Assembly (NCBI GenBank): GCA_029980465.1 | Contig: JARYIJ010000001.1 | Span: 248,001 to 312,000, forward strand | Reading direction: 5' to 3' | Length of the DNA: 64,000 bases | Source of the DNA: Pseudolabrys sp. | GTDB taxonomy: Bacteria > Pseudomonadota > Alphaproteobacteria > Rhizobiales > Xanthobacteraceae | Part shown: positions 1 to 64,000 of the stretch, piece after piece | How positions within the stretch are numbered: position 1 is the first letter of the stretch | How the letters are laid out: each line of letters opens with the position of its first letter | Program-made: the position numbers and the translations under genes | The notes under the pieces: generated by a model | What the model was told of the DNA's origin: nothing | What the model saw: only the letters and a program-made list of their open reading frames with translations | Database searches by the model: none

Positions 1-843
<843 letters not shown>

Positions 844-846
844 GCG

Positions 847-2010
847 ATGAAGATTACGGCAGTCTGCGATCCCATCGCTTTCGCCGAGCGTGGCTACGCC
901 GTCTTTATTCATCGTATAGAACATCCAGCGGTCGCGTCAGACGGTGGCTTCACTGATTTGCCGAGTGAGCGCTTCTACACGCTACAGTCTTACACTCCCG
1001 CCGCCGATTATGTCCTGCGGATTGCATCCGCCACTATCCACTTCCCCAACGTCGTTGCCTGCGGCGGCACCTTGCTCGACGCTAATACGGCATACACAAA
1101 CCTCGAGCATATGCGGCAAGACCCCGAGGCAATGCCGCTGCAGCGTACCGCCAATGGTTTCGCCCTGCCGGATGACCGCACGACATTTACCGCGACGAAC
1201 GCCGCCTATCTGTCGGCCTTGCCGAATTATGCCGCCTGGCTGCTCGGCGAGTTGCCTAAGATTGGTCTCTATCGGAAATTCAGCCCGCCTAACGCGCCTC
1301 TCCTGCTGCACGGAACGCCACGCGACTTTCATTTTGATTCACTCGCGGCCTACGGAATTACGCGTGACCAGTTAATCTTGGTCGGCGCCGACACTCCGAT
1401 TGCGGCCCGCAATGTATTGCTAGCCTCGCCCGGATACTTTCATCATATGCCGTCACCGGCCACGATCGAATTCCTGCGCAGGACCATGGCCCCGGCCAAC
1501 CGCGAAGACGTCCGCAAAATCTATGTATCGCGTTCGCGCATCCGCAACCGCCGCATTCGTAACGAAACTCTCATGGAGCAGCATCTCCGCGATCGCGGCT
1601 ACGAGATCGTGTTTCCCGAGAGTCTGAGCTTTCGCGACCAGACTACTCTTTTCAGCCGCGCCGACGTCATCATCGCGCCCTACGGGGCAGCACTCGCCAA
1701 TCTCGCCTTCGTTAAACCGGATTGCAAGGTCATGATCGTGGCGACCAAATTTACCCTCGAGCACGCACGGTTGCTGGATATGCGAGGCATCCCATTCTTC
1801 CTGTTCGCCATATACCGCCGCAATTGGTTGCGTTACCTCGTACGGCGACAGCACCGCGAATACGTTACGCAGTACACTGTCGACCTACGGCGCTTCACCG
1901 AGGCCGTCGACCTGCTGGAACGTACGGGCGCGCCGGGCCACGACGGCGCCATCTTCAGGAGCTTCCGAAAGTTACGGCGTGACGCCGGTCAGGCGATGCG
2001 GCGCAGATAA
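847..2010 (+). CDS. Glycosyltransferase family 61 (DUF563) protein
   Basis: A 387-residue probable cytoplasmic glycosyltransferase of the GT61/DUF563 type, the family found in capsule, LPS and exopolysaccharide loci. The C-terminal half has the typical family layout: KIYVSRSRIRNRR near residue 220, then a Rossmann-like segment ending in IIAPYGAALANLAF. Family members usually have His-Gly in that last motif, and here it is Tyr-Gly, so catalytic competence is not certain. The start ATG lies 4 bases after purB, so it may be read from the purB promoter. Its base composition is visibly lower in GC than purB or murI, suggesting acquisition. Its 3' end overlaps the convergent methyltransferase gene by 22 bases. 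The acceptor sugar is unknown. Confidence 0.8.
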   Translation: MKITAVCDPIAFAERGYAVFIHRIEHPAVASDGGFTDLPSERFYTLQSYTPAADYVLRIASATIHFPNVVACGGTLLDANTAYTNLEHMRQDPEAMPLQRTANGFALPDDRTTFTATNAAYLSALPNYAAWLLGELPKIGLYRKFSPPNAPLLLHGTPRDFHFDSLAAYGITRDQLILVGADTPIAARNVLLASPGYFHHMPSPATIEFLRRTMAPANREDVRKIYVSRSRIRNRRIRNETLMEQHLRDRGYEIVFPESLSFRDQTTLFSRADVIIAPYGAALANLAFVKPDCKVMIVATKFTLEHARLLDMRGIPFFLFAIYRRNWLRYLVRRQHREYVTQYTVDLRRFTEAVDLLERTGAPGHDGAIFRSFRKLRRDAGQAMRRR

Positions 2011-2846
2011 CCGTTCGGGCTGGCGGTGAAATTGTAACCGTAGAAATCGCAGTATGTTGCGTCGACCCTGTAGCGATCACCGTTCTTCGACAAGAATTCT
2101 GCAATCGCGACACCGGGGCCACCGCGATATTTGTGCGCGATCGCGGCATCGATAACATCACCGTCCTCGATCACCATGAAGTCGCCGGGCTTCGAGACGC
2201 GGTCGAAGAATTCCATTGCCGCCAGCGACGTCTCCGGAAAGTGCGCCGAATCTTCGACGAAGAGTACCGGATGACGCACATTTGCCAGCACGTCCGGCGT
2301 CAGTGTCTTTTCAAAGTGCAGCGCGTTGCCTTTTAGATAGCCCACGTTTGACCGCCGAATCGGTGGGTCGGGCGGGTTGAGATCGACGGAGATGACGCGG
2401 CCGTCGATGCCGTAGGTCTGCATCAGATCACCGAACCACAACGCGCTGCCGCCCATCTTCGAGCCGACCTCGATCACCGTCTGCGGCTTGATATCCCAGA
2501 ACAAAAGCTGATACAGCGCGAGGTCGAACGGATTTTTCATCATCCGGATACCACGGTAGCTGTAGCGCGCGGCGCCGCGTTGGATTGAAACGACCGAACC
2601 AAATGACAGCGCGGACATCCATTTGCGATCGGGCGGGCGCTTGGGAATACGCCAAGCCTGGATGTGTCGACGCACCGAGCGCATCGCATACAGATAGGCT
2701 CTGCCTAGAGATTTGATCGCCTGCACTAAAAAGTCTCCTGCGCCGGACCGTTCCTTGTAGACCTTACGAATTTCGACACCCAAAAGCGTGTACTTGCGCA
2801 CCTGACGCGACGAGCCGACGGCATAAATTGATGCCGAGAAAGCCAC
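1989..2846 (-). CDS. CmcI-like SAM-dependent methyltransferase (cephalosporin hydroxylase family)
   Basis: A 285-residue protein with a class I methyltransferase core resembling the CmcI/rhamnosyl O-methyltransferase family. TVIEVGSKMGGSALWFGDL is the glycine-rich SAM-binding loop, VISVDLNPPD the acidic loop after strand 2, and LFVEDSAHF plus FMVIEDGDVID the later family motifs. Such enzymes often decorate surface glycans, which fits the neighbouring GT61 gene. The start used is a GTG and the ribosome site is poor, so a start further in is possible; the first 70 residues are basic and unlike the core. It is convergent with the GT61 gene and overlaps its last 22 bases. Base composition is lower in GC than the flanking housekeeping genes. 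Confidence 0.75.
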   Translation of the reverse strand: MAFSASIYAVGSSRQVRKYTLLGVEIRKVYKERSGAGDFLVQAIKSLGRAYLYAMRSVRRHIQAWRIPKRPPDRKWMSALSFGSVVSIQRGAARYSYRGIRMMKNPFDLALYQLLFWDIKPQTVIEVGSKMGGSALWFGDLMQTYGIDGRVISVDLNPPDPPIRRSNVGYLKGNALHFEKTLTPDVLANVRHPVLFVEDSAHFPETSLAAMEFFDRVSKPGDFMVIEDGDVIDAAIAHKYRGGPGVAIAEFLSKNGDRYRVDATYCDFYGYNFTASPNGYLRRIA

Positions 2847-3071
2847 CTCCGCCGAGCACAGCGCCCACCCGAATCATCCTGGCGATCTACCCAAAAAGCC
2901 GCGCGGCAACATGCTCTGCCTCAGAACACATCATTTTCCTGACTTAGCACCCACTCCCCCTAGCCCGCAGGCCACGGCGCTGACAAGGCAGCGTTTTAGC
3001 GCCTTTTGGCAAAATCATTGCCATGCAGCAGGCGACATGGCTTGCTCGCCGGTAACCCGCGAATCTTCCTC

Positions 3072-3872
3072 ATGGCTGACCCCGTCACGATCCTCGTCTT
3101 CGATTCCGGCCTTGGCGGTCTGACCGTGTTCCGCGAGATCGCGGCGGTGCGGCCCGGCGCGCGCACCGTCTATCTCGCCGACGACGAACGCTTCCCGTAC
3201 GGCGACATTGCGGAAGCCGACTTGATCGCGCGCGTGCTCGAGGTGATCGGCCGCGCCATCAAGCGCCACCACCCCGACCTCGTCGTCATCGCCTGCAACA
3301 CCGCTTCGACGCTCGCGCTCAGGGAATTGCGCGCCACCTTCACCGTGCCGTTCGTCGGCACGGTGCCGGCGGTCAAGCCGGCTTGCGCGCAGTCGAAGTC
3401 CGGGCGCGTCTCGGTGCTCGGCACCCGCGCCACCGTGACGCGCGAATATACGCGTGCGCTCATTCGCGAGTTCGCCAACGGTTGCGAGGTCGACCTGGTC
3501 GGCGCGGCGCGGCTGGCAACCTTCGCCGAGGCGCAGTTCAACGGCGCGCCGGCGTCCGATGCCGAGATCGCCGCCGAGATCGCGCCCTGCTTCGTCGATC
3601 GCGACGGCCGCCGCACCGACACGATCGTGCTCGCCTGCACGCACTATCCGCTCCTGCTCGACCGCTTCCGCGCCCTGGCGGCCTGGCCGGTGAACTGGAT
3701 CGACCCCGCCCCGGCCATCGCCCGGCGGGTCGCAGAGCTCCTTCCCGTTCCCGCCTCGCCGGATGCCCTGCCGGCTCCGCAATTCGTCCTGACGTCGGGC
3801 CGCCAGCCGTCGGGCACCCTGATGGCCGCCCTGCGGGGCTTCGGTTTCGTTGCGGCTACGGAAAACGCCTGA
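3072..3872 (+). CDS. murI: Glutamate racemase
   Basis: MurI converts L-glutamate to D-glutamate for peptidoglycan. The first residues contain the family signature FDSGLGGLTVF. The two catalytic cysteines lie in VIACNTAST and LACTHYPLL, with YLADDERFPYG (Tyr/Pro-Tyr-Gly loop) between. Length is 266 residues, normal for the family. The ATG at 3072 is chosen because the open frame upstream has only a TTG (3006) and its extra 22 residues do not look like MurI. No strong Shine-Dalgarno sequence precedes it. It is divergent from the methyltransferase gene, with a 225-base spacer that holds no gene. Confidence 0.95.
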   Translation: MADPVTILVFDSGLGGLTVFREIAAVRPGARTVYLADDERFPYGDIAEADLIARVLEVIGRAIKRHHPDLVVIACNTASTLALRELRATFTVPFVGTVPAVKPACAQSKSGRVSVLGTRATVTREYTRALIREFANGCEVDLVGAARLATFAEAQFNGAPASDAEIAAEIAPCFVDRDGRRTDTIVLACTHYPLLLDRFRALAAWPVNWIDPAPAIARRVAELLPVPASPDALPAPQFVLTSGRQPSGTLMAALRGFGFVAATENA

Positions 3873-3903
3873 TTAGGCAAGACGTTACGGCTAGCCCCGG
3901 CAT

Positions 3904-3932
3904 TTGACTTCGCGGCCCGATCCCCCTAAAAC
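3904..3932 (+). promoter_or_regulatory. Sigma70-type promoter for rpsD
   Basis: TTGACT (3904-3909) and TAAAAC (3927-3932) are separated by exactly 17 bases, about 145 bases before the rpsD start. This is a good -35/-10 match for a ribosomal protein gene in a GC-rich genome. The assignment is by eye. Confidence 0.5.
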
Positions 3933-4075
3933 CCGCGCGCTTTCCCGATCGTCGGTAAAGTGTTTCGCACCCGTGGCCGGACCTTGCGCTTTCGAGGTCC
4001 AGCCTGTCGGTCACGCTCGTTTGGCGTGGCAAAGGAGGGCGCGGTTCCTCATCATTCGCAACGCAAGAGGACGCG

Positions 4076-4693
4076 ATGACCAAGCGCCTGGAATCCAAGT
4101 ACAAGCTCGACCGCCGGATGGGCCAAAACATCTGGGGTCGTCCGAAGAGCCCGGTGAACCGCCGTGAGTACGGCCCCGGCCAGCACGGCCAGCGCCGCAA
4201 GGGCAAGCTGTCCGACTACGGCGTGCAGCTCAAGGCCAAGCAGAAGCTGCGCGGCTACTACGCCAACATCTCCGAGAAGCAGTTCCGCGGCATCTACGCC
4301 GAAGCGATCCGCATGAAGGGCGACTCGGGCGCGCACATGATCGGCCTGCTCGAGCGCCGTCTCGACGCGCTGGTGTTCCGCGCCAAGTTCGTGCCGACCA
4401 TGTTCGCCGCGCGCCAGTTCATCAATCACGGCCATGTCAAGGTGAACGGCAAACGCGTCAACATCGCAAGCTACCGCCTCAAGGTCGGCGACGTCGTCGA
4501 GATCAAGGAGAAGTCGAAGCAACTCGCGCTGGTGCTCGAGGCGCAGGCGCTCGCCGAGCGCGACGTGCCGGACTACATCGAGATCGACACCGGCAAGATG
4601 AGCGCGAAGCTCGCGCGCATTCCGGTGCTCGGCGACGTGCCCTACGCCGTGCAGATGGAGCCGCATCTGGTCGTCGAGTATTACTCGCGCTGA
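4076..4693 (+). CDS. rpsD: 30S ribosomal protein S4
   Basis: S4 is a primary 16S rRNA-binding protein that nucleates assembly of the small-subunit body. The protein is 205 residues, normal for S4. The N-terminal part has the lineage-typical [20 protein letters not shown]. The S4 RNA-binding domain follows from about residue 93 ([30 protein letters not shown]). The start is preceded by AAGAGG. It is a single-gene unit, with a sigma70-like promoter upstream and a clear terminator just after the stop. In many bacteria S4 regulates its own operon, but nothing here shows a binding site. Confidence 0.98.
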
Positions 4694-4716
4694 CCGGACG
4701 ATTCCGGACTCAATGC

Positions 4717-4744
4717 AACGCCCCGGCCCCGGCTGGGGCGTTTT
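4717..4744 (+). terminator. Rho-independent terminator after rpsD
   Basis: AACGCCCC (4717-4724) pairs with GGGGCGTT (4735-4742) across a GC-rich loop and is followed by a short T run, 24 bases after the rpsD stop. Confidence 0.8.
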
Positions 4745-4866
4745 GCTTTGCACGCGATTGTCCGCATTTTTGCTGGGCTCGCTGCGCCGCAATATGCGCA
4801 AACGCGGCTTCCGCGCTATTCATGGATGCGGTCCCCGAATCGGGGGACTCTCCAGGGAGCATCCGT

Positions 4867-5100
4867 ATGAAAGGCATCGAAACGCTCAAAGAGTGGGTCG
4901 GCGCGTTGACGGAGTTGGGGCTGATGTTGCTGGCCCTCGCCATAGTGCTTGCCTTGCTGGTCGGCTCGAACATGCCGTTCTTCGGCGCGGTGACGAGCAA
5001 CATCATGAGTTGGGTGAAAGATCTTGGCAGCAACGGCCTCGTTGGCCTGATCAGCATTGGGCTGATCCTCTGGTTGTTCTCGAACCGGAAGCTGGCCTGA
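4867..5100 (+). CDS. Small two-helix membrane protein, paralogue A
   Basis: A 77-residue inner-membrane protein. An N-terminal charged stretch is followed by one hydrophobic helix (LGLMLLALAIVLALLVG), a loop with PFFGAVTSNIMSWV, and a second helix (GLVGLISIGLILWLF). The start at 4867 is preferred to an in-frame upstream ATG (4822) because CAGGGAG lies just before it. It aligns along its whole length with the next gene: hydrophobic helix, Gly/Pro loop, VTxNxxxxV, GLxGLxxIxLxL. The two are therefore a tandem duplication. No known function is recognised. Confidence 0.65.
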   Translation: MKGIETLKEWVGALTELGLMLLALAIVLALLVGSNMPFFGAVTSNIMSWVKDLGSNGLVGLISIGLILWLFSNRKLA

Positions 5101-5198
5101 CGATCGCGTCCGGCTTCGGCCGAACGCCTGACGTCCGATGATCCGGTGGGGAGCCTCGCGCTCCCCGCCACTTCGACGAGAGACGCCGAGACAAAGCC

Positions 5199-5444
5199 AT
5201 GAGAAAATTCGTGACGATCGCCAGGCAGGCGCTGTGGAGCTTCGTCGAGCTGGCCTTTCTCGCCGTGCTCGCGCTGATCCTGATCTCGATGCTGCTCGGC
5301 GAGGCCGCCGGTCCCTACGTGACCTCGGTGACGCAGAATGTCAGCAAGTTCGCCGCGTCCGCGAGCTCCGGCCTGCTGGGAATCGTGATCGTGCTGGCGC
5401 TGATTTATCTCGCCGCGCGGCGGCAGGGCTTGTCGAAGCCGTAA
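5199..5444 (+). CDS. Small two-helix membrane protein, paralogue B
   Basis: An 81-residue inner-membrane protein that is the diverged copy of the preceding gene. It has a helix FLAVLALILISMLLG, a loop GPYVTSVTQNVSKF, and a second helix GLLGIVIVLALIYLAA ending in basic residues. The conserved loop VTxNxxxxV and the spacing of the two helices show the relationship. It lies 98 bases after copy A on the same strand, so the two could be co-transcribed. Its stop abuts the stop of the convergent membrane-protein gene, with no spacer. Function is not recognised. Confidence 0.65.
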   Translation: MRKFVTIARQALWSFVELAFLAVLALILISMLLGEAAGPYVTSVTQNVSKFAASASSGLLGIVIVLALIYLAARRQGLSKP

Positions 5445-5720
5445 TCAGTACGGCGCCGGCAGCACCAGCGCGAACAGTCCGGCCACCGCCGGCAGTGCCG
5501 CGGCGATGAAGCCGAGCTGCGCGCGACCGCGGGCGCGCAGCACAAAGCCGACGGCCGGCGCGGCAAGACACACGATGATGGCCGCGATCCAGGCGGCGAT
5601 CACGGCCAGCCCGCCGTCGATGCTTTGGGAGCCGGAGCCGATGACAAGGCCGGACACCGTGATCAACAGCAGCGCGATGCCGAGATCGGCCACCGTCGCA
5701 ACGATGAGGCCGATCAGCAC
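5445..5720 (-). CDS. Hypothetical three-helix membrane protein
   Basis: A 91-residue, almost entirely hydrophobic protein with about three membrane helices (LIGLIVATVADLGIALLLI, GGLAVIAAWIAAIIVCLAA, LGFIAAALPAVAGLFALVL). The start is a GTG, and no stronger alternative is seen. It sits just downstream of grxD on the same strand with a 23-base gap, so it may be the last gene of a bolA-grxD unit. No family is recognised. Confidence 0.5.
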   Translation of the reverse strand: MLIGLIVATVADLGIALLLITVSGLVIGSGSQSIDGGLAVIAAWIAAIIVCLAAPAVGFVLRARGRAQLGFIAAALPAVAGLFALVLPAPY

Positions 5721-5743
5721 CGTGCCCCGCGCCGCCGCCTCGC

Positions 5744-6076
5744 TCAGGCGGTGGCCTGCGACCTGATGCCCTTGTCCTTGAGCGTCTGCTGCAGCTCGCC
5801 GGCCTGGAACATCTCGCGCACGATGTCGCAGCCGCCGACGAACTCGCCCTTGATGTAGAGCTGGGGAATTGTCGGCCAGTTCGAGTATTGCTTGATGCCG
5901 TCACGCAATTCCGGCGACTCGAGCACGTTCAGCCCTTTGTAGGCGACGCCGAGATGATCGAGAATCTGCACGACCTGCCCGGAGAAGCCGCACTGCGGAA
6001 ATTGCGGCGTGCCTTTCATGAAGAGCACGACGTCGTTGCTTTTCACTTCATTGTCGATGAACTGGCTGATGCTCAT
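5744..6076 (-). CDS. grxD: Monothiol glutaredoxin, Grx4 family
   Basis: A 110-residue CGFS-type monothiol glutaredoxin, which carries and delivers 2Fe-2S clusters with glutathione and works with BolA proteins. The diagnostic motif is FPQCGFSGQ near residue 30. [17 protein letters not shown] supplies the cis-proline and the glutathione-binding GG. The start at 6076 (MSISQFIDN) has AGGA upstream, and the longer in-frame TTG start at 6148 is rejected. It follows bolA on the same strand, the classic BolA-Grx4 pairing, and lies next to the purine cluster as in other Rhizobiales. The gene symbol is often grxD. Confidence 0.95.
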
Positions 6077-6222
6077 TGTCGTCCTGCTGGGTGCCGCGTG
6101 GGCCGCGCCGCGGCTCGATTGGCCCTGATCGCGATATATGTAGCCCAATTCGCCGTGTCAGCCCAAGGCTGGCGGTGAATTGTTCGAAACACCGGCCAAT
6201 ATTGGGGGATTTTGGCCTCGGG

Positions 6223-6459
6223 CTAGCCTTCCGGGGTCCCTGTTTGCAGCGCCAGGGCGTGCAGAACGCCGCCCATCTGCCCCTTGAGCGCGTTGTAGAC
6301 GAGCTGGTGCTGCTGGACCCGCGACTTCCCCCGGAACGAGGGCGAAATCACCGTAGCCGCGTAGTGATCGCCGTCGCCCGCCAGATCGCGAATCGTCACC
6401 GTGGCGTCGGGAATGGTCGCCTTGATGAGGCGTTCGATTTCTCCGGCATCCATCGGCAT
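6223..6459 (-). CDS. bolA: BolA family protein
   Basis: A 78-residue BolA/YrbA-like protein with the class II KH-like fold. The helix DAGEIERLIKATIPDATV opens the domain. DGDHYAATVISPSFRGKSRVQQHQ contains the invariant His and the FxGxxxxxxH helix-turn-helix-like region that contacts the glutaredoxin-bound cluster. The start at 6459 has GGAGA six bases upstream. It is transcribed ahead of grxD with a 146-base gap. BolA-Grx4 partners act in iron sensing or Fe-S delivery, and the role here is inferred from that pairing. Confidence 0.9.
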   Translation of the reverse strand: MPMDAGEIERLIKATIPDATVTIRDLAGDGDHYAATVISPSFRGKSRVQQHQLVYNALKGQMGGVLHALALQTGTPEG

Positions 6460-6614
6460 GGTGGTCTCCGCGGGTCGCGACTCGTCTCGGGCAGCAAGAG
6501 CAGGATAACGGACTAACAAATTCAGCGAACTATGGGAGGTTTCTTTTCAGGTGACAATTCGCGGCGGCTCGATAGGGTTGCCCGGGGGAACTTTACTTAT
6601 CCGGGGATCGGGGC

Positions 6615-7715
6615 ATGCGAATATTCACCGTCGCCGCCGTCGCAATCATGTCAGCGGCCGCGGTCAGCGGCCCCGCCTTTGCCCAGATCACAGCGGCCCA
6701 GCAGAGCGCGCTGCGCGCCAATTGCCGCAGCGACTTCATGTCGAAATGCTCCGGCGTGACGCCGGGCGGCAAGGATGCCCTCGTCTGCCTGCAGAAGCAC
6801 GTCGACACGCTGTCGGCCGGCTGCAAGGCGGCGGTCGAGCCGACGCTGCCGCACGCGGCGGCGCCACCTCCTCCCGCTCCGTCCAAGGCTGAAGCGCCGC
6901 CGCCGGCCGCGCCTGCGCCTGCCGCCGGAACCCAGCCGGCTGCGCCCCCGCCTGCAGCAGCCGCAGCGCCGCAAGCAGCGCCGCCACCACCGGCGCCCGC
7001 CGCAGCTGCCGCACCGCCGGCAAGTCCCAAGCCTGTAGCAACCAAGCCCGTAGCAACCCAGCCGACCGCAGCCGCGCCCGCCGCCGTCCCGACCGCGGCT
7101 CAACAAAGCGCGATGAAGGCGGCCTGCCGGTCCGATTTCATGTCGCACTGCGCCGGCGTCTCGCCCGGCGGCAAGGCGGCGCTCGCCTGTCTCCAGAAAA
7201 ACGTCGCCGCGCTGTCGCCGCCCTGCAAGAGCGCCGTGGGCGCGACGATGCACGGCCCCGCCGTGGCGTCAGCGCCGCCCGCAGCAGCACCGCCACCGGT
7301 GCCCGGCGCTGCCGCGCCGACAACGCGCCAGATCAAAGCCATCAAATTCACCTGCCGCCGCGACTTCGCCCGTGACTGCCGCGGCGTCCCACCGGGCGGT
7401 CCCGAGGCCATCGCCTGCCTGCAGCGTCACATGCGGCAACTGAGTCCGAACTGCCGGACGTCGATGGCGGCCGTCGCCGATGAACTGCCGCCGCCGGGCG
7501 TCATGCCGCCTCCGCCAGCGGCCATCGCGCCGCCGCCGGAGACCAATCCGGTCGACGCCGCCGTGATGCTGCGGGCCTGCAAGCGGGACCTGATGCGGCA
7601 CTGCCGCGACGTGCCGGTGGGCGGCGGCCAGAAGCTCGCCTGCCTCAACGCGAACCACGATCATCTGTCGTTCCGCTGCCGGGAAGCGATGAAGGTGACA
7701 GCGCCGCTGCGCTGA
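6615..7715 (+). CDS. Secreted protein with four cysteine-rich (GLG1-like) repeats
   Basis: A 366-residue exported protein. A signal peptide (residues 1-24, ending PAFAQ) is followed by four copies of a ~45-residue unit. Each has four cysteines in the pattern C-R-x-D-F/L-x(3)-C-x-G/D-V-x-P/V-G-G-x(4)-A/L-x-C-L-x(8)-L-S-x-x-C. The unit resembles the eukaryotic Golgi GLG1/cysteine-rich FGF receptor repeat, which is also annotated in many Rhizobiales proteins. Repeats 1 and 2 begin with the same AAQQSA sequence. Linkers are long and made almost wholly of Pro and Ala, as in periplasm-spanning stalks. Each repeat probably forms two disulfides in the periplasm. No partner is evident from the neighbours (bolA and, convergently, purL). 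The function is unknown. Confidence 0.85.
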   Translation: MRIFTVAAVAIMSAAAVSGPAFAQITAAQQSALRANCRSDFMSKCSGVTPGGKDALVCLQKHVDTLSAGCKAAVEPTLPHAAAPPPPAPSKAEAPPPAAPAPAAGTQPAAPPPAAAAAPQAAPPPPAPAAAAAPPASPKPVATKPVATQPTAAAPAAVPTAAQQSAMKAACRSDFMSHCAGVSPGGKAALACLQKNVAALSPPCKSAVGATMHGPAVASAPPAAAPPPVPGAAAPTTRQIKAIKFTCRRDFARDCRGVPPGGPEAIACLQRHMRQLSPNCRTSMAAVADELPPPGVMPPPPAAIAPPPETNPVDAAVMLRACKRDLMRHCRDVPVGGGQKLACLNANHDHLSFRCREAMKVTAPLR

Positions 7716-7741
7716 GGCCAAACGCCGTCTCTCGACAGTCC

Positions 7742-7833
7742 TGCCCCGCGAAAGCGGGGCATCCCGCACTCGAACGAGTCGGAATTCGACAACCAGTGTC
7801 GCCTTTACTGGATCACCCGCTGTCGCGGGTGAT
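7742..7833. repeat. Two short palindromes between convergent genes (putative bidirectional terminator)
   Basis: TGCCCCGC-gaaa-GCGGGGCA (7742-7761) and ATCACCCGC-tgtc-GCGGGTGAT (7812-7833) are perfect stems of 8 and 9 bp in the spacer between the cysteine-rich protein gene and the 3' end of purL. They belong to the lineage's family of intergenic palindromes and may end transcription in both directions. Confidence 0.6.
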
Positions 7834-7851
7834 GACGCATGAGCTCCAAAG

Positions 7852-10074
7852 TCAAACCGTCGGCGCGACCTCGCCGGACATGAAGGCCGGCAGCCAGCCT
7901 TCGTGCAGCTTGCGCAGGTCGGCGACCGGCACCGGCATCTCGCCCGTAACGGCGAGCGCAGTGCCGCCCGTCACGCCGATGCGCATCGCCAGCAGCCCGG
8001 CCTCCTGGGCCTTCGCCAATAGGCCGTTCGCCTGCGCCGCAGACGCCGTGACGACATAGCGCGCCTGGTCCTCGCCGAACCAGTAAGCGTGCGCGGGAAT
8101 ATCGCCCGGCGCCGCGTCGAGCGCCGCGCCGATGCCGGACGCCATCGCCATCTCGGCCAGCGCGACCAGCAGGCCGCCGTCGGACAGGTCGTGCGCCGCG
8201 CTGACGGCGCCGCTCAGGATCAGGTCGCGGACGAAATCACCATTTTCCTTTTCCTCGACCAGATCGACCGGCGGCGGCGCGCCCTCTTCGCGCCCGCAGA
8301 TATCGCGCAGATAGAGCGACTGGCCGAGCCAGCCCAGCGTCTCGCCGATCAGGATGATCGCCTCGCCCTCGCTCTTGAACGCGAGCGACACCGATTTCCG
8401 GAAGTCGGCGAGCACGCCGACGCCGCCGATCGAGGGGGTCGGCAGAATGGCGCGGCCGTTCGTCTCGTTGTAGAGCGAGACGTTGCCGGACACGACCGGA
8501 AAGTCGAGTGCCTTGCACGCCTCGGCGATGCCGCGCACGCAACCGACGAACTGGCCCATGATCTCCGGCCGTTCCGGGTTGCCGAAGTTGAGATTGTCGG
8601 TGATCGCCAGAGGCCGCGCGCCGACCGCGGTCAGGTTGCGCCAGCACTCGGCGACGGCCTGCTTGCCGCCCTCGAAGGGGTCGGCCTCGCAATAGCGCGG
8701 CGTCACGTCGGTCGTCAGGGCGAGCCCCTTCGGCCCGTCCGCGACGCGGATCACCGCGGCGTCGCCGCCTGGCCGCTGGACCGTGTTGCCGAGAATGATG
8801 TGGTCGTATTGCTCCCACACCCACCGCCGCGAGCACAGGTCCGGCGTCGCCAGCAGCATTTTCAACGCATCGGTCGTGCCGACCGGCGGCTCGACCGCCG
8901 TGGCGTCAACCGGCTTCGGCTTTTCGCCGAGAACGAACGGCCGCTTGTATTCCGGGGCCTGGTCGCCGAGCTCCTTGATCGGCAGGTCGGCCATGACGTC
9001 GCCGCCGTGCTTGACGATGAAGCGCATCGACGGCGTGGTGTGCCCGACGACGGCGAAGTCGAGGCCCCATTTGCGGAAGATCGCCTCGGCCTCATTCTCC
9101 TTCTCCGGCTTGAGCACCATGAGCATGCGCTCCTGGCTCTCGGACAGCATCATCTCGTAAGCGCTCATGCCCTCCTCGCGGCACGGCACCTTGTCGAGCT
9201 CAAGCGTGACGCCGAGATCGCCCTTGGCGCCCATCTCGACCGCCGAGCACGTCAAGCCCGCCGCGCCCATGTCCTGGATGGCGATGACGCAATCCCTGGC
9301 CATGATCTCGAGGCAGGCTTCCAGCAGCAGCTTCTCGGAAAACGGATCACCGACCTGCACGGTCGGCCGCTTGGCGTCGGAATCCTCGTCGAATTCGGCG
9401 GACGCCATCGACGCGCCATGGATGCCGTCGCGTCCCGTTTTCGAGCCGAGATAGACGATCGGCATGTTCACGCCGGACGCTGCCGCATAGAAGATCTTGT
9501 CGGCTTCGGCGATACCGACCGCCATCGCGTTGACGAGGTTGTTGCCGTCGTAGCGCGAATGGAAGCGCACCTGTCCGCCGACTGTCGGCACGCCGAACGA
9601 ATTGCCGTAACCGCCGATGCCGGCGACCACGCCGGAGACGAGATGCCGGGTCTTCGGATGCGCCGGCGCCCCGAACGACAGCGCGTTGAGGCACGCCACC
9701 GGCCGCGCGCCCATGGTGAAGACGTCGCGCAGGATGCCGCCGACACCGGTCGCCGCGCCCTGGTAAGGCTCGATGTAGCTCGGGTGGTTGTGGCTCTCCA
9801 TCTTGAAGACGCAGGCGAGCCCGTCGCCGATGTCGATGACCCCGGCGTTCTCGCCCGGCCCCTGAATCACCCACGGCGCCTTGGTCGGCAGCGTGCGCAG
9901 ATGCACCTTCGACGATTTGTAGGAGCAGTGCTCGTTCCACATCGCCGAGAAGATGCCGAGCTCGGTCAGCGTCGGCGCGCGCCCGATCAGGTCGAGGATG
10001 CGCTGGTATTCGTCGGGCTTGAGCCCGTGCTCGGCGACAAGCTCCGGGGTGATGGGAGGTTCGTTGGGGATCAC
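7852..10074 (-). CDS. purL: Phosphoribosylformylglycinamidine synthase, large (PurL) subunit
   Basis: The synthetase subunit of the three-part PurLQS enzyme; it makes FGAM from FGAR, ATP and ammonia supplied by PurQ. The protein is 740 residues, the short PurL type. The N-terminus [11 protein letters not shown] is followed by [15 protein letters not shown] with the catalytic His, [20 protein letters not shown], and two AIRS-like halves. The GTG at 10074 is chosen because the in-frame extension to 10248 only translates a palindromic repeat. It is the last gene of the purC-purS-purQ-purL series on this strand. The 193-base gap to purQ is filled by that repeat, which could reduce transcription of purL. 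Confidence 0.96.
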
Positions 10075-10091
10075 TGGCAAGTCCACGCGTT

Positions 10092-10258
10092 CCCTCTCCC
10101 CGCTTGCGGGGAGAGGGTGGCGAGCTTTCGAGCCTCTCGAAAGCGAGCCGGGTGAGGGGGCATCTCCGATGCGCACGAGAGGCCCCCTCACCCGGATTGC
10201 TTCGCAATCCGACCCCCGATCAAGTCGGGGCAAGCTCTCTCCCCGCAAGCGGGGAGAG
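10092..10258. repeat. Composite intergenic palindromic repeat inside the pur operon
   Basis: Three nested or tandem perfect stems: CCCTCTCCCCGC/GCGGGGAGAGGG (10092-10117), CCGGGTGAGGGGGC/GCCCCCTCACCCGG (10148-10195) and CTCTCCCCGC/GCGGGGAGAG (10237-10258), with a small CCCCGA-tcaag-TCGGGG stem between the last two. This is the RIME-like element common between genes of Bradyrhizobium relatives. It lies in the purQ-purL spacer. Confidence 0.85.
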
Positions 10259-10267
10259 GTAAAGCAG

Positions 10268-10969
10268 TCACGCCGCCTTCGCCAGATGATCCGTCAGACC
10301 GGCGAACAGGTCGTAGCCGTCGGTCGAGCCGATGGCGGCTTCGACGTGATTTTCAGGGTGCGGCATCATACCAAGCACGTTACCGCGCTCGTTGACGATG
10401 CCGGCGATCGCATTGATCGCGCCGTTGTGGTTCCAGTTCGGATCGACCATGCCGTCCGGCGACGAATAGCGGAAAACGACCCGCCCTTCGCCTTCAAGCC
10501 GCGCGATCGTCTCGCTGTCAGCGATGTAGTTGCCCTCGCCGTGCGCGACCGGCACCTTGATTACCTGCCCGGCATTGTAGCCGCGCGTGAACGGGCTGTT
10601 CGACGTCTCGACCCGCAGATATACGTCGCGGCAGATGAACCTGAGATTCTGGTTGCGCATCAGCACGCCCGGCAGCAGTCCGGCCTCGCAGGCAATCTGG
10701 AAGCCGTTGCACACCGCGAGCACCAGCCCGCCGCGGTCCGCGAATGTTCGCACCGCGTCCATCACCGGCGAGCGCGCCGCAATGGCGCCGCAGCGCAGAT
10801 AGTCGCCGTAGGAAAACCCGCCGGGGATGACGACGAGGTCGGTGCCGGCGGGCAGTTCCGGCTCGGTGTGCCAGACCATCGCCGGCTCGCGGCCGGAAAC
10901 GAGCCGCAGCGTGCGCGCCATGTCGCGCTCGCGATTGATGCCCGGGAAGACGAGAACGGCAGCTTTCAT
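10268..10969 (-). CDS. purQ: Phosphoribosylformylglycinamidine synthase, glutaminase (PurQ) subunit
   Basis: A class I glutamine amidotransferase, 233 residues, that releases ammonia from glutamine for PurL. It starts [18 protein letters not shown]. It has [13 protein letters not shown] (oxyanion region), the nucleophile Cys in AVCNGFQI, and the His/Glu pair in [10 protein letters not shown]. The length is normal. It is preceded by purS, with a 211-base spacer lacking any convincing gene, and followed by the palindromic repeat and purL. It acts with PurS and PurL in the cytoplasm. Confidence 0.97.
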
Positions 10970-11180
10970 GGCGCCCCGAAAGGATCCGCGCGGCGAGTTC
11001 GTGCCGGCGCCCTGGTGCCTGACATATCCACTCGGCCGCCTGATTGCCAGTGTTAGCCTCGCCGGGAGTGCCGAAGCCCACCGCTAAACGCATAGGGCGA
11101 CGGCCTTTTCATCGTAAACCCGGAATCCGGAGGTCACATCTGCGCGTGTATCCGGAATGACACGGACGACCGGACGCCGT

Positions 11181-11423
11181 TTAACCGAGAACCTCGACGC
11201 GATAGTTCTCGATCACCGTATTGGCGAGCAGCTTGTCGGCGGCCTGCTTGAGCAGCGCCTCGGTCTTGGCGCGGTCGCCACTTTCGACCTCGATGTCGAA
11301 CACCTTGCCCTGCCGCACGCTGGCCACGCCCTCGACGCCGAGCGAGCGCAACGCGCCCTCGATCGCCTTGCCCTGCGGGTCGAGAACGCCGGATTTCAGC
11401 GTAACCGTGACGCGCGCCTTCAT
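11181..11423 (-). CDS. purS: Phosphoribosylformylglycinamidine synthase, PurS subunit
   Basis: An 80-residue PurS, the small dimeric protein that couples PurQ to PurL in the FGAM synthase complex. The family pattern is clear: KARVTVTLKSGVLDPQGKAI, then LGVEGVASVRQGKVFDIEV, then the helix with NTVIENYRVE at the end. It is separated from purC by 12 bases on the same strand, so the two are co-transcribed. Confidence 0.95.
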   Translation of the reverse strand: MKARVTVTLKSGVLDPQGKAIEGALRSLGVEGVASVRQGKVFDIEVESGDRAKTEALLKQAADKLLANTVIENYRVEVLG

Positions 11424-11435
11424 CGGGTGCGACCG

Positions 11436-12203
11436 TCAGCCCTTGACCAGAACCGGGCCGGTGCCGCGCGGCGGCTCGCCTTCGTTCATGATGCCGAGCC
11501 GCTTTGCGACCTCGGTATAGGCCTCGAGCAGGCCGCCGAGATCGCGGCGAAAACGGTCCTTGTCGAGCTTCTCGTTCGACTTGATGTCCCACAGCCGGCA
11601 ACTGTCGGGCGAAATCTCGTCGGCGACGACGATGCGCATGACGTCGTTCTCCCACAGACGCCCGGCTTCCATCTTGAAGTCGACGAGGCGGATGCCAACG
11701 CCCAGGAACAGGCCCGACAGGAAGTCGTTGACGCGGATCGCCAGCGCCATGATGTCGTCGATTTCCTGCGGCGACGCCCAGCCGAACGCGGTGATGTGCT
11801 CTTCAGATACCATCGGGTCGCCGAGCTTGTCGTTCTTGTAATAGAACTCGATGATCGAGCGCGGCAGTTGCGTGCCTTCCTCGATGCCAAGCCGCGTCGC
11901 CAGCGAGCCCGCCGCGACGTTGCGCACCACGACCTCGAGCGGCACGATCTCGACCTCGCGGATCAACTGCTCGCGCATGTTGAGCCGGCGGATAAAATGC
12001 GTCGGTACGCCGATGTCGTTGAGGTGCTGGAAGACGTACTCGGAAATCCGGTTGTTCAGCACGCCTTTGCCTTCGATCACCTCATGCTTTTTCGCATTGA
12101 AGGCGGTGGCATCGTCCTTGAAGTGCTGAATCAGCGTTCCCGGCTCTGGGCCCTCATAGAGGACCTTGGCCTTGCCTTCATAGACACGGCGGCGGCGGCT
12201 CAT
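11436..12203 (-). CDS. purC: SAICAR synthetase
   Basis: PurC ligates aspartate to CAIR with ATP. The N-terminal [19 protein letters not shown] is the family ATP-binding strand pair. [34 protein letters not shown] (signature 1) and [11 protein letters not shown] (signature 2) are all present. The start at 12203 ([10 protein letters not shown]) gives 255 residues and the usual N-terminus; an in-frame ATG at 12233 adds ten residues and is a possible alternative, with GAGGAG rather far upstream. It heads the purC-purS-purQ-purL series and is divergent from the ATP synthase zeta gene. No purine operator was recognised in the spacer. Confidence 0.95.
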
Positions 12204-12508
12204 GGGGGTGTACCGTGGTTTGTGAAAGTCCATCGGATTGCCGTGGCTCCTCTATCCGAAACGTCTTGCAAGATCCGCGGCGCGGAACCGGTCACTCGAT
12301 GGGAATGCCCCCGGCTCCTGCCGGAAACTAGCCGAACACCACGGCGAGTACAATCGCAGCTCGCGCGCGTTGTCCACCCTCCATCCACCTTGCTCCACCC
12401 TCGCATTGCGGCGGCAATCGGGCGCGCGGCCATGTTGCCTTGACGCTATCCGGACGATATGCAAGGCGCAGGATCAACGTGCAAAAATCAGGGTCTTTCG
12501 AGGGCGGC

Positions 12509-12832
12509 ATGACCACATTCAACAAACGCGAGGAAGGCTTCGAACAGAAGTTCGCGCACGACGAGGAATTGAGGTTCAAGGCGACGGCCCGCCGCAACAA
12601 GCTGCTCGGGCTGTGGGCGGCGGGAAAGCTCGGGCTGTCGGGCGCCGACGCCGAGGCCTACGCCAAGGCTATCGTGATGGCCGACTTCGAAGAACCCGGC
12701 GATAACGACGTCTTCCGCAAGCTTCGCAAGGACCTCGATGACAAGAAGGCTGCCGTCTCGGATATCGAGATCAGAAAGGCCATGAACGAGCTGATGGCGG
12801 CCGCGGTCGCACAAATCGAAGCGGGCAAATAG
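12509..12832 (+). CDS. ATP synthase zeta subunit (DUF1476 family)
   Basis: A 107-residue soluble helical protein. It carries the DUF1476 pattern: MTTFNKREEGFEQKFAHDEE at the N-terminus, then RRNKLLGLWAAGKLGLSGADA and YAKAIVMADFEEPGD. In Paracoccus this family is the zeta subunit, which inhibits the F1 ATPase in alphaproteobacteria through its N-terminal segment. The start at 12509 has AGGGCGG upstream. It is divergent from purC and lies 9 bases before the aldolase gene, so the two may be co-transcribed. Inhibitory strength varies between species and cannot be read from the sequence. Confidence 0.85.
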   Translation: MTTFNKREEGFEQKFAHDEELRFKATARRNKLLGLWAAGKLGLSGADAEAYAKAIVMADFEEPGDNDVFRKLRKDLDDKKAAVSDIEIRKAMNELMAAAVAQIEAGK

Positions 12833-12841
12833 GGGACGTCC

Positions 12842-13621
12842 ATGGCACTTCCGGGCTTTTCGCTCGCCGCGCGCCTCCGCGCCGGTGAAACGGTCTATAC
12901 CGGCTGGTGCTCCCTCGCCTCGCCGATCATCGTCGAAATCGCCGCGCGCGAAGGCTTTGCGGCGGTCACGCTCGACGGCCAGCACGGCCTGTGGACGCCC
13001 GACGAGGTGCGGCTTGGCGTCGCTGCGATCCGTCAGGGCGGCGGCGCGCCGATCGTGCGAATCGCGCTCGAGGATTTCGGCAGCGCGTCCCGTGCCCTCG
13101 ACTGGGGCGCCGAAGGCATCGTCGCGCCGATGATCAATAATGTCGCCGACGCCAGGCGCTTCGTCGGCGCCTGCAAGTTTCCACCGGTCGGCGAGCGCTC
13201 CTGGGGACCGCACCGCGCCATGATGCTGGCCGGCATTCCCGACATGAAGACCTATCTGCGCGACGCCAACGACAACGTCGTCACCATCGCGATGGTCGAG
13301 ACGCAGGAGGCGATGGACAACCTCGACGCCATCGCCGCCGTGCCGGGCATCGACGTGCTGTTCGTCGGCCCTTCCGACCTGTCGATCACGCTGACCAAGG
13401 GCGCCGAGCTCGATCCGCATTCGAAAATCGTCGAGGCGGCGAACGACAAGGTGCTGGCCGCTTGCAAGAAGGCCGGCAAGATCGCCGGCCTCTATTGCGC
13501 CACCGCGGAGCGCGCGGTCGAGGTGAGCAAGCGCGGTTTCCGCTTCTGCGCCGTCGGCAACGACCTCGGCTTCATCCGCGCCGCCTACGCCAACGCCGCG
13601 AAGGTGACGAAGGCGGGCTGA
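12842..13621 (+). CDS. HpcH/HpaI family aldolase/lyase
   Basis: A 259-residue TIM-barrel class II (metal-dependent) aldolase of the HpcH/HpaI family, which cleaves 4-hydroxy-2-oxo acids to pyruvate plus an aldehyde. Family motifs are present: VTLDGQHGLWTPDE (catalytic His), a WGAEGIVAPMINNVADAR barrel strand, VTIAMVETQEAMDN (metal-binding Glu), VLFVGPSDLSITL (metal-binding Asp) and FCAVGNDLGFI at the C-terminus. The physiological substrate cannot be told from sequence. It follows the zeta-subunit gene by 9 bases. A lineage palindrome lies just after the stop. Confidence 0.85.
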   Translation: MALPGFSLAARLRAGETVYTGWCSLASPIIVEIAAREGFAAVTLDGQHGLWTPDEVRLGVAAIRQGGGAPIVRIALEDFGSASRALDWGAEGIVAPMINNVADARRFVGACKFPPVGERSWGPHRAMMLAGIPDMKTYLRDANDNVVTIAMVETQEAMDNLDAIAAVPGIDVLFVGPSDLSITLTKGAELDPHSKIVEAANDKVLAACKKAGKIAGLYCATAERAVEVSKRGFRFCAVGNDLGFIRAAYANAAKVTKAG

Positions 13622-13639
13622 TTATCTTGAGCCTTTGTC

Positions 13640-13662
13640 ATGGCCGGGCTTGACCCGGCCAT
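13640..13662. repeat. Intergenic palindrome, TGGCCGGG-cttga-CCCGGCCA type
   Basis: ATGGCCGGG (13640-13648) and CCCGGCCAT (13654-13662) form a perfect 9-bp stem with a 5-base cttga loop, in the spacer between convergent genes. Related copies occur at 17439-17538 and 41703-41791. Confidence 0.8.
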
Positions 13663-13686
13663 CCCGATAAGGTGGACCATGCGTCT

Positions 13687-17413
<3,727 letters not shown>

Positions 17414-17438
17414 GGCGGGCGCTCCAGGCTCTGCCGTC

Positions 17439-17538
17439 ACCCGCGGGCTTGACCCGCGGGTCCATGAGCCCGCGCCGACGGATGCCAGGCTTATGTTTTG
17501 ACGGCCGCGCCATGGATGGCCGGATCAAGTCCGGCCAT
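17439..17538. repeat. Two intergenic palindromes between the two IDH genes
   Basis: ACCCGCGGG-cttga-CCCGCGGGT (17439-17461) and ATGGCCGGA-tcaag-TCCGGCCAT (17516-17538) are perfect 9-bp stems with 5-base loops. They are of the same family as 13640-13662 and 41703-41791 and face each other in opposite orientation, as judged from the loop sequences. Confidence 0.8.
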
Positions 17539-17599
17539 GACGAACGAGAGCACGTCACGGCTGTTGCCGATGTCGCGTTTCAAAAGGTGGCTTCCTGAG

Positions 17600-18814
17600 A
17601 TGGCGAAGATCAAGGTCAAAAATCCGGTCGTCGAGATGGACGGCGACGAGATGACGCGCATTATCTGGAAGCTCATCAAGGACAAGCTGATCCACCCCTA
17701 TCTCGACATCGACCTGCTCTACTACGACCTGTCGATCCAGAAGCGCAACGAGACCGACGACCAGATCACCATCGACGCCGCCAACAAGACCCGGGAGGTC
17801 GGCGTCGCCGTCAAATGCGCCACCATCACGCCGGACGAAGGCCGCGTGAAAGAATTCGGCCTCAAGGAGATGTGGCGCTCGCCGAACGGCACGATCCGCA
17901 ACATCCTCGGCGGCACCATCTTCCGCGAGCCGATCATTTGCCGGAATGTGCCGCGCCTCGTGCCCGGCTGGACCAAGCCGATCATCATCGGCCGTCACGC
18001 CTATGGCGACCAGTACCGCGCCACGGATTTCAAGTTCCCGACCGCCGGCAAGATCACCATCAGGTTCGAAGGCAGCGACGGCACGGTGATCGAGAAAGAC
18101 GTGTTCAACGCGCCGGGGAGTGGCGTGACAATGGCGATGTACAATCTCGACTCGTCGATCCGCGATTTTGCCCGCGCCTCGATGAACTACGGCCTCGCCT
18201 GCGGCTATCCGGTCTACCTGTCCACCAAGAACACCATCCTGAAGCAATATGACGGCCGCTTCCTGGAGCTGTTTCAGGAGGTGTTCGACAAGGAATTCAA
18301 GGACCGGTTCGCCGAGAAGAAGCTCACCTACGAGCACCGCCTGATCGACGACATGGTCGCGTCGTCGCTGAAGTGGTCGGGCGGCTATGTCTGGGCTTGC
18401 AAGAACTACGACGGCGACGTGCAGTCGGATACGGTCGCACAAGGATTCGGCTCGCTCGGCCTGATGACCTCGGTGCTGATGACGCCGGATGGCAAGATCG
18501 TCGAGGCGGAAGCCGCGCACGGCACGGTGACGCGCCACTACCGCGAGTACCAGAAGGGCCGCGAGACTTCGACCAACTCGATCGCCTCGATCTTCGCCTG
18601 GACGCGCGGCCTCGCCCACCGCGCCAAACTCGACGACAACGCGCCGCTCGCGACCTTCGCGACCACGCTCGAGAAGGTCTGCGTCGACACCGTCGAAGCC
18701 GGGTTCATGACCAAGGACCTCGCGCTGCTCGTCGGTCCCGATCAGAAGTGGCTCACCACCACCGGCTTCCTCGACAAGGTCGACGAGACTCTCAAGGCGG
18801 CAATGGCGGCCTGA
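17600..18814 (+). CDS. icd: NADP-dependent isocitrate dehydrogenase, homodimeric (eukaryotic-like) type
   Basis: A 404-residue IDH of the short homodimeric class shared with mitochondria and rhizobia. It starts [20 protein letters not shown]; the in-frame upstream ATG at 17498 lies in a repeat and is rejected. KSPNGTIRN is replaced here by [20 protein letters not shown], the substrate loop. [12 protein letters not shown] contains NADP-family residues, [31 protein letters not shown] the metal aspartates, and [20 protein letters not shown] the coenzyme-binding end. It catalyses the same reaction as the monomeric enzyme encoded directly upstream, so the cell has two isozymes. Downstream begins a 1.24-kb non-coding island. 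Confidence 0.96.
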
Positions 18815-18932
18815 GCGTCTGCGCGCCGCGCAGACCCCAGTTACCCGGTAATGACAGCCGAGAGTGGGACGAGGTTCTCATCCGCTTCATCCTGGGGAGG
18901 TGGGCTAGAAATGGTTCCGGGTTTTCAATCTC

Positions 18933-19088
18933 GTGTCCCGGACGCGGTGCAGTGCGAGCCATAAGCGCGTTTTGCGCGCTTATGGCGAAGTGGTGCACCG
19001 CAGAGCCGGGACCCCGGTTGATACACAAAGAAAGCGGGATCCCGGGTCTGCAGCGCACCGCTAACGCGCTGCGCTGCGCCCGGGACAC
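18933..19088. repeat. Composite intergenic repeat, copy A
   Basis: The element runs from GTGTCCCGG to CCGGGACAC and is itself palindromic at the ends. Inside it are two sub-palindromes: CATAAGCGCG/CGCGCTTATG with GGTGCA..TGCACC arms, and GTCTGCAGCGC/GCGCTGCGC. Copy B (19700-19865) is its reverse complement over nearly the whole length. The preceding 24 bases (AAATGGTTCCGGGTTTTCAA and CTC) are also found, in direct orientation, before copy B. The element type is typical of spacers in Bradyrhizobium relatives. Confidence 0.8.
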
Positions 19089-19112
19089 CAGCCATGTGCT
19101 GTCGTACGTGTA

Positions 19113-19140
19113 TTGACAATATTCCTAATATGACTATAGT
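19113..19140 (+). promoter_or_regulatory. Near-consensus sigma70 promoter with palindromic operator-like sequence
   Basis: TTGACA (19113-19118), 16-base spacer, TATAGT (19135-19140). It is AT-rich in an otherwise very GC-rich stretch. The -10 is embedded in a perfect 12-base palindrome TGACTATAGTCA (19131-19142), and the spacer holds ATATT-cct-AATAT (19119-19131). The direction points into the hairpin-rich region that follows. No gene with a normal coding pattern starts downstream. Confidence 0.65.
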
Positions 19141-19146
19141 CACACA

Positions 19147-19560
19147 GTCCGATCCGTCAAAGGGCGTCATCTAGAGGCGTGCTGATGGCGGGACCGGATG
19201 CGGTGCCTGCGGGTGGGTTTCGCAAGCCCATCCCCGGGAGGCCCGGGACCCCGCCCGACGGGCATTATGACCCGTCCGCAGGGAGCCTGCTTAAGCCGGG
19301 AACCCATCAATTGGGTCCGGCGAAGCGCGGCCCCGGGTCTGCGGACAGGCTGCGGCCGTCCGCGAAGCCGCGAGGGAGCGCCGGACGGCGCGAGCCTCTT
19401 CGCCAGAGGCTCTCCGCATCGCAAGGTGCGGAAACCAAGACGTTGCGCCGCCCGGCGCTCCGTCCCCTTCGGCTTGAGACGGAGGGAGGAAGATGGAAAG
19501 ACGACGCCCCCGCGTCGCTAACAACAGGGGCTGCGGAGCGTTGGCTGCGCGGGCTGTCTG
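19147..19560 (+). ncRNA. Candidate large structured RNA, unclassified
   Basis: A run of nested and consecutive perfect hairpins downstream of a strong promoter. Closing stem GGCGGG/CCCGCC (19187-19192/19250-19255) encloses TGGGTTT-cgc-AAGCCCA (19214-19230) and CCCGGG-agg-CCCGGG (19233-19247). Then come GACGGG/CCCGTC (19257-19276), GCAGG/CCTGC (19278-19290), GCCGG-ga-ACCCA/TGGGT-CCGGC (19295-19321) and GCGGAC/GTCCGC (19341-19363). Next is a three-way junction closed by GAGCGCCGG/CCGGCGCTC plus CGGCGC/GCGCCG (19376-19460) with arms GAGCCTC/GAGGCTC (19392-19412) and CCGCA/TGCGG (19414-19431). CCGTC/GACGG (19460-19482) and CGACGC-cccc-GCGTCG (19502-19517) follow. Unpaired GAAACCAAGACG sits in the junction. 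It does not match tmRNA, RNase P RNA, SRP RNA or 6S RNA as I know them. The 5' and 3' ends are guesses. Class unknown. Confidence 0.5.
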
Positions 19561-19606
19561 AAAATCGAAGCGCGCGTCTGCCTCAATCCTCATGGTGGGA
19601 AGCGCC

Positions 19607-19634
19607 GCAGATGTCGGATTTGCCCGACATCTGC
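19607..19634. other. Perfect 11-bp hairpin downstream of the RNA candidate
   Basis: GCAGATGTCGG (19607-19617) pairs perfectly with CCGACATCTGC (19624-19634) across a 6-base loop. There is no T run, so it is not an obvious terminator. It could be the 3' boundary of the structured RNA or a separate repeat. Confidence 0.5.
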
Positions 19635-19699
19635 ATGCTCACACGCTGCACTCACGCTCCTCAGAGTCTAACCGAAAATGATTCAGGGTTTTCAAACTC

Positions 19700-19865
19700 G
19701 TGTCCAGGGCGCGGCGCAGCGTGAAACGATGCGCTGCAGACCCGGGACACCGGTTTCTTTGTGGATCAATCGGGGTCCCGGCTCTGCGGTGCACCACGTC
19801 GCCATAGCGCGTCGAAGACGCGCGTAAACGCGCTTATGGTTCGTGCTGCACCGCGCCCGGGACAC
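19700..19865. repeat. Composite intergenic repeat, copy B (inverted relative to copy A)
   Basis: The reverse complement of this segment matches copy A (18933-19088) along its length, including GGTGCACCGCAGAGCCGGGACC and the ACAAAGAAA connector. The main difference is a 10-base insertion in the CATAAGCGCG stem. Together the two copies bracket the promoter and structured region. The remaining 192 bases up to the GNAT gene hold only a CTGAGAG/CTCTCAG hairpin (20019-20046) and no gene. Confidence 0.8.
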
Positions 19866-20057
19866 GCCGTTGATTTTGACGAGCTCTTTTCGAGTCAGAC
19901 TGTCAGGATGAGGAGTAACTCCGCGAGAACGAGCAGAGTGTGTGTGTCGCGCCGTGCTTTAATTTTGGGCGTCATTGTTCGCGAAGGCGGGCGGTCCAGT
20001 ACTCAACGCAATTGCCCCCTGAGAGATCGGCGTTTCGCGCTCTCAGAATGAGGAACG

Positions 20058-20519
20058 TTAAAGCCGGCGCTCCATGACATCGAACGGCGAGCGGCCCGGA
20101 TCCTGTCCCTCTCCCGTCACGACGAAGCCGAATTTGGCGAAATAGGCCCGGTTGCCGGGCAAGCTCTTGCGCACGCGCAACAGCAGCTTCGGCAGGCCGC
20201 GCGCCCGCGCCTCGCGCTCGGCGGCCCGCATCAATGCCGCGCCGACGCCGCGGCGTCGCCATTGCGGGTGCGTCGCCATCCGCGTCAGATCAAGCGCGTC
20301 GTCTTTGACCGCGCAGAACACGCTGCCGACGAACTCGCCGTTCGCCATGGCGACGAAAACGACGCCGTCGCGCTGCCGCGCCGCGAGATCACCGGCGGTC
20401 TCGTGAAGCACGCTCGACGGCGGCTCGAAACCCGCAAACGCCGCGTGGACCAATGCCATGATGTCGCCCAAGCGGTCGCGCGAGGTCCAAGGCTGAACGA
20501 TGACGTCGGGCGCGGCCAT
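20058..20519 (-). CDS. GNAT family N-acetyltransferase
   Basis: A 153-residue GNAT acetyltransferase using acetyl-CoA. The acetyl-CoA loop is visible as RMATHPQWRRRGVGAALMRAAE (R-x-x-G-x-G/A), followed by the helix and ARGLPKLLLRV, and the C-terminal GNRAYFAKFGFVVTG strand-helix typical of the fold. The start is the ATG at 20519, two bases after the stop of the antiporter gene, so they are translated from one message. A long reading of this frame up to 21458 is an out-of-frame shadow of the antiporter. The acceptor substrate is unknown. Confidence 0.85.
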   Translation of the reverse strand: MAAPDVIVQPWTSRDRLGDIMALVHAAFAGFEPPSSVLHETAGDLAARQRDGVVFVAMANGEFVGSVFCAVKDDALDLTRMATHPQWRRRGVGAALMRAAEREARARGLPKLLLRVRKSLPGNRAYFAKFGFVVTGEGQDPGRSPFDVMERRL

Positions 20520-20521
20520 GA

Positions 20522-21733
20522 TCAGGCCGGCGCCTTGGCGGGCTCCTCGCCTCGCCGCACCAGCATCCGCGCGACCAGCGCAGCAAGCGGCGTCAGCAGC
20601 ATCGTCAGCGCGACGACGGCGATCGCCCCACTGGTCAGTTGCGGCGACACCAGGGTGCGCGCCTGCGCCAGCACGACAAAGGCAAATTCGCCGCCCTGCG
20701 CCAGCAGCAACGCTACCTCGATCGCCGTATCGCGCGGCACCTTGAAGGCGCGCGCAGCGCCGTAGAGGATGCCTGCCTTCACCGCCATCAGGGCCACGAC
20801 GCCGAGCAGCACCCAGCCGATGTCGTGGACAACCGCCGCCAAATCGAGGCTGGTGCCGACGGTGATGAAGAAAATGCCGAGCATCAGGCCCTTGAACGGC
20901 TCGAGGTCGGTCTCGATGCGGTGCTTCGCCTCGCTCTCGCTCAGCAGCAGGCCGGCGAGAAACGCGCCGAGCGCGACCGAAAGCCCGGCCGCGGCGGTCG
21001 CCACCGAAAAGCCGACCAGGATGAGCAGCGTGATCGCCATGATGAGATCGCGGCTGCCGGTCTGCAGCGCCGACTTCACCAGCGGCCGCGCGACGAAGCG
21101 GCCGACCAGCATGATGGCAAACACCGCGCCGAGCGCTTCGGCGAACGGCAGGATGAGCTGCAGGATGTCGCCCTTGGCGCCGAACACCAGCAGGCCGACG
21201 ATAAACATGATCGGCACCACCATCATGTCCTGCAGCAGCAGCACCGAGAGCGCGACGCGCCCGACCAGTTCGGCGGCCCGCCCCTGCTCGATCAGCAGTT
21301 GCATGACGATCGCGGTCGACGACAGCGCGAGGCACAGGCCGAGCACGAGGCCGGACGGCGGCACGGCGCCCGAGGCGCGCAGCGCCAGCCCGATCGCCAG
21401 TGTCGTGACCACGACCTGCGCGAGGCCGACGCCGAGCACGTAGCGGCGCAGCTCCCACAGCCGCTTGAACGACAGTTCGAGGCCGAGCAGGAACAGCAGC
21501 ATCATGATGCCGAATTCGGCCATCGGCTCGCCGCGCTGCGGGTTGTCGAAGGTGACGTAGTGGACCCAGGGGTGATCGGCAGCGAAGCGGCCGAAGCCGT
21601 GCGGACCAAGCGCCACGCCGGCGACCAGGAAGCCGAGTACCGTGCCGATGCGCGCGCGGTAAAACAGCGGCACGATGACGCCGGCGACGACGAGGAAAAT
21701 CAGGAAGCCTTTGAGAAGCGGCGCGTGCAGCAC
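20522..21733 (-). CDS. CPA2-family monovalent cation:proton antiporter, no RCK domain
   Basis: A 403-residue integral membrane protein of the KefB/CPA2 type that exchanges K+ or Na+ for H+ across the inner membrane. Features seen: about 12 hydrophobic helices, TVLGFLVAGVALGPHGFG in helix 2, MMLLFLLGLELSFKRLWELRR, LALSSTAIVMQLL and LSVLLLQDMMVVPIMFIVGLL (the QD motif of the transport core). It ends shortly after the last helices, so the C-terminal TrkA-N/RCK ligand domain of KefB and KefC is absent. The start is GTG at 21733. It is followed by the GNAT gene and preceded by the K+ channel gene on the same strand. Confidence 0.85.
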   Translation of the reverse strand: MLHAPLLKGFLIFLVVAGVIVPLFYRARIGTVLGFLVAGVALGPHGFGRFAADHPWVHYVTFDNPQRGEPMAEFGIMMLLFLLGLELSFKRLWELRRYVLGVGLAQVVVTTLAIGLALRASGAVPPSGLVLGLCLALSSTAIVMQLLIEQGRAAELVGRVALSVLLLQDMMVVPIMFIVGLLVFGAKGDILQLILPFAEALGAVFAIMLVGRFVARPLVKSALQTGSRDLIMAITLLILVGFSVATAAAGLSVALGAFLAGLLLSESEAKHRIETDLEPFKGLMLGIFFITVGTSLDLAAVVHDIGWVLLGVVALMAVKAGILYGAARAFKVPRDTAIEVALLLAQGGEFAFVVLAQARTLVSPQLTSGAIAVVALTMLLTPLAALVARMLVRRGEEPAKAPA

Positions 21734-21802
21734 GATCGGCCCGTCGGTGAGGTTCCGGTTTCTTTGCCAGAACGCCGCACCGCCCGCAATCGGTTGCCGT
21801 CC

Positions 21803-23014
21803 CTATCGCACCTCTTCGCCGATAATGTCGCCGTGTGGCGACAGCATTTCGCCGCCAACGCGCTTTCCGACGACGTCCTTGACCCGGGATGCGATCCGCG
21901 GATCGCGTTGCATCAAGGTGTGCAGATCCTGGGCATCCAGCACCAGCAGGCTCGTTCGCGTCACCGCCCGGGCCGTCGCCGAGCGCCGCACCTTGCGCAG
22001 CACCGCCACCTCGCCGAAGAACTGGCCGACACCGAGCCGTATCCGGTCCTTCCCGAGTGCTATCTCAACCTCGCCTCCCGCAATGAAATACATCGAACGG
22101 GCCGGTTCACCCTGGCGCACGATGATCTCTCCGGGCTCTGCCAGCTGGGCACGCAGAAGCTGCATGATATTCGCGATTTCGGCCGCGTCGAGCTCTGCAA
22201 AGAGTGGCACGCGTGCAATCATCGACCAGGTGACGATAAAATCGCGACGATGAATCCGCTCGGCAAAAGCCGTTGCGATGATGCCAACCGGCAAGGCGAT
22301 CATAATCAGGCCGAGAAAGATCGTCGCAGTTGCAATCACCTTGCCGGCGACGGTGATCGGCACCACGTCGCCATAGCCGATCGTCCCGAGCGTGACGATC
22401 GCCCACCACAATGCATCGGGGATCGTGCCAAACTTGTCCGATTGCACACCGCCCTCAACGGAATACATCAAGGCGGCCGCGATCAATGCAACGCCGATAA
22501 GAATGACGAAGCAGCCGAACAGCGCCCGTCGTTCCTGGTAGAGGACATCGAGCAGCGAGCGCATCGCGGTCGAGTAGCGCGCGACCTTCAGAAAACGCAC
22601 GACACGGAAAACCAGAATGACACGCAACGGCCCGGAGACGAACAACGCCAGCCAAAACGGCAGCACGGCTACGAGGTCGACAATTCCAGAGAGACTGAGC
22701 GCATAGGCAGCCCGGGCGCGCAGCGCCGACATTTGGAGATACGGCGCGTGCTCGACAGCGCTCCAGAGCCGGAGCGCATACTCGGCTGTAAAAATGACGA
22801 GCGAAACGCATTCGATCAGATCGAACCAGACCGCGTAACGCGTTTCATAGGCCGGCACGGACTCCAGCGCGACCGCGACCAGATTGACGACGATCAGGCC
22901 CACCAACGCGTGATCGATCCAATAGCTGATACGGTCAGCCAGCGAACCTCCCTCGAGAATTTCGTAGGTCCGCCGCCGCCATCGCCGAATCGCCGTTTGT
23001 CGTTCGCGCGCCAT
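21803..23014 (-). CDS. Cyclic-nucleotide-gated potassium channel, MlotiK1-like
   Basis: A 403-residue six-helix K+ channel with a C-terminal cyclic-nucleotide-binding domain. S4 carries spaced arginines (LRVILVFRVVRFLKVARYSTAMR read over residues ~130-155). The selectivity filter is TLGTIGYGD followed by S6 IATATIFLGLIMIALPVGII. The binding domain (residues ~270-390) has the phosphate cassette FFGEVAVLRKVRRSATARAV with the family Gly-Glu and Arg. It resembles the Mesorhizobium MloK1 channel, opened by cAMP. The upstream-most gene of a channel-antiporter-GNAT set on this strand, with a 69-base gap to the antiporter. The start ATG at 23014 has no strong alternative. Confidence 0.9.
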   Translation of the reverse strand: MARERQTAIRRWRRRTYEILEGGSLADRISYWIDHALVGLIVVNLVAVALESVPAYETRYAVWFDLIECVSLVIFTAEYALRLWSAVEHAPYLQMSALRARAAYALSLSGIVDLVAVLPFWLALFVSGPLRVILVFRVVRFLKVARYSTAMRSLLDVLYQERRALFGCFVILIGVALIAAALMYSVEGGVQSDKFGTIPDALWWAIVTLGTIGYGDVVPITVAGKVIATATIFLGLIMIALPVGIIATAFAERIHRRDFIVTWSMIARVPLFAELDAAEIANIMQLLRAQLAEPGEIIVRQGEPARSMYFIAGGEVEIALGKDRIRLGVGQFFGEVAVLRKVRRSATARAVTRTSLLVLDAQDLHTLMQRDPRIASRVKDVVGKRVGGEMLSPHGDIIGEEVR

Positions 23015-23067
23015 CGGGTGCTATCCGTTCTGATAGCCGGCGCATCGCGCGGTCGCCTTGCGCTCGG

Positions 23068-25737
<2,670 letters not shown>

Positions 25738-25962
25738 GATACGTTTCTTGGCACGCTACTGCCCGCCCCCACGCCCGCCATGACGCCGACTGGGGCTAAA
25801 TCCCCGCCGAACCTGATATTTCTTGGGCTTCTATGTAGCGACGGGGGCTGGGTAAGTCCAGAAAGGGCCGCAGCCGGACCCCGCGCCGCGAGCGTCACCG
25901 GTTGTTCCGGCTCGATACCGGCACCCTGAAGAGGACCGCTGTCGTCCACCCCAAACGCACAT

Positions 25963-26015
25963 CGCCCCCGTCCTCGGTGGCGGCCGCTTTACGCAGCCGG
26001 GTGCCGACGGGGGCG
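25963..26015. other. Inverted repeat in the recA-alaS spacer
   Basis: CGCCCCCGTC (25963-25972) is a perfect match to GACGGGGGCG (26006-26015). The spacer from 25738 to 26055 otherwise shows no gene. The stem might end the recA message; no T run follows on the minus strand. Confidence 0.4.
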
Positions 26016-26055
26016 ATACGCGCGACTTGGGTAATCGACTTGGGTAATGCTCGAA

Positions 26056-26232
26056 CTAGTCGGCCGTTTCGATCGGGCTGGGTCCGTGACAGACCACGCG
26101 GCGGCGATCGGTCCAGCTTCCGCCGAGCAGGTCGCGTGCGTCCTGCTCGGTTCCGTCCGACACAGTGACGACGTCCCGGCTTTCTCCGGTGATCGTATCC
26201 TTGAGAAAGAAGCGCTGACGCCGCCCGTTCAC
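26056..26232 (-). CDS. Small hypothetical protein directly after recA
   Basis: A 58-residue open frame with a GTG start 3 bases after the recA stop. It reads with normal amino-acid content and codon use: an N-terminal basic stretch ([20 protein letters not shown]), [16 protein letters not shown], then [15 protein letters not shown]. It has no membrane segment. Tight spacing suggests translational coupling with recA and therefore SOS induction. I do not recognise the family; it could be a conserved small protein or a fortuitous frame. Confidence 0.45.
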
Positions 26233-26235
26233 CGG

Positions 26236-27324
<1,089 letters not shown>

Positions 27325-27424
27325 GTAGCGCTCCTTATGGCGGGATTCGACGTTGCAACAAACCTCGGCGGGCCCCGGCCGGGCCGGAATCGACGACAAA
27401 GACAATGTACTCTATTTGTTCTAT

Positions 27425-27439
27425 GTTCGCAATATGTTC
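27425..27439 (-). promoter_or_regulatory. LexA (SOS) box of recA
   Basis: GTTC-gcaatat-GTTC on the plus strand (27425-27439) exactly matches the alphaproteobacterial LexA consensus GTTC-N7-GTTC, and a third GTTC lies three bases before (27418-27421). On the recA strand, TTGCGA inside the box, a 17-base spacer and TACATT make a plausible promoter overlapping it, so LexA would block polymerase directly. Confidence 0.8.
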
Positions 27440-27559
27440 TTTTTGGAGATATGGGTACTGGCCTGTTTTGACCTTAGTGGGCTGATTTGGATTTGGCAGC
27501 GGCTTCGTTTCAAAGCGCGCCAAAGGCTCGCTTCATCTAGTTCCTGTAACCGGCGGAAC

Positions 27560-27676
27560 TTAGGCGAACTGCGCGATCAGAATGGCGACGACCGCCAGAT
27601 AGCACAGGGCGGAAAAGATAATGCCGACATAGGCGCCGGCCTGCTCGGCGGCGGTCGGTTCATTGATCAGCGGCAT
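27560..27676 (-). CDS. Single-helix membrane peptide
   Basis: A 38-residue frame: a short soluble start (MPLINEPTAAEQAG) then one strongly hydrophobic helix (YVGIIFSALCYLAVVAILIA) and a two-residue tail. The start at 27676 is chosen over an upstream in-frame alternative. Several such tiny membrane peptides occur in this window. Function unknown; it may be a real small protein or chance. Confidence 0.45.
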   Translation of the reverse strand: MPLINEPTAAEQAGAYVGIIFSALCYLAVVAILIAQFA

Positions 27677-27901
27677 GGCAGGGCCCCGTTGCGGCTGGCG
27701 ACATCGTCCCGCCGATAAACCACGCCGGAGCGGCGAAGTCTCGTCAAAAAGCAAGGACAATTCGGCTTTTTTCGCACCGTTATCGCCGGGCACGGACCGC
27801 GAGCCGGCCGGCTTGATGCAAAAAAGTGATGGGACCGGCCCCGGTCCGCCCTGCTACATTGACGCCTGGTTCGGGCGACAATCGAATTGCGGATCATTGT
27901 C

Positions 27902-28072
27902 ATGCCGATGTCCGGTCCGACCAACGGCGTTGTTTGCAAGCGCTGCAAACAGCCGATCAAGCTCGATCACACCGACCGCCTCGCCGAGGAATTCTCGCTA
28001 GCCTGCCCGCATTGCGGCCACCGCACCTTCTACCGCGACAAGGAGATCAAGCCGCTCGGCGGGGAGAAGTGA
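27902..28072 (+). CDS. Small zinc-ribbon protein
   Basis: A 56-residue protein with two CxxC knuckles, VVCKRCKQPIKL and LACPHCGHRTFY, separated by about 22 residues, the layout of a single zinc ribbon. ATG 27902 is preferred to a TTG at 27887. A basic C-terminus follows. Such proteins often bind nucleic acid or act as rubredoxin-like adaptors, but nothing specific is visible. A membrane-protein gene follows 45 bases later on the same strand. Confidence 0.6.
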   Translation: MPMSGPTNGVVCKRCKQPIKLDHTDRLAEEFSLACPHCGHRTFYRDKEIKPLGGEK

Positions 28073-28117
28073 CGGCGCGCGGATGCGGCCGGCGCCGCGG
28101 CTCCGTATAATGGAGGC

Positions 28118-28711
28118 ATGACCGACCGGGCCACGACCGACCTGTTGCCGCTGGCGCGAGCCGCCTCGCCGATCCGCCCCGCCTATTTCGCCGCCGCGGC
28201 GGTGGCGCTCGGCGTGATGGTGATCGCGATCCTGTCGCCCAGCCTGTGGTTCCTCAACTGGCTGCACGTGATGAGCGGCACGCTGTGGACCGGCATCGAC
28301 CTGTTCATGGGCTTCGTGATCGGCCCGCTGATCCGCACCCTGCCCTTCGAGATGCGGCGGGCCTGGATCGCGGGCATCATCCCGCGCATGACGGTGCTGA
28401 TGCCGACCTTGTCGATCGTCACCTCGACCGCCGGCTGGTTCCTCGCCCAGCGGCTCGGCTTCCTCGATCTCGGCTACCCGGGCTTCTACTGGGTGATCGC
28501 GGCGCTCGCGATCATCACGGTGCTCACCGTGCAGGGCCTCGGCTACCTGTTGCCGACCAACCTGCGCATCTATTTCGAGATGCAGAAGCCGCAGCCGGAC
28601 GGCGAGAAGATCGGCCGCTGGATGCGCACCTATGTCAAGGCCACCGCCGTGCAGGGCTGCTTCCAGGTCGCCATCATCGTGGTGATGGCGCGCTTCGCCA
28701 CCGGGCTTTGA
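28118..28711 (+). CDS. Hypothetical integral membrane protein with about five helices
   Basis: A 197-residue inner-membrane protein. After a 20-residue polar start come hydrophobic helices at about 22-40, 45-75 (LNWLHVMSGTLWTGIDLFMGF), 88-110, 120-145 (FYWVIAALAIITVLTVQG) and 175-195. The His in WLHVMSGTLW and the tryptophans recall DUF2269/CopD-like heme or metal membrane proteins, but the match is loose. It may be co-transcribed with the zinc-ribbon gene upstream and is convergent with the radical SAM gene. Confidence 0.7.
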   Translation: MTDRATTDLLPLARAASPIRPAYFAAAAVALGVMVIAILSPSLWFLNWLHVMSGTLWTGIDLFMGFVIGPLIRTLPFEMRRAWIAGIIPRMTVLMPTLSIVTSTAGWFLAQRLGFLDLGYPGFYWVIAALAIITVLTVQGLGYLLPTNLRIYFEMQKPQPDGEKIGRWMRTYVKATAVQGCFQVAIIVVMARFATGL

Positions 28712-28726
28712 TCGCAGGCGATCTCT

Positions 28727-30523
28727 TCACCGGACGACGCTTTGGTCGCCGTGCGCCGTCAACTCGGCAATCTTCTTCACGTGCGCCACCGACTCCCGGG
28801 CGCCAGCCGTCTTCGTCAGAAGGTCGAGTTCAGTATCATCGCTCTCGCGCACGGGTGTCAGCGCCGTGTCGCGATAACCGCGGGCACGCGCGCCCTGCCC
28901 GATCGAGATTTTGAGGGCGAACAACCGCGCCATCATCGCCACGATCGCAAGGTGTTTGGCAACCGTCTCGCCTGCCAGCCGCGTCCAGAACAATAAGGCC
29001 CATTCCCTCGGCATGCTTGGCCGCCGCTCGGAGCGCCGCTTCATCCGCAGGATTCCGCTTTGCAGCGGATGGACGTGTTCCAGCTCGACTGTCGTGGCGA
29101 AATTGACCAGGATCTTGATCAAACTGTTGACCGGCAAGCCGCTGGCGACGGCGCGCCGCAGCAGCGTCTCCATATGTCCTGGCGTGTAATAAGCCGACCA
29201 CGCTTCGCGATAGATCGCCTCCCACTGTGCCTTCGTCATCAGCGGATGTGCGGCACAGACGTGCTCGACGTCGTAGCGGTTGAGGTCCGCCTCCATCGCG
29301 GCACCCTTTTTCCAGAGACTCTGATGGTCTTCGGACCCGGGCAGCGGCGTCAGGCAAAAGAATTCGATGACGTCGAGCGGCAGCTCTTTCTGGATGATGG
29401 CGATATCGCGCCGAATGGTTTCCGGCGTGTCCGACGGGAATCCGAGGATATAGCCGGCCAGCGTGATGATGCCCTGGGCCTTCCAGGCCAGAAGCATCCG
29501 CCTGTATTCGGTAATCTTGTTCTGCCGCTTCTTTGCGGCGGCGAGATTGTCCGGATTGATATTCTCGAGCCCGATGAAGACGCGCGTGACGCCGGCGCGT
29601 TTCGCTTTCTCGATGAAATTCGGAATTTTATGGCACAGCGTGTCGACCTGTATCATCAGGCCGAGGGGAATTTTATCGCGCTCCCGGAGCTCTATCAGGC
29701 GATCGAAGATCGCCTCCCACTCCCGGTTACGCGCAAAGTTGTCGTCCGTGATAAAAAACTTGTGGATGCCTTGCGCCCAGTTGAGGCGAACCAAGGCCTC
29801 CACGTCGTCCGGGCTGCGATAACGCGATTGCCGTCCCTGGACGTTGATGATGGTGCAAAACGAGCACTGATAGGGGCAACCGCGCCCCGCGTCGAAGCTT
29901 GAACTCAGGCCCAGCGTCCTTTCGACGTACTGCTTCGGCAGGAAAGGCGCCGGCGTCCCTTCCATGCCGGGCAAATCCTTCATGAAGTCATAGAGCGGCG
30001 CGAGCCTTCGCGCCGCGGCGTCGATCAAGACCTGGTCGAAGCGTCCCTCGGCCTCTCCCGCGAACATCGAGATCCCCATGTCGCGGCAAGCATCCAGGCC
30101 GACGGCATGCCCGTCCAGCATGGACAGACACCCCGAAACGTGAAAGCCGCCAATGATCACGGGAATATTCGCTGCCCGGAAGGGCCGCGCGATATCGAGC
30201 GCGCGTGGATATTGATTGGACTGAACGCCAACAAGCCCAACCAGCCCGAAGTTCGCATGGCGCTTCAACCGGTCGAGCAGCGCCTGAAAATCCACATAGG
30301 TATTCGTTTCGTCGATGACGGTAATGTCGATTTCGACATCGGCGCCCAGCACGCGACGGTTTGCGCAGTCAGCCGCGATCCCATAGACCGCCGCCAGTGA
30401 ATTTGACGGAATCATTGCCCGCCACCAACGGATGACGTACCCGTCATCGTCGTAGTGCGATGGCTTGATCAGAATGAGCTGGAAGCGCCGCGCTAGGTTC
30501 GCTTGAATGGCCAACTGAACCAC
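28727..30523 (-). CDS. B12-binding-domain radical SAM protein
   Basis: A 598-residue radical SAM enzyme. Residues about 15-175 form a cobalamin-binding-like Rossmann region (IIGGFHVSG, LDACRDMGISMFAGEAE). The core follows, with the cluster motif GCPYQCSFC (C-x3-C-x2-C) near residue 222, FFITDDNFARN, VFIGLENIN and GYILGFPSDTPETI. The C-terminal ~130 residues carry a hydrophobic and basic tail after PGHMETLLRRAV. Relatives include hopanoid- and bacteriochlorophyll-type methylases and MiaB-like enzymes, and the substrate here is not evident. It stands alone, convergent with the membrane-protein gene. Confidence 0.85.
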   Translation of the reverse strand: MVQLAIQANLARRFQLILIKPSHYDDDGYVIRWWRAMIPSNSLAAVYGIAADCANRRVLGADVEIDITVIDETNTYVDFQALLDRLKRHANFGLVGLVGVQSNQYPRALDIARPFRAANIPVIIGGFHVSGCLSMLDGHAVGLDACRDMGISMFAGEAEGRFDQVLIDAAARRLAPLYDFMKDLPGMEGTPAPFLPKQYVERTLGLSSSFDAGRGCPYQCSFCTIINVQGRQSRYRSPDDVEALVRLNWAQGIHKFFITDDNFARNREWEAIFDRLIELRERDKIPLGLMIQVDTLCHKIPNFIEKAKRAGVTRVFIGLENINPDNLAAAKKRQNKITEYRRMLLAWKAQGIITLAGYILGFPSDTPETIRRDIAIIQKELPLDVIEFFCLTPLPGSEDHQSLWKKGAAMEADLNRYDVEHVCAAHPLMTKAQWEAIYREAWSAYYTPGHMETLLRRAVASGLPVNSLIKILVNFATTVELEHVHPLQSGILRMKRRSERRPSMPREWALLFWTRLAGETVAKHLAIVAMMARLFALKISIGQGARARGYRDTALTPVRESDDTELDLLTKTAGARESVAHVKKIAELTAHGDQSVVR

Positions 30524-30571
30524 CTTTGCTCAAGGGCTCCTGCCGGGATCCATGTCAAGCGACACAACCCA

Positions 30572-30781
30572 TCAGGATCCGGCCGATCTTGACCTGGATC
30601 GCTTCGGCTTCGAGTCGACTTGCGCGGATTCGCGCGCAAGCCGTTCGGCGCGCAGCCGTTCCGTATTCCGGGCCAGACGCTCCGATCGGGCTTGATATTC
30701 CCTCATCGCGGCTTTTCCGTCAGCGGCTTGCCAGGCAAGGCGCGTCGCCCTGTCTTCGGGATTCGGCTTCTTCGTCATCAT
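30572..30781 (-). CDS. Small charged hypothetical protein
   Basis: A 69-residue, highly charged helical protein. It starts MTKKPNPEDRATRLAWQAAD, then GKAAMREYQARSERLARNTE and RLRAERLARES, and ends in a Ser/Arg/Lys tail. The P-E/D-DRA-x-LAWQ-x-A-x-G-x-x-A-x-x-EY pattern recurs in small conserved proteins of Bradyrhizobium relatives. No function known. The first of two consecutive ATGs is used. Confidence 0.6.
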   Translation of the reverse strand: MMTKKPNPEDRATRLAWQAADGKAAMREYQARSERLARNTERLRAERLARESAQVDSKPKRSRSRSAGS

Positions 30782-30909
30782 ACCTCATGTTGATCGATTG
30801 ACGAAAACAACACAAAGGCCCCGCGTCCGGCATGCAGACGCAGGGCACCAACCCAATAACCCCGCCAGTACATCCGTGGTCGAGGTAATCCGGCTGTCAG
30901 ATGGCGCGC

Positions 30910-31119
30910 TTACGCGGCGCGCAAGTTCTCGGCCGACGCCTTGCCGGTTTTCCGGTTGTCGACGACATCGAAGGCAATCTTTTGGCCTTCGTTCAGGTTC
31001 GACATTCCCGCACGTTCAACGGCGCTGATGTGAACGAACACATCCTTGCTGCCGTCATCCGGCTGAATGAAACCGAAACCCTTTTGGGTATTGAACCACT
31101 TCACGGTGCCTTGTGGCAT
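30910..31119 (-). CDS. Cold-shock domain protein (CspA family)
   Basis: A 69-residue OB-fold RNA/DNA chaperone. RNP1 is KGFGFI and RNP2 is VFVHIS, with the start [20 protein letters not shown]. The spacer upstream (31120-31394) holds no other gene, and a long leader is common for cold-shock genes. A second member of the family is at 46316-46519. Confidence 0.95.
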
Positions 31120-31394
31120 AACTGGCCTTTTTCATAACGAAATTGAATTCACACTACCAAAGCAGTGCCATTTAGCTCGAATTAAGGAGAATTTCGTCAG
31201 TCAAGGCGCGCAAAGAAACGCGGCGAGGCCAAGTCATTCGGCCGAAAATCGATGGGCGTACATACGCTCTGTGCGATGAATTTGCAAGGTGCGGACGACA
31301 GCGATCGTCCTGCACCGGCGTTGCGGCCGTATCGTCGTTGCGTTACGGCGCGATTTCAATTGACTTGGGACGCGGATCATGTCCGCTTGCAGTC

Positions 31395-31751
31395 ATGGAC
31401 GCCGAACTCTCGCTGAGATGCCCCGTCGTCGCGGGCTGCGCCGTTCAAGACAGCTACGATGTGATCTACCGTGGCCACCAGGTCGGCCACATCATGCGCG
31501 ACACGGCGTCTTCGAACGGACAATGGTCGTGGGGCAATTCACGGATGCCCAACGAACTCGGCGATCACGGTCATGCGGCAACTTTCGAGGAAGCAAAGGC
31601 CGCTTTCCTCGCCGCATGGCTGAAGCCCGGTGATCCGCTCACGCGTTTTTACCGGTTGCGGGAAAGACTGGGTCGAGCACCGGACTCGGCAGCGATCAAG
31701 CCGCGGACCGGGTTGATTGCGTGGGACGAGCCCATCACGGCAAAGACATAG
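31395..31751 (+). CDS. Hypothetical protein
   Basis: A 118-residue soluble protein. YDVIYRGHQVGHIMRDTAS, GQWSWGNSRMP and ATFEEAKAAFLAAWLKPGD are motifs seen in small conserved proteins of Bradyrhizobium relatives, with no known function. The start at 31395 is preferred, because the frame upstream to 31338 lacks a ribosome site. It lies between a cold-shock gene and rpsU. Confidence 0.6.
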   Translation: MDAELSLRCPVVAGCAVQDSYDVIYRGHQVGHIMRDTASSNGQWSWGNSRMPNELGDHGHAATFEEAKAAFLAAWLKPGDPLTRFYRLRERLGRAPDSAAIKPRTGLIAWDEPITAKT

Positions 31752-31899
31752 TCCGCCACGCGACAGATGCCCCTCGCAAGCAAGGACGCGCAGGGGACGG
31801 CACCTCAGAACCGGACGGCGACGCCGATCTTCGGCTCGTTTTATTTCGAACTCGAATTCGTGGTTCGCTCGGACATGAGCCGGACCGATTAAGGAGAAA

Positions 31900-32175
31900 A
31901 TGAGAGTCTTTGTGCGCGACAACAATGTCGATCAGGCGCTTCGTGTTCTCAAAAAGAGGATGCAGCGAGAAGGAATCTTCCGCGAGCTCAAGAAGCGCCG
32001 CTTCTATGAAAAACCATCGGAACAGACCGCCCGCGAAAAAGGCGAAGCCGTCCGGCGTGCGCGCAAGATGGCCCGGAAGGCTGCAATCCGCGAAGGCATT
32101 ATTGCCCCACCGCGCAAGAAACTCGATGCGAACGGCAAGCCGATCGCCGCGCGCCGCCACACAACGAGGGCATAG
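31900..32175 (+). CDS. rpsU: 30S ribosomal protein S21
   Basis: S21 is a small basic protein of the 30S platform needed for initiation. The 91-residue protein starts [20 protein letters not shown] and goes on to [17 protein letters not shown] and a basic helix. The C-terminal extension (to ARRHTTRA) is of the alphaproteobacterial type. AAGGAG precedes the ATG. A small gene follows after 3 bases, so it is probably co-transcribed. Confidence 0.96.
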
Positions 32176-32178
32176 CTC

Positions 32179-32400
32179 ATGCGTCTTTACATCTTCAGAT
32201 CACAGGAGACCGGTCTTCGCGCTTTTTCCGGCGATGCCGAAGGCAAGTCTTTGCCGAAGCAATTCGAACCCTGGGTATCCGACGGTGTCGTCGAGTCCGG
32301 ACGACAGCCGCCGCACAATCTTTCCCGGATGAAGATCGAGTCGGCGGTGAAGGTTGTCGGCTTCCAGCTCTGGCGCGTGCCAGGCGAAAAATCGAAATAA
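32179..32400 (+). CDS. Small hypothetical protein coupled to rpsU
   Basis: A 73-residue protein: MRLYIFRSQETGLRAFSGDA, then LPKQFEPWVSDGVVESGRQP and VKVVGFQLWRVPGE. It looks like a compact soluble domain. It starts 3 bases after the rpsU stop, so translation is probably coupled. Function not recognised. The spacer 32401-32557 shows nothing. Confidence 0.65.
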   Translation: MRLYIFRSQETGLRAFSGDAEGKSLPKQFEPWVSDGVVESGRQPPHNLSRMKIESAVKVVGFQLWRVPGEKSK

Positions 32401-32557
32401 TCAACGCTGCGCTACGAGCCAGCGAGATCCAAAGTTCGCGAGCCCGGTACATGGCCAATCAGGCCATGCTGCGGCAATGCCTGTCTCCCGATGCGCGCAG
32501 CCGGAAGATCGGCTGCCAGATGCGCACCTTCATCGAGGCGAGCGCCATGCAGAGCCG

Positions 32558-32662
32558 TTAAAGCAGCCCCAGCTTCCATGCCACGATCGGAACCACGATG
32601 ACGATTCCGATCACGATGCCCAGCAATTTCAGCTTCAAGGCGCGCTTTGCGTTGTCGTCCAT
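32558..32662 (-). CDS. Single-helix membrane peptide
   Basis: A 34-residue frame: MDDNAKRALKLKLLG, then a hydrophobic helix IVIGIVIVVPIVAWKLGLL. GGGAG lies close upstream of the start at 32662. Function unknown. Confidence 0.45.
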   Translation of the reverse strand: MDDNAKRALKLKLLGIVIGIVIVVPIVAWKLGLL

Positions 32663-32775
32663 CCGCTCCCGCCCGGTCGAGCACAGACTCTCGCTGTTCG
32701 GAAGGCGCGCCCGAAATAAAAGCGCCATTAAAAGCGCGCCGGACACTCAAGACTGACCAGACGGTCGCGATGCCG

Positions 32776-33474
32776 TCAGACGCCGAGATAGCGCTGCAGC
32801 AGGCCCGGCTGGGCCTTGAGCTCGGACGCCGGGCCTTCGTGCGCGATATGGCCGTTGTTGATGATGTAGACGCGCCGGGCCAGCGCCAAGGTCGCCGCCA
32901 GGTTCTGCTCGACCAGCACGATGGTCTGGCCGGATTCGGCCAGTTGCCGGCACGCCTTCATCAGGTCCTGCACGATGACGGGCGCGAGACCCTCGAACGG
33001 CTCGTCAAGCAGGATGATCTTGGGATCGCGAACGAGCGCGCGCGCGATGGCCAGCATCTGCTGCTCGCCGCCGGACAAATCGGTGCCGCGGCTGGTGCGC
33101 CGCTCCCTGAGCCGCGGAAACATCGCGTAGATGCGGTCGAGCGGCCATTTGTTGTCGGCGGTGAGCCCGGCAAGGATGATGTTTTCCTCGACGTTGAGGC
33201 TGCCGAAGATGCGGCGGTCCTCATGGACAAGCTGCATGCCGAGCCGCGCGATGCTGTGCGCCTTCTGTCCGGCGAGCTCGACGCCGTCGAGCTTGACGCT
33301 GCCGGCGCGGGGCGTGACGACGCCCATCAGGCTCTTGAGCGTCGTGCTCTTGCCGGCGCCGTTGCGGCCGAGCAGCGCCACCACTTCGTTCTTCTCGACG
33401 CGCAGTCCCACGTCGAACAGGATGTGGCTGTCGCCGTAATAGCTGTTGAGGCCGTTGACTTCGAGCAGGCTCAT
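32776..33474 (-). CDS. livF: Branched-chain amino-acid type ABC transporter, ATPase LivF
   Basis: A 232-residue ABC ATPase of the LivF subfamily. Walker A GRNGAGKST, signature LSGGEQQML, Walker B KIILLDEPFEGLAP and the H-loop region IVLVEQN are all visible. GIDSYYG is here GLNSYYGDSHILFDV, as usual for LivF. It starts inside the end of the livM-livG fusion gene with a 4-base ATGA overlap, so translation is coupled. It is the last gene of the transporter operon. Confidence 0.93.
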   Translation of the reverse strand: MSLLEVNGLNSYYGDSHILFDVGLRVEKNEVVALLGRNGAGKSTTLKSLMGVVTPRAGSVKLDGVELAGQKAHSIARLGMQLVHEDRRIFGSLNVEENIILAGLTADNKWPLDRIYAMFPRLRERRTSRGTDLSGGEQQMLAIARALVRDPKIILLDEPFEGLAPVIVQDLMKACRQLAESGQTIVLVEQNLAATLALARRVYIINNGHIAHEGPASELKAQPGLLQRYLGV

Positions 33475-35327
33475 TCGGCGGCCTCGCTGTGCATGCCGCC
33501 GAGGTAGGCTTCCTGCACCTTGGCGTTGCTCTTGATCTCGTCGGGCGTGCCTTCGACCAGCACGCGGCCCTCCTGCAGCACGGTGACCTCGCCGACCATC
33601 TCGAACAGCGAATCCATGTCGTGATCGATGACGATCATGGTGCGGCCCTTGGCGATCGACTTGAGCAGCGCCACCGTCTCAACGCGCTCGCTCGGGCTCA
33701 TGCCGGCGAGCGGTTCGTCGAGCAGCAGCAGGCTCGGCGACGTCGCCAGCGCCAGGCCGATCTCGAGGCGGCGTTTCTCGCCATAGGCCAGTTGCGCGAC
33801 GGGCGTATTCAGCCGCGCCGTCAGGTTCACGAGCTCGGCGGTCCGTTCCACCTGTTCCTGTAGCCCGGGGATGTTCCTGGGATTGCGGAACAGGTCGAGC
33901 TTGAGCTTGCCGCGGATCTCGCCGAGCGCGGCGATCATCAGGTTCTGCCGCACCGTCAGCCGGTTGAACAACTGGTTGATCTGGTAGCTCTTGGTCAGGC
34001 CGAGCTGGCAGACATCGGTCACGCTCATGCCGGTGATGTCCTTGCCCTCGAACACGATCTGGCCGGCGGTCGGCTGAACCTCGCAGGTCAGCATCTTGAA
34101 GAAGGTGCTCTTGCCGGCACCGTTCGGCCCGATGATGCCGCGCAGCTCGCCGTGGTTGACCGTGAAGTCGATATCGCTGTTGGCGAGCAGGCCGCCGTAG
34201 CGCTTGGTCAGGCCGGTCGCCCGCAGGATCGGGCCGGCGCTGTGGTCGGACGGCCGGTGCTTGGCCGGCATCATCTCGGACGGCGGAAGATGCACAACCT
34301 GCGGCGATGCTGCGGCGGGCGCGACTTCTTTCGCCGGCTCGGATTCCTTGCCCCGCTTCGCCAGCGCGTAGAGATCGACGATGGCGCCGACGATGCCGCG
34401 GCGCAGGAACACCACGAGCAGCACGAACACCACGCCGAGCACCAGCTTCCATGTCGCGCCGAGATGCAACGTGTTCTGGAAGAAGTCCGACAAATAGAGC
34501 CAGACGGTCGCGCCGATCAGGGGGCCGAACAGCGTGCCGGCGCCGCCGATGGCGGTCTGCATCACAAGCTGGCCGGACGTGTCGAACATGAAGGCGTCAG
34601 GCGGCATAAAGCCTTGCATGACGCCGAGCAGGCCGCCGGCGAACCCGGCATAGGCGGCGGCAACCACGAAAGCGGTGAGCTTGTAGCCGTGGATGTTGTG
34701 GCCCAAGGCCTGGGCGCGCAGCGGGTTGTCGCGGATCGCGGACAGGATCGCGCCGACCGGCGAGCGCACGATGCGCAGCGCAATCACGAGGCCGATGAAA
34801 TACCAGAACGCGAAAAAGGTATACATCGACCAGTCGGTATCGAACTTCAGCGTCGTGAAGCCGAGGTCGAAGCTCGGTTGCGGCACGCCCGGCAGGCCGT
34901 TCTCGCCGCCGGTGAAGGCCGACAGCGGATTGAACTCGACGAAAAAGAACACCTCGGCGATGGCCACGGTGATCATCGCGAAATAGATGCCGGTCCGCTT
35001 CAACGCGATCAGCCCGACCAGATAGCCGACGACGGCGGCGACGACGGTGCCGAGCACGATCGAGGCCATCACATAGGACGAGAACATCGACGTCTGGGTC
35101 AGCAGATAGGCGGCAAACATGCCGCCGGTGCCGAAGAAGGCGGATTGGCCGAATGACAGAAGGCCGGTGTAACCGAACAGGAGGTCGAAGCCGATGCCGA
35201 ACAGGCCCCAGATCAGGATGCGGTTGATCGTGGTCGGCGAGAAGCCGAGATGCGGCAGGACGAACGGCACGGCGATCAGGCCGATGGCCGTGAGCGCTTC
35301 AACCAGAAAAGGGCGTTGCTTCAGCAT
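33471..35327 (-). CDS. Fused ABC transporter protein: LivM permease plus LivG ATPase
   Basis: A 618-residue fusion. Residues 1 to about 325 are a LivM-type permease with about 9-10 helices (GIGFDLLFGYTGLLSFGQSA, IRDNPLRAQALGHNIHGYK, AIGGAGTLFGPLIGA). A Pro/Ser/Ala linker follows. From about residue 370 comes a LivG-type ATPase: Walker A GPNGAGKST, signature region QLAYGEKRRLEIGLALA, Walker B SLLLLDEPLAGMSP and DHDMD. Separate livM and livG genes are the norm in E. coli; fusions occur in Bradyrhizobium relatives. It overlaps livF by 4 bases and follows livH by 13. Confidence 0.92.
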   Translation of the reverse strand: MLKQRPFLVEALTAIGLIAVPFVLPHLGFSPTTINRILIWGLFGIGFDLLFGYTGLLSFGQSAFFGTGGMFAAYLLTQTSMFSSYVMASIVLGTVVAAVVGYLVGLIALKRTGIYFAMITVAIAEVFFFVEFNPLSAFTGGENGLPGVPQPSFDLGFTTLKFDTDWSMYTFFAFWYFIGLVIALRIVRSPVGAILSAIRDNPLRAQALGHNIHGYKLTAFVVAAAYAGFAGGLLGVMQGFMPPDAFMFDTSGQLVMQTAIGGAGTLFGPLIGATVWLYLSDFFQNTLHLGATWKLVLGVVFVLLVVFLRRGIVGAIVDLYALAKRGKESEPAKEVAPAAASPQVVHLPPSEMMPAKHRPSDHSAGPILRATGLTKRYGGLLANSDIDFTVNHGELRGIIGPNGAGKSTFFKMLTCEVQPTAGQIVFEGKDITGMSVTDVCQLGLTKSYQINQLFNRLTVRQNLMIAALGEIRGKLKLDLFRNPRNIPGLQEQVERTAELVNLTARLNTPVAQLAYGEKRRLEIGLALATSPSLLLLDEPLAGMSPSERVETVALLKSIAKGRTMIVIDHDMDSLFEMVGEVTVLQEGRVLVEGTPDEIKSNAKVQEAYLGGMHSEAAE

Positions 35328-35340
35328 CGGGCACCCGTGC

Positions 35341-36216
35341 TCATTCGCGGCCGGCGGTGCCGAGCAATCCGTACGGACGCAGCACCAGCACGAGGGTCAT
35401 CGCCACGAACAGCATCACGTAAGCGTAACCGGGGTTGAACATGGAGGTGATGCTGATGATCTCGCCGGCGATCAGGCCGCCCAGAACGGCGCCGGGAAAC
35501 GAGCCGACGCCGCCGATCACGACCACCACGAAGGTCTGCACCAGGATCGCCTCCCCGACGTCCGGCGCGATCGACACGACCGGCGCGTTGACGATGCCGG
35601 CAAAGCCCGCCGCCATGGCGCCTATGCCGAACACCAGCATGAACACCTTGTAGACGTCGATGCCGAGCGAATCGACCATCACCGAGTCCTCGATGCCGGC
35701 GCGCACGATCATGCCGATGCGCGTGCGATACAGCACGAAGTAAAGGGCGAGCAGCGCGATGGCGACGATGCCGAGCAGCGCGATGCGGTAGGTCGGATAG
35801 AACATGAAGCCGAGGTTGGTGATGCCGACCAGGGACGGCGGCGGCGGCACGGCTTTCGACAGGCTGCCGAAGAAGAAGCGCACCGCCTCGACGAACACGA
35901 TGCCGAGGCCGAAGGTGACCAGAAGCTGGTCTTCGTGCGGCCGGGCGTAGAAATAGCGGATGATCACCCGCTCCACCACGACGCCGACCAGCATAACGAA
36001 CAGCGACCCGGCGATCACCGCGGCGATGAACGAGCCGGTATAGGTGTAGGCGACCCAGCCGGCGTAGCCGCCGAGCATGAACATCGCGCCGTGCGCGAGG
36101 TTGAGCACGCCCAGGGTGCCGTAGATGATGGTCAGGCCCGACGAGATCAATGCCAGCAGCGCGCCCAGCACGAGCCCGTTGAAGCATTGCGAGATGAAAT
36201 TGCCCCAGTTGATCAC
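35341..36216 (-). CDS. livH: Branched-chain amino-acid type ABC transporter, permease LivH
   Basis: A 291-residue inner-membrane permease with about eight helices. LivH motifs: GLVLGALLALISSGLTIIYG, LNLAHGAMFMLGGY, and GGVGSFPGAVLGGLIAGEI near the end. It forms the channel with the LivM half of the next gene. Upstream lies a repeat-rich 157-base spacer and then the binding-protein gene. Confidence 0.93.
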   Translation of the reverse strand: MINWGNFISQCFNGLVLGALLALISSGLTIIYGTLGVLNLAHGAMFMLGGYAGWVAYTYTGSFIAAVIAGSLFVMLVGVVVERVIIRYFYARPHEDQLLVTFGLGIVFVEAVRFFFGSLSKAVPPPPSLVGITNLGFMFYPTYRIALLGIVAIALLALYFVLYRTRIGMIVRAGIEDSVMVDSLGIDVYKVFMLVFGIGAMAAGFAGIVNAPVVSIAPDVGEAILVQTFVVVVIGGVGSFPGAVLGGLIAGEIISITSMFNPGYAYVMLFVAMTLVLVLRPYGLLGTAGRE

Positions 36217-36237
36217 TTGTCGAGTCTCGAATTAAGC

Positions 36238-36360
36238 GGCGTGTCCCGGGCGCAGCGCAGCATCACTTGATGATGCGCCGCCGACCCGGGACCCCGATTG
36301 ATTGCCGGAAACCGGAACCCCGCACCTGCGATGCACCACTCCGTGATGCACCGCGTGCGG
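36238..36360. repeat. Composite intergenic repeat, diverged copy C
   Basis: Starts GTGTCCCGGGCGCAGCGCAG and includes GACCCGGGACCCCGATTGAT, which also occur in copies A and B near 19 kb. It lies between livH and the binding-protein gene, where its palindromes could lower transcription of livH relative to the binding protein, a usual expression ratio for ABC systems. Confidence 0.65.
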
Positions 36361-36373
36361 GGAACAGGCAAGA

Positions 36374-37732
36374 TCAGGTGTAGTCGCCGAGCTTGCAACC
36401 GAACGCATCCGGCTTCTGCATGAGCGGCGCGCCCGGGACGACCTCGAGGACCTCCCAGTAATCCTCCTTGTTCCTCATGTCCTTCGGCGCCTTGCCGCGC
36501 ACGATGATGACCGGGCGAACCAGCTGGTGGTCTTCGGGACGGAAGTGGACCTCGCCGACCGTCGAGTCGAAGGTCTCGCCTTTCTCGTACTGCTTGATGA
36601 CGTCCGGCGGATAGAAGCTGCCCGCCTCCGACACCATGCGCGCCCAGATCGCGAACGACATATAGGAGTTGTTGGCGCCCCATTCCGGCCGATAGCCGAA
36701 CTTCTTGTTGAACGACTCGACGAACATTTTCGCGAGCGGATACTTGTCCTCGAGCGTCCACCAGAAGTCGGTGGCCGCGTAGACGCCTTCGGTGAGCTCC
36801 GGACCCACTTCCTTGGCGAGGAACGGGATCTGGTACGGAATGACCAGCTTCATCTTCGGGATGAGGCCGAACTGCTTGGCCTGCTGTGTCGACAGCACCG
36901 CGTCGCGACCCCAGTTCACGTTGACGATGAACTCGGCGCCGGAGTTGGCGATGTTAGTCAGGTACTGCGAGAAGTCCTGGGTGCCGAGCGGCGACACCTG
37001 GTTCGTCACCATGGTCCAGCCGGCGTTCTGGATGAGATAGTCGCTCACCGACTTGGTGACGGTGTGGCCGTAGGTATAGTCCGGCGTCATGAACGCCGCT
37101 TTCCTGTTCTTGCCGAAATTCTTCACCAGCACCGGGCCGATCGCGTTGGCCGCGGTCTCGCCGTAGAAGTTCTGGCGGAAGCCGTAGCGCACGCAGTCCT
37201 TGCCGGTGGTGTCGTTCGAGCCGGAGATGCCGGTGACGTAAAGCACCTTCTCGCGCTGCGCGAACTTGTTGAGCGCCACCGCGACCGCCGACGAGGTCGA
37301 GCCGGTCATCAGGATGATCTTGTTCTGGTTGATGAAGGTCTGGATCTCCTGCACCGCCTGGTTCGGCTTGGCACCGGAGTCGGCAACGAGCAGGTTCACC
37401 TTCTTGCCGAGCAAGCCCTTGGTGACCTTCGGCGCGATCTTCTTCATCAGCGGGTCGCCGTTGTTGATGTGCTCAACGGCCAGTTGCCAGCCCTTGAGCT
37501 CGTCTTCGCCCTGCACCGCGTAAGTGCCGGTGCGCGGAACAGCGGCGGCGACATTGACCGTGTCGCCCTGCGAGCCGGCCGGCCAGGTGCCGATCGGCGG
37601 CTTGTCGGCAGCGAACACCGGGACCATAAAGCCCGGCATAAGCATCGACGAACCCATGAGGCCGGCGCCGGCCTGCAGAACGCGGCGGCGCGAGAGGCCA
37701 TTGTTGTCGGATTTGTCGTTCGAAGATGTCAT
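36374..37732 (-). CDS. Branched-chain amino-acid/amide ABC transporter substrate-binding protein
   Basis: A 452-residue periplasmic binding protein of the Leu/Ile/Val-amide type (PBP1 fold). The N-terminus carries a twin-arginine signal, SRRRVLQAGAGLMGSS, ending about residue 42 (VFAADKPP). VPRTGTYAVQGEDELKGWQL, LVADSGAKPNQAVQEIQTFI and GSTSSAVAVAL are family strands and ligand-pocket turns. It heads the operon with livH, the livMG fusion and livF. The ligand could be a branched-chain amino acid, urea or a short amide; sequence does not decide. Upstream 37733-38106 has no gene. Confidence 0.9.
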   Translation of the reverse strand: MTSSNDKSDNNGLSRRRVLQAGAGLMGSSMLMPGFMVPVFAADKPPIGTWPAGSQGDTVNVAAAVPRTGTYAVQGEDELKGWQLAVEHINNGDPLMKKIAPKVTKGLLGKKVNLLVADSGAKPNQAVQEIQTFINQNKIILMTGSTSSAVAVALNKFAQREKVLYVTGISGSNDTTGKDCVRYGFRQNFYGETAANAIGPVLVKNFGKNRKAAFMTPDYTYGHTVTKSVSDYLIQNAGWTMVTNQVSPLGTQDFSQYLTNIANSGAEFIVNVNWGRDAVLSTQQAKQFGLIPKMKLVIPYQIPFLAKEVGPELTEGVYAATDFWWTLEDKYPLAKMFVESFNKKFGYRPEWGANNSYMSFAIWARMVSEAGSFYPPDVIKQYEKGETFDSTVGEVHFRPEDHQLVRPVIIVRGKAPKDMRNKEDYWEVLEVVPGAPLMQKPDAFGCKLGDYT

Positions 37733-38106
37733 CTCAGAAATCCTCCCTGTGGGATTGTTTCGAGCCGCCCCCTGCGACTCTCGTTGCTTGAACGGGACAT
37801 GCCCCTCCGCGTCACGCAGGCAGGCGCGGACGGAATTGTGCCGTGGCGAATAAGTTGGCGCTTCCTCCTGCTATGTTTTTTATCGTCCGCGCCGGGGCGA
37901 ACGTTATGGGTCACACTTTATGTGTGATGATTACAAAGCGGAACGCGCAATCGCGTGAGACGCATTACACTTTCGTCGCAGACGCAGGAGCCTTGCCACG
38001 GTCCATCCGAGGCCGTCGTTGCCCGGCGATTGGCGCTGACTATCGCGGAATATCCACAACCGGCAGTCGGTAGAGCCCTTTTCGAGCTGATCCCTGCTTT
38101 GTCCTC

Positions 38107-38140
38107 AAAAAAGTAGCGGGCGCCGCTCGGCGCCCGCTTT
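38107..38140 (-). terminator. Rho-independent terminator after the His-rich secreted protein gene
   Basis: AGCGGGCGCC (38115-38124) pairs perfectly with GGCGCCCGCT (38129-38138), 10 bp with a 4-base loop, followed on the minus strand by six T (38112-38107). Confidence 0.85.
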
Positions 38141-38166
38141 CATTACAAATCCGTAACGATTCTGGA

Positions 38167-38415
38167 TCAGTGGCAGACCAGGTGCCAGTGGCCGTACGGA
38201 CCCCGAGTCCACCAACACGGCCAGGACGGAGACACGTTACGGACGCAATGGCCGTGCGGCCCGTGATGGAAACCACGACCACACCCCCCGGCAACCTGCA
38301 TCGCCTCTCCGCCGACCGAAGCCGCCGGCTGGGCCGATGTCGGGACGGCCTGCGCGCTCACATTGAACAAGGCCGCTGCGGCAAAAGCGGCAGCAACCAG
38401 AAACCCCTTCATCAT
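38167..38415 (-). CDS. Small secreted Cys/His/Gly-rich protein
   Basis: An 82-residue exported protein. The signal peptide MMKGFLVAAAFAAAALFNVS ends near AQA. The mature part has GGCGRGFHHGPHGHCVRN, CWWTRGPYGHWHLVCH, i.e. four Cys and several His, as in a family of small periplasmic or secreted proteins of Rhizobiales (GCGxGxHRxxxGxC). Metal binding is possible but not shown. GAGGGG precedes the start. A strong terminator follows. It is a single-gene unit. Confidence 0.75.
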   Translation of the reverse strand: MMKGFLVAAAFAAAALFNVSAQAVPTSAQPAASVGGEAMQVAGGCGRGFHHGPHGHCVRNVSPSWPCWWTRGPYGHWHLVCH

Positions 38416-38696
38416 GATCGTGATCCCCTCATTGTCGGCCGCACATGGCCGCCTTGCGTTGCCCGCCCGCAAACCGGGCGAGCCTGAAACGCGGCGATTG
38501 TCATCCGCCGATGTGACAATGCAATGGGGGCGGCGCGCACTCCGGCAAAATATCTTTTCCAATGACGCCGGTGGCCATTCAGCGAGCGTTCAGTCTCGGG
38601 CGGCGATCCGGACTCCAGCGACACGACGATAACAAGCCGGCTTCCGGGTTCGCTTTCAGTACGTCCCGAAATAACGGAACGGGCTTTTTCAACCTG

Positions 38697-40370
<1,674 letters not shown>

Positions 40371-40511
40371 TCTGAGGCTCTTGTTTCATGTACTATCGTA
40401 GTTCTAACCTAGAGACACTTTGTCAGAAAGCGCGACATCCAATGGCGGATCAGGCACCGTTCTCGTTACATATCTTTGTGGCTGACGGCGATCCCGCGTA
40501 GCCGCATTTCT

Positions 40512-40620
40512 CGGCCTCATGGTGAGGAGCGCCGCGCAGCGGCGCGTCTCGAACCATGAGGCCGCCGCCCCATCCTTCGAGACGGACGCTTCGCGCCCTC
40601 CTCAGGATGAGGCGGATTAA
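40512..40620. repeat. Composite palindromic repeat (GGCCTCATGGTGAGGAGCGC type)
   Basis: CGGCCTCATGGT (40512-40523) pairs perfectly with ACCATGAGGCCG (40553-40564), enclosing GCGCCGC-gca-GCGGCGC. A second unit CATCCTTCGAG.../...CTCCTCAGGATG follows to about 40610. This is a frequent Bradyrhizobium-type element. It truncates the antitoxin-like gene on the minus strand. Confidence 0.8.
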
Positions 40621-40720
40621 GCTTGCGCGGCACCAGCGTGTCCGGCGGCGGCAGAAAATCATCGATCACGCGCACACGGCCGATGTCACCCGCCGTGTAT
40701 TTAACGGTTCTGTTGCTCAT
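40517..40720 (-). pseudogene. Truncated BrnA/CopG-type antitoxin-like gene, cut by the repeat
   Basis: The frame starts MSNRTVKYTAGDIGRVRVID, then DFLPPPDTLVPRKL. This resembles the N-terminus of small CopG/BrnA-like antitoxins (VKYTxxxIGxVxVVxDFLPxPDxLVxK). After about 34 residues the frame enters the palindromic repeat and becomes an Arg/Pro/Ser-rich nonsense tail (NPPHPEEGAKRPSRRMG) to a stop at 40517. The ribbon-helix-helix part is missing. It lies 34 bases downstream of the PemK-like toxin gene on the same strand. Probably inactive. Confidence 0.55.
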
Positions 40721-40754
40721 AAATCGCCTTCCCCTCGGAAGTATCCTCCGACGT

Positions 40755-41120
40755 TCACCGCGTCCCCAGAAACCCACGCAATCGTTGCGCAACGGCGCGC
40801 GCTGCCGTCTTGTCGAGACGACCAAGGCGTCGATCGATCCGGCCGGGATCGATGCAGGCGATCTTCGCGGACCGCACCACGGACGGCGCCGGCAAACCGG
40901 CACGCTTGAGCTCGGTGATGGTGACGTCGCCCGGCCACGGCTCGTTGGCCGCGCTCGTCACCATCGCAACCCAGATGACGCCCAACGCGGCAAACCTGTG
41001 GTTAGAAATAACGAGCGCCGGCCGCCGCTTTTCGGCGAGCCGGTCGGCATAGGGAAACGGAACGACGACGACATCAAAGGGATCGAACCGCGAGGCTGCT
41101 CCGCGGCTAGAGCTTGGCAT
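40755..41120 (-). CDS. PemK/MazF-family toxin (mRNA interferase)
   Basis: A 121-residue endoribonuclease-type toxin. Family strands: FDVVVVPFPYADRLAEKRRPALVISN (over residues 13-38), VIWVAMVTSA and WPGDVTITELKRAGLPAPSVVRSAKIACID (residues 62-91), with the usual acidic and Arg/Thr/Ser active-site positions (R33, T55-S56 region). It begins inside the last codons of the AbrB-type antitoxin gene (14-base overlap), the standard antitoxin-toxin arrangement. Activity would be mRNA cleavage, inferred from the family. Confidence 0.85.
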   Translation of the reverse strand: MPSSSRGAASRFDPFDVVVVPFPYADRLAEKRRPALVISNHRFAALGVIWVAMVTSAANEPWPGDVTITELKRAGLPAPSVVRSAKIACIDPGRIDRRLGRLDKTAARAVAQRLRGFLGTR

Positions 41121-41346
41121 AGGCCTTCTCGTCGGCCTCTCCCGCCCATTCGGAGAATGCAGCGAACGGATCGTCGCCTTCGCCGGCCGTCATCTTGTCG
41201 AGCAGAACTCCCTCGTCCGTAAGGCGGTAACGCAGCGTATCACCGGCCTTGAGGTCGAGCCGCTCGCGCACCGCGCGCGGAATGACGGTTTGGCTCTTTA
41301 CCGAAACCTTGGAAAAGAGGGTCGGCTTTTTCGATAGGACGGTCAT
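41107..41346 (-). CDS. AbrB/SpoVT-type antitoxin
   Basis: A 79-residue swapped-hairpin AbrB antitoxin. VSVKSQTVIPRAVRERLDLK is the DNA-binding SpoVT/AbrB fold, followed by GDTLRYRLTDEGVLL. The C-terminal acidic tail (DDPFAAFSEWAGEADEKAY) is the likely toxin-binding part. ATG 41346 is the start. It overlaps the PemK-like gene by 14 bases. A palindromic operator lies directly upstream, so it should repress its own operon. Confidence 0.85.
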   Translation of the reverse strand: MTVLSKKPTLFSKVSVKSQTVIPRAVRERLDLKAGDTLRYRLTDEGVLLDKMTAGEGDDPFAAFSEWAGEADEKAYAKL

Positions 41347-41350
41347 GATA

Positions 41351-41364
41351 GTAAGATAGCTTAC
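41351..41364 (-). promoter_or_regulatory. Operator-like palindrome of the toxin-antitoxin operon
   Basis: GTAAG-atag-CTTAC (41351-41364) lies 4 bases upstream of the antitoxin ATG; on the operon strand the hexamer GGTAAG recurs twice more within the next 30 bases upstream. This is the kind of site an AbrB-type antitoxin binds. Confidence 0.6.
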
Positions 41365-41404
41365 CGTCTTACCGGCGGCAAGCTTACCCCGAGAGACTTC
41401 AGTT

Positions 41405-41650
41405 TCACCCCGCCCGGTGCAGGTCGCGCACCAGGTCGCCGATGCGCGAAATGCCGCGGGTGATCTCGCGCTCGGCCGCGTCAAGCGCGTTGCGCTCGCA
41501 CTCGTCGGCGGCCCTGAGGAAACGCTCGCGGGCGAAGTCGAGCTGCGAGCGTTCGGCGAGCGCCCGGCACTCGCGGGCGCGGGCGCGCCAGTGCTGGCTC
41601 TCGGGCACGAGGCCAGGCGAAGGAACGGGTACGGGGGCGTCGGTCGGCAT
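41405..41650 (-). CDS. Small hypothetical helical protein
   Basis: An 81-residue protein: a Pro/Val-rich start (MPTDAPVPVPSPGLVPES), then QHWRARARECRALAERSQLD and RFLRAADECERNALDAAE. The HWRxRAxExRALAE ... L..A..YE..A pattern is common to small conserved proteins of Bradyrhizobium relatives. No function known. Confidence 0.55.
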   Translation of the reverse strand: MPTDAPVPVPSPGLVPESQHWRARARECRALAERSQLDFARERFLRAADECERNALDAAEREITRGISRIGDLVRDLHRAG

Positions 41651-41702
41651 GATGCACTAACCGCGCCAGCCAATTTCCGTTCCAATGATGCCGCCCTCTC
41701 CG

Positions 41703-41791
41703 TGCCCGGACTTGATCCGGGCATTCCTGAGGACCTGCCGCAAGGCCCGGACTTGCGGACATGCTTCATGGATCGCCGGGTCAAGCCCGGC
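41703..41791. repeat. Pair of intergenic palindromes
   Basis: TGCCCGGA-cttga-TCCGGGCA (41703-41723) and GCCGGG-tcaag-CCCGGC (41775-41791), same family as at 13.6 and 17.4 kb, in opposite orientation to each other. Confidence 0.75.
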
Positions 41792-41868
41792 AATGACGCC
41801 GAGTGTAGCAATGACGCCGGGTGTAGGCGTGCGCCGGTCCCGATCACGCGGCCGGAACAAGGCAGCGA

Positions 41869-41982
41869 TCAGAACGGCCACAGCGTCTGGACCGCTGCGC
41901 GCAGCGCCGGCGCGATAATGACGCCGACGAAGAAGGCGACCACGGTGGCAACGATGACGACGGCGCGCTGGCGGGGTGACAT
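41869..41982 (-). CDS. Single-helix membrane peptide
   Basis: A 37-residue frame on the minus strand: MSPRQRAVVIVATVVAFFVG, then VIIAPALRAAVQTLWPF. A basic N-terminus, one membrane helix and an amphipathic end. GAGAAAA precedes the start. It resembles the other tiny membrane peptides in the window only in design. Function unknown; might be fortuitous. Confidence 0.4.
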   Translation of the reverse strand: MSPRQRAVVIVATVVAFFVGVIIAPALRAAVQTLWPF

Positions 41983-42103
41983 GGATTTTCTCTACACCGC
42001 CTGCAGGCGACAACGCCGGCCCGCGTGTGGACAGTCCGGTTGACTTCGACGCACCTTGTCCATTATCCGCAACCCTTCAGTTCGGACTCAGCCTTTTTTC
42101 CGC

Positions 42104-42634
42104 ATGCCCACCAGACCTTTTCGCATCGCCAAGTCGCCCACCGGCTTCGGCCTGTTCGCCACCCGCGAGATCAAGAAGAAGACCCGGATCGCGGAGTACA
42201 AGGGCCCGCGGGTGCCCAACGACGTCGCCGAGAAGATGGAAAACCGCGGCAACCGCTATTTGTTCGAGGTCAACGGCAAGGTGACGGTGGACGGCACGCC
42301 CCGATACAACGTCGCGCGCTACTTCAACCACTCCTGCAACCCGAACGCGGAACCCATCATCTACCGCAAGCGCATCTTCATCCGCGCGCTGCGCCGCATC
42401 AAGCCGGGCGAGGAGATCACCTATCACTACGGCATGGACTACCTGCGCAACGTGATCGGCATCTCGAACTGCAAGTGCGGCCGCTGCCGCCGCCGCAAGG
42501 CGCGCAAGGCCCGCGAGCGCTACGCCGCCGCGAAGCGCGCGCTGGCGCGCAAATCCGCGCGGAGACCGGGCGTGAAACTGAACGGGGGCAAACCGGCCGC
42601 GGCGCGACGTTCGAAGGCGCGAAAGTCGCGCTAG
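42104..42634 (+). CDS. SET-domain protein-lysine methyltransferase with post-SET cysteines
   Basis: A 176-residue SET-domain protein. The fold motifs are complete: SPTGFGLFATREIKKKTRI (N-terminal), RYFNHSCNPNAEP (the NHSC-PN motif that binds SAM), EEITYHYGMDY (catalytic Tyr region), and the post-SET zinc cysteines CKCGRC. A Lys/Arg/Ala-rich tail of about 45 residues follows, like a histone tail or nucleic-acid-binding tail. It should methylate a lysine on an unknown protein. ATG 42104 is preferred to a TTG upstream at 42056. A cupin gene follows about 100 bases later on the same strand. Confidence 0.88.
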   Translation: MPTRPFRIAKSPTGFGLFATREIKKKTRIAEYKGPRVPNDVAEKMENRGNRYLFEVNGKVTVDGTPRYNVARYFNHSCNPNAEPIIYRKRIFIRALRRIKPGEEITYHYGMDYLRNVIGISNCKCGRCRRRKARKARERYAAAKRALARKSARRPGVKLNGGKPAAARRSKARKSR

Positions 42635-42740
42635 TTGCGCTCTTGCGCACCGCCTCATCCGCCGGGCTAGACTGACGCGCGTCCGCCGCGCCTCGCGGCT
42701 TCTCCCCGATCCCACGCAAGGACATGCCAAAGGACACGCT

Positions 42741-43223
42741 ATGAGCCTGAACATCCGCCGCGTCGTCACCGGCCACGACAAGAACGGCAAGGCCGTCGTC
42801 AAGATCGACGAGGTCGGCACCGCGATCAGGCAGGCCCGCCCCGGCGCGCAATTTATCGAGCTGTGGTCGACCGCCGGCGGCTTTCCGGTCGACAACGACG
42901 GCTTCGCCGATCCGGTCGGCAACACGATCGGCACCTCGATCGACAACGGCACGGTGTTCCGCGTGGTGAAGTTCGATCCCGGCGTCGCGCCGCGCAATCA
43001 CCGCACCGACTCGATCGACTACGGCGTCGTCATCTCCGGCGAGATCGACATGGTGCTCGACGACGGGGTCATCGTCCATCTCAAGGCCGGCGACTGCCTG
43101 GTGCAGCGCGGCACCGTCCACGACTGGATCAACAAGGGGCCGGAGCCGTGCCTCATCGCCTTCAGCCTGATCGCGGCCAAGCCGGTCGAGATCGGCGGCA
43201 AGCGCCTCGACGCGCACGGCTAG
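42741..43223 (+). CDS. Cupin-domain protein
   Basis: A 160-residue single-domain cupin. Cupin motif 1 is around FDPGVAPRNHRTDSIDYGVVISGEI (residues 75-99), motif 2 around GDCLVQRGTVHDWINKGPEP. The metal-binding His/Glu set is partly visible (NHR, His in VHDW). Relatives include small dioxygenase-like or sugar-binding cupins of unknown role. It follows the SET-domain gene on the same strand. Confidence 0.85.
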   Translation: MSLNIRRVVTGHDKNGKAVVKIDEVGTAIRQARPGAQFIELWSTAGGFPVDNDGFADPVGNTIGTSIDNGTVFRVVKFDPGVAPRNHRTDSIDYGVVISGEIDMVLDDGVIVHLKAGDCLVQRGTVHDWINKGPEPCLIAFSLIAAKPVEIGGKRLDAHG

Positions 43224-43263
43224 GTTCTGCCGTTCCGGACGAACGCCACCGAGAGCCGGGAAT

Positions 43264-43971
43264 CTAACCATCCAATTCCGGATAATGCCGGAAGATGCCG
43301 CTCTCGTTGAAGGGAATGCGGCGTTCGGACTCGAGATAGCGCCTGATGTTCGGCCGCGCGGCGACGCGGTCATGCACCTCGACAAGACGCGGCACCTTCT
43401 TCTCGATGCGCGTCATCGCCTTCGGGAACGCGTAGCGCAAGCCGGCGACGAGCTGGAACATCGACAGGTCGGCATAAGTGAGCCGCCGCCCGGTCAGGAA
43501 CGGACCGCCGGATGTCCGGATCACTGTCTCGAAATAACCGAGATATTTCGGCACCCGCTCCTCGATATAGTGCCCGGTGAAGCGCTTCGCCTCCGGCTTC
43601 TGATCCTCGTAATAGAGGCTCGACGCGATCGGATGATGGGTGTCGTGGATCTCCTTGACGAAGTCGGTGACCGTCAACTGGAGCTGATGCACCCACAGCC
43701 GCCCGGCCTCGGGCTTCGGCGCGAGGCCATGGCGCGGCCCGAGATAGAGCAGGATATTGGCGACCTGCGCGATGACGAGCTTGCCGGCCTTGAGGAACGG
43801 CGGCGCGAAGGGCGGCGTCTTCACGCCCTCGCCCGCCATCATCCGCATCATCGCGCCGGTGCCGCGCTCGCGCGCGGCATCAACATAATTCGCGCCGGCC
43901 TCTTCCAGCGCCAACCGCACGAATTCGCCGCGGCCCTGAATGCCGGGCCAGTAATAGAGTTCGTAACGCAT
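43264..43971 (-). CDS. Glutathione S-transferase
   Basis: A 235-residue GST. The N-terminal thioredoxin-like domain starts MRYELYYWPGIQGRGEFVRL with the catalytic Tyr/Arg region, has PPFAPPFLKAGKLVIAQVAN (cis-Pro and the Gln-Val glutathione contact), and is followed by an all-helical C-terminal domain (GPFLTGRRLTYADLSMFQL, the N-capping motif). Start 43971 is chosen over an in-frame upstream start that adds 13 residues. The type resembles sigma/S-crystallin-like GSTs. Substrate unknown. Confidence 0.88.
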   Translation of the reverse strand: MRYELYYWPGIQGRGEFVRLALEEAGANYVDAARERGTGAMMRMMAGEGVKTPPFAPPFLKAGKLVIAQVANILLYLGPRHGLAPKPEAGRLWVHQLQLTVTDFVKEIHDTHHPIASSLYYEDQKPEAKRFTGHYIEERVPKYLGYFETVIRTSGGPFLTGRRLTYADLSMFQLVAGLRYAFPKAMTRIEKKVPRLVEVHDRVAARPNIRRYLESERRIPFNESGIFRHYPELDG

Positions 43972-44052
43972 GGCTGGACCCGCGAGTTGCCAGAGCGCCA
44001 ACTCAAGCAACCGGCGGGGCCGGCGGCAAGTTCAAAACGGGGCCCGGAAAAG

Positions 44053-45351
44053 TCAGCCCGCCTGGATCAGGCGGACCGGCGCCTCGGTCGAGGACGCGCT
44101 GCGCTCGCCGACGGTGCAGTTTCGTCCAGCCGCCTTGGCCTCATAGAGGCGGCGGTCGGCGACCGCGAATACCGCGTCGTAGTCCGGCGCGTCATGGGCG
44201 CGGCTGGCGATGCCGATGCTGACCGTGACGCTGCCGGTGTTATTGTCGACATCGGCGGCGATGCGCCGGCGGATGCGCTCACCCAGCGCCAGCGCCTGTT
44301 CCGGCGAGATGCCCTCGGCGATGACGACGAACTCCTCGCCGCCGAACCGGAACAGCAAGTCGTTGGAGCGGATTGCCGCGCCGATGTTGCGGCAGATGCG
44401 CTTGAGCGCAACGTCGCCGGCGGCGTGGCCGAAACGGTCGTTGAAGTCCTTGAAATGATCGACGTCGACCAGCAGCAGGCTGATCGGGCGATCCTGCGCT
44501 GTCGCCTGCTCGATCGCCTCGCGGCCGCGGCTCTCGAGAAAGCCGCGGTCGAGCGCGCCGGTCAGCGCGTCGACCCCGGTGCGCGCCAGCAGATCCTCGT
44601 AGCGTTCGCGATAGGTCAGCGTCTCGAACACGTCGGCGAGATGTGGCACGTGCCGGCGATCGGCGCTCGGCTCCCAGTACCGCAGATAGGCCCAGACCAT
44701 CACGCTATAGAGCGCGACAGCGCCCATCTTGGCGATCCAGCCGCCGATCAGCACCGGCCAGCCCGCGCCGGTCAGCACGTGAAGCCCGGCAAAGAAGGCG
44801 AACTGGTCAAACGACATGACGAGCGCGCTAACCAGCGTCACCCGCGCATAGAGGCGGTCGCCGAGCCACGCGCGCGACTGCTCGTAGAGAATGATGATGA
44901 GTAGGCAGTCGAAGTAGAGCACCGCGGTGCCCCACACCATCAGCGAGCCCATCTCGTCGAGGAAGCCGAAATCCGCGGCGCGCCCTTGCGCCAGATCCAC
45001 CACGAAGTGGTGGCGCATCACGAAGGCCAGCGCGAACAGCAGCACGTTGCCGATCAGGAGACCGTAGATCGGCTGCCGCACCACCTTGGCGTCTTCGCGC
45101 ATGTAGAGCAGCAGCAACATCATCAGCTTGCCGGTGAACAGCACCGTCGAGCCTGGCGAGGTGATGATGCCGAACGGCAAATCGACGTAGAGGATGCTGG
45201 CGAGATAGGTCTCGAGGAAGTGCATCACCCCGAGCGCGCAGAAGAACGGGCCGAGGCCGAGCCGGTGGCGGAAGCGCAGCAGCGTGCTGAGCACGGCGAA
45301 ATAGATGACGGCGTCGCCGGCCAGCAGCATCACGTTGGCAAATTCGGACAT
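44053..45351 (-). CDS. Membrane-bound diguanylate cyclase (GGDEF)
   Basis: A 432-residue protein with about seven hydrophobic helices (residues 1-215) and a GGDEF domain (about 265-425). The active-site signature is FRFGGEEFVVIAE. The I-site RSND lies five residues before GGEEF, so product inhibition by c-di-GMP is likely. LLLVDVDHFKDFNDRFGH is the metal-binding strand. The N-terminal membrane part probably senses an unknown signal. A PilZ (c-di-GMP receptor) gene lies 1.5 kb away at 46831. It is transcribed alone. Confidence 0.93.
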   Translation of the reverse strand: MSEFANVMLLAGDAVIYFAVLSTLLRFRHRLGLGPFFCALGVMHFLETYLASILYVDLPFGIITSPGSTVLFTGKLMMLLLLYMREDAKVVRQPIYGLLIGNVLLFALAFVMRHHFVVDLAQGRAADFGFLDEMGSLMVWGTAVLYFDCLLIIILYEQSRAWLGDRLYARVTLVSALVMSFDQFAFFAGLHVLTGAGWPVLIGGWIAKMGAVALYSVMVWAYLRYWEPSADRRHVPHLADVFETLTYRERYEDLLARTGVDALTGALDRGFLESRGREAIEQATAQDRPISLLLVDVDHFKDFNDRFGHAAGDVALKRICRNIGAAIRSNDLLFRFGGEEFVVIAEGISPEQALALGERIRRRIAADVDNNTGSVTVSIGIASRAHDAPDYDAVFAVADRRLYEAKAAGRNCTVGERSASSTEAPVRLIQAG

Positions 45352-45497
45352 TCGGGCCGACCTGCGGCCGGGAATCGGCCTGTCGTGCCGTCATTAAACC
45401 GTCAGCTCGTCGTCAAATCGTTAACAAGGGGTTTTCGCGGCATTAAAGTTCCGCGCAGTCCCATCAACGAAAACGACGCGCCACTCCGACCAGCCGG

Positions 45498-46154
45498 TCA
45501 GTTCACCGCGAAACAGTAGAACAGGCCGTCGCCTCCCGTACTGCGCAAATCGGCCTGCGAGCAGCCGCCATCCGGACCGCGCGAGGGATGCGACGAGTTC
45601 CACGACTGCGCCGCCTCGGAGTTGTCGAGCCCGTGCCGGTCGATATGGCCGAGCATGGCGGAGCCCTGCGTGCTGCTCGTCCAGTTCTTGCAAGTCCTGT
45701 CCTGCTCGGCCGGGAAGGCGCGGCCGTCCGGCGTCGAGCCGGTCAGCGCGTCGTGGCGATTCGGCTTGTCGCCGAAGCCGTTGATGACGTCGCCTTTCTC
45801 GGACAGCGCCGTCTGCTTGGTGAGATTGTTGCTGGCGCTGTGCAGGTCGTCGACGCTTCTGGCAATGACCACGCCTTTGGCATTCTGCCAGGGCCCTTTG
45901 CCGATGCGATCGCGCGCGTTCACCGCGCCGTCACCCTGCGTGCTGAGATAGGCGTGCCATGTGGCGGCCGTGGCCCCCGCCGCCTTGGCGAGCGACTGGC
46001 AATGCGCATCGGCGCCGGCGAGGCCGCCGAGATCGGCGCCCTTGCCGAGGCCGGTACTGGTGACAAAGAATGTCATCGAAGCCTGCTGCGCCATGACACC
46101 CGCTCCGGGCGCAAGCATCGCGGCCGCCAGCGCCAGCACTGTGCGCTTGAACAT
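45498..46154 (-). CDS. Secreted lectin-like protein (endostatin/DUF1554-like fold)
   Basis: A 218-residue exported protein. A signal peptide (to AGVMAQQ, residue ~23) is followed by a domain with MTFFVTSTGLGKGADLGGLA, ADAHCQSLAKAAGA, TWHAYLSTQG and RIGKGPWQNAKG. This matches the collagen XV/endostatin or C-type-lectin-like domains annotated in Rhizobiales exported proteins. Cysteine pairs (DRTCKNW and GGCSQAD, FYCFAVN) are likely disulfides. ATG 46154 is the start. Partner or ligand unknown. Confidence 0.75.
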   Translation of the reverse strand: MFKRTVLALAAAMLAPGAGVMAQQASMTFFVTSTGLGKGADLGGLAGADAHCQSLAKAAGATAATWHAYLSTQGDGAVNARDRIGKGPWQNAKGVVIARSVDDLHSASNNLTKQTALSEKGDVINGFGDKPNRHDALTGSTPDGRAFPAEQDRTCKNWTSSTQGSAMLGHIDRHGLDNSEAAQSWNSSHPSRGPDGGCSQADLRSTGGDGLFYCFAVN

Positions 46155-46263
46155 AGGTGACGTCTCCCCTTTGCGGCGGCATGATTGCCGCGGCTGATTG
46201 CGAGACTCTAACCCGCAGCCTCGCGTATTATTCCTGTGGCGTGATGCCGTCATCCGGCGGCAA

Positions 46264-46290
46264 CAAAAAACCCGGCGTCGCCGCCGGGTT
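46264..46290 (-). terminator. Rho-independent terminator of the second cold-shock gene
   Basis: CCCGGCG (46271-46277) pairs with CGCCGGG (46282-46288); on the minus strand the stem is followed by TTTTTTG (46270-46264). Confidence 0.85.
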
Positions 46291-46315
46291 TCGTTGCAAT
46301 TCCGCACGCGGCCGA

Positions 46316-46519
46316 TCAGGCCGACTGGATATTGCCCGCGGCCTGCTTGCCGCGCTCGGTGATGATGTCGTAGCTGACTTTCTGGCCTTCCATCAGGCTG
46401 CGCATGCCGGCGCGCTCGACGGCGCTGATATGAACGAACACGTCCTTGGACCCATCGTCCGGACGAATGAAGCCGTAGCCTTTTTGAGTATTGAAGAACT
46501 TCACAGTACCGATAGCCAT
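46316..46519 (-). CDS. Cold-shock domain protein (CspA family)
   Basis: A 67-residue single-domain cold-shock protein. RNP1 KGYGFI and RNP2 VFVHIS are present, with the start [26 protein letters not shown] precedes ATG 46519; an ATG five codons upstream is less likely. A terminator follows within 50 bases. A close paralogue is at 30910-31119. The spacer 46520-46787 has no gene. Confidence 0.95.
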
Positions 46520-46787
46520 CGGTTTTCCTTTCACGCTTCTGTTGGACGCCCCTCGCTCTCAGGGACGGCAACTGTCTCAGTTTTGGGGATTTCACTTGAG
46601 CGCAGCCCAAAACCGGGAGCGTGGCAGCAAGTTAAGGCCGAAAACCAGGTTGCGACCGGCCAGATAGCCAAAAACCGCAAAAACGTCAATGGTTACGGGG
46701 ATATCACGGCCGCAATGGCCCTCATCGGCTTCAGTAATTGGTAATGAGCGGTCACTAATATCCCAACAAAACCGCACAATGCAGAAC

Positions 46788-46815
46788 TTAACCCCCGGCA
46801 GACATTAACCCCCGG
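46788..46815 (+). promoter_or_regulatory. Direct repeat upstream of the PilZ gene
   Basis: TTAACCCCCGG occurs at 46788-46798 and 46805-46815, 17 bases apart, ending 15 bases before the ATG of the PilZ gene. It may be a binding site for a dimeric regulator. Confidence 0.4.
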
Positions 46816-46830
46816 TCAACTTCCTTTCCC

Positions 46831-47253
46831 ATGTCACACGAACAACGAAAGAAGACCCGGCGGCAGATGAAATACAACGCCTGGTTCGGAACGGAAGACG
46901 GTGGGCTGCAGGGCTGCGTCGTCGTCGATATCTCGGAGACCGGTGCACGCCTGCGTGCCGAGAACGCCGACGCCGTTCCGGTCGACTTTGTTCTGCTGCT
47001 GTCCAAGCGCGGCGCGCCTCGGCGCTATTGCCATGTCGTCTGGCGCGGCCACGATCAGATCGGCGTCGAGTTTGAAAACCCGAAAGGCATCAGGCCGCAG
47101 GATTTCAAGGTGCCGAGCATCATCCCCGACGATGACGGAAACGCGGAGGACAGCGGCGAGACGGGAACCGACTCGGTCGTCGAAGCCGCCGCTCCGACTG
47201 ACGCTCCTACCGACGCTCCTGCCGACGCCGACGCGGCTGCCGAACCGGCCTGA
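46831..47253 (+). CDS. PilZ-domain c-di-GMP-binding protein
   Basis: A 140-residue PilZ protein. The c-di-GMP motifs are RKKTRRQMKYNAWF (RxxxR) and VVDISETGARLRA (D/NxSxxG). The domain ends about residue 95. A low-complexity tail of Asp/Thr/Ala/Pro repeats (DAPTDAPADADAAAEPA) follows. It is a probable receptor for the diguanylate cyclase at 44053 or other cyclases. No enzymatic domain is attached. Expressed alone. Confidence 0.9.
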   Translation: MSHEQRKKTRRQMKYNAWFGTEDGGLQGCVVVDISETGARLRAENADAVPVDFVLLLSKRGAPRRYCHVVWRGHDQIGVEFENPKGIRPQDFKVPSIIPDDDGNAEDSGETGTDSVVEAAAPTDAPTDAPADADAAAEPA

Positions 47254-47382
47254 CGGGTTTCTTCGCCAATAAAACGCCTTTGCATCTTCACCGCGCCGCC
47301 ACAGGCGCAGTGGAACGTTCGTCTTTGCCGCCGATTGGTCCGACGTTCGCATCGCCAATCCAGCGAACAGCGGAGGTCAATC

Positions 47383-47691
47383 ATGGTGATCAACAAGAAG
47401 GCCATTCTTTCTATCGTCGCCGCCGGCGCACTGGCGATCGGCGTAACGGCAGCGCCAAGACCCGCGCATGCGTTCTGGTGGGTCGCGCCAGCGATCGCGG
47501 CCGGCGTTGTCGGCGGCGTCGCAGTCGGCGCGGCCGCCACCAACACAGCCTATGCCGACGGCTACTACGGCCCACCCGCTTACGTACCCGCTCCGGCGGG
47601 AACGGTCTACGTGCAGCCAACCGTCGGCTGCCACTGGGCTCGCGTTCAGGGAGCTGACGGATACTGGCATCGAACGCGCGTCTGTCCGTAG
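47383..47691 (+). CDS. Small exported hypothetical protein
   Basis: A 102-residue secreted protein. The signal peptide (VINKKAILSIVAAGALAIGV, cleavage near AHAF) has GGAGG seven bases before the start at 47383. The mature part is rich in Gly, Ala, Tyr and Pro (YADGYYGPPAYVPAPAGTVY) and ends with a HWARVQGADGYWHRTRVCP segment. Similar small Tyr/Pro-rich exported proteins are common in Rhizobiales. Function unknown. Confidence 0.7.
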   Translation: MVINKKAILSIVAAGALAIGVTAAPRPAHAFWWVAPAIAAGVVGGVAVGAAATNTAYADGYYGPPAYVPAPAGTVYVQPTVGCHWARVQGADGYWHRTRVCP

Positions 47692-47701
47692 CGCCAGCCG
47701 G

Positions 47702-47732
47702 CGAACGCCGCGGCACAGAGCCGCGGCGTTCG
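47702..47732. terminator. Bidirectional terminator-like stem
   Basis: CGAACGCCGCGGC (47702-47714) and GCCGCGGCGTTCG (47720-47732) form a perfect 13-bp stem with a 5-base loop between the 3' ends of the small exported gene and cckA. Confidence 0.7.
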
Positions 47733-47736
47733 GCGT

Positions 47737-50307
47737 CTATGACGCCATCGCCTGTTTCACGGCGGCGACGAGTTGCTTGAGCGTGAACGGCTTGGCGAGA
47801 AAGTCCGGCATCTTGCCTTCCGGCACGCTCTTGGCGAACGCGTCTTCGGCGTAGCCCGACACGAAGATGAACTTGATGCGCGGATCGCGCCGCCGCAGTT
47901 CCTTGAGCAGCGCAGGACCGTCCATCTCGGGCATCACGACATCCGATACGACGAGATCGATGCCGCCGCCGTGTTCATCCATCAGCGCGACGGCTTCGAC
48001 GCCGTTGGCCGCCTCGAGCACGGTATAGCCGCGCGACGCCAGACCGCGCGCATTCAAGGCGCGAAGCCCATCTTCGTCCTCGACCAGCAGGATGGTGCCA
48101 TGGCCGGTAAGATCGGCATTGGCCGCGCGCGCGGCCTCCTCCGCCGCCGAGAGCGCGTTGGCGATGGCCGGCGCTTCCGCGCTCGACAGATGCCGGACCG
48201 GCTGCTCGCCCGGAACGTAACGCGGCAGGAAGATACGGAACGTGGTGCGGCCGGGCTCCGAGTCCGCATAGATGAAGCCGCCGGTCTGCTTGACGATGCC
48301 ATAGACGGTCGAGAGGCCGAGACCCGTTCCCTTGCCGACCTCCTTGGTCGAGAAGAACGGCTCGAAAATCTTGTCGATGATGGTGTCCGGGATTCCCGTT
48401 CCGCTGTCGGTCACTTCGAGCAGCACGTAGTCGGCCTGCGGCATGCCCTTGTAGGCGTATTTCACGCTGTCGCCGGCGCCGACATTGGCCGTGCGCAGGC
48501 TGAGCCGCCCGCCATCGGGCATCGCGTCGCGCGCGTTAACGGCAAGATTGACGACCACCTGCTCGAACTGGGACAGGTCGGCCAGCACCGGCCACAGATC
48601 GCGGCCGTGCTGGACGTCGAGCGTCACCTTCTCGCCGATCAGCCGCTTCAGCAGCATGCCGATGTCGGACAGCGTCTCGGTCAGGTCGAGCACCTGCGGC
48701 CGCAGCGTCTGCTTGCGCGAGAACGCCAGGAGCTGGCGCACCAGCGCCGCCGCCCGGTTGGCGTTCTGCTTGATTTGCATGATGTCCTGGAACGACGGAT
48801 CGGTCGGCTTGTGCGCGTTGAGCAGGAAGTCGGTCGCCATCATGATGGCGGAGAGCACGTTGTTGAAATCGTGGGCGATGCCGCCGGCGAGCTGGCCGAC
48901 CGATTCCATCTTCTGCTGCTGGTTGATCCGCGTCTCGAGCGCACGCTGCGTCGTCGTCTCGAGCACGTAGACGATCGCCGCCTCGCCGTCGCCCTCCTCG
49001 ACCGCGAGCGCGAAAAAGGTCGCCCAGCGTTCTCCCGCTCCGGCGAGCGCGGCCTCGACCGGCGCGATGTCGCTCTGCCCTTCGGCGGCCTTGCGGATCG
49101 CGCCTTCGAGCGCGGCGCGATTGGCTTCGGCGACGACGCCGAGGATGGAGCGATGCTCTCCGAGCTGGCCGGCGAACATGCTGGCGAAGCGCGGATTCTC
49201 CCGCGCGACACGGCCGGTCTTGTCGACGGTGGCAATCGCCATCGGCGTGTTGTGGAAGAACCGCATGAACCGGACATCGACGTCCCGCTGCGTCGACGCG
49301 CCGCTCTCGTCGCGACTGTGCAGCAGCACCAAGGTGCGCGAGGCGCCCGGCTCGCCATCGGCGCCGTAGGCGACCTTGTGAACGAGACGCACCGGCACCG
49401 GCTTGCCGGTCCGCGTCTTGAGATCGAGGTCGATCCGGTCGGTCTTGACCTCGCCCGGCCCGGCGGCACGCGAAGTGAGCAGCGCGGCGCCGTCGCCGGC
49501 CACGATGTCGTCGATCGTCAATCCGCCTGAGCCGACGCTGGCGAGGTCATAGTCGAGCCAGCCGGCCAGCGTGGCGTTGAGGTAAACCACCGCGCCGCTC
49601 GCATCGACGGAGAAGAAGCCGGCCGGCGCGTGGTCGAGATAATCGACGGCGTGCTGCAATTCCTGGAAGACGTTCTCGTGCCGCTCGCGCTCGCGGCTGA
49701 TGTCGGCGACGGACCACACGGTGTCCCTGGCGTGCCTGCCTTCGCCGCCGAGCGGACGGACCCGCAGCCGCAGCCAGCGGCCGATCTCGCCGGCCGCGCC
49801 GCCGACGCGGACTTCCTCCTGCAGCCGCTTGCCCTCGCGCGCCGCGTTGAGCAGCCGGTAGATCGCCTCGGACACGTCGGGATTGCCGATGAAGGCGCGC
49901 TCGATCGGGCGCACATCGTTGGCGTCGGACGTGCCGGTCAGATCGAGATAGGCGCTGTTGGCGTAGATGACGCGGCCGCCAGGCTCCGTGACGACGATCG
50001 CGTCGGCCGCGTTGTCGGCGATGGCCCTGATGATGGCGTTGCCGCTCTCGCGCACGCCGATGCGGAGAATCCCCGAGGCCAGCGCGAACAGGCAAAACGT
50101 CCCGACCGTCGCGAGCACGGCGAGAAGCACAAAGACGTAGCGCTCCGACTGGTCCTTGCCGAGATAGAACAGGCCCGCCGCCGCGGCGACCAGGATGACG
50201 GCGACCGTCAGCACCCAGCCGACGCCGCCGGCCCGCGCGGCCTGGTCGGTCCGGTCGAAGACCGGCCGCTCCTCGCCGCGTTCGGGATCGTGGTGCGATG
50301 CTGTCAT
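47737..50307 (-). CDS. cckA: Cell-cycle hybrid histidine kinase CckA
   Basis: An 856-residue membrane hybrid kinase that phosphorylates CtrA through ChpT. Two helices (about 28-80) are followed by PAS-type regions (about 90-460). The phosphoacceptor His is in [15 protein letters not shown] near residue 479. The ATPase domain ([47 protein letters not shown]) covers about 560-705. The receiver domain (about 735-850) has [14 protein letters not shown], the phosphorylated Asp in [11 protein letters not shown], and the Lys in FLAKPFT. It lies next to the flagellar export genes. CtrA-like boxes occur several times in the same cluster. Confidence 0.95.
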
Positions 50308-50432
50308 CGAGCGGAAAAGGCCGTGCTGCGCGCGATTCGTGGGCTTCTCAGTGCCTCACCCTGCCCGATTGGCGCAAGGGTTTCGAGGCTTTCGGCGCGT
50401 CATCCCCGATTTCGCGTGACATAAAGCGGGTC

Positions 50433-51506
50433 CTACCGCCGCGCCACCGCGCGGCGCAGGCGCATGACGTAGCTGATGACCTCGGCTACGGCCTTGTAGT
50501 GCTCCGCCGCGATCGGCTGGTCGATCTCGACGGTCGCGTGCAGGGCGCGGGCGAGCGGCGGGTTCTCGACCACCGGAACTCGGTGCTCCTCGGCGATCTC
50601 GCGGATCTTGAAGGCGATCGCGTCGACGCCCTTGGCGACGCAGAGCGGCGCGTCCATGCCGCGCTCGTATTGCAGGGCGACCGCGAAGTGGGTCGGGTTG
50701 GTGATGACGACCGTCGCCTTCGGCACCGCGGCCATCATGCGCTTGCGCATGCGGGTGGCCCGGATCTTCTTCATCTTGCCCTTGACGGCCGGATCACCCT
50801 CGCTTTCCTTGAACTCGTCCTTGAGCTCGCGGATCGTCATCTTCTGGCGCTCGTACCACTGGCGGTACTGGAACAGGTAATCGACCGCGGCGACGACCGC
50901 GAGCAGCGCCACGGTCGCGCCGAGAATCTTCAACGCCATCGTGCGCGTCAGCGCCAGGATCGCTTCCGGATCGCTCCACGTGATGCTTTCGAGCCGGTCG
51001 CGCTCGGGCCACAGCAGCGCCGCCATCACCGCGCCAAGCACGATGATTTTCACCAGCCCCTTGGCCAGATTGGCGATCGACTGTTTCGAGAACTGCCGCT
51101 TGGCGCCGGCCAGCGGCGAGATGCGGCTGAGCTTCGGCGCCAGCACCTCGGTGGTCCAGACCAGGCGGTGCTGGATGAGATTGCCGGCGAGCGCCGCAAG
51201 CGCGAGCAGGATAAACGGGATCGCCAAAGTGCCGATCAGCTCAAGGCCGATCTTTTGCGCGAGCCACATCAGCGCGCGGCCCTGCACGTCGATCTGGTAG
51301 GAATTCGCGACAAGCCCGCGCAACGTCGCGGTCAGCGCGTTGCCGACGCCGCCCGAGAACGAGACCAGCACCAGCGTGCCGCCGGCGATGATGAACCAGG
51401 TCGTGACCTCGGTGCTCTTGACGACGTCGCCGCGCTTGAGCGCCTCGTCGAGGCGCTTTTGCGTCGGGTCTTCTGTTCTTTGGCTGTTGTCCTGGTCTTC
51501 GGCCAT
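50433..51506 (-). CDS. flhB: Flagellar export gate protein FlhB
   Basis: A 357-residue FlhB, the substrate-specificity switch of the flagellar type III export apparatus. Four helices lie in the N-terminal half. The self-cleavage motif is VITNPTHFAVALQYE (cut between Asn and Pro, about residue 270), followed by the C-terminal domain with the usual AKGVDAIAFKIREIAEEH and VVENPPLARAL. The gene starts on the last base of the fliR stop (ATG/TGA overlap). Confidence 0.97.
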   Translation of the reverse strand: MAEDQDNSQRTEDPTQKRLDEALKRGDVVKSTEVTTWFIIAGGTLVLVSFSGGVGNALTATLRGLVANSYQIDVQGRALMWLAQKIGLELIGTLAIPFILLALAALAGNLIQHRLVWTTEVLAPKLSRISPLAGAKRQFSKQSIANLAKGLVKIIVLGAVMAALLWPERDRLESITWSDPEAILALTRTMALKILGATVALLAVVAAVDYLFQYRQWYERQKMTIRELKDEFKESEGDPAVKGKMKKIRATRMRKRMMAAVPKATVVITNPTHFAVALQYERGMDAPLCVAKGVDAIAFKIREIAEEHRVPVVENPPLARALHATVEIDQPIAAEHYKAVAEVISYVMRLRRAVARR

Positions 51507-52276
51507 CAGGCGTGCGGCGCCAGTTCGCTCAGGATGTTTTCAACATAGCCGGTGAACAGGCCCATCATCGCGCCGAGCACGATGACGAGCAGCAGAAGGC
51601 CGATCATGATCGTCAGCGGCAGGCCGACGAAAAACACCTGCATCTGCGGCATCAGCCGCGACAGCACGCCGAGGCCGAGATTGAACAGCAGGCCGAACAC
51701 CAGGAACGGCGCCGACAGCTGGATGCCGATCTTGAAGGCCATCGCGATCGTCTGCGTGACGAGGTGCGCCATGTCGCCGACCATCGGCATCTCGCCGGGC
51801 TCGAACAGCGTGTAGCTGTCGTTGAGCGCCTCGATGATCAGAAGATGCAGGTCGGTGGCGAAGATCAGCGTGATGCCGAGCATCGCCAGGAAGTTGCCGA
51901 TCAGCACGCCCTGCTCGTTCTGCGTCGGGTCGACCGCGGTGACGAAGCCGAGGCCGAGCTGCTGCGCGATCACGGTCCCCGCTACCTGCAGGGCCGAGAT
52001 GGCGAGCCGCGCGGTGAGGCCGAGCAGGCCGCCGATGACGATCTCCTCGAACAGCATCTGCAGGACCGGCCCGATCGCCTGCAGGTCGATGTGGTAGGCG
52101 GCGCGATGCAGCGGCAGCAGGATCACGGCCAGCACCAGCGCGATGGACAGGCGCACGCGCGTCGGCATGGTCGCCTCGCCGATGCCCGGCAGCAGCATCA
52201 CCATGGTGCCGACACGCGCGAAGACCAGAAGGAATGCGGCGGCGAGCGCGGGCAGAAATGAGACGTCGATCGTCAT
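51506..52276 (-). CDS. fliR: Flagellar export protein FliR
   Basis: A 256-residue integral membrane protein of the flagellar type III export gate. Helices include FLPALAAAFLLVFARVGTMV, LSIALVLAVILLPL and GLLGLTARLAISALQVAGTV, with the family end IMIGLLLLVIVLGAMMGLFTGYV. It follows fliQ by 39 bases and overlaps the start of flhB by one base. Confidence 0.96.
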   Translation of the reverse strand: MTIDVSFLPALAAAFLLVFARVGTMVMLLPGIGEATMPTRVRLSIALVLAVILLPLHRAAYHIDLQAIGPVLQMLFEEIVIGGLLGLTARLAISALQVAGTVIAQQLGLGFVTAVDPTQNEQGVLIGNFLAMLGITLIFATDLHLLIIEALNDSYTLFEPGEMPMVGDMAHLVTQTIAMAFKIGIQLSAPFLVFGLLFNLGLGVLSRLMPQMQVFFVGLPLTIMIGLLLLVIVLGAMMGLFTGYVENILSELAPHA

Positions 52277-52315
52277 AGGAGACTCGAAGTCGACGGCGCG
52301 GCGCCCCCGCCGCGC

Positions 52316-52585
52316 TCAGGAACCGTGCGTGGCGATGCGGGCGGCGATGCTCAACATTTCGCCGTGCAGCTTTTCCGCCATGAAAGGCAGCGAGATCAGG
52401 AGCGTCACGAAGATGGCGAGGATCTTGGGCACGAACGAGATCGTCATTTCCTGGATCTGCGTCAGCGCCTGCAAAAGCGAGATCGCCACGCCGACCACGA
52501 GGCCGACGATCATCACCGGGCTCGCCACCCAGAGCAGCGTCATGATCGCCTCGCGGGCGATGTCGAGCACTTCCGAGCCGGTCAT
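52316..52585 (-). CDS. fliQ: Flagellar export protein FliQ
   Basis: An 89-residue two-helix protein of the flagellar export gate. VASPVMIVGLVVGVAISLLQ and ALTQIQEMTISFVPKILAI are the family helices and linker. It follows fliE by 17 bases and precedes fliR. Confidence 0.96.
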   Translation of the reverse strand: MTGSEVLDIAREAIMTLLWVASPVMIVGLVVGVAISLLQALTQIQEMTISFVPKILAIFVTLLISLPFMAEKLHGEMLSIAARIATHGS

Positions 52586-52602
52586 CGCTGCGCCTTCCGC
52601 CG

Positions 52603-52908
52603 TCAGATCGGCATCTTGAGGATGTCTTCGTAGGCCGCGATCACCTTGTCGCGGACCGCCACGACCGCGTTGATCGCGGTCTCGGTTTCGGCGACCGAGG
52701 TGACGACGTCGACCATGTTGCCCTGCCCTTTCGCCACGGCGACGCTCTGCATGTCCGACTTCTGGCCGGCGGCCTGCACGGCGTCGAACGCCTGCTTGAG
52801 GATCTGGCTGAAGCTCCCGGTTGTGCTGTCGCCCGGCTGCTTGGCGATTCCGGACGTGATCTTAGCGATGTTGGCATAGGCGCCGGCGGCGGTGAGCGGA
52901 GTGGCCAT
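52603..52908 (-). CDS. fliE: Flagellar hook-basal body protein FliE
   Basis: A 101-residue FliE, the junction protein between the MS ring and the rod. The C-terminal family region VVTSVAETETAINAVVAVRD and KVIAAYEDILKMPI is intact. Followed by fliQ; preceded by flgC with 12 bases between. Confidence 0.94.
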   Translation of the reverse strand: MATPLTAAGAYANIAKITSGIAKQPGDSTTGSFSQILKQAFDAVQAAGQKSDMQSVAVAKGQGNMVDVVTSVAETETAINAVVAVRDKVIAAYEDILKMPI

Positions 52909-52920
52909 GAGCTTTTGTCC

Positions 52921-53331
52921 TCAGGTTTTGAGAATGTCGATGGTGCGCTGGAGCATGCGGCGCGTCGCGGTGATCAGGTTGATGTTCGCTTCGTAGGACC
53001 GCTGCGCCTCGCGCATGTCGGTAAGCTCGACCAGCGCGTTGACGTTCGGGTATTTGACCTCGCCCTTGGAATCGGCCGCCGGATTGCCCGGCTCGTATTT
53101 GAGCCGGAAGTCCGACTTGTCGGTGACGATGCGGCCGACCGAAACCTCGTTGACGCCGAGCTGCCGGTCGAACTCGCTCTTGAACGTCACCATTTTGCGC
53201 CGGTAGGGATCGCCGCCCGGCTTGGTCGCCGTCGAATCCGCGTTGGCGATATTCTGCGAGATCACACGCATGCGGCTCGCTTGCGCCCGCAGGCCGGACG
53301 CGGCGATCGCCATCGTTTTCATGAAGTCCAT
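52921..53331 (-). CDS. flgC: Flagellar basal-body rod protein FlgC
   Basis: A 136-residue proximal rod protein. The N-terminal rod motif is SGLRAQASRMRVISQNIANA and the C-terminal one EANINLITATRRMLQRTID. It follows flgB by 32 bases and precedes fliE. Confidence 0.96.
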   Translation of the reverse strand: MDFMKTMAIAASGLRAQASRMRVISQNIANADSTATKPGGDPYRRKMVTFKSEFDRQLGVNEVSVGRIVTDKSDFRLKYEPGNPAADSKGEVKYPNVNALVELTDMREAQRSYEANINLITATRRMLQRTIDILKT

Positions 53332-53363
53332 GACGCCTTTGCCTCTTTATATGACCGCCGGCG

Positions 53364-53762
53364 TCAGGGCTTGCCGAGCGCGGTTTTGATGAGATTGAGG
53401 CTGTGCGTGTAGAGCGTCGTCGCCGTCTGATAATCGAGTTGATTGGCCGCAACCTTCATCATCTCGTCTTCGAGGCTGACGGCGTTGCCGGTCGGCCGGA
53501 TCTCGTAGCCGGACTGCTTGTGGCTCGCGAACGGCGACGAATCGAAGGAACCGGCGATGTGGCCGGGCTCGGTCTGCGCCAGCGACACCTGCTGGACCGG
53601 CGACGGCAAATTGTCCTCGAAGTTCGGTTCCACCAGATCGCGCGGCCGGTAGCCGGCGGTGTCCGCATTGGCCACATTCTCGGCGAGCACCTTCTGACGC
53701 GCCTGCTGCCATTCCATGCGGGTGCGCAACATCGACAGGATTGGAATATCGGAAAGCGCCAT
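53364..53762 (-). CDS. flgB: Flagellar basal-body rod protein FlgB
   Basis: A 132-residue proximal rod protein. RMEWQQARQKVLAENVANAD and TAGYRPRDL are the N-terminal rod motif, and AANQLDYQTATTLYTHSLNL the C-terminal one. The start at 53762 has GGAGG eight bases upstream; the longer TTG start (53768) is rejected. It is the first gene of flgB-flgC-fliE-fliQ-fliR-flhB. A CtrA-like box lies about 55 bases upstream. Confidence 0.95.
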   Translation of the reverse strand: MALSDIPILSMLRTRMEWQQARQKVLAENVANADTAGYRPRDLVEPNFEDNLPSPVQQVSLAQTEPGHIAGSFDSSPFASHKQSGYEIRPTGNAVSLEDEMMKVAANQLDYQTATTLYTHSLNLIKTALGKP

Positions 53763-53814
53763 GACCAAATCCTCCGGGTCCGCCCCTTGGTGGTAGGCAG
53801 ACTTTGCCGGGCTT

Positions 53815-53833
53815 ATGGTTAATGGCTGGTAAA
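53815..53833 (-). promoter_or_regulatory. CtrA-like box upstream of flgB
   Basis: On the minus strand TTTA-CCAGCCA-TTAACCAT (53833-53815): one mismatch to TTAA-N7-TTAAC, and containing the half-site TTAACCAT. It lies 53 bases from the flgB start. Confidence 0.6.
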
Positions 53834-53924
53834 GTTTCCGCGGCTCCGAAAAGCCATATTCAGAGTCTGTTTACCGTCCCGGACGCCGGAAATACGGCAC
53901 CGCAAAGAACGGCGGGCTATTTCG

Positions 53925-53939
53925 TTAACACTCTGTTAG
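53925..53939 (+). promoter_or_regulatory. CtrA-like box upstream of fliO
   Basis: TTAA-CACTCTG-TTAG (53925-53939) is close to TTAA-N7-TTAAC and lies 119 bases before the fliO start. A further TTAACC half site is at 53969-53974. The spacer 53763-54057 holds no gene. Confidence 0.45.
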
Positions 53940-54057
53940 TATTCCCGGCGGCAAATTGTGCCCACGGAATTAACCAATCGATTCCTTCGAGGCGGTTCCA
54001 GACGGCACTGGCGAAGCGTTGTTGCTTCGCACGATGTAAGGACGTACGAGAACTGCA

Positions 54058-54978
54058 ATGCTTGAATTCTTGAATCAAAACGCCCCTTTGAAGTTCATTG
54101 TCGCCTTCGCCATCGTGCTGGGTCTGATCGCCTTGGCGGCCTGGCTGGTGCGCCGGTTCGGCGCCAATCGCCTCGGCAGCAGCGCGCGCGGCCGGCAGCC
54201 CCGCCTCGCCGTGATCGACGCGGCTTCGGTCGATGGCCGCCGCCGCCTCGTCCTGATCCGGCGCGACAATGTCGAGCACCTCGTGATGATCGGCGGTCCA
54301 ACCGACGTCCTCATTGAGCCGAATATCGTGCGCGCCGTGCGCACCGATACGCGCGCCGGCGCCGAGAACAACGGTAACGGCGCCGCATGGCCGCTTCAGC
54401 CAGCGGCCGAGCCGACGCCGGTTGCGCCCGTGCAGCAGCGCGGCTATCGCGCGCCGTCCGCCGAAGAGACATGGATGCCACCCGAGCCGCCGGTGCGTGA
54501 GCCTGCGGTGCGCACTCGCCCCTCCGACGACCTCGTCGGCCTGGCGTCTGAGTTTAACGCCAAGCGCGGTCCCGCGCTCGATGGTCCGGCGCCGCCGCGC
54601 ATGGCGCCGGCGAGCCCGCACGCACGCGAGCCGGCCGCCGTGCTGCCGCCAGTCCCGCCCGCGGCGGCGCAGACTGATCGCAACCTGGCCGAGATGGCGC
54701 AGCGTCTCGAAGCGGCACTCCGCCGTCCCGCCGCGGCCGAGCCGCACGCACCGGTGACCGATCCGCTCGCGGCATCTGCTTCTCCGTCCAAGCCGGCCGA
54801 AACGAAGATCGAGCCGAAAGTCGAGTTCAGGCCGGAACCGAAGCCGGAGCCTCGAATCGAGCCGAAGGCCGAAGCCAGGGTTGTCGAGCCCAAGGTTGAG
54901 CCCAAGCCGGCCAAGAATCCGTTCGAAAGCCTCGAAGAAGAGATGGCGAGCTTGCTCGGCCGTTCCGGGAAGTCTTAA
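54058..54978 (+). CDS. fliO: Flagellar biosynthesis protein FliO with long Pro/Glu-rich tail
   Basis: A 306-residue FliO, an accessory membrane protein that helps FliP ring assembly. One N-terminal helix (FIVAFAIVLGLIALAAWLV) is followed by the FliO domain (RLAVIDAASVDGRRRLVLIR, VEHLVMIGGPTDVLIEPNIV). From about residue 105 the protein is a Pro/Ala-rich low-complexity tail with EPKxEPKPEPR-type repeats (residues ~250-290), longer than in E. coli FliO. Its stop overlaps the fliP start (TAATG). Confidence 0.9.
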   Translation: MLEFLNQNAPLKFIVAFAIVLGLIALAAWLVRRFGANRLGSSARGRQPRLAVIDAASVDGRRRLVLIRRDNVEHLVMIGGPTDVLIEPNIVRAVRTDTRAGAENNGNGAAWPLQPAAEPTPVAPVQQRGYRAPSAEETWMPPEPPVREPAVRTRPSDDLVGLASEFNAKRGPALDGPAPPRMAPASPHAREPAAVLPPVPPAAAQTDRNLAEMAQRLEAALRRPAAAEPHAPVTDPLAASASPSKPAETKIEPKVEFRPEPKPEPRIEPKAEARVVEPKVEPKPAKNPFESLEEEMASLLGRSGKS

Positions 54979-55736
54979 TGGCAGGCTGGTCCGGCCGCCG
55001 TGTTCGCCTCGCGGCGATCGCGGCCGGGGTAGTCGGTGCCGTTCTCGCGCTGATCGAGCCTGCGCTGGCGCAGGACGTTAGCATCAATTTCGGCCAGGGC
55101 AGCGGCCTGACCGAGCGCGTGGTCCAGTTGATCGCGCTGCTCACGGTGCTGTCGCTGGCGCCGTCCATTCTCATCATGATGACGTCGTTCACGCGCATCG
55201 TGGTTGTGCTGTCGCTCTTGCGCACCGCGCTCGGCACCGCCACCGCGCCGCCGAATGCCGTCATTATCTCCCTGGCGCTGTTCCTCACCGCCTTCGTGAT
55301 GGGGCCGGCGCTGCAGCGCTCCTACGATGCCGGCATCAAGCCGCTGATCGCCAACCAGATCACGGTCGATCAGGCCTTCGAGCGCAGCTCGATGCCATTG
55401 CGCGCCTTCATGCAGAAGAACGTGCGCGAGAAGGATCTCAAGCTGTTCGTCGACATGGCGGGTGAAAAGCCGCCGGCCAATCCCCAGGACCTGTCGCTGC
55501 GGATCCTCGTGCCGGCGTTCATGATCTCCGAGCTCAAGCGCGCCTTCGAGATCGGCTTTCTGCTGTTCCTGCCGTTCCTCATCATCGACCTGGTCGTCGC
55601 GTCCGTGCTGATGTCGATGGGCATGATGATGCTGCCGCCGGTCGTGGTATCGCTGCCGTTCAAGCTGATCTTCTTCGTGCTGGTCGACGGCTGGAGTCTC
55701 GTGGCCGGATCGCTGATCCAGAGCTACGGCAGCTAA
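54978..55736 (+). CDS. fliP: Flagellar export protein FliP
   Basis: A 252-residue FliP, the core ring protein of the flagellar export gate. A signal-peptide-like start (to PALAQDVSI, residue ~34) precedes FliP motifs: APSILIMMTSFTRIVVVLSL, LRTALGTATAPPNAVIISLA and LKRAFEIGFLLFLPFLIIDL. The C-terminus DGWSLVAGSLIQSYGS is normal. It starts within the fliO stop codon and its own stop overlaps the convergent large gene by 4 bases. Confidence 0.97.
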   Translation: MAGWSGRRVRLAAIAAGVVGAVLALIEPALAQDVSINFGQGSGLTERVVQLIALLTVLSLAPSILIMMTSFTRIVVVLSLLRTALGTATAPPNAVIISLALFLTAFVMGPALQRSYDAGIKPLIANQITVDQAFERSSMPLRAFMQKNVREKDLKLFVDMAGEKPPANPQDLSLRILVPAFMISELKRAFEIGFLLFLPFLIIDLVVASVLMSMGMMMLPPVVVSLPFKLIFFVLVDGWSLVAGSLIQSYGS

Positions 55737-58700
55737 CGGCGCGGCCGCACGATCGATCCCGTCGGACTCTTGTCGGGCTTGGCCTTGGCGGCGTTACCCG
55801 CCGGCACCGGCACTTTTGTGTCGCCCTTGGCCACCTGCTCTTTCGCCGGCCGGGTCTGCGGTGCCGAAGCCTGCGGCGCGACGGGATCGAGCGGCTTGTC
55901 CGGGTAGCGCTTGTTCATGTCGGCGAGGAAGGCGTCGAGCGTCTTCAAGCCGCTGACCGTCGCCGCCACCGCCTGAAATTCGCTCGAGCCGGGGCCGATC
56001 GGCGCGGTGACCACATCGAAGGCGTGGCGATCGGGGCCGTCCGCCATTTTCGGGCCGTAGCGCTCGCGCAGCCGGCTCAGGCTGAGCTGCTCGTCCGAGA
56101 GGGCGTAACCGATCGCCATGCGCAACACGTCCATGCGCTCGGCCGGATTAAGCGCGCCCGCCACTTCCCAGCGATGACCATGAAGCTTTTCGAGGGCTTC
56201 GGCCGCCTCGCGCCAGCGCTTCGCCGCCCACAACACGTCGGCGCGCAGGTGCTGGGCCTGCGGACTATCCATGTCTTCGATAATTTCGAGCGCGACCTCG
56301 TGGCGGCCGATTTCCGACATCGCGCGCGCCTCGAGCAGGAGCCGCTGGTCGCGCAGGTCCCCGGCGATATCCGACACGCGAGTCTTGTGGATCGCCGCCA
56401 GCGCCATGTCGGGCTTGCGATTCATCAGGTAGATCGTGGCGAGCTTGGCCGCGACCTGCGCGCGCGCCGCACCCTGCAGGCGATAATCGATCTGGTGCTG
56501 CAGCAGCTCGGCGGCCTGATCGAGCAGATCGACCGAAACCAGACGATCGGCCAGATGGCGGATCATTTCATCGCCGCGCCGCCCGATCGGCGTCAGTTCC
56601 CGGTAATCGTAGAAAAGACCCAACGCCTCGATCGGCGGCATCGTGGTGTCACCGCCGCCGAGGAACAGCTTGTCGAAGGTGTTGGCGGCTTCATCCTGAA
56701 TCTGGCGCGTCATGTCGGAATTCGGATGCGCCAGCATCGCCGTCTTCATCACATGGAAGGCGTCGCGATACCGGTTTTCTTCCGTGTAATAGTGCGCGAG
56801 CAGCTTGAGCGCCTCCGCTTCGGTCGCGTCACCGCGCCAGTCGGTGGTCAGGTTTTCGAGCGCCGAAATCATGTCGTCGCGCTTGAGATCGCCGAGCTTG
56901 GCGCGCAGCACCAGCTCACGCAATTTTCCTTGCGCGGCGTCGCGGCGGTCGGTCGAGGCAGCCGCCAGCCGATACGATGCCAGCGCCTGGGAGTCGTGAC
57001 CGAGCCCCTCCTGCAAACGGCCGGTCAAGACCTGCAGCGCCGGCGCAATGTCGCCGGGCGCGCCGAGCGTCTCGAAGACGTCGGCGATCGTCGAGGCGCC
57101 GGCGAAATCCTGCACGGCGATGTCGCACCGCATCTGCTCGAGCTTGACCCGGCGTTGCAGCTCGACCGGCAGCGCGTCGATGCCGGCGTCGACCGCCTTG
57201 AATTCGTCGCGCGCCTTGGCGCAGTCGCCTTCCGCGGCATGGGCCATCGCGCGCCAGATCGGCGCATCGCCGCTGTTGCCGACCTGCGGCTCCGCCAGCG
57301 CCTTGAGCGCGTCCTTCGGCCGCCCCATCAGCACGTCCGAAACGGACTTCAGGATCGAACCGGTCGGCGGATCGTTGTCGCGCTCGTCTTCGGTCGCGAC
57401 CTGAAGCACGCCCTTGGCTTCGGGGATCAGGCCACGCGCGAGATAGAAGCGCGCGAGATCGAGCCGCGCCGCCAGACGCTTCTGTTCCGGGGCGTCGGCC
57501 GCGCGATTCATCAGGTCACTCTGGCGCTCTTCGAAGTTGGCGTGACGGTCGAAGCCCCAGGTCTGGTTGTCGAACACCAGCGGCTGGTATGACGCGGTTT
57601 TGGCATTGTCGCGGCGCGCGAGGCTCGCCGACGACAGCGACAGGCCGCCGGGCCGCGTCACGACGATCTTGTCCGCCGAAATCTCCGCCGTGACGTCATC
57701 GGCAAGCGGCTGGATGGCGACGCCCTGGATCGAGGCGAGCGCGCGCAGCTCGACGAAATCCTGCGTCTTGAGAAAGCCGCGCGCCGGCGCCAGCGCCGTC
57801 ACGACGATCAGCCTGTCACCGACCGCCTTGTCCTTGATGACATGCAGATGCTGCGGACCCGCAAACGGAATCGTGATGCTCGAGCGGTCCTTGCCGACGA
57901 TGCTGCGCGCGATCGCGATCGGCCTCGACGGCCGGACGACGGTGTCGCCGGTCAACAGCGTCCAGACTGGACCGTCGGGAATGAAGCTGAACAACGTGTC
58001 TTGCGCGAATTCGATCCGGAGAACGCTCGCGCCGTCGCCGGTGCGCTCGGCGGAGGCTGGGCCAATGGCCGGATGGTTGGCGAGAGCCGCGATGTTCAGC
58101 GCCGCGTCGGTGTCGAAGACGAGCCACAGCATCCTGCCGCGGCGGAACACCGCAGCGGGCGTCTTGTCGGCAAACGGGAAAACCACGCGCAGGCCCGTCC
58201 CTTCGGAGCGGGCCATGACCTTGATCTCACCGTCCGCGTTCTTCGGCGGCACGACGACGTTGGCGGCGCTGGCAGGATTCGCCTGAGCGTTTGACTGCGC
58301 TGCGGCCGCCGTCTCGGCCTTATGCCCGGCAGCGGGTGGCGGCGACGAGACGGCATCGGCCGGCTTCGGATGCACGAAGGCCGGCGCAACGTCGGGGGCG
58401 GGAGCCGTAGACGCCTTCGCCAATGCGCTGTCGTGATTCTCTCCGGCATCAACCGTCGGGGATGGCTGTGTGGGCGCAGCCTTCGCTGGTTCCACCTTCG
58501 AAACATCGAGTTTCGCCGGCGCGGATGGCAGCGGCTTGACGGCATCGGCGCGTGTCTGCGTGCCGGGGCGAGCCGGCGGCGTAGGCGTCTGACCGCCTTG
58601 TTCGCCGGCAGGCATCGTCACGCTCGGGATGGTCAGCGGCGGGGTGATGATGAGATCGCCCGATTTGCTCACCACCGCCGACGGCTGGCCTGCAGCCGCA

Positions 58701-59527
58701 TGCGCCGAGTCGGGCGTCGCGATATCGATCATCACCGAACGATCGTCGCGGAACGACCGCACGGTCGGCTTGCCCTTGAGATGGAACGTAACCGACGCCG
58801 AGTCCGCGTTGCGGTCACTGTCGATGCGAACGACGCTCGACGGCAATGTCGCTTGCGCATCGGCGAGGTCGAGCTTGACCGGCCGGTTGAACCGCAACGT
58901 CATCGTGCCGCTGCCGCGCTCCGGCGCCGCGGTGACAGCGTCGGGAAGATCGAAGACGTAGCGGATGAAGGTCGGCTGGACGCCAACCTTGACGCGGATC
59001 GTCGGGTCCGGGTTGATCACCTGCTCGTTACGCAGCTTCAATTCCGCGTCGCGCGCGCGGCGCGCCAGCTCGTCGATCACGGTCTGCGGCAGGCCGGGCG
59101 GAAAACCTCTCCAGCCCGCGGGCATCATATCGACGTAGAGGCGCTCGGCCGCCGGAATGCTGTGCACCGTCACCTTCTGCGCCAGCGCGACGCGGATCGA
59201 CATGCCGTCCGGGTCCAGCCGCGCGGCGCTGATATAGCCGGGCGCCATGCTGCCGAGCTTGTCGACCGGCACTGAAACCGGTTTCTCAAAAGCGATGATC
59301 AGAACGGAGCCGGATTGCTTGACGTGCACAGGCACTTCGGCCGCGAGCTTGATGAGAAGCCGCGCGTAGCCGCCATCGGTCGCGACGGTCGCTTCGCCGC
59401 TGACCGGATCGGCGCGCGACGGCGTGCCGAACAGCAGCGGCAGAAGCACAAGGGCGCAGGCCAGACGCGCGATCAGGCGGCCATAGCCGCCCCCTCGCCC
59501 ACCGGCCGCTGCAACACCGAACCACAT
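55733..59527 (-). CDS. Large exported protein with AMIN-like beta repeats and TPR-like C-terminal half
   Basis: A 1264-residue protein (from ATG 59527; a TTG 14 codons upstream is possible). A signal peptide (LIARLACALVLLPLLFGTPS, to about residue 40) precedes three beta-rich units resembling AMIN/secretin-type domains: around GSVLIIAFEKPVSVPVDKLG, GTMTLRFNRPVKLDLADAQA and GRMLWLVFDTDAALNIAALA. Between them are Pro/Ala-rich linkers. The last ~550 residues are helical with TPR-like repeats (LARFYLARGLIPEAKGVLQV, LLAHYYTEENRYRDAFHVMK, AAKLATIYLMNRKPDMALAA). It sits between fliP and the motE-like gene, and an exact CtrA consensus precedes it. Probably periplasmic and flagellum-linked; not recognised from E. 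coli. Confidence 0.8.
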   Translation of the reverse strand: MWFGVAAAGGRGGGYGRLIARLACALVLLPLLFGTPSRADPVSGEATVATDGGYARLLIKLAAEVPVHVKQSGSVLIIAFEKPVSVPVDKLGSMAPGYISAARLDPDGMSIRVALAQKVTVHSIPAAERLYVDMMPAGWRGFPPGLPQTVIDELARRARDAELKLRNEQVINPDPTIRVKVGVQPTFIRYVFDLPDAVTAAPERGSGTMTLRFNRPVKLDLADAQATLPSSVVRIDSDRNADSASVTFHLKGKPTVRSFRDDRSVMIDIATPDSAHAAAGQPSAVVSKSGDLIITPPLTIPSVTMPAGEQGGQTPTPPARPGTQTRADAVKPLPSAPAKLDVSKVEPAKAAPTQPSPTVDAGENHDSALAKASTAPAPDVAPAFVHPKPADAVSSPPPAAGHKAETAAAAQSNAQANPASAANVVVPPKNADGEIKVMARSEGTGLRVVFPFADKTPAAVFRRGRMLWLVFDTDAALNIAALANHPAIGPASAERTGDGASVLRIEFAQDTLFSFIPDGPVWTLLTGDTVVRPSRPIAIARSIVGKDRSSITIPFAGPQHLHVIKDKAVGDRLIVVTALAPARGFLKTQDFVELRALASIQGVAIQPLADDVTAEISADKIVVTRPGGLSLSSASLARRDNAKTASYQPLVFDNQTWGFDRHANFEERQSDLMNRAADAPEQKRLAARLDLARFYLARGLIPEAKGVLQVATEDERDNDPPTGSILKSVSDVLMGRPKDALKALAEPQVGNSGDAPIWRAMAHAAEGDCAKARDEFKAVDAGIDALPVELQRRVKLEQMRCDIAVQDFAGASTIADVFETLGAPGDIAPALQVLTGRLQEGLGHDSQALASYRLAAASTDRRDAAQGKLRELVLRAKLGDLKRDDMISALENLTTDWRGDATEAEALKLLAHYYTEENRYRDAFHVMKTAMLAHPNSDMTRQIQDEAANTFDKLFLGGGDTTMPPIEALGLFYDYRELTPIGRRGDEMIRHLADRLVSVDLLDQAAELLQHQIDYRLQGAARAQVAAKLATIYLMNRKPDMALAAIHKTRVSDIAGDLRDQRLLLEARAMSEIGRHEVALEIIEDMDSPQAQHLRADVLWAAKRWREAAEALEKLHGHRWEVAGALNPAERMDVLRMAIGYALSDEQLSLSRLRERYGPKMADGPDRHAFDVVTAPIGPGSSEFQAVAATVSGLKTLDAFLADMNKRYPDKPLDPVAPQASAPQTRPAKEQVAKGDTKVPVPAGNAAKAKPDKSPTGSIVRPRR

Positions 59528-59616
59528 CCGCCCGTTCCCGCTACGCCACACAACCGATCGCTCCGGCAAACCGTCCGGTCAGCCGGAGCGCACGCGCTCA
59601 AGGTACGGATTGGCGT

Positions 59617-59632
59617 TTAATGTGGCCTTAAC
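59617..59632 (-). promoter_or_regulatory. Exact CtrA consensus box upstream of the large AMIN/TPR protein gene
   Basis: TTAA-TGTGGCC-TTAAC (59617-59632), exactly the CtrA consensus TTAA-N7-TTAAC, in the 72-base spacer between the motE-like gene and the large gene, about 90 bases before its ATG. Confidence 0.65.
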
Positions 59633-59641
59633 CCTGAAAAA

Positions 59642-60535
59642 TCAGGGCGTCGGCTTGCCCTGGATCTGCGGCAGGGAATCCGTGGAATTGGCCACATGGG
59701 CGTCGTTGCGGCCGGCCAGCTCGACGGTCAGCCGCTCGGCGTTTTCCGACTTCATCTGGGCCAGGATGGCCGACATGGCCTGCGGCTTCATGTGGGTCGC
59801 CACCTCGACCAGGATCCGTTGATCCAGCCCGTCGAAGATGCGGGCGGCGTCTTTGGGCTTCATGGCCTCGTACATCGCCACGATCCCCTTGAAGCGATTG
59901 GCATTATCCTCGCTCCGCTTGGTCTCCGCCCCCTTGATCCTGGCTTCCATGCCCCGCAGCTCGGCGACCCGCGCTTCCAGGCGCTTTTCGGCGGCCTTGA
60001 GCAGGCTCTCGCGCATATCGAGCTCGCGGCTACGCTGGTCGAGCTGCTCGCGGCGACCTTGCAGGCTCGACAGAATGGCGCGTTCGCCGGCCGGCAAAGC
60101 GGGCTGGAGCGGCACCTCGACGCCCGGCATTTTCTGCGGTGGGGCCGGGACTTTTGCGGCCTCCTTCTTATCGTCTTTATTATTGTCCTTGGCGGCTTCG
60201 CCGCTCTTGGTGTCTTTGCCGTCTTTGGCGTCCTTCGACTCGTCCTTCTTCTTGTCGCCGCCGACCGAACCGGTGACGTCGCCGAAGTTGAACATTTCCT
60301 TCGCCCAAGGCTGCGGCGCCGCCTTCGGCTCCTCCCCGGCGTGGACGATCGGCGTGACGGGCGGAACGCTGGCCGCCGTCGTGATCTTGAGGCTGCCCTG
60401 ATCGGCATTGGCCGCCATCCGCTCGCCGAGCGTATAGCCGCCGTTGAGGATCAGCCCGGACACCTTCAGCGCGAACAGGCACGCGGTGGCGACCAGCACC
60501 ACCGGGATCAAGCGGACGTCGCGCAGAAAACCCAT
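59642..60535 (-). CDS. MotE-family flagellar protein (MgtE-intracellular-domain-like)
   Basis: A 297-residue protein. One N-terminal helix (IPVVLVATACLFALKVSGLI), a Lys/Asp/Glu-rich low-complexity region (KKDESKDAKDGKDTKSGE), a coiled coil (about 160-215) and a C-terminal domain with FKGIVAMYEAMKPKDAARIF and IMSxILAQM-type repeats (MSAILAQMKSENAERLTVEL). This is the layout of MotE, the periplasmic chaperone of the motor protein MotC in Sinorhizobium. It is the last gene after fliL-fliM-DUF6468, 9 bases behind the previous one. Exact function here is inferred. Confidence 0.8.
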   Translation of the reverse strand: MGFLRDVRLIPVVLVATACLFALKVSGLILNGGYTLGERMAANADQGSLKITTAASVPPVTPIVHAGEEPKAAPQPWAKEMFNFGDVTGSVGGDKKKDESKDAKDGKDTKSGEAAKDNNKDDKKEAAKVPAPPQKMPGVEVPLQPALPAGERAILSSLQGRREQLDQRSRELDMRESLLKAAEKRLEARVAELRGMEARIKGAETKRSEDNANRFKGIVAMYEAMKPKDAARIFDGLDQRILVEVATHMKPQAMSAILAQMKSENAERLTVELAGRNDAHVANSTDSLPQIQGKPTP

Positions 60536-60544
60536 TCGGTGTCC

Positions 60545-60973
60545 TCAGGCGGCGAGCCCGTTCACCCTGGCGCGCGCGCGATCGGCGAAAGCCTGCGCCG
60601 CCGCGGCGACCTCGCGGGCATCCGGCGCCTCGGTCAGCTCGGCCGGCTTGGCCGCGCCGGTGATGCGGGCAAGCCGCGCCAGCAGGTCGCGGCCGGCGTG
60701 GAGATGCCCGTCGAGCCCTTGCGAGATGCGGTCCGCCTCGGCGAGACGCGCACCGAGATTCTGCTCGCCCTCGCGCATCGTCTCCTTGAGGCCGCCGATC
60801 GCGCGTTCCGCGACCTCGGTCGCGGTGACGAGCTCACCGATGGTCGCGCGCAGCGACTGCTCGTCAGCCCGCAGCAGCCGCAACTGCTTCGACAGCCGCA
60901 CGCAGTAGAGGATCGTCAGCAGCAGCAGCACCGCCACCATGCTCTCGATCATGAATCCGAGTGTGTGACTCAC
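60545..60973 (-). CDS. DUF6468-type flagellar-cluster membrane protein
   Basis: A 142-residue protein starting with a GTG that overlaps the last bases of fliM (GTGA). One N-terminal helix (LGFMIESMVAVLLLLTILYC) is followed by a coiled-coil-like helical part (RLLRADEQSLRATIGELVTA, GLKETMREGEQNLGARL) and an Ala/Arg-rich end. Proteins of this kind lie between fliM and motE-like genes in many alphaproteobacteria. The role is unknown but the operon implies the motor. Translational coupling with fliM is likely. Confidence 0.8.
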   Translation of the reverse strand: MSHTLGFMIESMVAVLLLLTILYCVRLSKQLRLLRADEQSLRATIGELVTATEVAERAIGGLKETMREGEQNLGARLAEADRISQGLDGHLHAGRDLLARLARITGAAKPAELTEAPDAREVAAAAQAFADRARARVNGLAA

Positions 60974-62205
60974 TGTGCCTCCATCGGATTGGCTGAACCG
61001 TCGGCGTTCTCGAACATCGCCAATGTCGTGCGTGGCCGCCGCAGCGGCTTGTTGACACGCACGGCGACGCGATCGCCGACCTTGCCCATGCGCCCCTCTG
61101 TCATCGTCACGTCGCCGCAACGCACCTTGACGAGCGCGTCCGGCTTGAGCTCGAGCATCAGCGTGTCGCCGACGCTGAGCTCCATCATCCGCCGCAGCGG
61201 CAGCTTCGCCTCGTAGAGAACGGCGTCGACCGGCACGACCGCCTGGCCGATCTCGGTGGCGAGATGGCCCTCCCAGATCGGGTCGCGGCCAAACTTCTCG
61301 CCCATGAACATCTGCAGCAGCACGGCGCGGATCGGCTCGATCGTCGCGTAAGGCAGCAGCAGCTCGATGGTGCCGCCGCGGTCTTCCATGTCGATGCGCA
61401 GGCGCACCAGGATCGCGGCATTGGCCGGACGCGAGATCGCGGCAAAGCGCGGATTGGTCTCGAGCCGGTCGATGTTGAGCTTGACGGGCGACAGCGGACG
61501 GAACGCCAGCTCGGCGTCGGCCAGCACGATTTCGATCATCCGCTTGACCAGATTGGTCTCGATCGTCGTGTAGGGCCGGCCTTCGACGCGCACCGCGCCC
61601 TGGCCGCGGCGGCCGCCGAGCAGCACGTCGATGATCGAATAGATCAGGCCCGAATTGACGGTGCAGAGGCCGAAATTGTCCCACTCTTCCGCCTTGAACA
61701 CGGCGAGGATCGCTGGCAGCGGGATCGAATTGAGATAATCGCCGAAGCGGACCGACGTGATGCGGTCGAGCGAGACCTCGACGTTGTCGGATGTGAAATT
61801 GCGCAGCGAGGTCGTCATCAACCGCACCAGGCGGTCGAAGACGATTTCGAGCATCGGCAGGCGCTCGTACGACACCATCGCCGAATCGATGATGGCGCGG
61901 ATGCCCGAACGGTCGTTGAGCGAGATGTCGGCGAGACTGAAGCCGAGCAGGCTGTCGATCTCTTCCTGATTGAGGATGCGCTCGATGCCGCCCTTGCCGC
62001 CTTGCGCGAATTCCGAATTCTCGTCGACCATCGCCGCCCACTGCGCGGCGCTGGCGTCGTCTCCCGTCTGCGGCTCTGCTTGCGCTTCGGCCTGCGGCTC
62101 GGCGTCGTCAGGCGTCTCCGGCTTGGCGGCCTTGGCGTCGGCCTCCATCGCCTGGCCCCATTCCGCGGCGAGCGCGTCCTTGTCCATCTGGTCGTTGTCG
62201 GCCAT
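60970..62205 (-). CDS. fliM: Flagellar motor switch protein FliM
   Basis: A 411-residue C-ring protein that binds phospho-CheY and sets rotation. The core has SLDRITSVRFGDYLNSIPLP, GGRRGQGAVRVEGRPYTTIE and a SPOA-type C-terminal domain (LSVGDTLMLELKPDALVKVR). The CheY-binding motif LNQEEIDSLLG is not at the very N-terminus but near residue 80, behind an Ala/Glu/Asp-rich extension that contains two AAxW motifs (LAAEWGQAM, SAAQWAAMV). It is followed by the DUF6468 gene (4-base overlap) and preceded by fliL. Confidence 0.95.
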   Translation of the reverse strand: MADNDQMDKDALAAEWGQAMEADAKAAKPETPDDAEPQAEAQAEPQTGDDASAAQWAAMVDENSEFAQGGKGGIERILNQEEIDSLLGFSLADISLNDRSGIRAIIDSAMVSYERLPMLEIVFDRLVRLMTTSLRNFTSDNVEVSLDRITSVRFGDYLNSIPLPAILAVFKAEEWDNFGLCTVNSGLIYSIIDVLLGGRRGQGAVRVEGRPYTTIETNLVKRMIEIVLADAELAFRPLSPVKLNIDRLETNPRFAAISRPANAAILVRLRIDMEDRGGTIELLLPYATIEPIRAVLLQMFMGEKFGRDPIWEGHLATEIGQAVVPVDAVLYEAKLPLRRMMELSVGDTLMLELKPDALVKVRCGDVTMTEGRMGKVGDRVAVRVNKPLRRPRTTLAMFENADGSANPMEAQ

Positions 62206-62240
62206 GCGTCAGTGCCGGAAAGTCATTTCTACGGGTTGCG

Positions 62241-62768
62241 TCACTGGACGACGATTTCCTTGAACAGGACGGCGGTGATCTTGTTCGGCGCGACCGCAAG
62301 GTTGACGCGGCGCGTCAACTCCTCCTTGAGGCGGTACAGGCCAGCGGAACCGTCGAGATCGGTCGGGCGCAGCTCGCGCAGGTAAGTCTGGAAGGCGTCG
62401 ACCAGCCGCGGCATCAGCGGATTGATCTTGTCGACCGCCTCCTTGCTCGGCAGTTCGAGCGTGATCTTGACCTTGAGATATTGCGTGCGGTCGCCGCCCG
62501 GATTCGACAGGTTGACGAGAACGTCCGGCATGTCGACGAAGGTCGCCGGCTTGGCGGCGGCCTCCTGGTGCTTCTCGCCGCCGTGGCTGAACAGGAATTT
62601 GTAGGCGGCGAAGCCTCCGCCCCCGACCACCACGAGCCCGGCGGCGGCGATGATCATCATTTTCTTCGAGAGAAACTTCGAAAGAAACGACGTCTTGGCC
62701 GTTGCCGGCTTCTCTTCGCCCTCTGCGGCTTCTTCCGGTTCTTCGTCAGCCTTCGGCTTCGGTGCCAT
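62241..62768 (-). CDS. fliL: Flagellar basal body-associated protein FliL
   Basis: A 175-residue FliL, a stator-associated membrane protein. A charged cytoplasmic start (PKPKADEEPEEAAEGEEKP) precedes one helix (MMIIAAAGLVVVGGGGFAAY) and the periplasmic SPFH-like domain (DVLVNLSNPGGDRTQYLKVK, INPLMPRLVDAFQTYLRELR). ATG 62768 is preferred to a start 13 codons upstream. It heads fliL-fliM-DUF6468-motE-like. A CtrA half-site lies about 100 bases upstream. Confidence 0.93.
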   Translation of the reverse strand: MAPKPKADEEPEEAAEGEEKPATAKTSFLSKFLSKKMMIIAAAGLVVVGGGGFAAYKFLFSHGGEKHQEAAAKPATFVDMPDVLVNLSNPGGDRTQYLKVKITLELPSKEAVDKINPLMPRLVDAFQTYLRELRPTDLDGSAGLYRLKEELTRRVNLAVAPNKITAVLFKEIVVQ

Positions 62769-62869
62769 GCGTCGAGAGTCCACTACCTGGTGATGGCGGA
62801 GCCGCACGGCTGACGAAAACGCGCCGCGGACGCGACCCCGGCGCCCCTTGCGGGAACCCTACGGCCCGT

Positions 62870-62888
62870 ATGGTTAACAGATCATTGC
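62870..62888 (-). promoter_or_regulatory. CtrA-like site upstream of fliL
   Basis: On the minus strand GCAA-TGATCTG-TTAACCAT (62888-62870): the TTAACCAT half is perfect, the other half weak. It lies about 100 bases before the fliL start, in a 333-base spacer shared with flgF that contains no gene. Confidence 0.45.
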
Positions 62889-62992
62889 AACCGGTAATTT
62901 TTGCCGGGCCGCCCCGGAAAACGGCGCACTTTTCCCGGTCATTCCAGCCGACTGCTTCTCATATCTATTTGAAATATAAAGACTTCTATCTC

Positions 62993-63008
62993 TGGCACGG
63001 CCCCTGCA
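62993..63008 (+). promoter_or_regulatory. Sigma54 (-24/-12) promoter of flgF
   Basis: TGGCACGGCCCCTGCA (62993-63008) has GG and GC separated by exactly 10 bases, with the consensus TGGCAC at -24 and TGCA at -12. It lies about 93 bases before the flgF start. Caulobacter flgF is also sigma54-dependent. Confidence 0.75.
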
Positions 63009-63101
63009 AAGCACCCGCTGCCAAGGCTTGGGAGAGCCACGGCAAACCGTCCGAGACCGCGCCTGGGAGGGCGCGCGATCAGACGGCCGGAGGGGAGCAC
63101 G

Positions 63102-63869
63102 ATGGATAGCAACTCGTTGCTGATCGGACTGTCGCGTCAGGTCGCGCTCCAGCGCGAACTCGACGTCGTGTCCAACAACATCGCCAACATCAACACCACC
63201 GGTTTCAAGGCCGACAACTCGCTCTTCGAGGAGTACCTGTCGCCGACCGCGCGCACCGGCGCGCCGACCCAGAACAAGGTCAGCTTCGTCCTCGACCGCG
63301 GCATTTGGCACAACCTGTCGCAGGGCGCGACGCAGGAAACCGGCAATCCGCTCGACGTCGCCATCGACGGCAAGGGCTTCCTCGTCGTGCAGACGCCGAA
63401 CGGCGAGCGCTACACGCGCAACGGCGCGATGCAGATCGGCCCGAACGGCGTCCTGCAGACGAGCGACGGCTATCCCGTGCTCGGCGATTCCGGACCGATC
63501 ACCATCCAGCAGAACGACCGGCAGATTTCGATCAACGCCAACGGCACCGTCAGCGTGCGCGATGGCGACTCCATCCAGGACTCGCAGCGCGGCAAACTTC
63601 GCCTGGTGTCCTTCGACGACAGGCAGAGCCAGAACCTGACAAAGGAAGGCTCGAGCCTCTTTGCCGCGCCCAACGGCGTGACGCCGCAGCCGGACACGGC
63701 ATCGCGGTTCGTCCAGGGCGCGATCGAGAAATCCAACGTCACCGGCGTGATCGAGATCACGCGCATGATCGAGATCACGCGCAATTACGACCAGGTGGCC
63801 GCGATGATGAAGCAGCAAGGCGACATGCGCAGCAGCGCGATCGACAAGCTGGCCGACGTTCAGTCCTGA
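63102..63869 (+). CDS. flgF: Flagellar basal-body rod protein FlgF
   Basis: A 255-residue distal rod protein. The N-terminal rod motif is LSRQVALQRELDVVSNNIAN followed by INTTGFKADN, and NPLDVAIDGKGFLVVQTPNG is the FlgF/FlgG core. The C-terminal helix carries ITRMIEITRNYDQVAAMMKQ. GGAGGGGAG precedes the ATG. flgG follows 15 bases later. A sigma54 promoter lies upstream. Confidence 0.96.
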   Translation: MDSNSLLIGLSRQVALQRELDVVSNNIANINTTGFKADNSLFEEYLSPTARTGAPTQNKVSFVLDRGIWHNLSQGATQETGNPLDVAIDGKGFLVVQTPNGERYTRNGAMQIGPNGVLQTSDGYPVLGDSGPITIQQNDRQISINANGTVSVRDGDSIQDSQRGKLRLVSFDDRQSQNLTKEGSSLFAAPNGVTPQPDTASRFVQGAIEKSNVTGVIEITRMIEITRNYDQVAAMMKQQGDMRSSAIDKLADVQS

Positions 63870-63884
63870 CGAGGAGATTAGGTC

Positions 63885-64000
63885 ATGCGTGCACTCAATA
63901 CCGCTGCGACCGGCATGATGGCCCAGGAGCTCAACGTCCAGGTCATCTCCAACAACATCGCGAACATGCGCACCACCGGCTACAAGAAGCAGCGCGCGGA
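63885..64000 (+). CDS. flgG: Flagellar basal-body rod protein FlgG, N-terminal part (3' end outside window)
   Basis: The frame starts at ATG 63885, behind GAGGAG, and runs off the window. The visible [20 protein letters not shown] and [17 protein letters not shown] is the FlgG rod motif. It is co-transcribed with flgF. Confidence 0.95.

What the first reader, a model, noticed from the sequence alone, without database searches (positions are those of the whole stretch)
19147..19560. Undescribed structured RNA candidate behind a strong promoter
About 400 bases with no credible gene form at least ten perfect stems in succession, including a 15-bp interrupted long-range stem (19376-19391 with 19445-19460) closing a three-way junction. 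A near-consensus sigma70 promoter sits just upstream and points into it. Such a run of consecutive, mutually compatible stems is unlikely from GC content alone. It lacks the RNase P, tmRNA, SRP and 6S landmarks I know. It could be an abundant regulatory or scaffold RNA, or the core of a mobile element.
Basis: partly seen in the sequence, partly recalled or inferred. Interest (0 to 1): 0.8.

Follow-up and report, generated by a model that had tools for sequence, protein, structure and literature searches.

The report
Multi-copy self-pairing structured RNA family
This bacterium, a likely relative of Pseudolabrys, carries twelve similar copies of a stretch of about 450 bases that dozens of related genera also hold, often in many copies, and whose paired bases change together as in a folded RNA; it is predicted to be transcribed from its own promoter and likely works by pairing with a second copy of itself.

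Summary
Window 19113-19592 is one of 12 strong copies in this genome of a structured-RNA family that no Rfam model matches. A covariance model of its 5' domain finds it in 89 of 149 genomes of the taxonomic family, often 10-20 copies each, and in 17 of 297 of the order draw; no genome outside the order matched. A six-base loop palindrome is kept in 147 of 159 distinct copies while its letters change; adjacent bases cannot pair within one chain, so this points to copy-to-copy pairing. The promoter sits at a fixed place (122 of 182 copies; control 3). Some copies are lineage-specific (none at icd in 26 congeners); in another genus most are stable and two loci border a slot whose upstream genes, some of them anti-phage defence genes, differ in every genome compared. 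I read it as a dispersed gene family for a dimerising scaffold or regulatory RNA. Transcription, dimerisation and function are untested.

The parts
19113..19140 (+). sigma-70-type promoter of the RNA (-35 TTGACA 19113-19118, -10 TATAGT 19135-19140); left edge of the conserved unit
   Evidence: 11 of 12 consensus bases; a promoter of at least 9 of 12 in 122 of 182 distinct copies, 104 of them with the -35 box 32-34 bases before the model start, against 3 of 182 in a control 300 bases upstream and 15 of 182 shuffled
19113..19592 (+). whole repeated unit (promoter plus structured RNA, predicted start near 19147)
   Evidence: 11 further copies at 84-96% identity in the own genome, sharing the left edge and, in several, the DNA up to 19592
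19145..19294 (+). 5' domain modelled as R1: helices P2 (19148-19155 with 19191-19198), P3a (19165-19171 with 19184-19190), P4, P4b, P5, P6
   Evidence: 36 pairs, 89.0% paired, 117 double-change cells against 38.8 +/- 6.0 shuffled
19170..19175 (+). self-complementary loop hexamer TCTAGA at the apex of P3, predicted copy-to-copy contact
   Evidence: 147 of 159 distinct copies have a perfect six-base palindrome in this window against 36.1 shuffled, maximum 53; 98.6% self-complementary with 16 double changes against 4.2 +/- 1.9 in the 23-sequence alignment
19257..19276 (+). hairpin P5 (19257-19262 with 19271-19276)
   Evidence: 6 of 6 pairs with changes on both sides, 95.7% paired
19372..19464 (+). 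long-range stem closing the junction (19372-19383 with 19453-19464)
   Evidence: 98.4% paired in 91 distinct sequences, 67 double-change cells against 20.5 shuffled
19502..19530 (+). 3' H-type pseudoknot: stem 19502-19507 with 19512-19517, loop CCCC 19508-19511 with GGGG 19527-19530
   Evidence: 70 sequences; pseudoknot helix 97.9% paired with changes on both sides at 4 of 4 pairs; whole structure 80 double-change cells against 27.3 shuffled
19531..19592 (+). 3' tail, one of two kinds found in the family; here the kind with the conserved GGCTGTNTGANAATNGAA segment
   Evidence: alignments

Best explanation
The window holds one copy of a multi-copy family of structured noncoding RNA genes, each predicted to be transcribed from its own sigma-70 promoter into a folded RNA of about 430-450 bases that likely pairs with a second copy of itself through a six-base palindromic loop and then likely acts as a dimeric scaffold or regulator. 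Shown from sequence: the copy number, the fixed promoter position, covarying helices, the 3' pseudoknot, and a loop that stays self-complementary while its letters change. Also shown, in another genus: promoter and RNA stay conserved at places where the DNA just upstream has been replaced. Inferred: transcription, dimer formation, a switch between the hairpins P3a and P3b, and action in trans rather than on one neighbour gene. Copies turn up at new intergenic places in some lineages and are inherited in place in others; how they spread is unknown.
For: Covariation in the 5' domain, long-range stem and pseudoknot. Covarying palindromic loop including two adjacent bases (UA 9, AU 6, CG 5, GC 3 of 23) and 147 of 159 distinct copies palindromic; the same argument is used for OLE and GOLLD contacts in PMC12286853 (passages). 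Promoter kept at a fixed distance. No open frame kept. Wide multi-copy distribution in the order. In five g27 genomes 35 of 37 fetched loci share more than 700 bases with a locus of another of these genomes. Neighbours are not recurrent.
Against: No transcript has been seen. No intrinsic terminator was found at the 3' end. The hexamer overlaps the top two pairs of P3a, and P3b, which would show it whole, does not covary. In one search the counts of pairs with double change (2; 125 of 500 shuffles reach it) and of pair types (110 of 500) are not unusual. Twelve of 159 distinct copies lack a perfect palindrome, and some other windows of the RNA also hold palindromes, up to 116 of 159. A palindrome could also be read as a DNA feature. 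Near-identical copies could partly reflect gene conversion.
Confidence: 0.6

Rival explanations
1. A non-autonomous mobile DNA element: the repeat spreads by a transposase or recombinase encoded elsewhere, and its folding serves mobility (as single-stranded DNA or RNA) rather than a host function.
For: Eleven further copies at 84-96% identity; none at icd in 26 congeners; many model hits at contig ends, as of repeats that break assemblies; recombination between copies (L264 against L280 and L290); RNA present at locus I in G088, G066 and G107 but not in G124.
Against: No terminal repeats or target duplications seen by eye, no recurrent neighbour protein in 120 loci, no phage, plasmid or viral match; many copies stay at orthologous places in g27; the promoter is conserved.
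Confidence: 0.2
2. An anchor for gene exchange: the repeated RNA gene supplies homology, or a recognised structure, at which defence and other cassettes are swapped just upstream.
For: At g27 locus A (7 genomes) and locus B (4 genomes) the RNA and its downstream gene are shared while 1-2.5 kb just upstream differ in every genome; 5 of 10 upstream ORFs tested at loci A-C match defence models; upstream ORFs match far more defence families than downstream ones.
Against: Both borders are places where selection would hold the sequence anyway. Outside g27 only 3 of 20 tested upstream ORFs match, two of them one locus, and most Pfam matches upstream are ordinary housekeeping families. No defence cargo was seen by eye in the window's own genome. 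The 223-to-2 family ratio is inflated by a few proteins that match many models.
Confidence: 0.13
3. A cis-acting leader or terminator element of neighbouring genes.
For: It has its own promoter and lies between genes.
Against: Neighbours differ from copy to copy, and the nearest downstream ORF, picked by length, lies on the opposite strand in 106 of 158 loci.
Confidence: 0.04
4. Chance folding of a GC-rich repeat with no RNA role.
For: High GC content; GC-rich repeats of other kinds flank it.
Against: Fold z -7.9; compensatory changes beyond shuffled and slid controls in the 5' domain, the pseudoknot and the long-range stem.
Confidence: 0.03

Closest known systems
GOLLD, ROOL and OLE large ornate RNAs (PMC12286853; passages read)
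   Same: Large, elaborate bacterial RNA of unknown function (OLE has known partners); loop palindromes whose inner bases covary, taken there as proof of pairing between chains (OLE L9.3, GOLLD L21a).
   Different: No Rfam match to them; shorter; many copies per chromosome; no viral, phage or plasmid match. That GOLLD and ROOL sit in phages and prophages is from that paper.
Br-REP1 and Br-REP2 and other REP elements (PMC5082802; passages read)
   Same: Dispersed repeats with stem-loops in intergenic regions of related bacteria.
   Different: Those are palindromes of about 20-40 bases; this unit is about 480 bp with a promoter, several covarying helices and a pseudoknot. REP-like repeats do lie next to the copies here.
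Retroviral dimer initiation site (recalled, not tested)
   Same: A six-base palindromic loop proposed to start RNA dimers by a kissing contact.
   Different: Unrelated RNA and host; no genome packaging is implied.
Integron gene cassettes with attC sites (recalled, not tested)
   Same: A folded element lies 3' of exchangeable genes, some for defence.
   Different: Dispersed single copies, not arrays; own promoter; no integrase tested; the element stays when the cargo changes at the loci compared.

Membership tests
Any of the 4227 Rfam 15 families (incl. RNase P, tmRNA, SRP, 6S, ROOL, GOLLD, OLE) | covariance-model match at gathering score | tested here: not met
   none in 18815-20060; best permissive match 26.3 bits against a gathering score of 79
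Homo-oligomeric large RNA (as GOLLD/ROOL/OLE work) | covarying self-complementary loop that cannot pair within one chain | tested here: met
Homo-oligomeric large RNA (as GOLLD/ROOL/OLE work) | oligomer seen in vitro or in cells | not testable with these tools
   needs native gel, mass photometry or cryo-EM
Structured noncoding RNA gene | compensatory base changes beyond controls | tested here: met
Structured noncoding RNA gene | promoter at a conserved position | tested here: met
   122 of 182 copies against 3 of 182
Structured noncoding RNA gene | discrete transcript | not testable with these tools
   no expression data at hand
MITE or other DNA transposon | terminal inverted repeats and target-site duplication | tested here: inconclusive
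   none seen by eye at copy edges; the empty-site alignment at icd failed
REP element | short (about 20-40 base) extragenic palindrome as the repeated unit | tested here: not met
   unit of about 480 bp
Protein-coding gene | one frame kept open across copies | tested here: not met
   at most 27 of 173 copies stop-free over 400 nt in any frame
Integron cassette site (attC) | recombination by an integron integrase | not tested
   no integrase search was made

The most novel reading that the evidence does not exclude
A dispersed, self-pairing RNA gene family that is also the portable border of gene-exchange slots: its copies anchor the capture and swapping of anti-phage defence cassettes just upstream, an RNA-marked counterpart of integron cassettes, with dimerisation bringing distant slots together.
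Probability: 0.13. Interest if true: 0.92.

Novelty: new variant of a known kind. Interest (0 to 1): 0.72.

Why it matters
Few large structured bacterial RNAs are known, and most lack a function. This one comes with up to 10-20 natural variants per genome, strong covariation, a testable copy-to-copy contact and a conserved promoter, so transcript, dimer and deletion tests are direct. If its loci really border defence-gene slots, it would also be a sequence handle for finding defence systems in Hyphomicrobiales.

Tried and rejected
Known RNA families: none matched. Viral contigs by an exact pattern, phage and plasmid records by blastn: no match. A recurrent partner protein: among 120 loci the largest ORF clusters overlap the repeat itself; the largest others hold five loci or fewer, among them orthologous neighbourhoods of the same genus. 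An empty-site alignment at icd failed because the intergenic DNA of congeners does not align. At locus I, G124 has a different sequence and no model match. At the L276 locus, G066, G124 and G107 hold a diverged RNA (21-23 bits) rather than an empty site. Identity along the RNA at locus A was even between G026, G124 and G066 but fell to 52-64% in single 60-base blocks for G107 and G088; this could mean partial replacement and was not followed. Helix P7 (about 19239-19254 with 19325-19340) was judged by eye only. The hairpin P3b does not covary.

The first impression that upstream genes are overwhelmingly defence genes was cut back. Among 134 nearest upstream ORFs 223 PADLOC families match at 1e-5, against 2 among 137 downstream ORFs, but a few proteins match many models: one OLD-like protein 132 families at 1e-3, one methyltransferase 55 at 1e-5. 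At 1e-10 at least 6 of 31 upstream ORFs in g27 match, and among 94 others 10 families with one member each, which may be as few as two proteins. Downstream, one ORF matches at 9.4e-15 (a model named oxidoreductase) and one at 1.5e-6. Nine of the 134 rows were not carried into the split scans (L014, L020, L101, L157, L184, L188, L190, L196, L230); L101, the methyltransferase, is one. ORFs were picked by length and some are not genes. Most Pfam matches of upstream ORFs shown are ordinary enzymes and transporters.

Selections: the pseudoknot count uses 70 of 82 distinct segments, from 92 of 197 loci that passed a score against motif strings holding the paired letters, which leans towards the motif; three own near-duplicates (L041, L048, L049) and nine weak or doubtful segments were left out. 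The long-range stem count uses 130 of 197 loci, 91 distinct. Model R1 was calibrated on little sequence, so its E-values are rough.

Full report
Observation. The region 18815-20057 lies between icd (ends 18814; Pfam Iso_dh) and an ORF on the other strand that I read as an acetyltransferase. Nothing there reaches an Rfam gathering score; the best of 20 permissive matches is a microRNA model at 26.3 bits against a gathering score of 79. The strand 19140-19565 folds at -249.5 kcal/mol; 100 shuffles average -200.3 (sd 6.2), z -7.9. A promoter with 11 of 12 consensus bases sits at 19113-19140. No terminator-like site lies at the end of the unit; the only one found is at 19820-19833.

Copies. In the window's own genome (3.77 Mb, 2 contigs) blastn finds eleven further stretches matching the core at 84-96% identity. 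Aligned, they share the left edge at or near the -35 box (L046 only from about the transcript start) and fall into two types of middle part and two kinds of 3' end, combined in more than one way. DNA on either side (about 18908-19092 and 19658-19912) belongs to a separate palindromic repeat with dozens of matches.

Distribution. A BLAST search matched 106 of 296 genomes of the taxonomic family. A covariance model (R1) of the 5' domain, built from 23 sequences, gives 18 hits in the own genome, 12 of them at 138.9 bits or more. In draws that include the own genome it matches 89 of 149 genomes and 34 of 47 genera of the family, up to 20 hits where 20 candidates were scored, and 17 of 297 genomes and 13 of 123 genera of the order, two of the 17 being of the window's family. 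In the class draw (385 genomes) only the own genome matches; in the phylum draw (299) only it and one genome of the same family. These searches used stricter filters that lose weak matches. A DNA pattern in named genomes hits 41 stretches, in records titled Hyphomicrobiales, Rhizobiales, Pseudolabrys, Pseudorhodoplanes, Rhizobium (MAG) or Proteobacteria. Equal contig length (589,289 bases) identifies G142, of the window's genus, with a Pseudolabrys MAG, so the window's genus is at or near Pseudolabrys.

Structure. In 23 sequences the 36 pairs of P2, P3a, P4, P4b, P5 and P6 are 89.0% paired (76.5% shuffled), 23 pairs have compensatory changes (16.0 shuffled) and 117 cells change on both sides (38.8 +/- 6.0 shuffled); slid versions fall to 34-50% paired. 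The long-range stem is 98.4% paired in 91 distinct sequences, with 67 double changes against a shuffled mean of 20.5 and maximum of 29; the number of pairs with a double change, 5 of 12, equals the shuffled maximum. The 3' H-type pseudoknot, in 70 sequences, has 95.4% paired cells overall and 80 double changes against 27.3 +/- 3.5; its loop helix is 97.9% paired with double changes at 4 of 4 pairs. CCCC/GGGG here becomes CCCG/CGGG in many copies and CCGG/CCGG in L012.

Self-pairing loop. The apex of P3 holds a hexamer, TCTAGA here. In the 23 sequences its three palindromic pairs are 98.6% complementary with 16 double changes against 4.2 +/- 1.9; the innermost pair, two adjacent bases, is UA in 9, AU in 6, CG in 5 and GC in 3. 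Among 159 distinct copies 147 hold a perfect six-base palindrome in the loop window, of fourteen kinds (TCATGA 58, TCTAGA 32, TCCGGA 15, CTCGAG 13, TCGCGA 10, ACCGGT 6, CTGCAG 4, seven others once or twice; the rarest may be chance), against 36.1 in shuffled windows, maximum 53 of 200 runs. Other windows of the same length hold palindromes in 8 to 116 of 159 (same call); I put the high ones down to invariant words such as GGCGCC. Adjacent bases cannot pair inside one chain; the cryo-EM study of OLE, ROOL and GOLLD uses this argument for contacts between chains (PMC12286853, passages). The hexamer overlaps the top two pairs of P3a; the alternative hairpin P3b would show it whole, is 88.6% paired, but does not covary. 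A monomer-dimer switch is my inference.

Promoter and coding potential. In 182 distinct copies with enough upstream DNA, a promoter of at least 9 of 12 bases is found in 122, in 104 of them with the -35 box 32-34 bases before the model start; a control 300 bases upstream gives 3 and shuffled sequences give 15. Over 400 nt no frame is stop-free in more than 27 of 173 copies.

Mobility and stability. In 26 congeners whose icd was fetched, the model has no convincing match within about 1.5 kb; one 20-bit match (E 0.007) lies in L132. The window copy is thus lineage-specific at this place. In genus g27 all 18 genomes match a query carrying the element. In G026, G124, G066, G088 and G107, 35 of 37 fetched loci share more than 700 bases, mostly 90-97% alike, with a locus of another of these genomes, so many copies are inherited in place. 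L264 of G026 combines the flanks of two G088 loci (L280, L290), so copies also recombine.

Exchange slots. At g27 locus A seven genomes share the left gene up to its stop codon and, on the right, the sequence from the -35 box through the RNA; the roughly 1-2.5 kb between gave no pairwise match. Locus B shows the same for four genomes, with its left border outside a stop codon. Of ten upstream ORFs tested from loci A-C, five match defence models: OLD-like, two reverse transcriptases (UG17-like; UG20 at 2.7e-113), PDC-S15 and PDC-S14. By eye another cargo reads as a ParA-like ATPase with a RelA/SpoT protein. Outside g27, 3 of 20 nearest ORFs match, two of them one locus. Most Pfam matches shown for upstream ORFs are ordinary, and in the own genome I saw no defence cargo by eye. 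Both borders are where selection would hold the sequence anyway, so exchange at the RNA is a possibility, not a result.

Literature. Searches for structured repeats in Bradyrhizobium, defence islands with noncoding RNA, small RNAs of the Bradyrhizobium and Rhodopseudomonas group and Pseudolabrys RNA listed no paper that, from title and abstract, describes this family; the library holds open-licence papers only. PMC5082802 describes short Br-REP palindromes (passages).

Verdict. That this is a real structured-RNA family I hold at about 0.95; that it acts as a dimeric scaffold or regulator at 0.6. Expression, abundance, function and mode of spread are open.

Noticed in passing
window 18908-19092 and 19658-19912: Two inverted copies of a separate palindromic repeat of about 170-250 bp flank the RNA; the genome holds dozens of matches.
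   Followed up: partly
window 63021-63150: flg-Rhizobiales RNA (RF01736), 63.7 bits, the only Rfam match in the window.
   Followed up: no
window 19133-19160, - strand: An opposite-strand promoter-like site (TTGACG, TATAGT, 10 of 12) overlaps the RNA's promoter.
   Followed up: no
window 19553-19572 and tails of L010, L014, L037: One kind of 3' tail ends in GGCTGTTTGACAATTGAATC or close, which reminds me of a boxA antitermination site (recalled, not tested).
   Followed up: no
L353 685-1280 (G124): A diverged relative of the RNA (22.7 bits) with the promoter, a palindromic loop and the 3' pseudoknot, and an insert that reads as an open frame of about 80 codons.
   Followed up: partly
L301-L311 (genus g27, loci A and B): Hypervariable slots just upstream of the RNA hold a different cargo in each genome compared, some of it defence genes.
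   Followed up: partly
window 19118-19142: The promoter spacer holds small palindromes (ATATTCCTAATAT, GACTATAGTC) that vary between copies; possibly a regulator site.
   Followed up: no
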